A stretch of 64,000 nt of DNA. Source: Russula earlei. Lineage: Eukaryota > Basidiomycota > Agaricomycetes > Russulales > Russulaceae. The translations under genes were made by a program, and so were the position numbers. Where the stretch lies: assembly GCA_025769875.1 (NCBI GenBank), contig JAGFNK010000067.1, forward strand, positions 1 through 64,000, in the 5' to 3' direction. A model generated the notes under the pieces. The model saw only the letters and a program-made list of their open reading frames with translations, did not search any database and was not told the DNA's origin. Of this stretch, positions 1 to 64,000 are shown piece by piece. Position 1 is the stretch's first letter. Each line of letters opens with the position of its first letter.

Positions 1-1215
1 ATCGGCGCTTTCCGCCAGCGCAGCGGTCGCGACGTCGTTGTTCTTCCCGAGTCGTCGAGGAGCGGGCGGCGGGCGGGCGGGGCCAACGGCGCGGACGGGC
101 GAGTTCCGCAGTCAACTTGCAGTTCGCCGCCCCACACCCGTCAGCCAGTATTCAACCGCGGCCACGGCTGAATGGACCGCATGAGCGCGCGCTGTCCTGG
201 AAACCTGGAGCTCGGTCCCCCCAGCGAGCGAGTCCCGCGACACGCAGCTCGATTGACCCTTCCACCTTCCCACGCCACCGTACCGCGCGACGTACGTACG
301 ACCGCAATGACACGTCCCCATGTGTCCCTATCGGACCACAGCACAGGACGGCGCGTTTGAACGAGCGAACGCGCCGCTGCGCCGCCAGGACAGGACGGAC
401 AGGTGGCGATCGTCGGACGAGAGGCAGGAAGTCCCGTCGCGGGTGGCGGGAGTGACTCACGCGCGCGAGGCACAAGGCGCGAGCGACCGCCTTCTGATGG
501 AGATGGCCAAGAGGGAATATACTGAAAACTGACGTTGGGTGACGTGGACCCTTGCAGGGCGAGAACAGGTAGCTTGAACTCACTCGTACTCGTCGCCACG
601 CGCCTAGTTGTATGACATGATGCCACAGCTGACATCTCTGGCAGCAGCCTATTCCTTCCTCATCGCTCTCATTCAGTGCCAGCGCCAACCCCGGCACAAC
701 AGCCACAAAAAGGCCGTCAACACATCGAATGTATCAGGGTTCATCACACTCATCGTGGTCTCGTCGACACGTATACTCAACCCAACCATCGGAAGGGTAG
801 TGGCTACTCCAATCACTGCACTAGTATCTAGAGGCAATCGCAATAAAGGTAAGGCACAAAGAAAGCGCTGGGGGAGAAGGGTAAATAAAATGGGGTGATC
901 CCCTGTTTCGGCTGACAGCACGGTAGTTAAACATCGGAGAATATAGATAAGACAGTGACGTACCGCCTACCTCAATGAAGACAAGTTGATGCACCAAAAC
1001 AGAAAGAAAAAGAAAAAGTATGGAAGAGCCAAAGAGGAAAAGAGAAGAGGGCGTGGAGGATTCGAAGTCAACGCGCCAGCGCAGCTCTATGCCATGCCGG
1101 CCAAGTCCTAAAAGGCCGTATCACTCCGATGGCGACAGATACTAGAAAAAGTGACAAGAAAGTAGCGAGACGAGACGAGACGAGATGAGATGACGCCGCG
1201 AGGTCGAGCTGGAGC
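1..1215. other. Intergenic, no gene recognised
   Basis: GC-rich DNA downstream of the DHH1 stop. Short open frames occur on both strands but none shows a family motif or a plausible splice structure. A short GAGAC-type direct repeat lies near 1166-1185. The part next to 1215 is probably the DHH1 3' untranslated region. No tRNA or rRNA was seen. Confidence 0.5.
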
Positions 1216-2904
1216 TCATCGGTGGGAGACAGGAACCTGCCCTCGTTGGGCCGCTGTTGCCACAGGTCCCGTGTGATGTCTTGACGGTGTGGTAATGCCA
1301 GGTGTGCCTCCATTTTGTCTTGGAGCGACTTGCCCATTAGTTTGATAGACGGGCTGCTGAGGGGCAGGCTGAGGATTGCGTGGCGCAGGTGCGGTTTGAT
1401 GCTGCGATTCTGGCTGTTGTTGTGCTGGTTGCTGCTGTTGCTGTTGCGGCTGCTGAGGAACTTTTTGGGCTGGAGGTTCGTCGATCGCGCTCGGTGCAAC
1501 ATATAGACCTTTATCAATGTGCTGAGGGATCGGTTGAATCTCAGTGCCCAGCTCTTGTTCGATCCTATAGAGGTTGAAACGATCCTCATAGGTCACAAGG
1601 TTAATAGCAAGTCCCAGATGCCCAAAACGTCCGGATCGGCCGATTCGGTGAAGATAGGTCTCAGAGTTCTTGGGGAAGTCAAAGTTGATGACGACGTTGA
1701 CGGCTTGGATGTCGATACCTCGGGTGAGCAGATCCGAACAAACGAGGTTCCGACAGACACCGTTGCGAAAGTCGTGGAAGACGCGATTACGATGTGATTG
1801 GAGCATCTTTGCATGCGAGTAGAAACATGAGTAGCCTAGCTCAGTGACTTTCTTAGCCAGGAGCTCGACGCGATTTGTTGAGTTACAAAATATTATAGAC
1901 TGGTTGATTTGCAGCTTCGGGGGAGAAAAAAGGATGAGACCGGGGCAAACGGACCAATGGACATAGACCGAACCTTAGAGAAGAGGGTGTTGAGACAATG
2001 AACTTTCTGCCGTTCCTCAACATAGGCATAGTATTGAGTGACGCCGCGGAGTGTAAGTTCATCCATGAGATTAATTTCATGTGGAGTGTTCATATGTTTG
2101 TCCTGTTGAACATTCAGCTGGTTGCGGGGAGGACAGAGAAAAAGAATGCGCACTTTGAAATCTTTTACAATAAGGGGGAAGGTGGCGGAAAAAAGCATGA
2201 CTTGACGGGTCTTGGGGAGGTATGAGAGCAGCTGTTCCATGACGGGAGAGAACTCGGGAGAAAGTAATTTATCTGCCTCGTCCATTACAAAAACTGGACA
2301 TTCGCTGAGATCGGCAATATGTTTGCCCGCGAGATCAAGAATACGACCGGGCGTGCCGACAAGGACGTGCACGGTCTCGGAGAGTCGGAGGATGTCGTCT
2401 TTTAATGTGGTGCCACCGGTGGTGACCATGACCTGGATGCTCATGTGTTTGCCGAGGGTTTTGCAGACCTGGCTGGTCTGCAAGGCCAACTCGCGCGTGG
2501 GGACGAGGAGGAGGGCTTGAATTTTGTCCTTGTTGATGTCGATCTGTTGTAAAGCGGGTATAACGAAAGCGGCGGTCTTTCCCGTGCCATTTTTTGCGCG
2601 GGCGAGGATGTCACGTTTGGATAGGGCGATTGGGATGGCTTCTTCCTGGATGGGGGAAGGCTTTTCGAAACCGGCTTCGAATATGCCCATGAGAAGCTCG
2701 CGACGGAGGAACATGTCCTCAAATTCCAGGCCTTTGGTAGCCTTGACGTCTTCTGTTTGTGGGCGGTCGTCGCGTGGAGGTGCGCGGAGGCCGCTACGCC
2801 AGTTATCGGCAGGACTTTACCAGTGAAGGGGTGAGGGAGAATATCTCGGTCGGATTGAGGGATACTCACGGTGCTGTGGAGGAGGAGCGCGTTGATTGAG
2901 ACAT
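1216..2904 (-). CDS. DHH1: DEAD-box RNA helicase Dhh1/DDX6
   Basis: ATP-dependent RNA helicase of the Dhh1/DDX6/Me31B family, which represses translation and activates mRNA decapping in cytoplasmic P-bodies. I assemble four exons, 2904-2870, 2814-2154, 2102-1974 and 1914-1216, with introns of 55, 51 and 59 nt, giving 507 aa. The start ATG opens a short Ser/Thr-rich first exon that joins in phase to the conserved Dhh1 N-terminus. Visible motifs in order: the Q motif ([14 protein letters not shown]), Walker A ([13 protein letters not shown]), [18 protein letters not shown], the DEAD box (VMDEADKLL), SATFP, then in the second RecA domain [20 protein letters not shown] and [18 protein letters not shown]. 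After the helicase core comes a roughly 110-residue Gln/Pro-rich tail with a Q run, longer than in yeast. All splice junctions keep the frame, so the gene looks intact. Identity is very secure; the extreme N-terminus is the least certain part. Confidence 0.95.
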
Positions 2905-5107
2905 TTGGTTGGAGGGGGAGAGGAGGGCGGAGAGATTTGTTTGTTCGACAATTGAGAAAAGGGAACGGATGAATAAGCGAGGAGGAAAAAGACGGCTGCC
3001 GTTGTCGTCTTGTCTTGTCTCTGCGTGCGGTGCGTGCGAACACCAGTGAGAGTTCTTCCCGCCACCACATTTGCTCCGCTTCAATCCTCTCACTCTCACA
3101 TCCCACTTTGCAAGGTGTTATATACACATTCTGGTCTTCTTGACGTTCAGATCTCAATCAAGCCGCGCACAGATGGCTACCCGTCATATTCTACAACCGA
3201 TCAGCGGGTGAACGGAGCCTTGCGAACCGATATGGTGACTGATTTTGCCAACCCTTTCTCTGTCCAAAGGAGCGAGATGTATTCCATGACAGCTCCATGG
3301 AGTTGCCCAAAGCCGCGATGCCCAGTGCGCGTCTTCGTTCAGTACAAAACACATGCATAAAAATCGAGTGCCGTAAGTTTCACCATGATCTGTTTGTCCG
3401 ATGTTTTCGCAGAGGCGGGTAGTGACTCTGTGGAAATTGGGAGGTTTCGGTCCGATTGTTTGGACGGGGTGCGACTGCGAATACAGACGCGATACATACC
3501 AGTGGAATGAGGCGGACAACGACCCACTGGCGAAAGGAAATTCATGGCATAGGACGGGGCTTATGTGCAGCGACGAAGTGCACCCTGTCAGACTCGTCTG
3601 AAGACTCAGAAGAATTCCACTTTCAAACAACAGTCAGGCCAAGTCATCGCGCCCTCCAATGACCAAGTACCTCTATGCTTGGGCGTCCAGATGAATGTAG
3701 CGAATCCAACTAGAGTTGAGAGCATTTTGAGTTTGACGATCCGTGATGCCGCCCATCATAATGACCATCCGAACGACCAGAGCATGATGATGGAGGCCAC
3801 AATAAGCTTGTTACCGCCATCGCTATGGTAATTCAAACCCTCTTGCATCCTACTGGCCTCGTGATTGTAAAATGTTTCCGCGAAAGAATAGACAACCAGC
3901 CGCTTCGTATTCAGGTCATATATATCATCCCGCCGACTGAAGACTTCCATGAAGGAACGGAAGCCAACGTACGGAGGAGAGACACAGAGGCGAACAAATC
4001 TGGCCTAAGCGTTCGTCCAGGATCTTGACTCGGCTTTTGTCGCAGTAAAGTCGCAATCGACGTGATTGGCCATCTGAGACGGTGCAGTTCAATCCAGTAC
4101 AGAAACCGATATTGTCAAACGAGATGGGGTTTGTAACGACATACAGAAGACCTGCATAGCATCCACTTTTTCGGGGACCATTAACTTGTGAGCTCCATCC
4201 AACCGGGATGTATAAATCTGAGATTGGAAGAAAGTCGAACTCTGCGTTCTGGACAGCTCCTTCAACTGTACGTCTGGCGACGGACGACAGAAAGATGGAT
4301 AGGGGGTCAAGTCACCAGAAGGCTTAGCAGAACAACGTCTGGAGGATACGATTAGTTTTGTTATTGAATTCAGAACATACTATTATATGAAATGAAACGC
4401 GTGACGCAGGGTCGCAAAAATCCTCTTGTCGTCCACTCACTCAGCTAAGCTAGTGAAGTCGCCTTCTTATGCACGTACAGTAGACGGCGAAGAAAAGGTA
4501 TCGAATCTAAAATTTGGTCACTGATGCACACCTTAGGTTCAATTTTCTATGATTGGTCTTGTCACGGTTCATCGACACGATCAAGCTAGCGGATGGATAA
4601 AGTCGAGACCGCCCATCCGGCGGTGTTTGATTGGTGCCAAAAGGTGCAACCCGATGGGATAAACTGTGCCTGTCCCATGAGTATTATTTCATTCTAAACG
4701 GGAATAGCTGGTCTGGGTTCCCTTGCCGCTGGCCGCTGGCGCTGGCGCACACCGTAGCCGCCCCTCAAAAGGATGCCACCAGGCCCTCCTGGTTTTTTTG
4801 GCCGTGTCGCACGCTTTTGACGTTCCGTACTGGTTCATACAGGTCCGTCTTGTTATCTTCTATGTTGCGGTTGTCGTTCAGTACCAACCTCAATCATTAA
4901 GCAGGCTGCTGTGTCCCTCTCCTCATTTCTCCTTGAACATTCGTTCCCCTTCACGCTCTTTCAACCCACACTCCTTAAAAGCATTCAAGCATTCGGTTCA
5001 TGTTCACCCCTCCCTCCCTCACCCCTTCCTCCACCTCTTAGATCACTTCATGACACAAATCTTTCCGTGTCACCTTCCTCTCGTTCTCCGCCATCATCTC
5101 CCAAACA
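2905..5107. other. Intergenic between divergent genes
   Basis: About 2.2 kb between the divergent DHH1 and DUF7729 genes. Apart from the TATA-like site near 3120 I see no convincing coding region. Overlapping open frames around 3180-3660 on both strands lack recognisable motifs and consistent splicing. The stretch 4380-4620 is AT-richer. Confidence 0.4.
3118..3124 (-). promoter_or_regulatory. Possible TATA element of DHH1
   Basis: On the minus strand this reads TATATAA, 214 bp upstream of the DHH1 start codon, so a long 5' leader is implied if it is used. It is a sequence match only, with no transcript evidence. Confidence 0.3.
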
Positions 5108-6413
5108 ATGTCCGACTCCAGCGCTCGTCCTCTCGTCACCTCCACTGAAGGATGACGACCGTCGAAGGAGGCCACAGAAGATCAGTCCGTCCGTTCAGGA
5201 TCACAAGCATCTGCTCGCATGGCGCACCGGATTGACGGTCATCATGGTTCCACTCATCCTTATCCTGGTTACGCTCTTGACGCGCTTTGCCTCGCATCGG
5301 TTTTTCTTGGACTTCCTAAGCGGCCCTTCTCCAGGAACGCGCGTTCTCCCGGCCGCCGGGACCGACAGGACGATGCACCCAGGACATTCATTTTATCGGC
5401 GGCAGAACGGCGGGAACGCAATGCCATCCAGTGTGTGCTCGTCCTTGTCGAGCACGTCACCGTTGGTCTTCCCAACGGTGACAGCGGCTAGTACTAGCAC
5501 CCAAGGTCCGACGCAGGGCACGCCTACCGTCCCGATGTCGCCTGCGCTTCCTACTCCGTTCCCTCAACCGTTCGACACGACGCTGTCCAACAACTTTACG
5601 ACAAACTCATGTGAAACATTTTTCGCAAACATGACACTTTCTCTCCCTTTTCGTCAATGTCGGCCATTTTCCTTTCTATCCCAGACATCCTCCCAGTTCT
5701 TGGAGGTCAGTGACTCTATTTTACCCTCCGACGGTTATTGATCTCGATTTGGACGTCAATACAATCTTGTACAATTTGTGATCAGGCACAGTCAAATATC
5801 ACGGCACTCAACGTTGACGTTTGGGGCACATGTAACACTCCTGTGGATGCGGATCAGTGCGCAGCCAACATGAAATGGTTCCAATCGGAGTTGTTGGTCG
5901 CATGCTCCGCAGAGAAGAGTGAGAGCAACCAAATGATATTGCAGACGCTTGCTAGTACGTTTCTATCTTGTCATTTGTCGAACGATTTCAATTGGACCCT
6001 CGTCCTTCTTAGGTTTGCAGACCTACACTTTGATGCGAGATGTCGCATGTCTGGTGGATCAGAACACGTCCGCGTACTGTTACATCGAGGCCGCTAGCAG
6101 TAAGGACCCGTCAGACCTCTATTTCTACTCACTGCCGTTTGGGATCCCCCTCCCGAACAATACCTCGCCGTCATGTTCTAGCTGCACCAAGAGCGTTATG
6201 GCTATATTCGCGTCGAATGTAAACCAAACCAATGGCCTGGAGCAGACGTACAACGATGCGGCGCGTCTCGCATCTTCAAAATGTGGTTCAAGTTACGTTT
6301 ACACGCAGTCAGCCATTGCATCGTCGTCATCTGCGGCGCTATGGATTGGGGACACGGCTACTGTCTGGACCCTTGTGTTCACGTTGTGTGTTCTTTTTGT
6401 GGGGCTGGTATAG
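5108..6413 (+). CDS. DUF7729-type secreted or surface protein
   Basis: A basidiomycete protein resembling the DUF7729 family: an N-terminal membrane anchor followed by a Cys- and Asn-rich extracellular domain. Two introns are clear: 5706-5785 (phase 0) and 5955-6012 (phase 1). They join the segments containing SCETFFANM, ITALNVDVWGTCNTP, TLMRDVACLVDQNTSAYCYI and PSCSSCTKSVMAIFA. Near the N-terminus a hydrophobic run (LTVIMVPLILILVTLL) acts as a signal anchor. The C-terminus (ALWIGDTATVWTLVFTLCVL) is hydrophobic and could be a GPI signal or a membrane helix. Conserved Cys and many N-glycosylation sites fit an exported protein. The start is uncertain: the in-frame open region has no suitable ATG upstream of the anchor. 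I use ATG 5108, joined either by a weak 64-nt intron (5135-5198, donor GTCACC) or through a one-base surplus. Function is unknown. Confidence 0.65.
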
Positions 6414-6957
6414 TTTTTTTTTTTTTTTGTCGGCTGGGATTTCCGTTGGTTGGCTGGCGTTCAAGAGTTCTTTTTTTTTTTTTTCATGTATCGGTACAGT
6501 GATCTCAATTGGCATCTATATCCTTTTCTCTTTTCCCACCTGGTTTTCTGTCTCCCACGTTTTGTTATTTATTGCCCACGGATCAGCTAGCACCTGGATA
6601 CGAGAATCCACATTAGTTCTAATTCCCGTGTGTGTGGGAGTGGGAGTCGGCCTGGTCGGGATGACGTGATGGATGGACAGGATTAGCGCCATTACCCAGC
6701 GCCATGTGGAGTTTTGTCTCCACCGTCTCTGCTCAACTGCTCAACTAAACCTATGGCCATCTCCATTTCTTGTCGTGGCTTGAGCCACCAAATAGTGACG
6801 TAGCTTCGTTGCTTGTACACGATTGGACGCCGGCCGGTCGCTCTGCCAGTGGCTGCCATCGTACGACAAGCCATAAAGACACCGCTTGAATTATTTTTCG
6901 CGTGCGAGCTATACTAGTGGCCGTATCGTAATACGTTGAACCCTCACCTTCCTCCCA
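6414..6957. other. Intergenic with two T runs
   Basis: Lies between the DUF7729 stop and the DUF1769 start. It begins with two runs of about 11 and 12 T (near 6415-6427 and 6472-6484), the likely 3' untranslated region of the upstream gene. The remainder should hold the promoter of the DUF1769 gene, but no clear TATA box is seen. Confidence 0.4.
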
Positions 6958-8586
6958 ATGCCCCGCCTGCGTGTCGTAGCTGGGCCATCCTTGGATGCTC
7001 TCGTACCCATCTCGGTCAACTCTGATCTGCCACAGAACATCGTTTCTGACGCCTTCGAGGGGCAGATCGCCGCATATATTAAAGGCTTCCCAGACGAGCA
7101 AGGCAACGCTTTGCAGAGCGAATACTTCAACCGCGAGGATCGGAAAGGCGTTACCTGGAGCATACAGGTCCAAGGTATGTCATGTCGTCCGCTCTTCCTC
7201 CCACCAGGGCCGTCAGGTTGAACGGGCGAGATTGCGCATGCAGGACGCTTCCTTCGCCCCATCTCTGCGGATGACGTCCTTTTCGGAAACACCTTTGACC
7301 GTCCCTTGAAATTGCCCTGGGGTTCCGGCGCGGCGCTCAAGTTCATGCAGTAAGCACCCTATTCCCAGTGCCCTTTTCAACACAACACGGGTCGCGTCTG
7401 TAAACTGACGTCACGACTGTCTTTTACCACTACCCTCAGCTTCGTTGACCCGACTTTGGAACACGACCTTGCCTCAAGCACGAAGCCGTGGGCACTTTCC
7501 CCGCTCATTTCGACGATGCCGTACTTCGCTCACAGACGCGTTCTTCTCGCATCTCGATCGCCCTCGCCCTCGCCCTCGCCCTCGCCCTCGCCCACAATGC
7601 CTCAGCCTACCCCCGACGAAACATCGTCATCAAAATATGCGATCAACCGCAAGGCATGGCCGTCTTTTCCGCCTCCGCAATCCCTGTCCGATGACACGGC
7701 ACAGCTGCACCTCACTCTGAGGACTCCAGAGCCCTCACATTCGCCCTCGCCTTCGCCGTTATCTTCGCGCCATGCGTCACCGTCGGGGGCCGCTACCCCT
7801 TCCGACTCTGACGGTTCCATGCCAGCCTCCGGTAGGGAGTCGTGGTTCGAACCCCAAGCCCCTGGCAACGCCGAGTTCCACGCTTCAACCTCCCAAGTCG
7901 CACGTGGGAGACAAACACCTGTCGAAGAAGCACAAGCGTCTGTCCGCCGCATCGCTCGCTTCACGTCTGTCAGCACATCACGAAGGCAGGCTGGCGCGCT
8001 CGGAGCGCAAGCGTACGGAGACGTTTGCGAAGCAAGAACAGGAACTCCAGGAACTGCGCAATGCAGCTCGCCGTCGCGCGTATTTTCGCGACGCGCCGCG
8101 TCGACAGGAGCTTACTTTCGGACCCGAGGTACGCGAAGCATCCCTGTCGGTGCCTTTTCGCACACGCGACAACAAGGATTCGCCCCCTCCCCCTGATTTC
8201 CCAAGCCTGGCTGACGTTTGCGCCCTGTTTAGGATATACTCACGACGGACTTTTGCTATGGCTTTATTCAGTTCACCCCAACCGTGTCGCTAAACCTGCC
8301 CGGGGGTATCACATTTGATCTGATGCAATATTGGGATGGACAACCCGTCCGCTTCGTATGCTGCGAGCGCAAGCGGGATGATGTGGGCGATGGAGGAGCT
8401 GAAGGAACCGACACAGATACGGACGTACCCTGGGGCCGTGTGTTCTGGTGTGTGTCGATAGAGCTCATCCCAGATGAGCCGTCGCAGCCGCAACAGCCAC
8501 CGCAAGTACAACCACAGCCCCTTACCCAGCCTGGATCCCATCCAGCCAAGCAACGAACGATGATGCCGAGCACCAGACAAGCGTAA
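6958..8586 (+). CDS. DUF1769 family protein
   Basis: A fungal protein of the DUF1769 family (function unknown). The start ATG is followed directly by the conserved LRVVAGPSLDALVPISVN. Clear introns are 7175-7243, 7350-7439 and 8129-8232. They join EYFNREDRKGVTWSIQVQ to GRFLRPISADDVLFGNTFD, then to LPWGSGAALKFM-HFVDPTLEHD, PWALSPLISTMPYFAHRR, and finally LTTDFCYGFIQFTP, GGITFDLMQYWDGQPVRF and WGRVFWCVSIELIPDE, all family hallmarks. Between the two conserved halves lies a Ser/Pro-rich linker with an SP repeat encoded by CCCTCG hexamers at about 7560-7594. In this linker the frame moves by one base. I propose an intron 7832-7910 (donor GTAGGG, unusual GAG acceptor), giving 428 aa, but a single surplus base is the alternative. 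The ends and conserved cores are secure; the linker is not. Confidence 0.8.
7560..7594 (+). repeat. CCCTCG hexamer repeat in DUF1769 linker
   Basis: About five to six tandem CCCTCG units encode an alternating Ser-Pro run inside the disordered linker of the DUF1769 protein. Slippage here could change the linker length between strains without shifting the frame. Confidence 0.8.
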
Positions 8587-10023
8587 CCTGATGTCAGGCA
8601 TGCGAATGGTGACACTAGGGATGAAGGAACTGGAACTCCTCATTCGGAACCTGGTCTGTGGGACTCGAAGCCCCTTGAGGCTTCCGTTCGAGGTCTCTAT
8701 TACGCTGGTCCACGACCGTAATCTTATCATTATCCTATATAGACTCGAGACGTTATAATGATTACTGCATTACTGCACGTCGGATGTGCACATGTGATAT
8801 GCCTCATTTCCAACCCTGACAAAGAAGAAACCCACCTCTATGTCCGAACCGAACTATACGTGTGCCTCCGATATCGTATGCAGCACCCTCAACGTTCGAT
8901 CAAAACACATTAGGAGGTTGGGAAAGGCGTACACCCCTTATACCCCTTAACCCGACCAAAATTCCGACCCGACAGGTGGGCAAGACCTACATCATCGACG
9001 TGCGCCGGCGGAGGGCGAGAGTGCCGGTCTCCTTACCTCAGACCGTCCAAGAGTCAATTCAAGAGTGACGAACGTGTGATGAACGTGGAAAGGGGCCTGG
9101 CCCCCCCTCCTCTCCCTCTCCTTACTCGGACCGCGTACGAACGCGAGTAGTTGAATTCGAACGGAGCACGAACGAGCGGATGGATGGATGATGAAACGGA
9201 AATGCGTGGCGCCCGCGTTAATCATGATTGATCGTAATCGTGGCTCATCACTTACCTACCTACTACCTACCTGGGCACGCCGGTGGGGCGGTGGCGGTGG
9301 CGGTCTGGCCCATGGGCATGGGCATGGGCATGGGCCACAAGCACCTGTTTTTATTTATTTATTTTGGTATGCAAAACCCGCTGCCGACGCGTGTTGAGAT
9401 GCAGATGCTGAAACGATGCGGATGTTGAGGAGAAGACGGAGTTGAACTCGAACCCGTTGAGATGGGAGAGAGAAGAGAGCCCCCCCCTCCCTCGATCCGA
9501 CCCGACGACCCGACCCGACCCGACGAGCGGGAGAGCGCAATCGGGTTCAAGTCATTTCGTTCGGGGGGAAGGAGGTGGATTAGGATAGATTCGAAACGTG
9601 TGCTTTCCGCCGCCCACCACCCAAGCGCCAGCGCCGTGCTCGGCCTCGGTTTCGGCGATAAGCGATCCATCACAAATCATGGTTCCTCAGGCTGAGCGGC
9701 CGGCATGATGAATTTGTAACACATGTATATTTGCTTTTTTTTTTTGTGCGTCTACAACCGGGGCCCAGTGGCGCCCGTACTAGTTCTTTTGCTTCTACAA
9801 TACACGGAACATAACAAGGAGCAAAACAGTGTATACTAATATGCGATGAGGAAGAATGCAGCGTCGTGAGTGATATCAGGCAGATGTGTGGATGTGCGTA
9901 TCTTGGCGGGAACGATTAATGTAGGACTACTATTATAAGTGGCGAAAAAGCAGGGAGGTGAATGAAGAAGAAGCGCGCGGGACCATCAGGGGAATAAGGT
10001 GAAAAATGGCGACAAGGGAGCGC
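8587..10023. other. Intergenic between convergent genes
   Basis: Joins the 3' ends of the convergent DUF1769 and DUF2156 genes. It contains a GGGCAT hexamer repeat (about four units near 9309-9335) followed by a TTTA-rich tract, and GC-rich CGACC-type repeats near 9490-9530. No gene, tRNA or transposon end was recognised. Confidence 0.4.
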
Positions 10024-11630
10024 TCATTGCCGTAAGCACTTGATGAGTTTGTTGACGCCATCAAGACCGAAGCCCTCGTCCGCAGAGTAGCAGACGTACA
10101 TCGGCAGGTGCTTTGAGTGGAACTTGTTCTGGGAGGCCGAGTCAGCGTCATGTGGGGGCGCGTTAAGAGAAGCGGAACGTACCCGGAAGTCCCCGCGGCG
10201 CGTCAGACCTGTGAGACCGACGACCTTGTTGTAGGTCTTACTAAGCCATGTGATCTTCCAGCCGCTCAGGTTGTCGACAGGTGTAAGCGTGTCGGATGCG
10301 GTGATGCCAAATGTCACGGCGACGCCACTGTGCCGGGAACCGGAAGGAGTGGACTTGCCAGACGAGCTCTGCGAGCTTGCGGGAGAATCAGAACGACCCG
10401 AGTCGACGCTTGAGGAGCGCGACTGGGTCGAGTCCTCCTGGATCTTACGGGCGACTTCAAGGTCCGTCTGCGACCACACAAGCGCTCCGTCTTCCGATTT
10501 GCGATCCGGATCGTCTGACGGTACACCCTCGTCCTGGATGTCTGCCATCGCGCGATAGATGATCATCTCCGAGGTGCCCCGTGGTGCGTTCGGGAAAGAC
10601 ACGGCATTCTTGATCTGGTACTGTTTGTGGTGGATGCTAGTGAGCACGAGGATGGCAACGATGTCGGAACCCTTCTCGGCGATCCAGTAGCGACGGTGCT
10701 CAAAGTCGAGCCAAGGTTGGAAGGACGTCTAATGAGAGGCGAGGCGTGGTCAGAGGACAAGAGAGGGGGGGACAAGTGGCGAGAAAGAGACTCACGGAAG
10801 CAATCTGGATGCCGGTCTTGCTCTTCTTCCAGTTGGCAATGCCTTGCTCAACCTGAAGCTTCATCGCGTCGGTCCATTGCTCAGACTGAACCTCACGAAC
10901 TTGAACGTCCTCGCGCTCAGCACGACGAAGGTTCTTCTTGAAGTCCTTGACCTCGGATCCTCCACCGTGAGAGTGAGCAAGCTCGACGACCGAACGCGGG
11001 TCGAGAAAATCTTCAACGATACAGCTGAGAGTACTCCATCCGAATATGGAGCCTTGAGCACCAAGAACTTGCTCCATCTGACTGTCGAACGCAAAGCCAG
11101 ATGGGGCGGAGCTTCTGAGACTTGGCCCAATTGATGAACGCGGCGCATGTTGCCTCCAGGGCAGCAGGGTCGGAAACTATCGGGTTACCCCATGCGAAGA
11201 CGTAAGGGTCGGATCGGAGATAGCCTTGAACGGGGGGGAAGGAGGATTGGGGAATGGGAACATCTGGACGCCAAATCTTGTAACGACCAAACTCTAGCCA
11301 TGACGTAGCCGAGGAGGAACCATACTGGGCAATGAGGTCAGCGATACCCGCCTTATCACCAGTGGCATTGTCAGCCTCGACATCGGCGGCCTGCTGAGAA
11401 CCAGAGGATTGCTGGAAGTCGAGCACATCAGTGTCGAGCGACGACTCTTGGGTCTCGGTATCAGGAGAGATGGTGTTGGGAGTGGACTCGCTCCGTGCAG
11501 GGGGACTGGGTTCTGACTGTTGAGGGGGGGAGTCGGGAGTTACATTGGAAGTCTCTGTTGGGCGCCAGTAGTCATTGATGGCATTAAAGACGGAGGTGTC
11601 GAATGGGATGCGTGAGAAGAGGGTGGCCAT
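10024..11630 (-). CDS. Free-standing DUF2156 aminoacyl-transferase-like protein (frameshifted)
   Basis: Belongs to the DUF2156 / LPG_synthase_C fold, the domain that transfers amino acids from aminoacyl-tRNA to lipids in bacterial MprF and in fungal ErdS/ErgS. Exons 11630-10796, 10728-10183 and 10128-10024 are joined by introns of 67 and 54 nt. The start ATG gives MATLFSRIPFD. Conserved stretches include TSWLEFGRYKIWRPDVPIP, SDPYVFAWGNPIVSDP, VKDFKKNLRRAEREDV, TSFQPWLDFEHRRYWIAE, IKNAVSFPNAPRGTSEMIIY, VTFGITASD, LSGWKITWLSKTYNKV, LTRRGDFR, and the C-terminal NKFHSKHLPMYVCYSADEG, which resembles the terminal F-x-P-x-Y-x-x-Y region of MprF-type enzymes. A roughly 90-residue Ser/Gln/Glu-rich disordered segment follows the first 30 residues, and another lies before VTFG. 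No aminoacyl-tRNA synthetase domain is fused. Exon 1 has one surplus base at about 11087 (between WLCV and the MEQVLG segment); skipping it gives 494 aa. Divergent from the hydrolase gene. Confidence 0.85.
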
Positions 11631-12516
11631 TACGGATAAAGGTGAGTGGCGTAAAGTGGGTAGAGTGTATGAGACGGGGATGGGAAAGCAACGCGTCTAG
11701 CGAGTGAGTGATGAGATGTTGAGAGGGGGACGGGCTGTGGACGGGTCCTTTATATCTGCAAATCAAGTGGCACCCTAGACCCACTTGAATCGGCATGTCG
11801 AGGGTCGAGAGGTGGGCGAGGTGCCAATCGATTGGACAACGAACTGTCAGGCTCAACTAAGCTGCTGGACTGGACACAAAGCGATGACTCATGGATGATA
11901 CATCGCTCTCGGTCGCCTTATCCATTGTCGGTCTCGGTCCCGCGATCTCCCGGGATCCCAGGCGGCAGCTCACTTTGTGCTTTGTCCTCCGTCTATCGCC
12001 TAATCCTCAACAAGTTGACAGTTGAAGACACACTGATGACGAGTCAGCAACCTGCGTTTCGGAGTTATTGACCTCGGATGAATTGAATGAACGAGGCCCG
12101 AACGTACCGGAGCATTTCGGTCATGATGATTAATGCACGATTATGTGAATAATCGGAGACCTGACCCACCCCTGTCATAGGGTCGACAGACCTCGGACCA
12201 CGGACCACGCACCAACACGAGCGTGTGACACAACACTCAAAGGAGTCCTAGGAAACGGAAACGTGATGTGATTGGACAAATTGAATGCGCTCTTGATCCC
12301 GACAACGAACGAGCAACGACGAGCAACGACGCAACGGGGGTGAGGGCGAGCGAGGGACTGACCGGGCCGTGACAAGTCACGTGTGCGGGAGATGGTTGCT
12401 CCATCGTCGCACTCGAGTTGCTCCATCACCCCTGCTGCGCATTCTCATGTTCCTCCTTACTTAGCCTCCTTCTTCGTCTCGATTCTGTTTCTGCTATCGT
12501 CGGCCTCATCCTCGCG
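11631..12516. promoter_or_regulatory. Shared intergenic region of the DUF2156 / hydrolase pair
   Basis: 886 bp between the oppositely transcribed DUF2156 and alpha/beta hydrolase genes, so both promoters must lie here. Contains the TATA box noted at 11749 and an AT-rich block with near-palindromic ATTAATGC/ATTATGTGAATAAT around 12129-12152. No coding sequence was recognised in it. Confidence 0.45.
11749..11754 (-). promoter_or_regulatory. TATA box of the DUF2156 gene
   Basis: Reads TATAAA on the minus strand within GATATAAAGG, 119 bp upstream of the DUF2156 start codon. The spacing suits a core promoter. Sequence evidence only. Confidence 0.45.
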
Positions 12517-14615
12517 ATGTACGACAAGACTCCCGTATACCCCCATCTACAGCACCTTGCTTGGGCTCACGAGCCATTGAAGTCTATTTATGTCTTTCAG
12601 CGCCTTCTCACCACCGTCCTCCTCGTGCCCTTCTGGGTCATCTACTACGCAATTCTTCCCCGCTCTTTTCGTCCTCGCCCTTCCTGGTCGATCACACAGA
12701 TCGTCATCGTCAAGTTTACGAAGCGCGTATCCAAGGTCACCGAAGTAGCTGGCGTCACGTGGGGAACAAGGGATCCCACACAAGAACCGGATGAACAGTC
12801 TCTCAAGGAAACACGCTTCGCTTGGGTGCCACCCCTTCCTGCCGAGCTCTATACAGGCATCGTGAACGATCTCCAAGTGACGCCCCAGAAGGTCGGCACA
12901 TTCATTTGGCCCAAACACCCGCCTGCTAGCGCGCGCTTGCGTGGCATCGTCACAAGTGGAGACGTTGGACTTTCATCGGAACGTCTCTACCTCAGACAAA
13001 ACGTCTCGGATGACGTGCGCACTTTGAACTTGCCACTTGACAAGACCTCTGACGGCTCCACGACCGTCACGTCTACGCCTGCTTCCAAGCACAAACTACC
13101 CAAGATAGACATCGACGTAGCTCAAGCACTTCCTTACGCCTCGGATAACATCCACAGCCTAGATCTTGAGGCAGGTGGCGCCGATTCCCCCTTACCGCTG
13201 ATTGGACTCTACCTCCATGGGGGCGGATATTGTCACATGTCCGCCCATGAGAAATCTGGCACCTCCCGTATTCCCCGCCGGCTCATGGAGGTACATCTCA
13301 CGCATAATTTGGTCACAAATATTTCGACCTAATCTGTTTCAACAGGACAAGCTTTTCCGGGAAATACATGGTATGTTATTTGAACTGGTCATTCTCTGAT
13401 CTTGAGTCATCTCTCCACAGCTGTCGAGTATAGACTTTTGCAACACGCACCTATGCCTGGAGCCCTCCAAGATGCTGCTGCCGTCTATGCGCATCTCGTT
13501 ACGAATCAGCTTGGCGCGCGTAAATGCCCTGACGGTAAATATCGTTATCCGGACTCGATTTCTCTCTCTTCCACACCCGCCCACCTCCGAGGAGCCATTG
13601 GCCGGGCTTTCGACTCTGAAACGTGTCTCGATAGTCCTACCATCGCGCCAAGTGCGATGGTTTCTTCAGCCGAGGTAGAACATCAACATGCTGAGAGCAT
13701 AGAAGGACATGGAAACCAAAGGGAGCTCATAGAGCCGTTTATCAGTGGAAATGACGACCCTTCACATGCGCCCGTCGGTCCTGTACATTTGACACATGCA
13801 AACCCTGACCCGATCACCGCGGCTCATCGGCCACGAGTCATCCTCATTGGTGATAGCGCGGGCGGAAATCTCGTTTTAGCACTTGCGCGTTGGATCAGGG
13901 ACGAGGGTGTACTCCCGGGCCCAGATGGGATGCTCCTGCTATCTCCCTCCTGTGATCCTTGTACGCATCGCTTGACCGAAAGTCACCTCTCGAAAGTTTC
14001 GCTGACGTGATCTGGATCTATCATCCAGCGCACACACTTCCGCAAGTCCCAGCCTCGCGTCGTCCACGGCCACACGCTGACACCGACTACCTGTTGGACA
14101 CGCCGGAACCACGGGCCTTACTCTCGCGCACGTTCCTTGGCCACCATCCGGTCGAGATGGTTTACTCACCGTACATCTCCCCGGCGAGCGAGTGGGTTCT
14201 GTCAGCGTTTCACGGTCAGGAAGGCTTGGAAGATCTGGAGCCATTTGGTCCACACGAAGACTCGCGTGATTACCGAGACGAGTGCATCAAAACGTACGAT
14301 TGCCCGGTGAGCGGGATCCGTACGTGTCCGAACGGTCACTCTCCAACAACCAACCCATACATCCGTCTGCCGCGAGGCATGGGCCTGTTTACCGACTTTC
14401 CCCGAGCTCTGGTCGTAGTGGGTGATGCAGAGCGGCTTGAGCGCGAAGTTGCAGCTCTAGAACGAGCGCTCGAGCACGATGGCGTGCGTGTGCGGATGGT
14501 GTGGGCCAAGGATGCCGTTCACGACGTATTGATCATGGCCGCATGGGACGAGCGAGTCCGTGAGGGCATATGGAAGGAGATTGGTAGGTGGGTTCATGAG
14601 ATTGCGGCGGAGTAA
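12517..14615 (+). CDS. HSL-type alpha/beta hydrolase (fold-3)
   Basis: A 641-residue serine hydrolase of the hormone-sensitive lipase group (alpha/beta hydrolase fold-3), which includes steryl-acetyl hydrolases and lipid esterases. Exons: 12517-13290, 13346-13370 (a 25-nt microexon), 13421-13960 and 14029-14615; all junctions keep the frame. The ATG opens MYDKTPVYPHLQHLAW. A hydrophobic segment near residues 27-48 (RLLTTVLLVPFWVIYYAILP) suggests membrane attachment. Catalytic features: the HGGG oxyanion motif (LYLHGGGYCHMSAHEK), the nucleophile elbow GDSAGGNLVLALARW, a probable Asp in LVVVGDAERLE and the His in AKDAVHDVLIMAAW. A long insertion rich in His/Ser/Glu sits between the oxyanion motif and the nucleophile. 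The gene appears intact. The substrate cannot be read from sequence; the neighbouring DUF2156 gene suggests an aminoacylated or acylated lipid. Confidence 0.88.
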
Positions 14616-15984
14616 GTAGGCCACCCAGGGACAGGACTGGACACGTAATTTGAGGAAGAGCAGAATAGGGACGTGTTCATTGCGGACATCTGTAGTACGT
14701 ACCAACGTCAGGTTGTAGAGAGTCATATGGAATCGATACATATAGAGACATCAAATGTCGGTGTGAAATGGCAGTCTTATCGCATCGCCACGTCTGTCGA
14801 TTGAGATATCAGCAATTTGATATATTGCAAACTAGTGTCGGAGCCGCAGCGTCATCCCAGTGAAGATAACCAGATAACCAGAGCCACCAGTGGGCACGTA
14901 TAGACGAGAGATAGTCACCTGGTCGCACACGAGATCGACAGTGGCGGCGGCGGCAATCGATCACGCAGCACAGGATCAGATAGCGCAGCACAGACACTTG
15001 ATGAGCACAGGAACCATGGATACATAAAGCTAGGGTCGGTTGCCGATCAATCACCTGTGTGATGGGAGGGAGATGGAGTGACGAGAGGTTCAGCCATTCG
15101 TCGTCCGGCGACCGATGAACGTGGGCGAGGGGGAGTGGGGATGGGGGACGGAGGGTGTGCTTGACACAGCCGCGCACAGCAGGGGGGGAAGCATGGCTGG
15201 GCGCCGAGGTAGGGGCTGGGGAGCACTAGTCCGAACGGGGATCGCGCGCTCTGAAAAGCTTGCGAGACGTCGGTTCCGTGCGAGCAAACGAAACGAGAAG
15301 ACACGATGCAGGGATGAGGAAGTGCATGGAGCAGGCGAGGAAGAGTATGTAAAAACGATACTCTGGGAAGCATGGGCCGCGCATGGGCAAATTGCCAAGA
15401 GCCGAGGGTGGTGGCCAAGCTAGCCGAGAAGCGACGCAAGCCGTTGAAGGGCGTTCATTCGTCGCGAAGCGCGAGACGGAAGAGCAACGATTTGCCAAAA
15501 ATCGAGTTTGAAAAAGCGGAGGCGATACCGGATGTGGATGAATGAGAGCCCGCTTAGGGCATCGAGGTGACAAAACCACAGAATGTTATCGTCATAATTC
15601 GGTCTGTGGCAGGGAGAGGGGAATCATCATGGGGGCAGCACACCGCAGAGGGCAAGAGGACATCTTTTGAAGGCCCAAGGCCAAGACACTCACTCTGTGA
15701 TCATACGTAACCAGACAGGTAGGACAAGGGCAACAGGGCCACAAGGAATATTCAGAACAGAAATAATAATCAAATCATGTTGAATGATGAATCGAGCGCC
15801 GACCTGGACGGTCTTTCTCAAAATAAACTCGCCGTGTAAGTTATGATTATGAGTGCACGACATCCCATCTTTCACACAACTCGCCCCCCTTCTTTCTCTT
15901 CTCTTCTACATCTTGCCTTGCCCTGCCCCTTCTCCTTCTCCTTTCTTCACCCCCCCCCCCCCCCACTTGGTCTCCTGACCATCC
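14616..15984. other. Intergenic, no gene recognised
   Basis: Between the hydrolase stop and the next ATG. Open frames on the minus strand at about 15050-15440 are low-complexity Pro/Ser/Arg and show no family. A run of 15 C at 15950-15964 lies just 21 bp upstream of the next start codon, inside a CT-rich tract (about 15885-15964) of the kind often found at fungal transcription starts. Confidence 0.4.
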
Positions 15985-17567
15985 ATGTCGTCCTCTTCCT
16001 CCTCCCCGTCGTCCTCCCGGCTCCGTCCACTGCCCCCCACGTTCAGAGTCCCCTACGCCCATTCTTCCAACCGAAACTCGGGGGCGTCCTTTCGACCTCG
16101 ACTCCCCTCCGATCCCTTTTCTGATTCTGCCTTTTATCGGCGAGAACCAGTCATTATAAATTCGGAACGTCTCTTCACCGTCGCCTTCGCAGCCCAAGCT
16201 GCGCGGTCCGTTATCCTCGTTCTTGGCGGTCCGTCCGCTCCTATTGATCCCGTCTCTCATATTGACATGACAATCTAGAACCAACTCCCCAAGACCTCGC
16301 TCCCCTAGTCAGTTCTGAACGCCTCGCGTTTTCCCTCGTCATCATCGCGTCCCATCGGACCCCCTCCCTCCCTTCCAAGGTACAGCCCACAATTCGCATT
16401 CTTCGTCTGGCGCAGCCCCTCGCCGGAGAGCTGACAGGCGCAATTGAACTTGTGGACGCGTTGGAATGGGCCGAACGTGTTGCGCGTACATGGCGGAAAC
16501 TCGGCGGAATTGGGGTCAGAGAGCTCACCGAGGGTCGCCAAGGGGGCTTTGGCGCCCTTGCGCCTCCCCCAAACATCCATCGCCCGCGTTCCGAAAGCAA
16601 TCCGACGTCCCCGGCCCCGTCTATCTCGAATCGGCATTCCTTCATCTTCTCGCCGTCCGCCCCGTCTTCCTTGGACATGTTTCGTGGAAAGCGCGACAGT
16701 CGCTCCGAACAGCCACTTCCGCAGCCGGATCCGTCGCAGCGTCCTTTTGATGCCCTTATCAACTTCCTCCCTGCCGACATAGGCGATAAGGCGCTCCTTA
16801 GGCACACCATCCTTGTGACGACTGTCAGCCGGCCTTTTCTCATCTCTGTCGGCCCTCCGCGGTCTCCTCCATCGCCTCGTGCCACGCCCTCCAAACGGGC
16901 CAGCGTTTTCCTGCGCAGATCTCTTTATTTGCTATCGCCCCCTGCTTCTGAGGAGTCTGTGAACAGTTTCGTCGCTGCACAACAGTCACCACCAAGTCCT
17001 CCGATCAAAGCTCACCTCGTGCACCTGTTACCTCCACGCGCACGCAATGCGGTTGCGAACCATCTCTTGAGCAGCATGGAGTCCTTCCTTGTTTCCTTCT
17101 CGTCTCCGCCAGCGTTCGAGACTAAAAATGCGGATACCCATACCCTGGAGCGCGCGCGGCCATGTGTCCTCGAGTCGACTGCGTTTGCCGAACCTGTCGC
17201 CACGCCGCTTTGCCTGAATTTGAATTGGACCTTTGCGGATGTCCTACTGAGCGGCTGTCTGGACGACCAACCAATATACCGCGCGTGGTTTTCTGGCGCT
17301 TCCGACGTTGTCGTTTCAGCGCCGATTCCCTCGCAGCCGGACCCCGTAGTAATTCGCCCGAACCGTCTCGATCACAGCATGTTGTCACCCACGCCAGTCT
17401 CTGCTTACCTGCCGAATCCCGTCATCGACATGCTACCGACGCCACCTGACTCGGAGGAGGATGGACCGGACCGCCGTCGTATCTCCGTCAAAATTAAGCG
17501 GCCGTGGCGCTGGAAGTTATGGATACGACGACCTACCGCACCGCCAACGCCACCACCAAAGCCGTAG
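15985..17567 (+). CDS. Conserved basidiomycete protein of unknown function
   Basis: A 510-residue protein in two exons, 15985-16228 and 16279-17567, with a 50-nt intron (donor GTCCGT, acceptor TAG) that joins the frame as VLG-EPTPQDLAPL. The ATG opens a Ser run. Recognisable but unassigned blocks include LPPTFRVPYAH, ERLFTVAFAAQAARSVI, LAGELTGAIELVDALEWA, RVARTWRKLGGIGVRE, GRQGGFGALAPP, FDALINFLPADIGDKALLRH, VHLLPPRARNAVANHLLSS and FLVSFSSPPAFE. The first third reads like a conserved helical domain. The second half has Pro/Ser-rich linkers, and the tail is basic (VKIKRPWRWKLWIRRP). There is no signal peptide and no clear membrane segment. I do not recognise a function. The long open frame, intact splice and conserved-looking blocks make it a real gene. 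Confidence 0.75.
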
Positions 17568-20500
17568 ACGTTGTATTGGCTCGCTGCACAGGTGGCTCGT
17601 GCTTTTTGCAACCTTTTTTTTTTTTTTTTTTTTTACTCACCACCCGTCCTGTCGTCCACGCGGCTGATAAGCAGCCCAAACGGTCGTTAAAAGATTTGCA
17701 TACTCTTTTACGTCTCTCACGATCCGCCTTCGTATTATGCGTATTCCCCCGACATCACTTTATGGACAGAAGTTAATCTCTCTTATTCACACGTGTACAT
17801 TTCGACTTCCGTCGTTCCTTCAGGGATCGTCATACAACGCATTCATTCCTTTGCCAAGCCAACCCATGCATCATCATCCCTTCGACTCCATTTGGACAGT
17901 ATATCTCGAGTAGGTAGAATCCAGAATTGAAAGTCGTCGTGTCTCTTATCTTGATGACCTCTCTCTGCTGAATCCCTGTGAGTGATCTTTCGACCATGCC
18001 GCGTAAACCGTGCGCGGTAGAGGTAGAGTACTGTCGAACTGAGGCCGAATCCACGAACACTAAGAAAAAAAGCCTCGCGCTCTGGCAAAGAAGACGGCTC
18101 GAAGGAGCGAGATGTGACGATGCCAAGGCGAAAAACAGGCGGCCAGAGATGGGGGCACAACGGCATCAGCATCAACAGACGCGTCCTCCCGTGATTGATG
18201 GGATAGATGCAGATGATAGGGGAAGGGAGGACTGAGGAGCATCAGGATCAGCCACATCAGGGTATGGATTGTCGTTGTCGTTGGTGCAGCGCAGAGAGCG
18301 CTCCGAGTTCGACTGCCGCTGCTGGTTTCGACCTCGCCCTCAATCAAGAACATCATTGGAAACGAGATTGACCACGTCACACGGCCTGGCACACCAGAGG
18401 CGAGCCAACTTCCTTCACCCCTTCGAACAACGCCGGGTACCCGGCGAGCGCCGCCCACGCAGATAACAAAAAGCGAAGCGAGCGATGCGGCGAAGCGCGA
18501 GAGGCGAAGGGTAAGCCATCGCGTGATAACGTGCATGGACATGGACGCCCTTTGTTCCTCCTTGTTCCTCCGGGCAGACATCCTTCCTTGTTCGGTTTTA
18601 GATTTTTTTTTCGATTTGCCCGTCCGTCCCGTGCGTTGTATATCGTCCAAGTCTCGTCAAGTCTCGGTCAAGGTCAGGGGGAGAGAGACGGAGGCGCGGG
18701 AAAAAAAAAAAAACGCTCCTGCTGCGGCTGCGGCTGCGGAACGAAACGAAGCGCTTCCAAGCTCGCTCGGCAAGCCAAAAAAGAAAAAAAAAAAAACAAT
18801 ACGCCCGGTCTGTGCGTGCGTGCGGCGACGGCGACGGTCGGGAGGGGGCGAGGAAAATGATAATGCCGAGCATGGTCGTCGCCCTGTCCCCTCCATGTCT
18901 CTCCTCTGTCGGGGATGTCGGGTGGTGAAAATATCGGAGCCTGAGGCGGTTGACTGTCTCATGACCCGGGTGCCAACCTGGATTGGTCCAGGGGCAGGGG
19001 TATGAGTTTAGGGGGCGAGCAAGGTAATCATTCGAAGGGGTTGACCAATCACAAGGCGAAGCAGTGGCAGAGAGGCACGAGGGACACTTGCACTTGGAAG
19101 GGAAAGGGACGGGAGACTGGAGAAAGCACCACAGAGGACCAGGGTAGGGTAACTTCTTCGGTCGGGTCGGAAATTTGGGAGGCTTATGATCCAATTATTA
19201 TATATGGCCTCCCAATCTTCCGAAGTTCGGCCCACCTCGTGACTGCACTCTCACCAGCCCGATCGATTCAGAAAAAGTCCTTCGCGAAGGTACATGCTGG
19301 ATTCCAGGCAGTGCTTGGAGGAGGCGCGACGCAGGCAAAAAAAACCGATCCCCGTATACAAAAGAAATGGACCCGCACAAGCCGAAGGGGACGCGCAGCA
19401 CGCGTCGCGTCGCGTCATGCAACGGCTCTCCAGGGACCAGCGGCGGCGGAAACGTTGCGCAAATCGCCGGCGTCAGGAAGGGGCCTTGGGGCGGGACGGC
19501 GCGTCCCACCGAGTCATGCGGATCGTCTTCTTTGTCCGTTTTCGTACGACGCGATCGCGCGGACGAGCGGCGGGCGACCACATCTCACCGCCTCATCTTG
19601 TTTTGAATCGGCCGTGGCGCGGCGATTCCCAAACTAAAGCTCGAAGCGGACAACCGACTTGCCACTTGCAACGACCGGGCACGGGGGCAAACTGTTTCGG
19701 GCCGCACGGCCGCACAATCGACTATGGCTTGTCCGCGGCTCATATATAAAAAAAAAAAAAAAAAAAAAAAAAAACGCCATCTTTTGTCGAAAATTCGACA
19801 GCGGCCTTTTTTTTTTTTTTTTTTTTTTCTCAAAACATCGCTGTCTAATGGAAACCGGAGAGAGATGGGCCCATTTTGTCTGATGATGACGATGCTGATG
19901 ATTATGAAGAACGGAGATAGCGAAACCGTAGATGTTGATGTGGGATTGTGTACGTCTCATCCCTTCCACCTTCCTTACCCGAAGGGGAGACACACGGCGA
20001 TGACACTTTACCAGGAACGCTGCGGGGCGAATGCAACGCAGTTTCTTTGCTCTCGCCAGCGCGGGAGGTTTTTCCTGACGACCAGCGCGTATCCGAAAAA
20101 ACAAAAAAAAAGAAAAAGGAAAACGCACCCGACTGGCTGGGAAAGGCGTTGGGCCAACGGGATGTTTCATCCCAAGGGGCACCCCTCCCCCCTCGATGTC
20201 CGATCGGAAAAGATGCACCCTCGGGAAGGTCCTGGCACTCGTTTGGTCGGTTTTGATTTTAATTCAGGTTCGGAAAGGTGAGGGACCGAAAGGTGAGATG
20301 AGGTTATGCCGACTGTAAACGGTTTTCTTTTCTTTCTTTTCTTTTTTTAAAAAAATTTGGTTTATGATTGTAACTTTTCCATAGGCATATCGGAATAGAC
20401 TAGAACTGGCAGAGAGTGCTGGGCGTAACTTCGGACGTCCGAGGGTAGGAAGGAAGAACTGTGTCCGCCCAAGGACGGCGGCGTCGCGCGGCATCACACA

Positions 20501-21858
20501 GGCTAATCACGCGTAATCACGCTATCAATGAACCAGAGAGGTACGAATCAGTTCCTATCTCATCCCTGAACCCCTCCTGCGGAAGCACAGAGAGAGAGGG
20601 GGGGGGAGACGGGGGGAAGGGAGAGGCAGCGCACACGCTCGCTTTGCCGCTACCCCCCTCAGGGGCTTTTTGAGTTCTGCTCAAAGTGAGGGTAGACCAT
20701 GCTTCCATGCTTCTCCCCGCATCCGCACTTTCATGCACCGCGGTCTTCAATCCCATGCCCCCCCCCCCCACGGGGGAGGGCGTAAAGTTGGGTCACCTTT
20801 CTTTTCATTCGCGGGCCTTTTTTTCGATCGCGATTAAGTCGACGACACGCTCATCAACAGGAACAGGACCTCCAATGGCGGCGCTTGCCTAAACCGCAAG
20901 ATTTGATATCTTATCTTGGTTTCACTGATCATGACTTTGCGCCCCAGCCCCTCCAAACCTTACGCGCCAAACGGGTTGAGAAACTACTTCTTGATAATCC
21001 ACTTCCAATACTCTGTCATGCTCACATCTTGTTTGGCGGCGTTCAGGGTTTACGTGAACGAGATGAGATGATCAGATGGTAATGCTAAGCGCCGAGGCTG
21101 GAGAGCTTATCAGGCTTGTCCCGCACCCCGCACGCACCCCGTCGTGCAATTAGTCAGGGGTCTCTTTCAACACTTCTCAGGAACCTGCAACAACCCCCGT
21201 ATCGCTGAACAACAGGCCCAGCGGTTTGACCCTGGTTATGGATGATATGATTGCCATGTCGACAATCTTTTCTATATCGCACAACACAACTCGCAAGATC
21301 GGTCATCCTGTAATTCGTCACATGTCCTCTCGAAAAAGATAATCTTCCAGAGATCTCGTCGAGCGAGACACGAGACATCAATCGAGCCACACATCTTTAC
21401 ACCCTTAATTCATAAGCACATGCAAGCGCTTGACTGGCGTTGTGAATCGCCCTGCTATAATTAGATACATTGCAGGTGGCGACAAACCAGACATCGTTGC
21501 AACAAGGGGTAGCCGCAACGCGTTCCTGGAGAACTTCGGAGACAGCGCGTGCCCTCCGCCTGCACCCTATCTTTCACGTCTCGTGAGAGGGTCGTCTGCA
21601 TGTCGAAGACGTAAGCGTGATTCTGCGCAATTCCACCTTCGTACACGCACGCGCACACCCGTCACGCGGTCCTTATCTCTCGCCCAACAACCTCATGACC
21701 CGACCGGGGTGGCGCTGGCGCTGGCATCTCCTCGGCCCTGCTCCTGTCTCGAGAGTCGCAACAAATCTAACCGCTCATTCATACTCCGCTCTGTCGACAC
21801 AAATGCCAGGTGCGGGACCCCTGTCACCATGTCTGCATGAATGTTTTTATTATATTAT
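17568..21858. other. Long gene-poor region with homopolymers
   Basis: About 4.3 kb without a recognisable gene. It begins with the 3' flank of the 510-aa gene (a T run of about 19 at 17616-17634) and contains A and T runs at about 18606, 18702, 18779-18796, 19748-19774, 19807-19828 and 20321-20357. Open frames here are low-complexity Arg/Ser or Lys/Phe translations of these tracts. The stretch 20600-21850 has no feature I can name. Confidence 0.45.
19748..19828. repeat. Poly(A)-palindrome-poly(T) hairpin
   Basis: A run of 27 A is followed by a 32-nt spacer and a run of 22 T. Within the spacer sits a short perfect inverted repeat, TGTCGAA-AA-TTCGACA (19785-19800). The A and T runs can pair with each other, so the whole segment can fold into one long hairpin. 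It could be a foldback remnant or two opposing processed-RNA insertions; no flanking target duplication was identified. Confidence 0.7.
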
Positions 21859-22510
21859 TAGGCCCCTTTTACCAACCGAGATTTCCTTGAATCTTGAACT
21901 TGAACTTGAACTTGGATTTTGGGATTTTCTGGGTGTGACAGGAGTGACAGGCATGACATAAGTGATATGATGTATATAATAAATTAATATGAGTGTTTTT
22001 TCTGTGGTGATTTGCATATTCCCATACATGGGGTTAGACATGTGTCAGCCTCAAACTCAGAATCAACCTCAACAGCCTAGGTGCTTGCAGCCCCATTTGC
22101 ACAAGAGCTGCACATATACAAGTTGCACAAACAGGGGCACCCACACATTGGTGACACATGTGCTGCCTGATGACATGATTGCCATATCATTTGGAAGGAG
22201 CAGAAGGAAGGGGCTAGAAAAATGTTTCCCATATCACATATAACCCATACATAAATGCAAATCACATAGAAAAATACCCCATGCTTAGAATAAACTCATA
22301 TTAAATCACTTAGGCCCCATATGTTTTTGAAATTTGGGGGTTTCTGGAGTCACTTGCATGACAGGAGTCTTTGGAATTTTGCATAATGTGACACCCCATG
22401 GACTAGTGGACTTTGTCAGTAGAGCACTGTTTGAACAGCTTTACAATTCTGAAAATCAATATAATTATTTAATGACAAGAATAAATTACTTGATAACAGA
22501 AGTCATCATA

Positions 22511-23944
22511 CTGTAGGCTACCCATTAGTCAGACAGCTTAAGTAAGCTACCCATTAGTTGGACAGTCACAAATAGTAACATGAAACATAATGAAATCTTT
22601 GAACCACTGATTGAACCTTACATTGCTGAGATCAAATGTCAAAAATGTGTAATTTGGGGGGGGGGGGGGATGCAAACAAAAAACATTGTATCTACTGATC
22701 AATCTCCATGTGACGTCTGCCTTGAATGAAAAGCCCACAAAACTGAGGGTGATGAAGGAGCTTAGGGTGCACTCCTATATGGGACTTGACCTGGGAGGCA
22801 TGAATTGATATATGTTTAAGCACCCTGCAGTGTAGCAGCTGTTATGAACCAAGGCCAGGTCCTGGCCGAATATTGTCCTATTTCACTTGAGAGAGACCTC
22901 TCTCACTTCACATTGCCAACTCCTTTCCATTTCTTGGGCTACCCCTCCTGTAGTGCAAGATATCGCTATTGCAAAGGCACTATAACACAACCAGACACCC
23001 ATTTCCTAAGCGGGTAATCATTGCATGGCAGCCACATGGCCACCCAGCCACCAAGAACCCAAAACAGTGGCACCAACTCTTAGAAACTGTTGCATAAATC
23101 ATCTGACATCATCAAGGCTCCAATGACATCATGGCTGACTGAGCAACTCCACAGTGACCTCATAGGCTCACTAAGCACTCCACAGTGACATCATAATGAT
23201 GTCATCACTCCACAATGATCAGTAATGCGCTCAGTAAGCCTGAAACTTGACACAAGCAAGTTTATGCCTCCGTAGTCCTATTGGATGGTACCAAAGGGTC
23301 TAGAATAGTTCCAGCTCTTTGTAATTGACCCTGTACACTGTATATAAGCCCCAATGAAGTATGGCAGTCATCAGACTGTCCATTTGTGATACTCTCATCT
23401 TCCTGGGTACTCCCCTGTGACTGCTCAGTCTAAAGATTCCCCTCGCCTCTAAGGTACTCTTCTATGACTGCCTTGTTTAAAGCCCCCTCACTACACTGGC
23501 CTCCAGCCTTCACCCTTGTCTCCTGCAGCACCTACCAGTCCCCATCTGGTACCTCCTCATTGTTTGGCTCGTCCTCTTGTTCAACGCCACCTTCACTGCA
23601 TACCATCTGTTCCAACCCTTGCCCACCTGCTCCTGAGTCCATAGTGATCAGCAGTACGTGTCTTGACAGCAGCATTGTGGAAGGGACAAGGGATAAGGAA
23701 CATACATGATCAGCTGACAATGCCAATTTGAAGCACCAACTCAAACAACTCAAACTCTAACATTGTGTGTGACATCCTCTCCAAAAATCCTAGAAAGGGG
23801 AAATCATCAAACAGGGGTCTTTTGACACCCAAAAAAAACTGTGGACTCCTGTTAATCAGCACTTTGACCCCCTGGTTAAAAGAAATCTCAATCTTTATTG
23901 TACATATGCCCACATGTTCTGTCCAACTAATGGGTAGCCTACAG
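22511..23944. mobile_element. Inner inverted-repeat element (C), nested in B
   Basis: Left end CTGTAGGCTACCCATTAGT at 22511; right end ACTAATGGGTAGCCTACAG ending at 23944. The left arm carries a second, tandem copy of the repeat (AAGCTACCCATTAGTTGGACAG at about 22545-22566), and this second copy matches the right arm best. The interior is non-coding and is interrupted by the solo LTR at 22840-23668. The superfamily is not identifiable from these ends. Confidence 0.65.
22840..23668 (+). mobile_element. Solo LTR (829 bp) inside element C
   Basis: Begins TGTTATGAACC and ends GTCTTGACA, with the 5-bp direct repeat GCAGC immediately outside both ends (22835-22839 and 23669-23673). That is the structure left when an LTR retrotransposon recombines between its LTRs. 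A TATA-like GTATATAAGCC near 23338-23348 suits the LTR's own promoter on the plus strand. The TG...CA ends and 5-bp duplication fit the Gypsy/Copia orders; no internal domain remains. Confidence 0.7.
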
Positions 23945-25178
23945 TACTCAAAATTGAAATTGTGGCACAACAGAGGTCAATATTGCACCATGCACTTCCA
24001 CTGCAACAATGCCCACCCATATCTTGCTCCCTTGCTGTGCCATTGCAATCACCATTGCACACACACCCTCCTGACAAATTAACACACCACATGAAGGCCA
24101 AATGGCCATGCCCAACACCACTCCCTTGCTGCCTCTATCATGCCAGCACATGCCATGCAATCATGATTGTCTTGTTGAGCCCTTAGATTAGTTTAAATGC
24201 TATTTATTTTGTTGTACTTAAATCTTGAATACACCATTATGAAACTTAAGGATTGTGTGTAATTATTATCTGTGTTTGAAAACATTTGTGGGGTTGATGG
24301 GAATTGCCTTGAGGAGCTAAGTTAGTGGGGCACTTTCCATTTCTGGAGTGTAACACTTTATGTGAAAAGATGTCAACTCTGTCAACAACTATTGTCATGC
24401 AAGTGACTCCAGAAAATACCAAATTTCAAAAAGTTTGCAAAAAGTTTGTAAAAGTTTCATTGCCATATGGGCCTAAGTTACTTTCTGTCACTCCCAGAAA
24501 ATCCTAAAATCCAATTTCAAGTTCAAGATTCAAGAGATCTTGGATGGTAAAAGAGGCCTAACACACCTAACCAGACTGTCCAAGCTGCACCCAAACTCTA
24601 GCATGCACCCCATTCAGATGCACACAGCCTATCTAGAGCAAGCATAAACAACTCAAGAGAAATAAATGTTTCATTTTCATTTATTTCTGATGCTACATAC
24701 ACTATACTTTTAAAACACAAAGATAAGCTATATGTGAATATATAAAAACCTTAGGATCCATTGCTGCAAATGTATCATTAAATTGTCTTGTTTCATTCTC
24801 TAAACTGGATCTAAATTTCTCTGCCGTCTTCAAAATCTACCATCACTATCTTTCATCCCTCTCACACATTGACAGTACCATCAGCCTGGATATCCTGCAA
24901 CTCTGAGGCACTCATCCTGAACCTCTGTTATCCACCAGCATGGGTTTTCTCTAGCATGCACCCCTTCTCTTCACTAACCATTCCTCTCAGGTCCTCACCT
25001 TCCACTAGTGACCACAATGCATCCTGTCCCTATCCCCTTTGTGAGAGTGAGAGAAGACCCTCTAGCATTGCCAACTTGCCTCCCTTTCATCCCACTCTTG
25101 AATATGCTAGATGATACATGACCTACAACACACACCCCTCCATCTCTGCCCTGCTAACTATGTTCTCATGGATCCTTG

Positions 25179-25325
25179 TATTGGAGACCAACATCTTATA
25201 TAACCTGTACCCATAATACATTCCAAGTAATTGTATATAGGATAATGGTACTGGATGTCTACTAAGCATCAAATCATACTATGATCTCTATCTCAACTGC
25301 TGCATAACACCTTTGAGCTCTCATA
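25179..25325 (+). repeat. Left LTR of the Copia-type element
   Basis: 147 bp, from TATTGGAGACC to GAGCTCTCATA. It aligns end-to-end with the right LTR at 27086-27232, sharing stretches such as ATACATTCCAAGTAATTGTA and CACCTTTGAGCTCTCATA, with scattered substitutions that show the insertion is not recent. Confidence 0.85.
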
Positions 25326-25933
25326 GGTTATGCCCTGAAGCTCTAATTTGAAACCACCAACCTCAATTCTCAACTCTTATCAATTCTTGTCAATTCTCAC
25401 ATCTTCTCTGCCACTTCTCCTCTGAGGCTGAGAACTATGCATTCAAAGCCCTGCTATAATCACAATTGGAAATATCATATTTGGGTCCAATCAAGTTCAC
25501 CTTTGGCATATCCATGACATGGAACCATGTGGACAAATTGATATCACTCTGCCAAACTTCCTTCATTGATCACATCATACAATAATTTGGGCAATCCAAA
25601 GCTCACCCTACCAACCTCCCTATGATCCCTGGCTTGCAACTCCAACATGCAGACAAACCTGCCCCCATTATCCCAAGCATGTTGGCTTGGCAAAACACCA
25701 CACCATACCCAGCACTCATCAGCAACCTCATTTACATCACAAATGCCACATGCCCTGACATCTCCTTTGCCATTGGTAAGTTGGCATCATTCATGGACTA
25801 TCATAACCAAGAGCACTAGTCCACCATGATTTGCATCCTCTGCTACATTAAAGGAACATGAACACTGTTGCTCGCACTGGGCAGAACAAACCCTATAAAT
25901 TTTATTGGACACTCAGACTCCAACTTCACAAAC

Positions 25934-26554
25934 TGTTATGGCGTCGCGGCCGTAAGAGCGTTAGCTCAGAGTTCAGTGGGGCCAAGTCCCTGTGACTTGG
26001 TTCAAGGGTTCAGTGGGGCCGGCTCAAAGAGACCGGATCAAAGGTTTAGCATCTCAAGGCTAAGTCAGACAATGACTCAGTCCGCAGACAGAGTTGATCT
26101 TCTGGTTTTGCAGAAGAGGAGGACAATGAGAGAGAGGCAGAGGAGAAAGAGGAACACTAGGGTTCCTTGAGGTGTGCTTAGGTCAAGCAAAGTGTAGGCC
26201 AGCACAAGCGAAGTTGTGATTTGAGAGGGAGTACAGGGTAGAGGATGCGACAGGAGATGGGACAAAGCTAAGCTTGGGGCATTCCCCAGCTTCTACAGGC
26301 ACTTAAATACTGTATGTAGCGAGGCTGTACAGTACCATAAGCAGAACAATAGATAAAGGTAGACCAATAGCAAAAGTAACTCGACAATAGGTGAAACACA
26401 ATAAGTGAAACACAATAGATGAAACACAACAAGTGAAACACAATAGGGGATCACCATCAAGGGATGAAACAGTAACCACAGAGACAAGGATAACAAAGAA
26501 GAACAATAATGAGAGGGATTATGGACGAACTGACAAAGGGGGTAAACTACAACA
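25934..26554 (+). mobile_element. Solo LTR (621 bp) inserted in the Copia-type element
   Basis: Starts TGTTATGGCGTCGCGG and ends ACTACAACA, with CAAAC duplicated at both sides (25929-25933 and 26555-26559). Removing the LTR and one CAAAC copy rejoins the RNase H reading frame across the site, direct evidence for the insertion order. The right half contains about four imperfect 15-16-bp units of the form AATAGRTGAAACACA (26385-26445). The start resembles Gypsy-type LTRs I know from mushroom-forming fungi, which is recall and not a search result. Confidence 0.85.
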
Positions 26555-27085
26555 CAAACTGTATACACACTAGCCAATCAACTGCTGGTTATTGCTTCAC
26601 CCTGGGATCTGGTGCCATATCATGGTCCTCCTGGAAGTAGTGCACTGTTGCCAACAGCTTATGCTATGTGTAATACATTGCACTGCACAGTGCAACCCAT
26701 GAAGCCATCTTCCTGCAACAGCTCCTTTCACAGACCCAATTCATGCAGCCTAACTTGATAATGATCTACTGCAACAATGATGTGGTGTCAAAACTTGCCA
26801 AAGGCCATGTGTGGCACTCACACATCAAGCACATTAGAATCAAATACCACTATGTCAGAGAGCAAGTCCCAGTAAATGAAATCATGCAACTATGCCCCTT
26901 ACTTGGACTCACAGCAATGAGTATTGAGGAGGAGTTTTGACACATTGGCCATAGATGTTGTGGGGGAGTATTGGATACCAACATTGTTTGTATCACCAGT
27001 TTTACATACCTACCTTTTTCCTTTTGTACCTTCCTTTCATTATATATCTTCTTGTGCCTACCACATGTCAGGCATCAAGAGGGAG

Positions 27086-27232
27086 TATTGGATACCAATG
27101 TCTTACATAACCCATACCTGTAATACATTCCAAGTAATTGTATATAGGGTAATGGTACTATACATCTACTAAGCATTGAATCATAGCATAATCTCTATCT
27201 CAACCACTGCACAACACCTTTGAGCTCTCATA
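27086..27232 (+). repeat. Right LTR of the Copia-type element
   Basis: 147 bp, from TATTGGATACC to GAGCTCTCATA, preceded by the purine tract AAGAGGGAG and followed by the target duplication CCTTG. Confidence 0.85.
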
Positions 27233-27714
27233 CCTTGCTCCTTTGCCCAGTGACAATGATGATAATAGCTACCCATTGGGTGTCAGTATTATTGTAACAG
27301 CCACTCATTGGGCATTGCCATTATGATGTTTGTTTGAGTCATCAGAGGTAACATGAGTGAAAACCAGCCAGATGAGATTTTGGCAAAAAATGTGCTTACT
27401 CAGTCTTGCTCTTCATTCCTAATTCCAAGTCATATCAAAGGCCAACCCATTTCTATCAAATTTGATAATGTGGTACCATGACATGGCAGTCCCACCATAA
27501 CCCTCTGCCATAGTTTGACCAGGCACCCTGGTTTGGACAGTCATGCAATGTCATAGGCCTTTTTATAACTCCATCAGGCTATTAAGCAACTCTGATTGGC
27601 CAATTAGCAAGTGCTCAACACATAAAATGTCTGCTACTTGGTTGTAGGCTTATCAATTCTATATAAGAAAGCATTTTGATGACTCTCCAGATTAGGATTT
27701 AGATTTAGAACTAG

Positions 27715-27987
27715 CCTAGGAAGATACTGTGGGTCACTGGGAACTCAGCAGTTCACTACCATCTCAGTGATTTCATTTTTCCCTATATTCACTTGAACAA
27801 CACCATTCAAAACTTTGTAGTTATATTATTGAGTGCCATTAATGTTAGTCTAGCAAATAAAAATGGCAGTCCATCAAGTGGTTCTTGAGTAATATTTTGG
27901 CTGGGGGTCATGCCTGGTGACCACCAAGATGGTAGTGAACTGCCAAGTTCCCAGTGACCCACAGTACAGGTCATATGGCCACCTAGG
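27715..27987. repeat. Inverted repeat, probable MITE or LTR remnant
   Basis: Arms of about 55-67 bp (27715-27769 and 27921-27987) begin and end with CCTAGG and share ACTGTGGGTCACTGGGAACT and CAGTTCACTACCATCT in opposite orientation. The right arm has a roughly 12-bp insertion near its outer end. The loop of about 150 bp is AT-rich and non-coding. No target duplication was found. Confidence 0.6.
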
Positions 27988-28279
27988 AACATATCTAACC
28001 CATTTTGGAGCCCATAGAAACTCTAATGTGGCATTGGTCACCATGAGTTGCCAACTGCTATTTGATCTCAACAAACAAACTACATTTATTACATTAAGAT
28101 ATAGCATAATGATATTTTTTATGCAGTTTGAGCTGGGGGAGATCTCGAATGTCCAAACCAACAAGGGTGCCTCTGAACCTACAATGTAGTTAGTATACTT
28201 GGGATCTAGTTCATGTTTCATGTATTTTACCCTAACGTGGATATGTGATTCAACATCACCTGAATTTGATCGTAATAAT

Positions 28280-31200
28280 GCTTTTTCGAGCGGTGTCGTG
28301 GGTCCCGTCAACCGGTAATCGGCAGAGTCAATGAAATGGTTTTCTCGGTCCATAGCATGGTCGAGACCGTTTCCTCGTTCGGGACGCGGGCGCTGGAAGA
28401 CAGGGCATCGACTGCAGCATATTGGACGCAGACACTCTTGGACAAAGAGGGGATTCATAGGCGCCGGGCTGAGATACAACACCGCGAGCCATACCTGCGA
28501 CATCGCCACGTTGATAGACTACAGGGAGCTTGGTTTCCGTCGAACCATCGGAAATCGATGGGTCCGGTGTTCCCCGCTTGTTCCATAGAAGACCCACCGC
28601 CGGGTGGATAGGATGTGTTAGTTGCGGGTGAAGCGTTAAAGGGAAGCATTGATTAGCCGTCCGGCTCAATTTTTGAAACGGGAGGTCGAGACTGCTGTAG
28701 AGCAGGGGGGGATCGAAGAAGCGCGCGGTTCGCGAGCCCAGCGAGCATGGCCGTCCCACGTTTGACAAATACAGGACCCAACAAGATGCTTCCCTTCCGA
28801 GATCATCCTTGAGGACCGAAGGTGAAGGGCCGATGGGTTCGTACATCCGCCCGTTAGTCATCATGAACGGCGCTCGATCAGCAAGCCGCTCAAACAGCTG
28901 ACTCCGGCAGGGGAAGCAAGTGTCCATACCATATGCACATAGACGACTCCTCGGCCGAACAGGGGCTAGAAAGGTTCAATAATCAAATGTGCGTCCGCGA
29001 GAAGTAGCGTTTTTGACTTCCTCGGAATGAAAGGTCCGATTGGATTGCGAGGCAGTTTGGTTTTGCCCCTCGTTCGTTGTATGGTTAGAGGCTCCTCCAC
29101 GTCTCTCTCTCATCTGAGAAATTTCATAGAAATACGCACGTCGCGACGAGTGGACCGCATGGCATAGCAACCACAATAAAGGGATAATATGAAGTACGAC
29201 GGGTGATCGCTATCGGACACAGACGATTGAAAATTTTTACCGGGATGGGCAACATGACCATCCATCCACCGGGGCGTTTGAGAAGCGATGGAATTGGATA
29301 AGAGACCGCGATTGGAGGTGGCCACCACAACGGCCTTCAAAGCAAAGTCGGGCCGAGGAAGAGGAGGAAAGAGGCGGAGAATGGGGAGAGTGGAAGTCAT
29401 CGCAGAGCGTGCCATCGGTCTAAGCCGGGAAGAAAATGGCGAGATCCGCGGGTGGACGTGAACCGATCGTTTGCTCTTCCTCGTATGTATGCCAGGCGCC
29501 TCCGCGCTGGTCGGCCTCAAGTTCTGTTTTGGCGTCTAGGGGGAAAAGTTAATTTGAAAAAGCTCGGGTGATGAAGATGTGATGGACGAGATTCCAGTGG
29601 CACCCTGCTTTACTGGGATAACGACATGAGGCATAAAGAAGCTGTCCTGTCCTGTTCTGTTCTGTTCCGGGTGGATGGCGAATGGGCTCTAGCGAGCTGA
29701 TGCAGATTGTGATGTCGAATACCCGAGATCAAGTCAGAAACGCGCAGACCGCAGACCGAGCCACTCGCTGCCTTGAAGCTTGCCCTGCTTGCCTACCAAG
29801 CCATCCCTCAAATCAAACCTTCCGGCGTCTCTCCGGCCCTCCCGTTCCATACCATTATAAATATCCCTTGTCTCCATTCCATCGCCATCTCGACTCGACT
29901 CCCCAACGTCTACCTCTCTCCCTCCCTTCACCACTCCATCGCAACGCGTCTTGCCTGTCCCTTGTGAACCAAAATTGCTATCCCCCCTCATCGATCGAAC
30001 CAATCCCCATTCACTTGTTCGCATGATGCCTGCAGTCGTCAGTAACGCAACGCGCATCTGGGAGCTCAACATCTACTGGGACCTGTTCTCCCAATGTGGC
30101 GTATGGGATCCGAAAGGAAGAGGTGTTGACATATGGGAATGCATTCGTGCCCGTGCGTCTTCGTGCTAACTCGTTCGTTGCCTCGCCCGCTCATCAGGTG
30201 CCACTACAGACCATTCCACTCCTGGAACTCAGGTCAGTCGGCCCACCATGGCCTCGTACCGTGCCGCGTGCTTTGACGCTGACATTTTTCTCCCTCCGAT
30301 CAGCCACCAAACGGTGCATATTGGCGTTATGTCGCTCGGCGATAGGGTTCCGTATCAAGCATAGCCCCGCGTCATCACCTACCTCATCGCCATCGACTCG
30401 TCCCGACTCTTGTAACCCTGCAACGCACGTGATCATGCGCCCTGAACTCCGTTGGGAAGGAGAATGCCATAACGATGGCGCGGATCATGCAACCTAATGT
30501 CGCCCTGTATCGCTGCGCAGCGACCAATAGCGGGTGACGCCCCCTTCTTTCCCCCGGCGCTCTCTCTCCCCCAGTTGATTCCCCCGCCCCCCCCCCCCCC
30601 GTTTCCCGTGACATCGCCAACGTCACGTATCGCACGATCTCTTCCTTCTCGAGACCCATATCTGGACGACCCTCCCCCCCCCCTTCGCCCATCTCGATGT
30701 CTTTGTGTCTTCGTTCAAACCTGTTAATTTTCTCTTTGTGATGATAGCCTAGGACCGAGCGATTTCCCCGCCACATCGCAAATTGGTGGTGGCAAAAAAA
30801 CAGCGAGATACAGGCGGAATTAAAACTGCCGGACGAGCCCACACACAGCCCCTAGTCCCCATCTCATACACGCAAATGATGTTTAGTTTTGGTCGTTCGC
30901 CTCGCCCCGCTGTGCCGGTCCTATGTATGTAATTTTGCCGACCTATCCTTCGTTTATCATCTTGGGCCGTTCGTCTTTCCACTTTATTGCACACAATTTC
31001 TAGCACAAGTTATCGCACAATACCCACCACTCCTCACTCCCCACTTTCCCCAACTACCGCGTGGCCAACAGGGTTGTATAGGATACGGCCTCTTCCCCTT
31101 CCTTCGCATCATCATCATGAACGTCATTTTATGTTTATTCATTGCATCTACTGTACCTGTCCTAGATGGCGTATTTCCGAATAGTATTAGCTGCACCCCT

Positions 31201-34200
31201 TTCGTGGTGATGATTTGATTCTGTGTCACAGGTTCTCGTGGGTGAGAAACGTTTTGGGCCATGTTATGTTTGCCGGTTTGCTGGCAAACTAAAGAGGCAA
31301 AGGAAAGGAATTGTTTTGATGTAACGTTCGAAACAGGTAGGGCCTCGTGCGTTGTATGATTTATAAACCGGGGTTGCATCGTGGCGAACGTCATCGAGTC
31401 ATCTCTCTTTGAAACAGGTAAAGAATCTTCCCATGTTGGACCACCGACCAATGGCAGCCATCATCAACACACCGTACCTTACGGCGCACCCTACCGCTCG
31501 GGGTAACGGTGTGAAAGTTCTAGACCCAGCTAAGCAGGAGAGGACCGAGGCCAGTTCAGCGCGAGAACTGTAGAGAAGCGCGGCGCGATCCGGAGTCGGT
31601 CGGTCCATCATGTGCATCCTGCCTGTCATTTTTTCAGAACAAAAAGGCGCCGTGCCGTACACATACGGTGTGCATGCATTGGCACTGGCACAGCCCACCA
31701 CACCCGACGATAGGGTAGGGCAGGAGGCCGAATGACAAAAAGAAAAAAAAGAGGTCGCGATTTAGCAGAAGCGAATTGCCAATGAAAAAGTGACCGCGGA
31801 GGTCCAGAGCGCCTCCTTTCTCCCCACCGCCCCAATCCCGACTTCCCGATGAGAACCGGACGGACGGGGCATCGTACTGGATGATCGTGGCTAGCCATCA
31901 GCAGAGACAGAGAATCCAAACTGGGGAAACCCCCCTCGACGTCACGATGCATGACTTCACTGGGGGGCTACCGAGCATTCCAATCCTATTGAAGAGACCT
32001 TTTTTTTTTTTTTTTTTACTCCCATGGCAGCTTTTTCGGGACTCAGCTGCTGTGGGGCCGTGCGGTCTCAACCATCGACAACGACAACGACCGGCGCCGG
32101 ATGCCCGCCAAAATAAAAATAAATAAAGAGGGTCGCGATTGCGATGCGGTTGCGCCATCAACGACGGAGGCACTTGAATGACTGCGGCGGCGGTGGCGGC
32201 CGTGAAAACTGGGGGGAAAATATCGCACGGCGAGCCAATGGTACACGACGGGCATTTCCCAGCGCATCGCATGGGGGTGAGGGGGGGCCCCACGTCGTCC
32301 TCAATTGGCGGTGAGGATGCCTCGAGGAGAACTCGAAAGTCACGGTATCGTCGTTACGACAGTACGCCTGCTTCCTTGCGGTCGCGTCGCTTCGCTCACT
32401 CACTCGCCGGCAGCGCGTGTCCGTTCCGGGGATTAGGTGACCAATCCCCCAGGCCCCTGTGAGGGTGGAAAAGAGGCTTCGGTGCGGGGGGACCGGGTAA
32501 CCGCAGCGGCGTGAGGCTGTGGCTTTAGTGGATGGATGGAGTGGCGTGATAAGGCGGACACCAGAATTGGATGGATTGGATTTGGATCGCTTGGTCTTGG
32601 TCGAAAACGGACTGCGCCGTCGAGTCATCAGGCGCTGGACCGGTCGGAAGAGGTTGGCATTGTGGAGCGGAGTGAATATATGCCGTGCCGCAGTACATCC
32701 GCTTCCTTCGGGAGGGAGTGGATGACTGGTATATATCAATGTATCGTGGTATGTTATCGTGATCACTATTGCCAGATGTAGCTGACAGACGTGGGTCAAG
32801 ACCAAAGTTTCATAATTACGTTGTCGTTTCCATTCCATCGCCGACGCGAACTGTATGCCGGCGGTATCTGTATCTCAAGACCCTGCTCACAATGAAGGAT
32901 GCAAACGTTTTAATGCGGGGTATACAGCGGCATAACCTCCGGTCCGGTTGTGGTAGGTGGGACTGACTGCCGCAAACCCGAGGACGGCCAAAAACCATCC
33001 TCTGTTGCTAATAATAGAGGACCCCGCGATATTAAAAAAGGGGTTTGGTGAGGCTCACGTCGTGATACAAGGTTTTCTTCTTGTCCTAGTCACAAGACCT
33101 TTCCGGATCTCTTTCGATTTGTAACAGGCATCGACATTTTTGTGCGCTCGGCTTTCCCCGACGACTCGAGGAACCCGTGTGCCACACGGGAAAGCTGGTG
33201 GGAGTCCATCGAATGAAAACTAGAGACCCTCTCCTGTTGTGAGCGACTGTAATGTTCAATCCCATGTAAGAAACACCGCGTAACCCGGAAGCTTGTCATT
33301 TTCGCACGGCTTGAAAGATTAGAAAGATTCACTTTCACAGACTTACGTGAGAGTAGCGAAGCGCCGTATCATCGAAAATCTCATCGCTGTGAAAGAATCC
33401 TGGGTTGAAACAAAAGCCAGAGATACCCGAGATTGTACGGATCTGTGATATTATCTCGTTGAGAGGCGATATAGGCGGACAATATTCGGGAGATAATCAG
33501 GCACTCTTGTCCAATATCGTGTGACACAAGTCAACCAGTCATTCCGAATTGTCAACAGGAGATCTCCGTCAGTAAACGCGGTCCAGTTGTTGGGGCGCAG
33601 CCCACGCGCATCTGTACCACAGGACTCTGCAGAGAAGGGGAGATCACGACAGCACGCACAGTTTTTGATCCTTGCCCGGGAACGGACGAGCGCTGTGAGA
33701 AAAGCCTCTGGCTGCCTTGATCGACAACGACCCTTCTTCGGGCACATGGCGTACATTAATAGTACCATTGAGCAACGATTGGAAGAGATAACGATTGGAG
33801 GAGAAAGCACGACGAGTTATGAAGCCGAGGACCTGGGAGCTGGGCATCTGACTTCAGGACGGTGTGAAAAGACGCCTCAACGAGGTATTGTGTGTAGCGC
33901 GTGACTACAAGCCAAATTTTCTGGCCTGCCATGCATCCAAGATAGAAGGGTACATTATTGATGGATCACCAACTAAAGGGAAAGGCAGTGACGAACCCCC
34001 TGAGAGTGGACAAATACTAGTAGCCTGATTTTCAACAGACAGAAAGCGCAAAAGCGCAAGACAGGTTCCAAGAAGTTTCACGTGTCCCATCAGATCAGAG
34101 GCACCGTCGTCCTCAGTGTCCGCATCCACCGAAAGCATGATGGATGAAATATAAAATACTATACTATGGGACATGGAAAGCCGGATCAGAAGGCGGAGTG

Positions 34201-34293
34201 GGGAGCGTCCACGTGATTGCTGCGCCGCAGTGGACGCGTCCGATTCGTGGTTTGTGATTTGATACACCTTGCTGTCCGATTCCGACTACGGCC
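28280..34293. other. Gene-poor region right of the transposon island
   Basis: At about 28280 the base composition returns to GC-rich. Over 6 kb I find no open frame with a recognisable family. The longest candidates are minus-strand frames at 28328-28927 (199 codons) and 29110-29520, and a minus-strand frame at 33451-33810, all without known motifs. C runs (30586-30600, 30676-30686) and a T run (32000-32018) occur. It may contain decayed genes, long untranslated regions or non-coding RNA. Confidence 0.4.
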
Positions 34294-34550
34294 ATGAATA
34301 ATCCCAAGAGTATGGTGTGTACCTGACAGCAGAAAAAAAAAAAAGGGTTGCCTGTCAAATCACTTATCACTCGCACTCACACACCTCTTTCCTCCAGACG
34401 CTGGGCTTGTTCAGCCTTGTCACCGTGGCTGGAATGAGCTTCTATTTTGCAAAGCAGAGCATCAATGAACGGCGACGGCAGCAGGATCTCACCGCCGAGA
34501 GGCCGAGTGCCAAATCAGTTTGTGAGCGACGTGATTTTCGTCGTGGATGA
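34294..34550 (+). CDS. Small DUF4748-like single-helix protein
   Basis: A short gene: exon 34294-34314 (MNNPKSM) and an 83-nt intron (34315-34397, GTGTGT...CCTCCAG). The second exon encodes TLGLFSLVTVAGMSFYFAKQSINERRRQQDLTAERPSAKS, followed by a stop at 34550 if no further intron exists, giving about 57 aa. A single N-terminal membrane helix followed by a basic segment and a conserved RPxxK fits the DUF4748 family of small, probably mitochondrial membrane proteins. The last ten residues look unlike the family, so a further intron starting near 34518 (GTTTGTGAG) with a short final exon is possible. Confidence 0.5.
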
Positions 34551-36294
34551 CTTTGGTCTGACTATTGTTCTTTTTCCCTACGCATGGCGCCGATCTCGTT
34601 CCAGGGAGGGAACGCATCGCTCGAGATGGGGCACAAACTCAAACTGCACAGGCACCGAGTGCGGAGCACACTGATATTGCCAGCCCACCAAACGCGTAAA
34701 GAGTGGCTCCCGGGTCTCGCGCGACCGATGAGGCGAATAAATAGAGGCCTAATAAGTCGAGCGCGTGGATCCAGACATACTTCGCGATTGGCCGAGAGTG
34801 GAGTTGTGGTTGTGCCAGCCCATTGCCCAGGCTCAATTTCTCTATCCCGCCCTTAACGTGCTCCTCCCTCCTGCCCAAGCCAGTCCGTTTCACCAGTCAT
34901 CATACACGTCATCATCGGTGTGTGTTCAATTCACATCCGACCCCTAGGGTTGTTGGACTTGGAGTTGGATTTGTGTGGAACGTTGAGAGGCACACATTGT
35001 CGTCGCTTGACGTCTTGACATTACCTTGTTGATTTCCCACCCCATCACCATGTCGACAAATTCTGCCCAAAAAATTCGCAACCGTCCCGCAAACAAAAAT
35101 CCTACCCAAAGGGTTTTCCTTCCCGGCAGGCCCGGAAGAGTGAGCCTGCCCAGCCAGCCAGCCCGCGTTACATCGCCACACGCTTACAGATCGTCCTGGG
35201 CGGCGCGGCATCTTCGTGTGCGCACGGTATTACATTACATGAATACGAAGCAAGCCCACAGGGCGAGCCGCGATCCGGGCGAACGGGGGTCGCTCCCGAG
35301 CTGTTGAACAGACACCCCCCCCTTTTTCCCTCGTTCATCCCCCCCCCCCCCCCCCCATTTTCTTGATGTTGCAGACACACACGCGCCTCTTTCCCACCGG
35401 CGCTCTCACGTTAATCGCCGGTGCTCCCGCTCTGCCTGTCGTCAACGCCGCCCGTCTCCTTTTCTTTCTTTCCCCCCCGACCCCCACGCGGGGGAGATAT
35501 CGAATTCAGCAGGCCGTAGACTCCGTGCGCTCGTCTGGCGGCGGCACCGGCCATCATAATACGGCGCGTCGCGCGGACACGGTCGAGCCGCCCACCGCAC
35601 CGCTCGACGCGCCCGATCGTGGTCCGGATCGCTCGCAGCACCGCACGCTATCTCCGGGTGAAGAGGCGCAGAGCGCTAGAGAACAGCGCGCAGATGCAAC
35701 CTGTTCCGCAACAGGGCTAGCATACACCGAATGGGTGAGGGTTGGCTGCCTTGCGTCCACCTGCTCCGACGTGGGGTTTAATAGCTAATACGCACTTCCA
35801 GCACACTTGAATCACGCGAAGATTATGGCACAAGGGAAAGAAATGAGAGTGCCCTCGTATGATAGTCAGTTGTGTCCATGATTGTAACGATGTACAGTGC
35901 AAGTGAACCAAGTGGGATGGATGACGTGCAATAAGCTAGCGTTGAAGAGTGAGTCGTGTCCACGACGATCAGCATTAGATTACATGCCCCATACGGGTGG
36001 GTACCATGAGCGTGGCGAAACAACAAGGAGCGCAATTGATAGGATACAGTGATGAACTATCGGATAGTAACGATACAAACCCCGGCAGGCCGATGCTGGC
36101 AGGACCAGACACCGGGAATGGCAACTGCATGTATACGAGGTCGGGAATCGGAGGATTCCAACTCGGCGGGGACGCTCCACGTGGTACGTGTAACACCACT
36201 GCATGTTGCATTGACGTGTATTGGTGGGAATGAAGGTACGTATGCATGGAAGGCGAATTTTCTATACGTGTGAGTTGCGTGGGCTGTCTCCGTG
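34551..36294. other. Intergenic, no gene recognised
   Basis: Between the DUF4748-like gene and the PH-protein stop. It contains a 17-C run at about 35340-35356 and GC-rich stretches with arbitrary open frames. The segment nearest 36294 is likely the PH-gene 3' untranslated region. Confidence 0.4.
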
Positions 36295-38894
36295 TCACGA
36301 CAGCGAATTTCCGTGAGGTTGAGCACGAGTGCGTCGGCGTCTACGACTGAAACGGGGTGTCCAAACAAACCGATGAGCGCCGCGTGTGAGGAATGCAAGA
36401 GGACGGCACAAGGACGCACCGAGGGAACAGGGGGCCCTTCGGCATCGGTCGATCGTCTAAATCCTGCGAGATGTTCGCGGCGGCCTGGAAACCCTGGGGG
36501 CACGCAAACGGATGACGCCGCGTGGGATCGGTCGATCAGCGTGGTCAGTGTCGCAGGTCGGTCACATCAGCCTTCGTCTGGAACCGGCGCCACCACCGAA
36601 GAGGGACGCACCTCGATCCAGTCCACGACGCTGGCGACGTCGCGTGCCTGCAACAGAAACTGCTCTCCCTCCATCCGAACGCGGATCACGTTCCGCCGCT
36701 TCACGTAGTCGCTCCCGAGCCCGCTCTCCGAGTTGTGCAGCGCGTACGCGTGTAGGAGGTCCTGCTCCTGCGGCTGCGGGACGGCGGGATCGTCGACCCA
36801 CAGGTGTCGTCGCTTGGCGCGCGGGGTGCGAAAGGTGCGCGATGGCGAGTCGAACATGAACATGGCGGCCTCGACGGAAGAGGGCGTGGTTTGATTTCTG
36901 CGCCTCGCGGACGTGGACGTGGTCGGGGACGATGATGGGCCGGAGTTCGAGCCGGAGTTCGTCGCGACTGGGCGCAATGCCGAAAACGACGAGGACGTGT
37001 CGAACTCGTTGCGCGACACCGAAAGCCCACCGCTCGAAACGCGGTTCTTCCGGCGAAAGTTCGATGGAAGCAGCCGCGGGCGGGTGGACGATGGCGAAGG
37101 TGGAAACCCCGGTTCGCTCGGTGTCTGCGACGAGGGGCTGGTGGGTGTCGACGTAGGTGATGACATGGGAGACGGCGACCGTACACCATCTGCGCCATCC
37201 AACTTCACCCTCCTCCGCTCGCGTTCGCGTTCGCGTTCACGTTCGTTCTCCTTCGTGGCATCGCTCGTTTGAGTGGATGAGATGGCAATGTCACCCACCC
37301 CAACCGTTTTTTCCCACAAGTTCCCAATGAGACCCTTCCCGGAATCAGTAGGTCGGCACTTGTACACGCGGAACGCGGTCCCCTCTAAAACGCAAAGCGT
37401 GCGCCGCCACTTTCGGTCGCGCGCTTGCACACCGGGCGCAGAAAACTCCATCTTGCGTGGCATGATCGCACGCAAGTAAATACCGTTCGTGTATTGCGGA
37501 AGCCGCTCGCAGCCTTCCTCATCACGGGGCTGGACGGTTGGACCATGCATACCGAAGCGGAATTCCGGGTATGGTGGCGGCGCAGACGATGGCCCAAAAG
37601 TTGGCATCGAGAGCCGCCGCCGGAGAGATGGTTCTAGTAGTGTATCGGGCTCCTCACTGCCCACAGCTTCAGTATCAGCTTCTTGGGAAGGGTCATGTAG
37701 AGGGCTTTTTGGTGTCTTAGCCGCAACCTCTGGTGTGCGGAGCTGTCTTCTTAGCATCTCAGATATGTCAATCATGCTGCGCGACGCCTGGTGGTATATG
37801 CTGGTGCGCACATTCATGAGGGGAGTAGTTGGTGTGGGCAAAGCTCGCGAGGCTGAGGTTGCCGATGCCGCGGCCAGAACATTAGGGGAGGGTGTTGAGG
37901 TAGGGAGTACAGGCGTGGCCCACGCAGACGCCCAGGTGGATGGTAACTGCCGGGAGTTGAGCAATGGCGTACGACTTGCCGGCTCAGAAAGTTTCGAGGT
38001 GAAGTAGTCGCTCATGCGGTGGTCTTTTGGCGTCTTGTCGTCCCGTCGAATAACGTCGCTCGTATTGATGTCTATAAAGGAGAAGTGCAATCGGGAGGTG
38101 TCGATCGCTGGGAGGTTGCCCAGGCGGGAAGTCTCGGACGAGGAGGGGTCGGAAACGCTTTCACCGTCATCGCTAGCCGATTCCGGGTGCTCGACCTCCG
38201 TAGCTTCTTCTTCGGCGTCTTCTCCTCCGTCACCCACACCGTCTTCCTCCTCGTCGAATTCATCCAGCACCGCATTATCGTGTTCCGCAGGCTCAACGGC
38301 TTCTGACCCCTCCTTGGGCAAGGCAGGCACGCTTCGCAATGACTGTGAACGTAGACGGGAAGATATATTTGCTGGAGTCGATGCGGGAGATATCGGAGGA
38401 AGTGATAATATGGGGTGCTGCGGTTGTCGGGTAATAATGGCAGGAGATAGGCGCGCAGACACACCCTCGATAGAGAACTTTGCGGGGAGGGGAAAAGACG
38501 CAGAGAGATGCGGGCCAGCCGGGCGGGAAGGAGGTCCGGGGGTTAAACTAGCTGGGTGCTGCGTACGTCGTTCAACAGGAGGGAGGGGAGCGTCCAGTCC
38601 ATCTAACAAGACTTGTAAGGAGCTCGCGTCAGAGCTTTGCACGTCTGACGTATGTATCGTCTTGGATCTCTGGCGACAAGAGGAGGGAGAAGACGGTAGA
38701 GGTGACGGTTGGAGTAGCGGGGCGAGTGGTGGGGATTTGGTGAGAGATGGTGGTGGACTTGAGTCGGCCGCCGCGGCACGGGCCGCGATGGTTGCGGCAC
38801 AGAAAGAGCTAGAGAATGTATTTACGTCCGAGTTGGTTGGTGAGCTTGTGATGGGTGTATGCAAATCAGGAAATCCCGGCACAGGTTGAGCCAT
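36295..38894 (-). CDS. Large PH-domain protein
   Basis: An 802-residue protein with exons 38894-36612, 36493-36420 and 36346-36295 (introns 118 and 73 nt). The first 480 residues are low-complexity Ser/Pro-rich with an acidic patch (FDEEEDGVGDGGEDAEEEATE). A pleckstrin-homology domain starts near GIYLRAIMPRKMEFSAPG, continues through WRRTLCVLEGTAFRVYKC, and is interrupted by a roughly 170-residue disordered insertion containing an (ER)n run. It resumes at LWVDDPAVP and ends in [43 protein letters not shown]. The last part is a basic tail (FPRRRRRRTRAQ). PH domains bind phosphoinositides, so membrane recruitment is likely. I choose the ATG opening MAQPVPGFPDLHTP; an open frame continues about 70 codons upstream, so an earlier start through another exon is possible. 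Confidence 0.85.
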
Positions 38895-41225
38895 GGCTAG
38901 ATGTGATGGTAAGGTGAAGGGGACTCTCCGGTTCGGCCCAGTCAGGTCGAGTTCACGAGAGGGCGACTGTGTAAACTCGTTCGGAGATGGTCGGGCGCTA
39001 GGCTCGGCCTCTATTCCCACTTTGCGATGCTTGATGCCCGCTGAGCTTCCGGAGTACGTACATTCGGGATAGGTGAGCATGTGGAACGTGACGGGCCCCG
39101 TGAGAGTCACGGCGTGCTTCGGAAGGAGAATTGATTGACAAGACGGCCAGTTGTTGCGTCATGTCCATGGATTGTGTTGGTCTGAGCCTTGCCCCGATCT
39201 GATGGTAAGCGTTGCCGAGCGCTCTAGGTATGATGCTGGACTTATTATTCTGCCACGGGGACCGAGGTCAGGTGAGCAGACGAAAGCTTCACTGAACGGG
39301 GGTGGGTAGCGTACAAGGGTAGCAGGAAAGCGGTGAGATGATGCCGGGAAGTTCAATGGGTCCGAAGCTACGTAAGTTCTTGACTGCGGGTCCATGGATT
39401 AGCAGCTGGAGAACGCTGTACTCGTGCAGCAGTGAGATCGAGGGCAACGTTGTGGATGGGTGGGGTGGCCCTTCGTGTCTGGCCGGGGATGTATCGTGTG
39501 AATGTGGCGCGCAGGCTTAGGCCCGTGCGCGGTTGACCCGTCACTGGTATCGACCCACTCATCGCCCAAAGGATGGCAGTAAGTGGGTGTGGTGCTGTCA
39601 TGGTGGAGTTTTTGGCCCCAACGTTCGAGGAGGTTATCGAATTTCAGATTGACCTCGAACGGTCCGAATGACACGTTCCTTTAGTTCAAGGTACGTAAAG
39701 TAGTAACCATCGTGCAGATGCGGAGGCAATTCGGTTCGTTTCAGCAATCCAGCGTCGACATCGACGTCTACCGACGTGAACAACAGCAGTACAAGTCAAG
39801 GGGCCAGCCAGACGACTCGTCACGGTGGCAATCGAAGTGCATCCGAATCTGTCCTCATACACTCTGTGAGGAGGAGAGACGTACGACTACTCCTCGTACT
39901 GAATTGCGCCACAGTGACCATCCAGAGTATGAATGACAGGCTCTTTCCCATCGGTTCCAGTAGCAGGGGACACGAAATCCGGGGGCTCATGGAGTGCTGT
40001 GACTCACCGAATCGGATCACTCTCCGGTTTTGCATCTAATCGACCCTGAACCGGCCACGCATTTCACGCCAGAGCTACCCGTGGCCTGCAACTTGCTCAA
40101 GTTGTGCAAGTGGGGGTTCTCAGTTCAACCTCGAACAGGCACACATTTCTCTGATATAGGTTTTCTCTGATATAGGTAAAACAGCCAAATTCAGACCCCG
40201 CTATCTCACAAACCACTGGCTATGCTGAGGTGAGGTGGACTCCTAGCCAAGAACATACCTCCAGTCGATGTACTTGCAAACTTAAAGGTATGTTGTCGCA
40301 ATTGAATCGCTACTAGCGTTGACCAATATATCGGGGGTTCTTTCTACTTTAAGCTTCTGGGCATCGCGGGATCGGAACGTAGCATCCATCCTCATCCTAC
40401 AATCCCACGCTGCACAGACTTCAGGTACGCCCCGATCAACTCTACCTTCCCCTCAGCTGGGTGCTATGTCGTTCATTGTATTTTCTACGTCCCTACAGTG
40501 TTTTTTTATACCTTGTTATAACACAAGACGACCAAAACGGTTGCAGTGTCTATTGAACCTCATCGTTTCATACCCACCAGCTGGCGTGAAACCCAACTCC
40601 ACTGCAATCAGCAACTCGCGACCCTGAACGGACGTGTCCTTTACACGATCTGCACAATAATTTTCTTCTTGGTTTTATTACGCTTCTCTCGGACTGTCCG
40701 GCAAGATTCCATGCCCCTCGCTTCGAACCCTGTCGTCAAGTTCTGAGCAGTCACCTGTCGCCGTGGCGTGTATTAGGTGGGTCGCATATATCTATATCTA
40801 GTCCGTGTGTATGATCTACGCATTGACTAAGCCTGTGCCACTGGGGACGACTTGAAAGTCTCTGGCATCTGGCTGTTCGTCCCATCTTACACAACGTCTG
40901 TGGCCGGTACATTTCCAGACGATTTGCTCTTCTAAGTTGAACAGCGTTGACACATTGATACCAACAATGGGCGCCCATCATCACGACCAAAACTAGCTGG
41001 CTAGGACCTTACTCACGCGATGGAAAGTTAGGATTCGTCTACCGCCCCTTTCCCGCTGCCGGCCTCCCCAAGTTACCTCAGCGCAACGAAATCGTAATAT
41101 GCCGTTCGTCCGGCCTCCCAGGCCAGTGCCGAGGTCCGCTTTCTATATCGCGGGCGCTGGGCGGATGCTTGACGGTGTATATAGTCCCCATGAGGTAAGG
41201 CGATGTGCCCTTCGGGCACTCTACC
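38895..41225. other. Intergenic between divergent genes
   Basis: Between the start of the PH gene and the start of the membrane-protein gene. Contains a tandem TTTCTCTGATATAGG duplication (about 40147-40178). No coding region or transposon end was recognised. TATATA at 41178-41183 lies 43 bp before the next ATG. Confidence 0.4.
41178..41183 (+). promoter_or_regulatory. TATA element of the multi-pass membrane gene
   Basis: TATATA within GGTGTATATAGTCC, 43 bp upstream of the proposed start codon at 41226. Sequence match only. Confidence 0.35.
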
Positions 41226-42688
41226 ATGCCTTCACTCGCCACGGTATACTTTGTAGCTGCCATCGCCGGCGCGACCTGTTTCGGTGGGTAATGCCATTCT
41301 TCGTGCCCAAATCCGTGGTTCTCACAGCTCGTTTATGTGCCAGGCGCGTATGTCATCCTGACGTTCGCGGCTCTCTACTTGCTGTACGTCGCCTCTGAAT
41401 ATTCTAAGCGGTATGTACAATAGCTTATGCGCCTCCTCTACAGCTTCCAAAGAGAGAGGACGGCCACGACCATCGTGATGACGATGCTGACGGTCGTCAT
41501 GTTTGGGGTCTCGGCGACCTACTTCGCTTTGGACGTATCTCTTGACTCGGATGGAATCCTTAATCCCAAAAAACACCCTAGGACGGTCATCGACCTGTTT
41601 GGACCCGAGACCACAGCGCAAATCATCCTTCAAGGGATTAACGTACGCCGTGTCCACGATCCCTCACGAACAAACCCGAAAGTGTAAATTTTCCCCCCTT
41701 TAGTCCATCCTGGGTGACTCCATCGTAATTTGGAGAGCCTGGGTCGTGTGGGGCCGCCGGGTCTATGTTGTCGTTGTTCCGCTTGTCCTCCTCGTAGGCG
41801 TTGCCAGTACGGATCCGAACTCGCGTTTGTCTCCCGTGATAGACGTTTCTCGCTGACTCCTGCGTAGTTTCGTCCTTTGGTCTTGCCTATGCCCAAGTTC
41901 GGGCGGGCTATGATCCGTACTATGCGGCCGCGTTACAGAAGTACATGATCGCGCTGCCCAGTATCACGCTCGCCACAAATGTCTCAGCCACCTTACTCGT
42001 GTTGTCGCGCGTAGTGTGCGTTTTTCCCACCTCCAACACGGTCCTGGGCTGACTGCTACCCGGACATGCGTCAGCGCGCTGCAGCTCTCGTTGAGAAGAG
42101 CAGAGCGTCACGACCGCTTCGCTCCCTTGGTCGGCGCTGGCGGAGTGCGGTACCGTCGCTTGCTGAAGATCCTCATCGAGTCGGGCGGGATGTACTGCCT
42201 GACGTGGCTGATCCTGCTATGCCTCGTCCTCAAGGGTTCCACTGCCCAGCACGTTTTCTTCAGCATCATCGGCCAGCTGACGGTGCGCCGACGGACTGAT
42301 TTGCCTTCTCGTCTCGTGACGGCGACCGCTGATTCTCTCTCTCTCTCTCTCTTTTTTTTCTTTTTCTTCCCGCGGGGCGTAGGGAATATATCCGACGCTC
42401 ATCATCGTGCTCGTATCGCTCAATATGACCCAGGAGCGCGTCAAGGGAACCGTGGTCGACGCGGGGATCAAATTCCGGGTCAGCTCGGACCCCGCTCCGC
42501 GTTCCACGTTCACTCGCACGGTCAGCTTCACGGTAGATCACCCCGGGGACGCCAACGGCGCGGACGATGGCGACCTCGAAACTGGCGTCAGGATCGTGAG
42601 CGGGGCGAGATGCGGGGACGACATCGCCAAGGCACCGAATTACGAGTCGAACGTCGATCTGATGGACTACCGTGACGGTGTGCGCTAG
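41226..42688 (+). CDS. Multi-pass (7TM-like) basidiomycete membrane protein
   Basis: A protein of about 350-358 residues with roughly seven hydrophobic helices, of a type common in large families in mushroom-forming fungi; function unknown. Exons: 41226-41283, 41344-41410, 41444-41642, 41704-41806, 41868-42013, 42085-42282 and 42383-42688. Helical segments include VYFVAAIAGATCFG, YVILTFAALYLLYVA, TTIVMTMLTVVMFGVSATYF, GDSIVIWRAWVVWGRRVYVV, VVVPLVLLVGVA, MIALPSITLATNVSATLLVL, GGMYCLTWLILLCLVL and FFSIIGQLTGIYPTLIIVLV. A hydrophilic cytoplasmic-type tail of about 75 residues follows. One junction is odd: the second intron would be only 33 nt (41411-41443), or 60 nt if the donor at 41384 is used; read unspliced, the segment has an in-frame TAG at 41421. 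The last intron carries a CT repeat and T run. Confidence 0.75.
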
Positions 42689-43227
42689 GTCCCCCGACGA
42701 AGTTTCTTGTGGCGCGTGTGGGGCTCTTTTCTGGATCTGTTGTAATTGTATGGTGTAACGCAACATGTCTGTTTTGATACCCAAGCTTCTGTGACAGAGG
42801 CATAATGATCTCTTCCTTCAGCTGTGGACTCATTTCAGCGCCCCAAGTGGTCTCGAACTCTCACACAGAAGGCTACCACAACCTCAAGCAAAAAAAAAAA
42901 AAACGTGCAGAGTCTTATATCTTTGGGACATCATCCTACAGTCAAACACGATGGTTATTTAGGGGCTGAGTATTTCGAATTTCGAACGCGTCTCTCAAGC
43001 CAAGGCATTCAATTGGGACGGCCAAAACAAATTTGAATGAAAAAAAGGGGTATATGTGCCTGTGCCATACATCCATCAAGCGTGTCAGACGACTCCCAGG
43101 GAGGTGGCATCACGCAGCACGAGGCACGACACAGCACGTAATTTGGTCTTCGAAAGGAAGGGACAAATGACACAAAATAGTCGTCGAGGAACTCATGGAG
43201 TACATACAGACAACGCATACAACCGTT
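42689..43227. other. Intergenic between convergent genes
   Basis: Joins the 3' ends of the membrane protein and the aldehyde dehydrogenase. It has an A run near 42889-42903 and no coding signal. Probably both 3' untranslated regions. Confidence 0.4.
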
Positions 43228-45636
43228 TCATGCCCTGACCAAACGCGGACGCCCGATTAGCAGAACAAAGGATGACACAGCAACGACGCTCGCTATAAGC
43301 AAAGGACCCCACCTCTTCGAACCGGCATACCCACCGGCGGCGGTGCGAGCTGGCATCGATGGGAGGGTGAGCAACATGAAGGATTTGGCCTTCTGCTCCT
43401 GATCAACGGTGTCAGCACGTCACTTTCTGATACATCATCCGCTTCAGAGTAGCTTACGTTGTATGGTGGGTAACGTGCCCACAAGAGGCGTTCCAGGCTT
43501 GAAAAAGGAAAAGTTAGGTAGCGTCCACCTGTCAGGGGAGAAACGACGAACAAGGTGGGATTGTCGAGTGTCGAGCGAAGGTGAGTGAACATGTCGAATG
43601 AGTATTTCCCGGTATGATAGCCGGCTGGGGAGGCTATGCATCAGCAAGTGGCGGCGGGGTAATCGGTGATAAGCGTACATCCACTTGGGCCTATACCTCC
43701 AAACGGCAAACCTTCAGCTGGAAAGAATGTTTGAAGCGTGAGTCCAACTATACGAGGTAGAGTGTGATGATGCAGACGAACCAACACAATGGGTGAGTGT
43801 GTCATTCATGACCACAGCCCCACTTTGGGTGTTTTCGGCAACTGCGAAAGATGTACATCGTCGATAAGGGCGATCCCGAAGCTCGAGGCAGTAACAACAA
43901 ACCTTTATCTTTGAACGCACGGTTCGAGGAGAAGACATATAACGAGAGGGGGTGATCACTAGCGTTGGTTGAATGTCATGTCTGCTGACCTTGCTAAGCC
44001 ATTGCTTACCGAGCGTTAATGAAATCAATCGCTTCATCCACATTCTCAACCTCGATGACCGGAAGGATCGGTCCGAATATTTCTCTTCAAGAATGCCATC
44101 GGTTAGCGTTCTTACCCCTTATACATCGAACACTTACTCTCCCATCAGTGAGTCGTTTCCCTTGACACCGGTGACAATTGTAGGCTCAATGAACTTTGTC
44201 TGTGAGTTCATCCCGCCACCGTACACGATCTCTCCCTCAGTGCGATCAAGCAGTCCCTTGATCCGATTGAAATGTGATGGAGAAACGATCCGGGCAAAGG
44301 AATCGGACGATTCCGCACCCTCGGGGTAGAAGTCGCTCAATCTATCCAGGGGAAAACATGACCAACTCGTTCAACGAGGACGTTGGAAACGCGTACACGT
44401 CTTTGCATGCTTGAACAAACTGGTCAACGATGCTCTTCGGAACCAAGGCATAATCAGGTGCAATGCAGGTCTAAAAATGGGTTGTGAGGACTTAATTTTC
44501 GGAGAACGAGAAGAATCTGTACTTGTCCCGCGTTCGCGACCTTGCCCCAAACCAATCTCCGGGCAGTCAACTTGAGGTCACAGTTTGGGTCTATGACAGC
44601 CGGACTCTTCCCACCAAGCTGAAGAACATGTCACTAGATCGGTCCAAAGGTGTGAATTCCGTAAGTACCTCAGTTGAAACAGGGCTTAACGTTTTAGCGG
44701 CGGCGGTAAGCACGATAGACGCGATGCGAGACCCTCCTGTGAATAGGACTGTTGTGAAGAATCAGCGTCGATTCGAAAGTAGACAATGGCTTGCCAACGA
44801 ACTATGATCCCACTGAAACTCCAAAAGCTATCGATAGAAATGACAATCGATCAACATTTTCACGCTAAGCTGGGCGTAGATAGCCCACCTTTGTAGCTTC
44901 CGGAATGGCACCATTGATCACTGTATATAAGTCGGGGTCGAGGTATTTCGGGAATAGCTCTGCGAGCAAGGCGGAAAAAGCAGGCGTCAGCTCGGAAGGT
45001 TTGAGCGTGCAAGCATTGCCTGCTGCTATAGCCCCTGCCTGCAGCAAATTGCGTTAGAAATCGACCTGGCTGACGGGCAATGACTTCGTACGAAAGGGCC
45101 GAGCGATACCCATAAAGGGTAATTAAATGGGCTAATTATCAAGACGACACCCTTGGGTTCTTTACGAATGGTTGGGTTCATGGCAAAATAATTGAGTGAC
45201 CAACGAGCTTTCTCGGGTTTGCTCCACTTCGCGACATTGTGGTACGCAGTCATTACTTCTGTGAGGGTGGAACCTAGCTCAAGGCTGGACAGTACGTGAG
45301 CCGGAGGTAACAACACTCGAGCTGGGCATTTACATGGTGGTTTCATGGTGAGACCTTCCTAGATCAGAAGCCAAAGCTTGTTGGAAGAGATGGAAATTAT
45401 CCTTGATGAGGTATGCGAGGGAGAGAAGCTGCTGCCTGCGGAACTGGATGGATTTTGTTCTACCGGTCTTGAATGCATTCTTTAGAGTGGCCCTAATCTG
45501 CCAAAGAGTGGTATGAACGTGGAAAGCATCCTCTTTGGTGGTCGCATACCACCGGGATGTGGTCAACGGGTGTTGAGATGAAAGGGGGGATTTTCACGGC
45601 CTCGGGCTCGGATTGTAATTGGACAGGATCGCTCAT
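43228..45636 (-). CDS. Membrane-anchored ALDH3-type fatty aldehyde dehydrogenase
   Basis: NAD(P)-dependent oxidation of long-chain aldehydes to acids, as in yeast Hfd1 and human ALDH3A2. I trace 16 exons. The first ones are 45636-45550, 45497-45334, 45284-45092, 45038-44889 and a 25-nt microexon 44827-44803, with introns of about 50 nt. Motifs in order: [85 protein letters not shown], the catalytic Glu in [13 protein letters not shown], the catalytic Cys in [49 protein letters not shown] and [20 protein letters not shown]. The C-terminus has a hydrophobic tail helix ([20 protein letters not shown]) followed by basic residues, as in membrane-bound fatty aldehyde dehydrogenases. The gene looks intact. 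Its start lies 269 bp from the oppositely oriented transporter. Confidence 0.92.
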
Positions 45637-45905
45637 CACTAGTCGCACTTTGTTGCTGTCCAGGGTCATCGTCAAGAGCGTTAACACTTGAAAGACGTAC
45701 CTTTGAGGTGGTGGTGTCTGTCTGATCAGAGAGGCGGCGGCGGCGTCGTCAGCGGCAAGAGCGCTCATTTGTTGAGGCGCCCCATTTGAAATGGCTTCTG
45801 CTGTCAAGTCAACAACCTGTCTCGCCTGGGCACCGCAAACGAGGATAAAAAACCACTCACATATGATCCATTCACGGTCCCAATATTATTAAAGGCTCTC
45901 TTTCC
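45637..45905. promoter_or_regulatory. Bidirectional promoter region, ALDH3 / MFSD5
   Basis: Only 269 bp separate the start codons of two oppositely transcribed genes, so both core promoters and leaders overlap or abut here. I see no unambiguous TATA box. Confidence 0.5.
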
Positions 45906-47715
45906 ATGGATCCGACCTTCTATCAATTCCAACTCAGCCTTCTCGCAATTATCTGTATCGCCCTCATCGCTTTCGAGCGTTATCTCACGTCCAAAAGAGC
46001 ACCTCCCGACCATTTCAAAGACACCGTCATTGAAGACAGTATCGAGGTTGGACATCCGGTTCTGCAAACAAATGGCGCTCCAGTGCCGACAAGCACTTCT
46101 TCCCGTGCTGGAGCGCTCAAGACATTAATGCGCAAGTACCTTCTGGTCTACGCCATCGTAATGGGTCAGTACACTCTGCGGCTCATAACTTTGTTCCGAG
46201 TGTTGATCTCTCCCAAAGGCGCCGATTGGCTCCAGGGCCCTTACGTCTACTCCCTCTATCGCGAGCAATACGGCTTCCCCGAACGGCTAGTTGCAGTCCT
46301 TTTTGTGACAGGCTTCATGAGTGCCGCCATCTTCGCGCCTCTCGTCGGTGTCTGGGCAGATACGTAGTACGTACTCAGCCCAGCATGGCAGTAATTCTTA
46401 CTTATTCCTCCGGCTTAGCGGGCGCAAACGTATCTGCCTTCTCTTCTGTATTCTGTACGCCACGACATGCGGCCTTCTGCTTTTCCCATTCTTCCCACTA
46501 CTTCTCCTGGCCCGCATCCTCGGTGGAATATCGACGTCTATATTGTTTTCGGGATTCGAGAGCTGGCTCGTTTCCTCCAGCTCAAATGCTGCTCTGCAAA
46601 GCGAAGACTTGAGCAGCATCATGGGTCGCGCAACTCTAGTCAACGGGTTTGTCGCCACGGCCGCTGGAGTATGTCGTATTTCGATTGGACGTTGCTACAG
46701 AACCTGAAAGCATTTATTGCAGGTTTTCTCGAATCAATTAGTGGGATGGAACAACGGGGGGTTCCGTTCGCCCTTCGTCGCAAGTGGATGCTTGCTGCTC
46801 CTGGCTTGGGTTGTAATTTCCGGTAGTTGGTCGGAAAACTACGGCGGTGGTGCAGGCGCAGGCACAGCACAGATTTCCGTGGACATTTTCCAAATTCGAC
46901 GACTTGGGGCGGCGTGGAGGATTGTTGCGGCTGGTACGCACAGACAACTTGACTTATTCATGTGTTTGGCCTTATGCGTAATGCAGATCCCGTCCTCCTC
47001 GTCCTTGGCCTGACGCAGACGATTTTCGAGGGATCCATGTATCTTTTCGTTTTCATCTGGGTCCCGACATTGCAAGAATCGTCCCTTGATCCAACCTTCC
47101 TTCCACTGGGCTACATCTTTTCGGCTTTCATGGTTTCCATGATGTTCGGTTCCCTGCTCTATACCTATATTACTGCACATTGGTACCCACCTGCACCCTC
47201 CTCAAGTCTGCAAAAACACACACGCTCCGCGTCCGTCGGGACGCTGCCCACACAAGGAGATTCTTCGTTGGTACTACATGCACAATTATCCGCTCTTGTT
47301 TGTGCGGCGTCTTCAGTCACTTTTGCGGCGTGTGTTAGCATCGGCAAAGGGAAAGGGGACGAAATGGAACATCTCAAGTTTTGGGCCTTTTGTCTGTTCG
47401 AGGCATGCGTTGGGATGTATTACCCAGTCCAAGGCATGCTTCGCGGATCGCTCATTGCGAACGAGCACCGTGCAACGGTGAACCCTTTTGCCTTGGTGAT
47501 GTGTGGACAAGTACTGAGCGTATGACATGCAGCTTTCCTCTCTATTCCGCGTTCCATTGAACGTATTTGTCGTCGTGTCGCTGATGACGGGCGTGTCCTC
47601 TGCCCGGGACGCGGTGCTGACGACGTGCGCCATCGTGTTGGCCATTTCATCACTTACCACCACCTTCGTCGTGATCCCCCGCGTCGAGGCGCCTGTTCAG
47701 AGTCGGACTGCATGA
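45906..47715 (+). CDS. MFSD5-like major facilitator (molybdate-anion transporter family)
   Basis: A 530-residue major-facilitator protein of the MFS_5/MFSD5 family, whose plant and algal members carry molybdate. Exons: 45906-46363, 46419-46668, 46723-46933, 46987-47477 and 47533-47715; the last intron (47478-47532) restores the conserved NEHRAT-LSSLFRVPLNVFV join. Visible features: an N-terminal helix (LSLLAIICIALIAFERY), YAIVMGQYTLRLITLFRV, DWLQGPYVYSLYREQYGF, FVTGFMSAAIFAPLVGVWAD, GRKRICLLFCILYATTCG, FPLLLLARILGGISTSILFS, FESWLVSSS, LGLTQTIFEGSMYLFVFIWV and FEACVGMYYPVQGMLRGSLI. About 12 helices are expected, and a cytoplasmic loop separates the two halves. The substrate is inferred from the family only. 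Divergent from the ALDH3 gene, so shared regulation is possible. Confidence 0.9.
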
Positions 47716-48333
47716 TCAGGATGGAAGTGAGTTGAATGGTGGGGGTCACAGCAATCATGTGTCGGATACGGCAACATGGTCGGCATAGGAATCCTCAAGA
47801 TGTCGGCTCCGGTAGTTCGCTGACCTCCCGCGGTGTGGCCGCGAATGCCGCAATTTTCGACTAATGGGCCATCCTGTCACCTTAGTGAGCCGTCATACTT
47901 TTCCCTTAGAATATTATACCCCCCGGACGTGTTCTAACTATTGGTTATCTAATTGTTCTGAAACACGGCTGGTGCATCCTACGCGAGTTCTGCCAAAGTC
48001 TTTTGTGCCGATGTTGGTAATTTTGATATTTTTGTTCCATGTTCTATGGCAGTAGCCTTGGCGACTTCCGGTAAGCCATTGGACCCACAGGCGTCTATAT
48101 GCACCGACAGCGTGAGAGCTCGTGCCCCTGCGCGTTCGACGCAGAATGATACTGACCATATATGCCATGTAGCCCTTTGTCACCCATGGGATCAGTATGG
48201 GTGGTTTACCTCACATCGAATGTCTTTGTCTTTCAAGACTTGTTATTATGTGCCGGTTGGGACGTCCCTGATGCCATCCTGCTCCCCGACTCTTCTGGTC
48301 CTCTTTTTCCGACCAGATTGATAGCACATATCG
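47716..48333. other. Intergenic, no gene recognised
   Basis: 618 bp between two plus-strand genes, AT-richer than its neighbours. No feature beyond the expected 3' untranslated region and promoter. Confidence 0.4.
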
Positions 48334-50864
48334 ATGTCCGTAGGCCCTTCGCGGAACGTCGACCTGCCTGGGCAAGACTCGAATACGCAATCCCCGACAC
48401 CATTCGCTTTCGGTCCCGGTATCAATGCTAGCGCGCGAGATCCAATCCAACGTCCGCTTACTGACCACATGCAATCTTCCGGGGCCCCCGTCATTGGCAC
48501 TACCCTGCCGACGACACCACGGCCACATATTCAAACCTTCGATCCCGCACTGAGCGACGAACGGCGAAGTCGCCTCTTCGACGAGTACGTTCCACCCGGA
48601 AAGGGTTTTCCGCATTTCTAATGTTATTCTTTCGCCACTACCGCCACACGGTTCTTCTAGAGCCGAAGATGCATACCCGGGATGGGTGATATGTCCACAT
48701 AGACGGAAGCACTTACTATCGCCACAGGAATGGCCGGCTTCTAACTCCGGACGATGTCACTCAGCCGCGTATCAGAGAGTGCCTCGACAGGTTATTTTCC
48801 TTGACCATGACCACTTTGAAGGAGCACAATCTCCAGGCAGACCTGCCGAGGGATTTTGAAATCGTCGCGGAACGTATGGATCCCGAGGTCCCAGAGGTGT
48901 TCTATTTCGTGTCGCAAAGTCTCAGGCGTGTCATCAACTACGGATACGATTGTCCATGCGACGCCAACGCCCCCACTCATCCACCCGAACAGTGTCCATG
49001 CCCTAAACTCAGTACGTGCCTTTTCGTTCTCCCTTCTTCGCCTCCTGTGATTTAATCCCCGCGTGCGTGTGACCTCGCGCTCCGTTCATAGAGTTGGAGA
49101 AGACCTCGGGAACGCGCTTCTGGACACACCTAGCCTCATACCCGATGCACGTCACCGCGCTGCCTCCGTACGCCGAAGCCGACTTTCTCAAGGCTCTGAC
49201 GCAAGGCGCAAACGGTGCGTGCTCCGCCTCACCATCAGAATTGGAATCCGTCAACCGTAAGTGTCGATGTCATTCCCTTTCTCGTTTTACAGAGCGCATC
49301 CTCGACGAGCGCAAGTCGATGTTTCCTTACACGGACCAGCAGGCGCAGCGGTTCATGCAAGTCTACCGCGACCTCAAATGTGAGTAGCATTCCCACTGTA
49401 AAGAACTTTTTTTTTTTTCCAAATGATTTCTGTATCACCGCCTGCACGCGATGCATGTATAATAATCTGACCAAAACCCACCCCACCGCGCGGACAGGTG
49501 TGCCGTACGGCCAAGGGCAGAGCTCGGTGCTCCCGGCGCTCGCCTGGCACGTCTCGCGCGTTATGATCAAGATCGAGGCCGTGCGCGAGCGGTACCGCTA
49601 CGGGACGAAGGAGGCGCGGCTGTACCGCGACATCGCCGTCGAGGCGCCGACGTGGCGCGAGCGCGCGCTCGACGCCCTCCTCCTCTGCCTCTTCTTCAAC
49701 TCGCACCGCACCTACAGGGACAGGCTCGCCGGCACGCGCCCAAAGGGACACGTCTACCTGCCCGACTTTCGCGCACTGATGAGCGGCTTTGCTCGTCGAG
49801 TGGTCCGACTCGAACCTCCTCGCGACCGTGTTCGTCTCGTACGTCCCCCTCCTCTCCCCCCCCCCCCCCCCCGCCCAACGCGCGGTTCCCGCCGTCCCGA
49901 CCGACGATTGACTTGGAGTGACTGACGCACGTGTCGATCGGGTTTTTTCCCATCCGTTTCGCAGCGCCAACGCCGCCTTCCTCGCCGTGCCTGTACGTCA
50001 CGTCACTTTGTTTGCCCGCTTTTAAGTCAGGCTTTACTTCCAACGCCGAAACCCCCCCCCCCGCAGAACATCACCCCCTTTCTGCAAACGGCCTCGCTGT
50101 GCTCCATCCTCTTCTCCATGCTCTCCCTCGTCATCGGCGTACACCACGTCTGGCGACACCGCAGACGCGCCGATGCAGACGAAGACGAAGCGGTGCGTTC
50201 CCCCCGGTCGTCTGCCCGCACCACGCCACGCTGACCGAGACCCCCGGTCTCGTTCTCGTTCTCGTTCTCGTCCGGTCCCGTCCGGTCCCTCCTTCAGAGC
50301 CAGTACCTCCACGTCCGTTCCCGTTCCCGTTCCCGTTCCCACGGACACGCGCTCGGGGGCGGCCTCACGCTCCTCGCGTGCTTCCTCGCGCTCCCGCTGG
50401 CCGCGCTCCTCTGGGCGATCCTCTCCTTCACCGTCGCCGTCGGCGCGCTCTGCTTCTCGAGCGCGGCGGGCGCCGACGCGCACACGCGCGGCCTGTTCGC
50501 GGGCGTGCTCGGCGTGCTGCTGTCGCTCGCGCTGCTCACCCTGCTCGTCTTCTGGGACGCGTGGCGCGCTCCGCCCACGACCGAGCCGGAGGAGGACTAC
50601 GCGCGCAGCGTTGGCGTTGGCGCGAGGGAGAGGAGGAGGAGGAGGAAAGGCTTCGAGAAGGATGGCTGGTTGAGACACGCGCGGAGGCGAATGCGCATCG
50701 TGAGCGGTGATGTGATGGATGGGATGCAAGCGACGGATCAGGACGGTCAGGACGGTGGTCAGACGAGCACTGAGCTTGAGAAGAGCGACGAATCCGACAA
50801 CGTTGGAAGACCCGGAAGGAGGGTCGACGAAGGAGGGCTTAGGTACCACAGAAGCCACAAATGA
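48334..50864 (+). CDS. WW-like, multi-pass membrane protein of basidiomycetes (two frameshifts)
   Basis: An uncharacterised protein of about 623 residues. Exons: 48334-48584, 48661-49011, 49092-49214, 49293-49379, 49498-49838, 49965-49992, 50067-50192 and 50298-50864. A WW-like segment (AYPGWVICPH then DGSTYYRHRNGRLLTPDDV) is followed by a conserved region (PRIRECLDRLFSLTMTTL, RVINYGYDCPCDANAPTHPP, LEKTSGTRFWTHLASYPMH, SMFPYTDQQAQRFMQVYRDL, SRVMIKIEAVRERYRYGTKE, FFNSHRTYRDRLAGTRPKG, GHVYLPDFRALMSGF, VEWSDSNLLATVFV). The C-terminal half holds about five hydrophobic helices, e.g. SLCSILFSMLSLVIGVHHVW and LTLLACFLALPLAALLWAIL. Exactly one surplus base at about 48701 and another at about 49791 break the frame; skipping each restores the conserved reading and all later splice phases. 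Late introns carry C runs and (TTCTCG) repeats. Function unknown. Confidence 0.75.
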
Positions 50865-51009
50865 GAATACAGCAGACGTCTAACGTGATTACTGAGGCAT
50901 GGCGAGCCTATATACCAATTTAATGAAAAAAAAGCACAACGGATCTGTATTGATGGCTTCCCACTCTAATCACCAAAAACGACTCAATCGATATGAGTTA
51001 CAAGAAAAA

Positions 51010-52898
51010 TCAGATATTCGTGAGTAACATAGCGATCAAAGCATATGCCACCATGGCAGGAGGCGCAACAAAACAATAAGACCAGAAAATAGTCCGGCTT
51101 ACGAGACGCTCGAACGTGTCGCTAGAGACGGCTTGTGTGATCTATGAACAGACCGAGCATGTTTAGTAACAGTGAATTGCAATAAAAGGAAAGGGAAATT
51201 ACCTGTGCCAGAGTCAACGCGGGTGGCGATGCAAGTAGAAGCACGTTGCTAAGGACAAACACGGGACTGCCAGCGCGTGATTAGGAATGGATATGGATAT
51301 GATGTTCTTGATGGAGACTCACTCTTCGAACACAGGTAAATGGTTTCGGAGCGCGCCATAGGCTATCAACGGGAGGAACAAGGCGGGGACGACAAACATC
51401 CGTGTAATGATCGCCACGAAGATAGTCTTCCCTTCACCATTTCTTGGGTGGTGCCGGCTACCGGGCCGCCCGACTTCCTCCCGAGCTTTGAGACGGAAGA
51501 TCTCGCGCAGACCACTCGCGAAAGAGGCCCTCTGCCAACTGCGATCGCTAGAGGGGGTAGTTGTTGTCTCGGGTTGTTCTGGCGGCCGATGGAAATATGC
51601 GCCAAGAACGACAAGAGTGATAGGTATGGAGCAGTTTCCCGTCTGCGTAATGGCGCCTTGGAGGGGATGCATGTGAACTTCGAGGGCGTGTTGTAAGGGT
51701 TGACAAAGGGCTACAATAAGCGATATGATGGACGCCCAGAGGGGTGGGGTCAAGAAACCCGTGACTTTCTTCCAGATGGAGTGCACCGACCGTCTTGCAC
51801 GCTGGAAGAATGTGGGGGGGGGACGAGACCAGGTCGGAATGAGGAGCTCCTCATCGGAGTCCGACTCGGATTCAAATACGGAAGTAACCTCGGTATCGGA
51901 AGGTAGTTGGACGTTGGGGAAGTAGGGTGTACTAGGGAAGGAATAGAAAGAGTGCGTCGTATGTCTGCGGGCTGTAGGGCCACGCGGCACCAAGCCCGAG
52001 TGATCACCGAAGATCCCCAAAGGTTGCTGCTGCTCTGCAACGACAATGTCAGGGGTTTCAGATGTATGGTCTGTCTCGTCGATTGGATCGGCCATGGAGA
52101 GTAGGTGAACGCCAAAACTCCAGCGAAGCTGTGATGCGATCAGTTAAATGACAGGAGAGCGAGGAGAAAACGTGCGTACAAACTGCCCTATGGTACTACA
52201 AAGGAGCAAGTATGTGAGGGCACGCCCAATCATGGCGTCCTTCGTGTCATCATCGCCCCACTTGAGACCCGGAACGGTAACCGCGAGGGATTGCAGAAGG
52301 GCAACGGGCAGAGAATTTGAGTTCATGAACGTGGCGGCGGCCATTGCAAAATTTCTGCGAGAAGAGTGAGGACTCCCTCTGTGATATGAGGAGAAAGGCT
52401 ACCTTTGCGAAGGTCTCAGTCGGAAAAGGTTGCCCAGCAACCAGCCGACTCCAAGTGAGACGGCACTGACGAGCAAGAAGGATATGGGAATGATCCATAG
52501 CTCTTTCAATTTCGCTAGAATGAAAAAAGCATGAGCGCTCGATCAAACTGGTGGGGATGATGGCGGACCTGGTGAGAGGAAGAAAGCGACTTTGGAGAAG
52601 AGGAGACAAGGGGTGAAGAAGTTGACGTTTAGAGCGTTCAATTGCTGCGGAGACGGTGGTGAGGGAGTGAGAACGACATGATAAGATATGAAGAGGACCT
52701 TCTGAGTTGGTTTATCAAGGATACCTCGCCGAGCGAGAATGTAACCGGAGACGCAGACGAGGGTGACTTGTATGATAGACTAGGGAATAAAGATTGATAT
52801 TGTGGAGGGAATGTTCGAGGGTGAGAAAGACGTACACCAAGGACCGACTGGAAGAGGAGCCATGGCGGGGAATTTCCCGTGGGCATGGTTGATGACAT
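51010..52898 (-). CDS. Auxin-efflux-carrier (AEC) family transporter
   Basis: A membrane transport protein of the AEC/PIN-like family (Mem_trans). The ATG at 52898 opens MSSTMPTGNSPPWLLFQSVLG, which splices to SIIQVTLVCVSGYILARRGI-LDKPTQK, then LNALNVNFFTPCLLFSKVAF, LKELWIIPISFLLVSAVSLG, VGWLLGNLFRLRPSQ and RNFAMAAATFMNSNSLPVAL, the family's first five-helix bundle. The long central loop (residues roughly 220-350) is hydrophilic and acidic. The second bundle follows: GFLTPPLWASIISLIVALCQ, NCSIPITLVVLGAYF, TIFVAIITRMFVVPALFLPL, VFVLSNVLLLASPPALTLAQ and a final helix ending in YALIAMLLTNI. At least seven introns of about 50-70 nt keep the frame. The substrate is unknown; fungal members are thought to act in the ER or plasma membrane. 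Its start is 159 bp from the Kelch gene on the other strand. Confidence 0.88.
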
Positions 52899-53057
52899 TG
52901 CGTGAAGGGGGAGGTGAAGACGTGTTAGAGGTGAGAGATATGATATAAGTTAGCTCCCTCCCAGCGGGTACGCCAGCTCCGGACTGCCGGTCCTTTGATT
53001 GTCCCTGTTCCCCATCTCGTCCGTCCCACGGTCCAGACGACTCCTCTCACAGCCATC
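52899..53057. promoter_or_regulatory. Compact bidirectional promoter, AEC / Kelch
   Basis: Only 159 bp between the start codons of two divergent genes. The minus-strand side is AT-rich (GATATGATATAAG, about 52937-52949) and may hold the core promoter of one of them. Confidence 0.45.
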
Positions 53058-54282
53058 ATGTCACCTGTCGCGCGCTGGACTTCCCTCTCGAGAACACCCA
53101 ACTTGGCTCGATCGTCGCACTGCCTTTCGGTCGCTCCAACTGGCCGTGCAATCTTATTCGGAGGTGAATTGCAGCCAAGAACTCCAGTGGACGTGGATCC
53201 ATCAGCCAGAGGCTCTGTCCATACCGTCCATCTCTCCCACGCCGCGGGACATGTCTCAACTCCCAGCGGTCTTAACTGGGTCTCAACCTCTGCATCCCCA
53301 ACGTCTTCCGCTATTCCCGAACCGAGGGTCGGTGCTGCCTCTGTTGCTGTCGGAGACTACTTCTATCTCTGGGGAGGTCGTGGCGGCGCCGAGATGTCTC
53401 CCCTCCCAAATGATCAAGCTGGCATCTGGCGGTGTTCGCTTCGGTCAATCGAAACCTCTGCTCCTCTATGGGAACGAGTCATTGCCACCGAGGAAGAGAA
53501 GGCCCCAAGAAGCCGCAGCTATCACACCATGACTAGCTACGAGGTTCGCGTCTTGCCGTCCTATTTTCTGCATCCTCATTGGTGCCCGTTCCCAGAATAC
53601 AATCTATGTACATGCAGGATGCCTCGAGAAAGGCCGTATCAGCGACCTACACGCATTTGATCTGACCACAAGGAGCTGGTCAGTTCTCGCTTCCGCGCCC
53701 GAACCTGGACGTGGTGGAACCGCGCTGGTTCCCGTGAACCTGAACGGAAGGCCTGTCTTGCTCCGATTCGATGGTCAGCCGATCCCCTTGCTTTCCCCTT
53801 TTGCCAATAGGCTGATTGCACCTATCACCCATCTCGCAGGTTTTGCGGGAGAAGAGCTTGACACATTTGATATCTACGATATCCGCGCTGATGCTTGGCG
53901 CCACACCGTGCCGGCGCCTGACCCTCAGCACGGAAGTCCGGGCGCGCGATCCGTGCACGGTTTCGTGCCCTTCGTATCGCCGCGCTATCCGCGCACTCTT
54001 GCTCTTGTTTATCACGGAGAACGTGGTCCATCTTCCCTCGGACACGCAGGGGCGGGGGAGTTCTGGGACGACGTTTGGTTGATCGAGGCTGGGGCCGAGG
54101 GCGAGTCGGAATTGGCATGGAAGTACGTACAGGTGCCAAGAGACAGGCCGGCGCCAGTTGCGCGCGGATGGTTCCATTCCGCCTCGTGGAAGGATGGCGA
54201 AGAAACCAAAGTCGCGCTTTACGGCGGCTTGCTGTCGTCGAATGCCCGCGCCGACGACCTCTGGCTGTTGGAGATTGACTGA
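53058..54282 (+). CDS. Kelch-repeat protein
   Basis: A 368-residue beta-propeller protein. Exons: 53058-53543, 53596-53773 and 53840-54282, all joining in phase. Kelch-type blades are visible as RSSHCLSVAPTGRAILFGGE, EPRVGAASVAVGDYFYLWGG, RSRSYHTMTSYE-NTIYVHAGC, GRISDLHAFDLTTRSWSVLA, PEPGRGGTALVPVN, DTFDIYDIRADAW, GARSVHGFVPFVSPRYPRT, EFWDDVWLIEAG, VARGWFHSASW and ETKVALYGGLLSSNARADD, with the usual GG pairs and spaced Tyr/Trp residues. No other domain is present, so it is a stand-alone propeller like the nitrile-specifier-type Kelch proteins of fungi; the partner or substrate is unknown. It ends only 168 bp upstream of the next plus-strand gene. Confidence 0.9.
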
Positions 54283-54450
54283 ACCCCACATGCGTCGCGT
54301 TGCAGATCTATCAGATACCTACCGATTTGTATGTCGTTGGAAATAATATATTGTGGAGTTCCTCTCTCTTGGCTTACGTCACGAGTGGGGTTCAAGACCA
54401 GCATAAAGAGAGTAGGAGGAGGTTTGTTAACGAAACAACGAACAGCGATC

Positions 54451-55261
54451 ATGGCCTGGTCTTGCTCCGGCACTACCAATGCCGAACTCATATCTAATCT
54501 AATACGCAAGAAACTAATCAGCTCGGACACCGTCGCCGCCGTGCGCGCACCTTCCCCGCCTTCCACGACTGACTTTAACGTGATGCCCCCTTCCACAGGC
54601 AATGACAGCCGTCGACCGCGCAAACTACGTACCCGACAAGCGGCACGCGTACGAAGACTCCCCCCAGTGCGTCTCGCCTTCTGATTCCGCACAACCCGCG
54701 CACAGGACGGAGAGAGAGAGAGAGAACATAACAAGCATCCCTGACCCGGGATCTTTTGCGCGCTTTATAGATCGATCGGCCACGAAGCGACCATCTCCGC
54801 CCCGCACATGGTACGTGCAAAAAAAAAAAAAAAATACCATCTATCCTCCCCCCCCCCCCCCCCGTCTCCCAGCTCCAACGCTTCTCGCTCGTCCCCAACT
54901 TACAAATACCCATAATAATAATAAATAAAAACCGAAATTAGCACGCGCACGCGGCCGAGCTCCTGCTCCGATACCTGCGCGACCGTCCCGACGGCCGCGG
55001 CGCGCGCGTGCTCGACGTCGGCGCGGGTTCGGGGTACCTCTGCAGCGTCTTTCACCACCTCGTCGTCCGCAGCGGCGGCGGCGGCGGCGACGGCCCCCGC
55101 GGCGTGGTGGTCGGCGTCGAGCACATACCGGCGCTGACCGCGCTCGCGGAGCGGAACATACGCGCCGACGGGCTCGGAGACGCCATCGACGCCGAGGAGG
55201 GGATCGTGCTCGTCACGGGCGACGGGCGATTCGGTGCGGCTCCCACATTTGGGATTTTTCG

Positions 55262-55295
<34 letters not shown>

Positions 55296-55675
55296 GACTC
55301 GCTCGCTCGTGCTCCCACCCCGCAGGGTACGCTCCGAAGGGACCGTACGACGCCATACACGTGGGCGCGGCCGCGCGGACGATACCGCCCGCGCTGGTGG
55401 AGCAGCTGGCGAGTCCCGGACGGATGATCATCCCCGTCGGGACGTACGCGCAGACGTTCGTGCAGGTCGACAAGGACGCGGAGGGCAGGGTCACGCAGAC
55501 GGACCTCTTTGGCGTCGTGGTCCGTCACCCCCCCCCCCCCCCCCTTCCTGGCGTTTTCGCGAGTTGGCTGACCGGACTTTTTTTTTTTTTTTTTCTCTAT
55601 GTTCTTTTTGTGTGTGTGGTTGCTCGGAACGCCCAGTATGTGCCGCTGACGGACAGGCCCGACGTGAAAGTTTGA
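54451..55675 (+). CDS. Protein-L-isoaspartate O-methyltransferase
   Basis: Uses S-adenosylmethionine to methylate isoaspartyl residues and so repair aged proteins in the cytosol. The ATG at 54451 gives MAWSCSGTTNAELISNLIRK, the conserved N-terminus. Exon 1 is 54451-54540; further exons join AMTAVDRANYVPDKRHAYED, SIGHEATISAPHM, HAHAAELLLRYL, RVLDVGAGSGYLCSVFHHL (SAM-binding motif I), VVVGVEHIPALTALAERNI, LVTGDGRFG-YAPKGPYDAI, HVGAAARTIPPALVEQL, GRMIIPVGTYAQTF and a final YVPLTDRP. A Gly-rich insertion (SGGGGGDGP) follows motif I. Several introns contain long homopolymers: about 15 A then 17 C in the third, about 28 T in the fourth, and 16 C plus 17 T in the last, which will make assembly and annotation difficult here. 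The reading frame itself is intact. Confidence 0.9.
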
Positions 55676-56006
55676 GCGTGAAGGGGCCCGATCGTGATTG
55701 TGATGATGGGCGAGGGACTCGGATATTTGCCTGTGTACATGTATTTTCCCAAAGTGATGATATGAAGAAACGAAGCTGGTCCACGCCGACAACGAGGATA
55801 CAACGGGGCAAACGAGTCACACGAACCATGAAATCGTCTATTCGTCAAGCAGTTAAAGTGCGATCTGATAACGTATCCAGCTGGCAACGAAGAAAGGGAC
55901 AACGACAACAGCGGGGTGAGGGGAAACTAGTGAGGGTATGCTACACATATTATGAGCGGTATAGATATTTACAAATCCCAACCAGCAAATCGTATAGGCA
56001 GCATCC
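55676..56006. other. Intergenic between convergent genes
   Basis: 331 bp joining the 3' ends of the PIMT and AIFM2-like genes. No feature other than expected 3' untranslated regions. Confidence 0.45.
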
Positions 56007-57309
56007 TCACTTGGCCAGGCCATAACCCTTCCGCGTCATGCTCACCATGAGCTCCTTGCCCTTCATCATGCTCGAAAACCAGTTGCCTAGTGTAATGCCC
56101 CAGAGCATACCCACGTAGGAGATGCCGTATTTCTGCAAAAAGACCATGTCAGAGAACGGCGAGTGGGCTGAACGGCGTGCAAAAAGGACCGACCTTGCCG
56201 TTGGTGATGATGATGAGCTCGGGCTGGCCAGTGTACGTCTTCTTGGGGGTGCCACCGCTGAGCTGGGCAATGATGTTCGCAGCGGCGATCTGCGCATGCT
56301 TGGGTGCCTTGGCGGCCTGCTTTTGCTCCTCCCAATCTATTACGTCGCCAATCGCGTAAATGTTGGGGTGTGATTTGACTTGCAACGTCGGCTCGACCTT
56401 GATCAGCCCGCGCGGGGTGAGCACACTCGAACCGAGTGACTTGACGAAGCCCGTTCCAGGGCGGGAACCATATGTAGGGACCTATTCGGGGATGAGAATG
56501 TGTTCACGGATGGGACATCCTCGAAAGAAAGGACATACGACGAGGTCTCCATCGAGCTGGACGGCCGGAGCGAGTTTTCGAGGGGGAAGCATCAAAGTCG
56601 TCGACGTAGTCGTTGAAGACGATGTTGACGCCGCGCGCGGTGACGTCTTTTTCTACCAGCTTGCGGTACTTGTTAGGATAGGCGGCGTTGAGCAGCTGGG
56701 AGTCAGAGTGGACGATCGTGACCTTCTTGCGAGGGTACGCGTCCTTGACCTCGCCCGCGTATTCTGAGAGACGAGACACGAGTCAAACACGCGTGAGAAA
56801 AACAAATAGATAAAGGCCGCACCACAGCCGACGGCACCACCACCGGCGAGGATGATCCCACTGGCGTTCTCAAACTTGCGCCGCCAGGACCTGATGTGCT
56901 CGAGGACGGCAGCGCGGTCGTCGGGTAAGGCAAGGGGCCCAGACCACTCGGAGCCTGGGGCGAGGACGAGGATGTGGTACTGGATGCGTTCGCCCGTGGA
57001 GAGGACGACGGAGCCGCCGGCGTTGGACTCCTTGGCGGGCTCGATGGCGGTAACGCGGCCGACCTTGATGGTGCCGTTGTTGTTGACGAGAAGGCTGTCG
57101 TAGGGGATGAGCACGGATTCCTCGAGCTTCCCCTCGGCGGTGGTGGTCATGCGGATGGCGCCAGGGAGGTGGACGGCAAAGGGACGGGCGGTCACGAGGG
57201 TAAGGGTTGTCGTGTTTGGGTTGAGCTTGGCGGAGAGGACACGGGTGATGGTCGCGCCGGAAGCGCCACCACCGATGACGACGACGCTCTTGCGGGTAGA
57301 CTTGGACAT
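56007..57309 (-). CDS. AIFM2/FSP1 (AMID)-like FAD-dependent oxidoreductase (frameshifted)
   Basis: A pyridine nucleotide-disulphide oxidoreductase of the AIFM2/AMID type; human FSP1 reduces quinones and protects membranes from lipid peroxidation. Exons: 57309-56823, 56763-56539, 56481-56194 and 56132-56007. Motifs: the N-terminal FAD dinucleotide-binding VVVIGGGASGATITRVL, LVLAPGSEW, a second Rossmann GIILAGGGAVGCEYAGEV, DAYPRKKVTIVHS, LVVPTYGSRPGTGFVKSLG, the FAD-proximal HPNIYAIGDVIDW, and KHAQIAAANIIAQLSG. The C-terminus (GNWFSSMMKGKELMVSMTRKG) is family-typical. Skipping one surplus base near 56575-56586, in a TTTT/GGGGG homopolymer context, gives 374 aa, close to the length usual for this family. 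No N-terminal myristoylation-type Gly is present after the start Met (MSKST), unlike human FSP1. TATA box at 57384-57389. Confidence 0.85.
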
Positions 57310-59212
57310 TGCGGGAAGTGGAGTTGGGGACAGAAGGCGAGGTGAAGAAGAGGGTGCGGAGAAGGGGAGGACATGACAAGGGCTTTATATCGTCAACAAC
57401 ACACGACAACGCAACGCAACGAGCGAAGAACTCGCGTGTGTTTCTCTCACACACAACGCTGATGTAATCACACGGATGTCCAAGACGTAAGCGAACTGAC
57501 GAGGCTTGTATTCCCGATTGGGGTGCTTACATGATGATGACCAACTTTGGCCTTGAAAAGCGAACAAATCGCTTGTCCTGCCCTGCTCCTGCTGACTGAC
57601 TGACTCAATCCATCTCTCCAAAGTCTATCGCCCATCCTGCCATTGGCCCTTTCAAATAGCCCATCCCCTCTTGCGTGTTCCGTGTTGCGCCCTTATGCCG
57701 GAGCGCACTGTCACCGCCGCCTGCTGCGTGGCGGCTAATTTAGACCACGTGGATCATCGAGTGACTAATCGTCCATCGCTAGTCAGACCGTTCCCACCGC
57801 AAAGTCCCAGAACCTAAGCCTTTTGACCAGCATTGTCGCGATCATGGGAACCCTTCATCCCCGAGCCTCTGCTTCTGTGAGGAGAATATATCCTTGTGGA
57901 CGTTTCAAACATCATTTGCGTGAAGAGAGCCCAGTTCATTCATTTCGCAAGGTTTTTGACGTTCAGCGTTCGGCGCCGAACCGCCCGCCATCCCCAGCTA
58001 CGCTACTCATACCCATACAGGAGTAAAGCCATATCTGAACAAGTTTCGTTCCGCCGACTCTAAACGGGAGCAATGACGCCATCTTCCTGATACAATCATA
58101 ACATAAACGTGGGCTGTGAACCCACCATCCATCCACGTTAGCGCCGACGTCGAGCGCATGAACGCCCGCGTTGATTTGCGGGAGCAGAGAGGCACACCGT
58201 AATACGCGGGGGCGGGCAAGGCATGCATTTGCAGAGGCGGACGCATGATACGCGCGGTCAACAGTCCGGTATGTCCTTCGTGCTCGGGCGACGATGGCGG
58301 ACTTGACGTATCCATATCAAGATGAGAGACGCACTTGTCGGATCGTGATGGGACGGACGCGTAGAGGCCACCTCACAATTTTACTTTTGCCTGATCGCGG
58401 AAGCACGGAATCGGAATCCGGAATCTGTTAGCAATCGTTCGTCGTTCCCCGCAACCGTCCCGAACTCGTCGCATCGTTCAATAATGCTGTGGAGGAGGTG
58501 ATCCGCTCTGTCGCCCCCCAGCCCATGCGTTGCTTGCCCCGCTGTCACTGATCTGTTCTCATGCGTGACAATATAATAGTTGTCAAGTGGCGTGAGTCCT
58601 CCCTCGTTTGGCCCTCGAAGGATAGATACCGTCAGTGGAGATCGTCCCATCGTGATGATGTCTTGTGTGCGTCATGCCTCTGCTGCTCATACTTTTCTCA
58701 TCCGAGTTCGACAGTAGGCACGTGTGGGCGAACCACGTTTGTATCAGTGTAGAGAGAGGCCAACGTGTCCCACGTCTCACGCGGTTCGCAAAGCTGGGAG
58801 GGTCGTCGCTCGCCGGCGTTGGCATTGGCTTGCAGACGAGTAACCGGTTAGACTTGCGCTGTCGGCCTCGGACATCATGCTTCACGAACGATGGATGTCA
58901 TGTCAATAATTTATTACAAGCTTACATATGTGCGGCCACACGATCACTGCGGATATCGGATATCGGATATATATATAGAACGAACAAGAGCCAGCCATAG
59001 TCCTTTCTCGGATCCTCGTAGCCACGGTGCAACACCAAAAGATTCACGATCCTCAGTCAGCACTCCGAGTCAGCGGACGACGACGACGACGACGACGACA
59101 CTCATCCTCAGCCTCTTCCTGCACCCTGAATCACTACAAACAGTGGAACTGCCCCCTTTTGATGCGATGGTCACTTGCGAGGGGACGAAACCGGACGCTC
59201 GTCGCGCCCTCG
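57310..59212. other. Intergenic, no clear gene
   Basis: About 1.9 kb. A minus-strand frame at 58007-58315 (ATG start, 102 aa) is possible but has no motif. Short repeats: GGATATC units then (TA)n at 58954-58977, and a run of about eight GAC triplets at 59078-59100. Otherwise nothing recognisable. Confidence 0.4.
57384..57389 (-). promoter_or_regulatory. TATA box of the AIFM2-like gene
   Basis: TATAAA on the minus strand within GATATAAAGCCC, 75 bp upstream of the start codon. Position and sequence fit a core promoter. Confidence 0.45.
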
Positions 59213-60225
59213 TCAATATCTGGGCGCATGTGAGCCGAAGCGCACGTGGTGGCGACTGTTGCCCCCAGCCATAGCGCGGGCGGTGGCCGCGTTGTCGTGG
59301 TGGTACGAATCTAGCACCGACCCCCACAAGACCAATACAATCAACGTCCGATAGGCAAAGCGCACACAGCTTGCAACTCACGCATCCCGGGAGACATGGA
59401 GCTCATGCTCGACATCCCCATGCTCGAACCCGCATACGGGTCACCGCCGTACCCTCCGCGTCGGTGGTCGTTCCCGTACATGCCTTGGTACGGCTGCTGC
59501 TGCTGGAAGCCGCCGCCGTACGCCGGGCCGTATCTGGACGGCGCCATGGACGACGGGCGATGCGGCTGCGGGAATCGCCCCCCGTGAGAAGAAGAATACG
59601 AGTAGTCGTGCGCGTCCATCCCCGCGTACGGTTCCGCGAAGGGATCGTGGGCCCCCGGGTGGTCGTACAGGCCGTCGCCGGACTGCAAGCCAAAGCCGGG
59701 CGGGGGCTGGGAGTGTGCCCTCGCCCTCGGAGAAAAGCCGCAGTTCGCACAGCGCGAGACCCGGCTCGTCGGGCCTCGCCCCCCGTACGCGTACGCGTTC
59801 GCGAAGCCCCCTCCGCCCTGCCTCGAATGACCCCACTCGCCCTCCGTACCACCCTGCAAGGACTGCGTGCCACACCGCGGGCAATGATAGGGCACGCCCT
59901 GCGTCCAGGCGCCCTCGCCAAAGCTACCATGGCGAGTGCTCCCTCGCCCGTATGAGGCCAAGTCGTCCCGATAGTCTGTACGTCCCCCTGCGGCGAGCTA
60001 CGGTCAGTTCGCGATTCGGTCGACTATCGTCCGTCACATACGTCTTCCAGTCGGTGACATCCCGGGCTCCTGGTACGGGTCCTCGTACTCGATATCCTCG
60101 GGTCCATCATCGACCAACTGTGGCATCCTACCGGTGGAATACGGGGGTGGGGCTTGATCTGGGTAGCCCTCCCCCCAGCGGTGCTCGTCAAACTGGTGGG
60201 ATTTATGCTTGCGGGAGCGGAACAT
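59213..60225 (-). CDS. Zinc-ribbon Gly/Tyr/Ser-rich protein, cluster member 1
   Basis: An uncharacterised gene. Exon 1 (60225-60042) starts MFRSRKHKSHQFDEHRWGEG. A 54-nt intron (60041-59988) leads to a long exon with DYRDDLASYGRGSTRHGSF, then a split Cys pair set: VPYHCPRCGTQSLQGG and, about 45 residues later, SRCANCGFSPRARAHS, probably one C-x2-C...C-x2-C zinc ribbon. The remainder is low-complexity, rich in Gly, Tyr, Ser, Met and Gln (QQQQPYQGMYGNDHRRGGYG), a composition typical of disordered nucleic-acid-associated proteins. The 3' end is ambiguous: read through, the stop is at 59341; using a good GTGAGT donor near 59387 and a TAG acceptor, it ends at 59213 after a His/Arg-rich tail. Same strand as the two Cys-rich genes to the right. 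Function unknown. Confidence 0.6.
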
Positions 60226-60432
60226 ATTGGGGGTGATCAAGGCCAAGCTCCATCATTTCGACTTGGTTATGTGGAGATTTCATGAGGCTTTCGGGGGCTG
60301 TGTCCTAGGAAAGACCCCAGATAGAGTCATGCGGCGGCACTGTAATAGGATTGCGCCATCCGATCACTCCAGTAGTTATCAGACTTGTATCTCGGCCCGC
60401 AACGGCAAACGATCTATGTATTGCAAATATAC

Positions 60433-61289
60433 CTATGGTTGATACGGTCCTTGCCATCCATTAAACCTTGATCCACCGTTCGGAGGACCCGACCCACGTA
60501 CGGCATTGCTCCAACTGACGGGGCTGGGGTTGGGAAGCATCCCGGATGGGGCCAATGTCGTCGACGATTGCCACTTTGGGTACGGCTGATGACCAGGTCG
60601 TTGGTGCTGGCGATCTTGCGGGTGGGAGCGCCGCCGCCGCTCCTCTTGCAGCTCCTGCTCTTCCCGTCGCTGCTCTGCCCACATTTGGCAGAGCAATCCA
60701 CAGAATTCGCTGTCGGTGCGGCTGGGACAATTGCCACAGGCGGGGCACACGGGGAAACCAAGACGCTCCACGGCGTCCCTGATGCGCGGGGGGGGGGGCG
60801 GCGGGGGCAATATTTCGGTCAGTACCGGGACACGATCGGGGCGACCCTTACGAGAACGAGTACAAACTGCATGTGATCGCGCGAGCAGAACTCGCTCAGC
60901 TCCCCCGTTCTCAAGTCCAGCGTCACGGGGCGGCGGCAGCCCGGATAGCGACACGGGGCCGTCGGAACCGCCGGGGGCTGCCCGTACTGCTGCTGATGCT
61001 GTGGTGGCGCGCGAGGAGCGGACCCCATGGGATAGACGGACCCTCGTGCGCGCTTTGACGTGTCTGTCAATGCCCGGGGTTGTGAGGATCACGTTCGCCA
61101 CATGCATAAGAGGGGCACACTTGAGGAGCCTTGCGGCGAGATCTGTGCAGAGTATCCCCACTCGTCGGGCATCTCGCTCTCACGCGGGAGGGTGGGTTGA
61201 TAAGACGCTACATGCTGGGCTTGGAGGGGGAACTGCTGCTGCTGCTGGGGTTGGGCCGAGTGCTGTGGCTGGGGGGTATAATAGGCGTT
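60433..61289 (-). CDS. Cys-rich protein with C-x4-C-x16-C-x3-H motif, cluster member 2 (5' end unresolved)
   Basis: An uncharacterised gene. The first exon I can see begins at 61289 after an acceptor and encodes a Gln/Pro/Tyr-rich stretch (NAYYTPQPQHSAQPQQQQQ). A 57-nt intron follows. The next exon holds a PxAPPQHQQQYG linker and the metal-binding-type CRYPGCRRPVTLDLRTGELS with EFCSRDHMQFV. After another intron comes CPACGNCPSRTDSEFCGLLC, then a charged helix (MWAEQRREEQELQEERRRR) and a Gln/Pro/Ser tail ending GPYQP. The Cys/His spacing is identical to that of cluster member 3. The intron between the two metal sites (about 60766-60850 on the + strand, with a run of 10 or more C's complement) does not restore the frame cleanly: one surplus base or a non-standard acceptor must be assumed. 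Upstream exons, probably within 61300-61800, could not be assigned. Confidence 0.6.
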
Positions 61290-62444
61290 CTTGAGGTTTA
61301 GAAAAAAAAAAGGGGTGGCTGGTCAGAAATCCGAAGACGGCATCGCCCTGTGGAGAGAAGGTATACCTCATAGGAAGCGCCAGGTAGGAGTGGGAGAAAA
61401 TGATCCATGGTTGTTGAAATTCAACGATTTGAATGTTGATAGGTTCTTGGACGGGGTGGTGAGCGGTAAGGGGGGAGAGGAGAAGGTCGTGGCCCCCAAC
61501 GTCGCATGGCTGTTCCAACGATCCGATTCTCCCTCCCTGATAAACGCGGTCTGTGCAGCGAAGGCTGTATCCATGCACGTGATTCCACACAGGTGACTCG
61601 ACTCGATTGACAACCCAACCAAAGCAGAACTCGACGTTGAGCGCCAGTGCGCGCACGTTTTTACCCGCTGGGAACCCCCCAGTTGATGGGAAGGGAAGGC
61701 AGAGACCGACCGTACAGCCCCGGTCCTCGGGACCAACGACACCATTTCGACACCACAACATGAATATGGAATACCGCACTCTCGGTTCCTCCCATCCCAT
61801 GTCCTCGCGCCCCGTACGCGTCCACGTTCGGTCCTCGACGACCCGGAAGGGAAGGGGAGAGATCTATCGCACCCGACCTCCCTATCTTTACGTCCACTTG
61901 TAAAATTTTAAACGCCGGTCGAGCTGACGCAGCGCAGCGAACGTGCTATAGTATCAATGTGCGCATGGAGGAGCGTGTGATCGGAGAGGGGGCTTGCGTC
62001 CCGCATGGGGTGACTTGGTGGAGTGGACTAAGAGTGGGCATTCCCCACACATGCGATGTAGTAGTAAACTGCGTATGGCCATATCGCTGTGCCCTTGAGC
62101 ACCCAAAAATCTTATCACATCAGAGCAGTCGAAACCCGTTTGATACGGGGTTGTAACCAAGGAAGGAGAGTATATATTGCAATCATGATTCGGTATGGCT
62201 GGAGGGGCACTGTAACAAGATGAACACGACGCCAGCATCATGGGGAGGCTGATTGGGCAAGTCAGAATGTCATGGGTAATATAGTGAGTGATACACATGG
62301 GTTCGGAAGTTGCATTCACACGCGACCTGGACGTCTTCCCTACGATGTCTTAGTAGAGAATGGTCCGAGGCGAGTCGGTCAGCACAAAGGGAAGTCATCC
62401 TGAGCGGCAATATTCAGCTGGTCCGCCTGCGTCAGAGCCGGGAG
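61290..62444. other. Unassigned 5' exons of member 2 and intergenic DNA
   Basis: The part near 61300-61800 probably contains the promoter and first exon(s) of the cluster member 2 gene, since an exon-like minus-strand segment ending SYLALPMR precedes a GTATAC donor at about 61363, but I cannot fix a start. From 61900 to 62444 I see nothing beyond likely 3' untranslated region of cluster member 3. Confidence 0.35.
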
Positions 62445-63933
62445 CTATGACCCCCGGAAGCCGCAGTGGGGACAAGAACCCCACGGCGAGTACATCCCAC
62501 CACATCTGGGGCAGGATGATACACGTCCTGGAGTTGGGGATGACAGCTGACCGTCAGCTTGTAATTTAGGGACCAAGTCCAACTAGTCACGTACCCCCCC
62601 CTGGTGCCGAGTGAGAAGGACCATAGTCCGGCTTGTTGACAGAAGGTGTCCTGCCCGAAGAACTGACCCAATCGGCAGATGCGGAAGGCAATACTAGTGT
62701 AGGTGATCCCATCTGAGCCGCCGAAAATTCGGCAGATATTGGATGGTCCCAGTTCTGCTGCTGTGGCTGTTGTGACCCAACGTGGCCGCAGCGCGGACAA
62801 GGCGGTAAGGGTCTATTGAAGACAGCACCTGCCTCCCGGTGCTCGCTTCTGCCACGCGGCAAGGACGGCGTGTATGTCGCATGGCAGTTGGGGCAGCGTA
62901 CAAGTTCTGGAGTTTGGGACGACGGCCGACGGTCAGCTTGTGATTTAGAGACCGAGTCCGACCAGTCACGTACCCTCGGCTGGTGCTGGCCAGCTTGACC
63001 CCGAGAAATGATGGCCCGCCTGGGGGTTGCTGGTAGAAGGTGTCCTGTTTTGCGGAGCACCAGCCCAAATGGGAGCTCCGGGAGGCGATACTTGTGGTCC
63101 AGTCTGAGCTACCGAACTTGAAGCCGTGCCAGATCTTGAACGAGGCCAACCCTGCGATTGTAGTTTCTGCGCTTCATACCTCTCGCAGGAAAGCCCACAG
63201 TACTTGCTGTTCCTGCGGCGAGGACACTTCTCACACGAAAGGCACACGGAGACACCACGCTGTATATCTCCCCTAGAAGCCCAAAGGGCAACACTCAGCC
63301 CCAGAACACGGTCAAGGTTCCGTAAGAAGACCACGAACAACATATGATCCCGCGAGCAGTATTCGCTGGGCTCCCCCGTTCCCTTATCTATTGTCACAGG
63401 CCGGCTGCAGTTCGGGAAGCGACAAGTAGCAACACCTGTGCGTGCTGTTGATAGTCCAGTCCATCGGATTTCATAAGCATACAAACGAAGGGCTCACATG
63501 GATCGTGGGGTATGCCCTGCGATTGGTGCATCACTTCGCCAGGAACTCCATGGCGTTCACTAGTAGGGATTGAATAATCAGAATAATTTGGCCCCCCACT
63601 GGGGTACGGGGGATAAGGGGTGGAGGGCGAGGGATAGTGTGATGAAGGCGGTAGTCCTGTTGGTGAGTGCGGAGTCGGTCCTTGCATCGGAGGTGGGCCA
63701 GGAGGAGGTAGAAATGAAGGGGGTGGTTGTGGTGATTGTCCTTGCGTCGGAGGTCGGCCATGAGGAAATTCTACAGTTTCCTGATGCTGACTAGGGTACG
63801 GTTGCGGGTGTGAGACGCCGTATTGGCCCCCCAGCGTTGATGGATCTAAGCGGGCGGGACCCTGAGTATGAGCACCAGCCACTGTTATAACCGTTGGCGC
63901 GCTGCTTACAGCTCTGCCCCGCCACCGGTACAT
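62445..63933 (-). CDS. Cys-rich zinc-binding-type protein with duplicated ribbon module, cluster member 3
   Basis: A 414-residue uncharacterised protein in five exons: 63933-63910, 63861-63498, 63435-62974, 62906-62595 and 62527-62445; every junction keeps the frame. The ATG gives MYRWRGRA. A Pro/Ser/Tyr-rich region follows, then CRFPNCSRPVTIDKGTGEPS with EYCSRDHMLFV (C-x4-C-x16-C-x3-H) and CLSCEKCPRRRNSKYCGLSC (C-x2-C-x2-C-x8-C-x3-C), a charged helix, and two zinc-ribbon-type modules: RCPNCHATYTP...PPCPRCGHVG and SCPRCGGMYSPWGSCPHCG. The last two introns (62907-62973 and 62528-62594) are both 67 nt and nearly identical, showing that an exon-intron unit was duplicated in tandem. The first Cys/His block resembles small zinc-binding motifs I recall from other mushroom proteins, but I cannot name the family. 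A stop just upstream in the same frame supports this start. Confidence 0.7.
62528..62594 (-). repeat. Duplicated intron copy B
   Basis: 67-nt intron sharing about 84% of positions with 62907-62973; both start GTACGTGACT, contain ACAAGCTGAC, and end CAACTCCAG or AAACTCCAG. Part of a roughly 0.3-0.4 kb tandem duplication within the gene. Confidence 0.85.
62907..62973 (-). repeat. Duplicated intron copy A
   Basis: 67-nt intron, the partner of 62528-62594. Flanking exon sequence also matches: GGACACCTTCT occurs upstream of both introns at a similar distance. Confidence 0.85.
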
Positions 63934-64000
63934 AGGAATCCGGGAATGGTGCCCGGCCTTGCCTCAGATCTGACGTCGAGCGACCCTGCTGTGGGCGTGA
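63934..64000. other. Upstream edge of the window
   Basis: 67 bp upstream of the proposed start of cluster member 3. An alternative open frame runs through it on the minus strand but is out of phase with the next exon. An upstream exon outside the window cannot be excluded. Confidence 0.3.

Follow-up and report, generated by a model that had tools for sequence, protein, structure and literature searches.

A free-standing DUF2156 gene and its HSL-type hydrolase neighbour, linked in mushroom species, as a possible writer and eraser of an amino-acid mark on a membrane lipid

Two divergent genes of Russula earlei, one for a DUF2156 protein and one for an HSL-type serine hydrolase, raise the question of whether neighbours in a mushroom genome could put an amino acid on a membrane sterol and take it off again. 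Parts of such a scheme have precedents. The transferase ErgS is free-standing, ErdH is an Erg-Asp hydrolase that removes the amino acid from the sterol, and Say1/Mug180 proteins (PF10340) are serine hydrolases of sterol esters. Yakobov and colleagues are said to have found in 2020 that the Erg-Asp pathway is conserved across higher fungi. Two papers describe ErdS, after Yakobov et al. 2020, as ergosteryl-3-beta-O-L-aspartate synthase, a fusion of aspartyl-tRNA synthetase (AspRS) with DUF2156 (PMC9437257, PMC10449517), and one of them describes ErgS, after Yakobov et al. 2022, as ergosteryl-3-beta-O-glycine synthase, which has an independent synthetase and is reported there only in Ascomycota (PMC10449517).

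We analyzed a window of 64,000 nucleotides at the start of a contig of 158,672 bp in the 66.6-Mb R. earlei assembly (Table 1). The earlier note on this DNA had described a head-to-head pair around 886 bp, and coordinates, strands, and start-codon spacing all agree with that description. A DUF2156-hydrolase fusion protein was sought among the 54 DUF2156 and 42 hydrolase relatives scanned and found in none. By eye, minus-strand frames at 1216-2816 of the window resemble a DEAD-box RNA helicase of Dhh1 type.

Table 1. Features of the divergent gene pair, in window positions
Feature	Position	Strand	Details
DUF2156 (PF09924) gene, free-standing	10024..11630	minus	start codon 11630, stop ends 10024
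DUF2156 gene introns	10129-10182 and 10729-10795	minus	both GT-AG
One-base frame break in DUF2156 gene	~11087	minus	comparison with other R. earlei copies
Intergenic region between start codons, candidate shared promoter	11631..12516	.	886 bp
HSL-type alpha/beta hydrolase gene	12517..14615	plus	641 aa, three GT-AG introns
Hydrolase exons	12517-13290, 13346-13370, 13421-13960, 14029-14615	plus	
Predicted N-terminal membrane helix, residues 25-47	12589..12657	plus	hydropathy
HGGG oxyanion-hole motif (HGGGYC, residues 234-239)	13216..13233	plus	H, G, G invariant in 42/42
Predicted nucleophile Ser412 (GDSAGG)	13855..13857	plus	invariant in 42/42
Predicted catalytic Asp579 (GDAERL)	14424..14426	plus	invariant in 42/42
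Predicted catalytic His611 (DAVHD)	14520..14522	plus	invariant in 42/42

PF09924 matches the window DUF2156 gene at 46.9 bits (cut-off 27.5, with the model read through the frame break), and a Pfam scan found it in all 54 aligned relatives; no synthetase family was detected at E <= 0.001 on any of these relatives, nor was one listed for the window gene, which bears out its earlier description as free-standing. AspRS fusion is the defining trait of ErdS proper, and the window gene and all 54 relatives lack it, so they differ from ErdS in architecture but resemble it in the DUF2156 domain itself. The profile of the DUF2156 family hits the C-terminal portion of an aspartyl-tRNA synthetase chain along the domain (PDB 9w9e-g, 190 bits; 9w9e/f/g at E 4e-55 to 1e-54), and 21 of the 37 invariant residues are common to the AspRS-fused chain. 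In contrast, the eight sequences matched by the profile at E <= 10 include no bacterial MprF chain. By sequence the family is thus closer to the AspRS-fused domain than to bacterial MprF, and the relationship on which the earlier note had wanted a decision falls to the ErdS architecture. The fold predicted for the family corresponds to the C-terminal transferase domain of MprF, MprF domains being the best among the matches listed; the AspRS-fused PDB chains are absent from the best 50 matches of Foldseek and VIA-align (library to April 2026), which makes the match with those chains a sequence-based one. ErgS, reported only from Ascomycota, is alike in being of DUF2156 type, a likeness by description rather than by sequence comparison. 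We regard the gene product as a candidate tRNA-dependent lipid (sterol) aminoacyl transferase.

The one-base frame break, which the earlier note does not mention, complicates the role of this particular copy. It is absent from the further DUF2156 copies of the genome, which lie on contigs C2 (510,455 bp) and C39 (193,347 bp), both intact, and on C1341, where a partial copy is 97% identical to that on C39. Read through the break, the window gene keeps all 37 family-invariant residues, and its dN/dS (0.24 against C2, 0.20 against C39) resembles that between C2 and C39 (0.25), so that the break could be either an artefact of assembly or a lesion of recent date; the break aside, the window copy looks maintained.

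In the tree, the copy of the window groups with those of C2 and C39 in a single clade (99% SH-aLRT), and the C2 copy retains both introns and therefore arose from DNA. When 22-kb neighbourhoods from C2 and from C39 were compared with it, the window shared with C2 the DUF2156 gene plus ~230 bp of 3′ flank, and with C39 the DUF2156 gene plus two repeat-like stretches from the 25-28 kb part of the window; no other gene common to these neighbourhoods was matched at E <= 1e-8. Since relatives carry DUF2156 and hydrolase genes on one contig, the window locus is probably the ancestral site of the DUF2156 gene, a direction of duplication that we infer. The stretches at 27724-27913 and 25913-26376 are 84-92% identical to sequence near the C39 locus, the first also to C1341; the 20-28 kb part of the window is low in GC (42-48%), and the C39-matching stretches there are probably dispersed repeats. 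The regions G000:C2:142500-164499 and G000:C39:127500-149499 are syntenic in stretches (~76-90% DNA identity), and the frames flanking the DUF2156 gene are long in C2 and look broken in C39, which suggests a decaying segmental duplicate.

The hydrolase gene of the window is intact and corresponds to the deposited R. earlei model P0121. An apparent second frame break, near 13960, was ruled out, as relatives have a normal intron at 13961-14028. PF07859 scored 85.9 bits on a cruder window model that still read through the third intron as coding and 90.8 bits on P0121, and with HGGG, the GDSAG serine (Ser412), Asp579, and His611 all in place the assignment to HSL-type hydrolases made from the letters alone is upheld. 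The membrane segment once given as possible is likewise predicted as a helix (in P0121 the 19-residue stretch of highest hydropathy begins at residue 30 and scores 1.95). Structural comparison puts HSL esterases first, at TM-scores of ~0.4 when normalised by query length and reaching ~0.7 by target length. Say1_Mug180 (PF10340) was detected at E <= 0.01 in 40 of the 42 hydrolase relatives, yet the R. earlei protein falls below its curated cut-off of 21 bits (window model 18.1, P0121 17.0); Agaricales relatives P0185 (38.8 bits) and P0207 (42.0 bits) pass it. A sterol-ester substrate for the hydrolase is plausible. The likeness to ErdH lies only in the proposed role of taking an amino acid off a sterol, the two being compared by description. 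The Pleurotus djamor relative P0092 (858 aa) has an additional N-terminal portion with no significant Pfam match and is possibly a gene-model fusion. No second hydrolase copy was found in the R. earlei genome by protein and DNA searches, which returned distant 50-residue matches on contig C189 only; two HSL-type hydrolase exon matches lie close together at G000:C189:27129-31488, and a single-exon match at G000:C5:275722-275850 is Say1-like (33.3 bits) and stronger in this respect than the window hydrolase.

The earlier note had proposed a search for conserved adjacency in basidiomycete genomes. Among the matches listed (best 120 of 173 for the hydrolase; best 120 of 213 and best 120 of 295 for DUF2156), 20 of the 38 named species besides R. 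earlei have both genes on one contig (21 of 39 if R. earlei is counted), against ~1 expected among species with both genes if genes were placed at random, an expectation that assumes a 30-Mb genome for every species and is the sole baseline for species that share ancestry. A shared contig was scored when the contigs of both genes in one species, in each case the longest one given for the match, had equal length in bp. With species assigned to orders (Russulales, Polyporales, and others) as we take them to be, linkage among the matches listed holds in 7 of 11 other Russulales and in 13 of 27 species of other orders. On the Russulales side, the linked species include Lactarius vividus, Multifurca, Gloeopeniophorella, Lactifluus volemus, Artomyces, Auriscalpium, and Dentipellis; those in other orders include Blastosporella, Crassisporium, Cyathus, Coprinellus, and Cylindrobasidium. 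The tightest cases are a 5,470-bp contig that apparently carries both genes, as judged from equal length and source, and a Blastosporella contig of 10,173 bp on which the gene tags differ by two. Several shared contigs exceed 1 Mb, and loose linkages were also counted as shared, such as tags 31 apart in Ephemerocybe and 366 apart in Hohenbuehelia.

A shared contig was missed in 18 of the 38 species among the matches listed, including Amylostereum, Vararia, Hericium, Peniophora, Lyophyllum atratum, Crucibulum, and Pleurotus djamor; Agrocybe pediades and Coprinopsis cinerea were counted as misses, and their entries appear to stem from different assemblies. In 34 named Polyporales species with the hydrolase, no DUF2156 gene was found among the matches listed, which is the main point against obligate pairing. 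Among the same matches, Boletales occur for DUF2156 only. Two DUF2156 genes apparently share one contig in several species, among them Amylostereum (270476), Vararia (25493), Peniophora CBMAI 1063 (318922), and Cylindrobasidium (70219). Taking the further DUF2156 copies found on other contigs as negative controls for linkage would have been circular, and the idea was abandoned. No named Russula besides R. earlei is in the best 120 of 173 hydrolase matches; the idea that the hydrolase is missing from other Russula was dropped, as the DUF2156 protein encoded on the 5,470-bp contig groups with those of Russula ochroleuca and R. vinacea, at an SH-aLRT support of 94% that falls short of the 95 threshold.

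We put at even chances the reading that the pair is a conserved writer and eraser of an amino acid on a membrane lipid, which would most likely be a sterol. The making and removal of an amino-acid-tagged sterol is probable because the writer resembles ErdS, its neighbour belongs to an ester-cutting family, and the two so often share a contig. Inherited synteny, however, can preserve neighbours with no common function, and the species are not independent. The DUF2156 protein might thus be a sterol aminoacyl transferase beside a general ER/lipid-droplet esterase acting on sterol acetate, a glyceride, or a xenobiotic ester, which we consider somewhat unlikely. It would account for a hydrolase in 34 Polyporales species with DUF2156 in none among the matches listed, for the 18 of 38 species in which no contig is shared, and for the generic HSL esterases that head the fold matches of the hydrolase; linkage in 7 of 11 other Russulales and 13 of 27 species of other orders, and an apparent 5.5-kb contig with both genes, are harder to reconcile with it. 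The Say1 score of the window hydrolase, 18.1 bits where the family cut-off is 21, counts against the writer/eraser reading.

That the amino acid goes to another lipid, such as a glycerolipid, as with bacterial MprF and its partner hydrolases, is quite improbable. Among the fold matches listed for the DUF2156 protein, C-terminal domains of MprF rank highest, and one source describes lpiA/acvB as a bacterial synthase and hydrolase within one operon (PMC13197417), a synthase adjoining its hydrolase much like the window pair; the acceptor of MprF and of lpiA/acvB is phosphatidylglycerol, however, and while the transferase fold is alike, the sequence sides with the fused fungal transferase, with no MprF chain matched at E <= 10. 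A further possibility, to which we give somewhat less than an even chance and which is compatible with the other readings, is that the locus is decaying in R. earlei, its writer a pseudogene and its head-to-head layout of no present role. The frame break and the intact paralogues elsewhere point that way; the dN/dS values (0.24 and 0.20, like the 0.25 of C2 vs. C39), which make the break recent or an assembly error, and the retention of the pair on one contig in other species point the other way. The possibility raised in the earlier note, that the pair makes and removes an aminoacyl-sterol or other aminoacyl-lipid, has gained the linkage (20 of 38) and the ErdS-type kinship, and has against it the frame-broken writer, the 18 of 38 species without linkage, and the 34 Polyporales species with the hydrolase and no listed DUF2156 gene.

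Under the writer/eraser reading, the DUF2156 protein would take an amino acid from a tRNA that an ordinary synthetase has charged and pass it to the 3-beta-hydroxyl of a sterol, in the manner of the DUF2156 half of ErdS, and the membrane-anchored HSL-type serine hydrolase would cleave the resulting aminoacyl-sterol ester. Sterol acceptor, tRNA donor, and ester removal are here argued by analogy. In R. earlei, the writer would stand beside the hydrolase at its ancestral position in a frame-broken form, with intact duplicates elsewhere. Akin to the precedents of ErdS/ErdH and lpiA/acvB, the pair is most likely a variant of a known scheme, in which the conserved linkage is noteworthy. A bolder form, which we think unlikely and offer tentatively, is that Agaricomycetes have a third fungal sterol-aminoacylation system, in which a free-standing ErdS-like transferase with a linked, dedicated HSL-type eraser would make an aminoacyl-sterol other than Erg-Asp or Erg-Gly. 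If the writer/eraser reading is true, mushrooms, including ectomycorrhizal genera, would reversibly tag their membrane sterols with the amino acids of translation and would keep writer and eraser as neighbours, and the free-standing basidiomycete DUF2156 family would gain a product and a partner that can both be put to the test.
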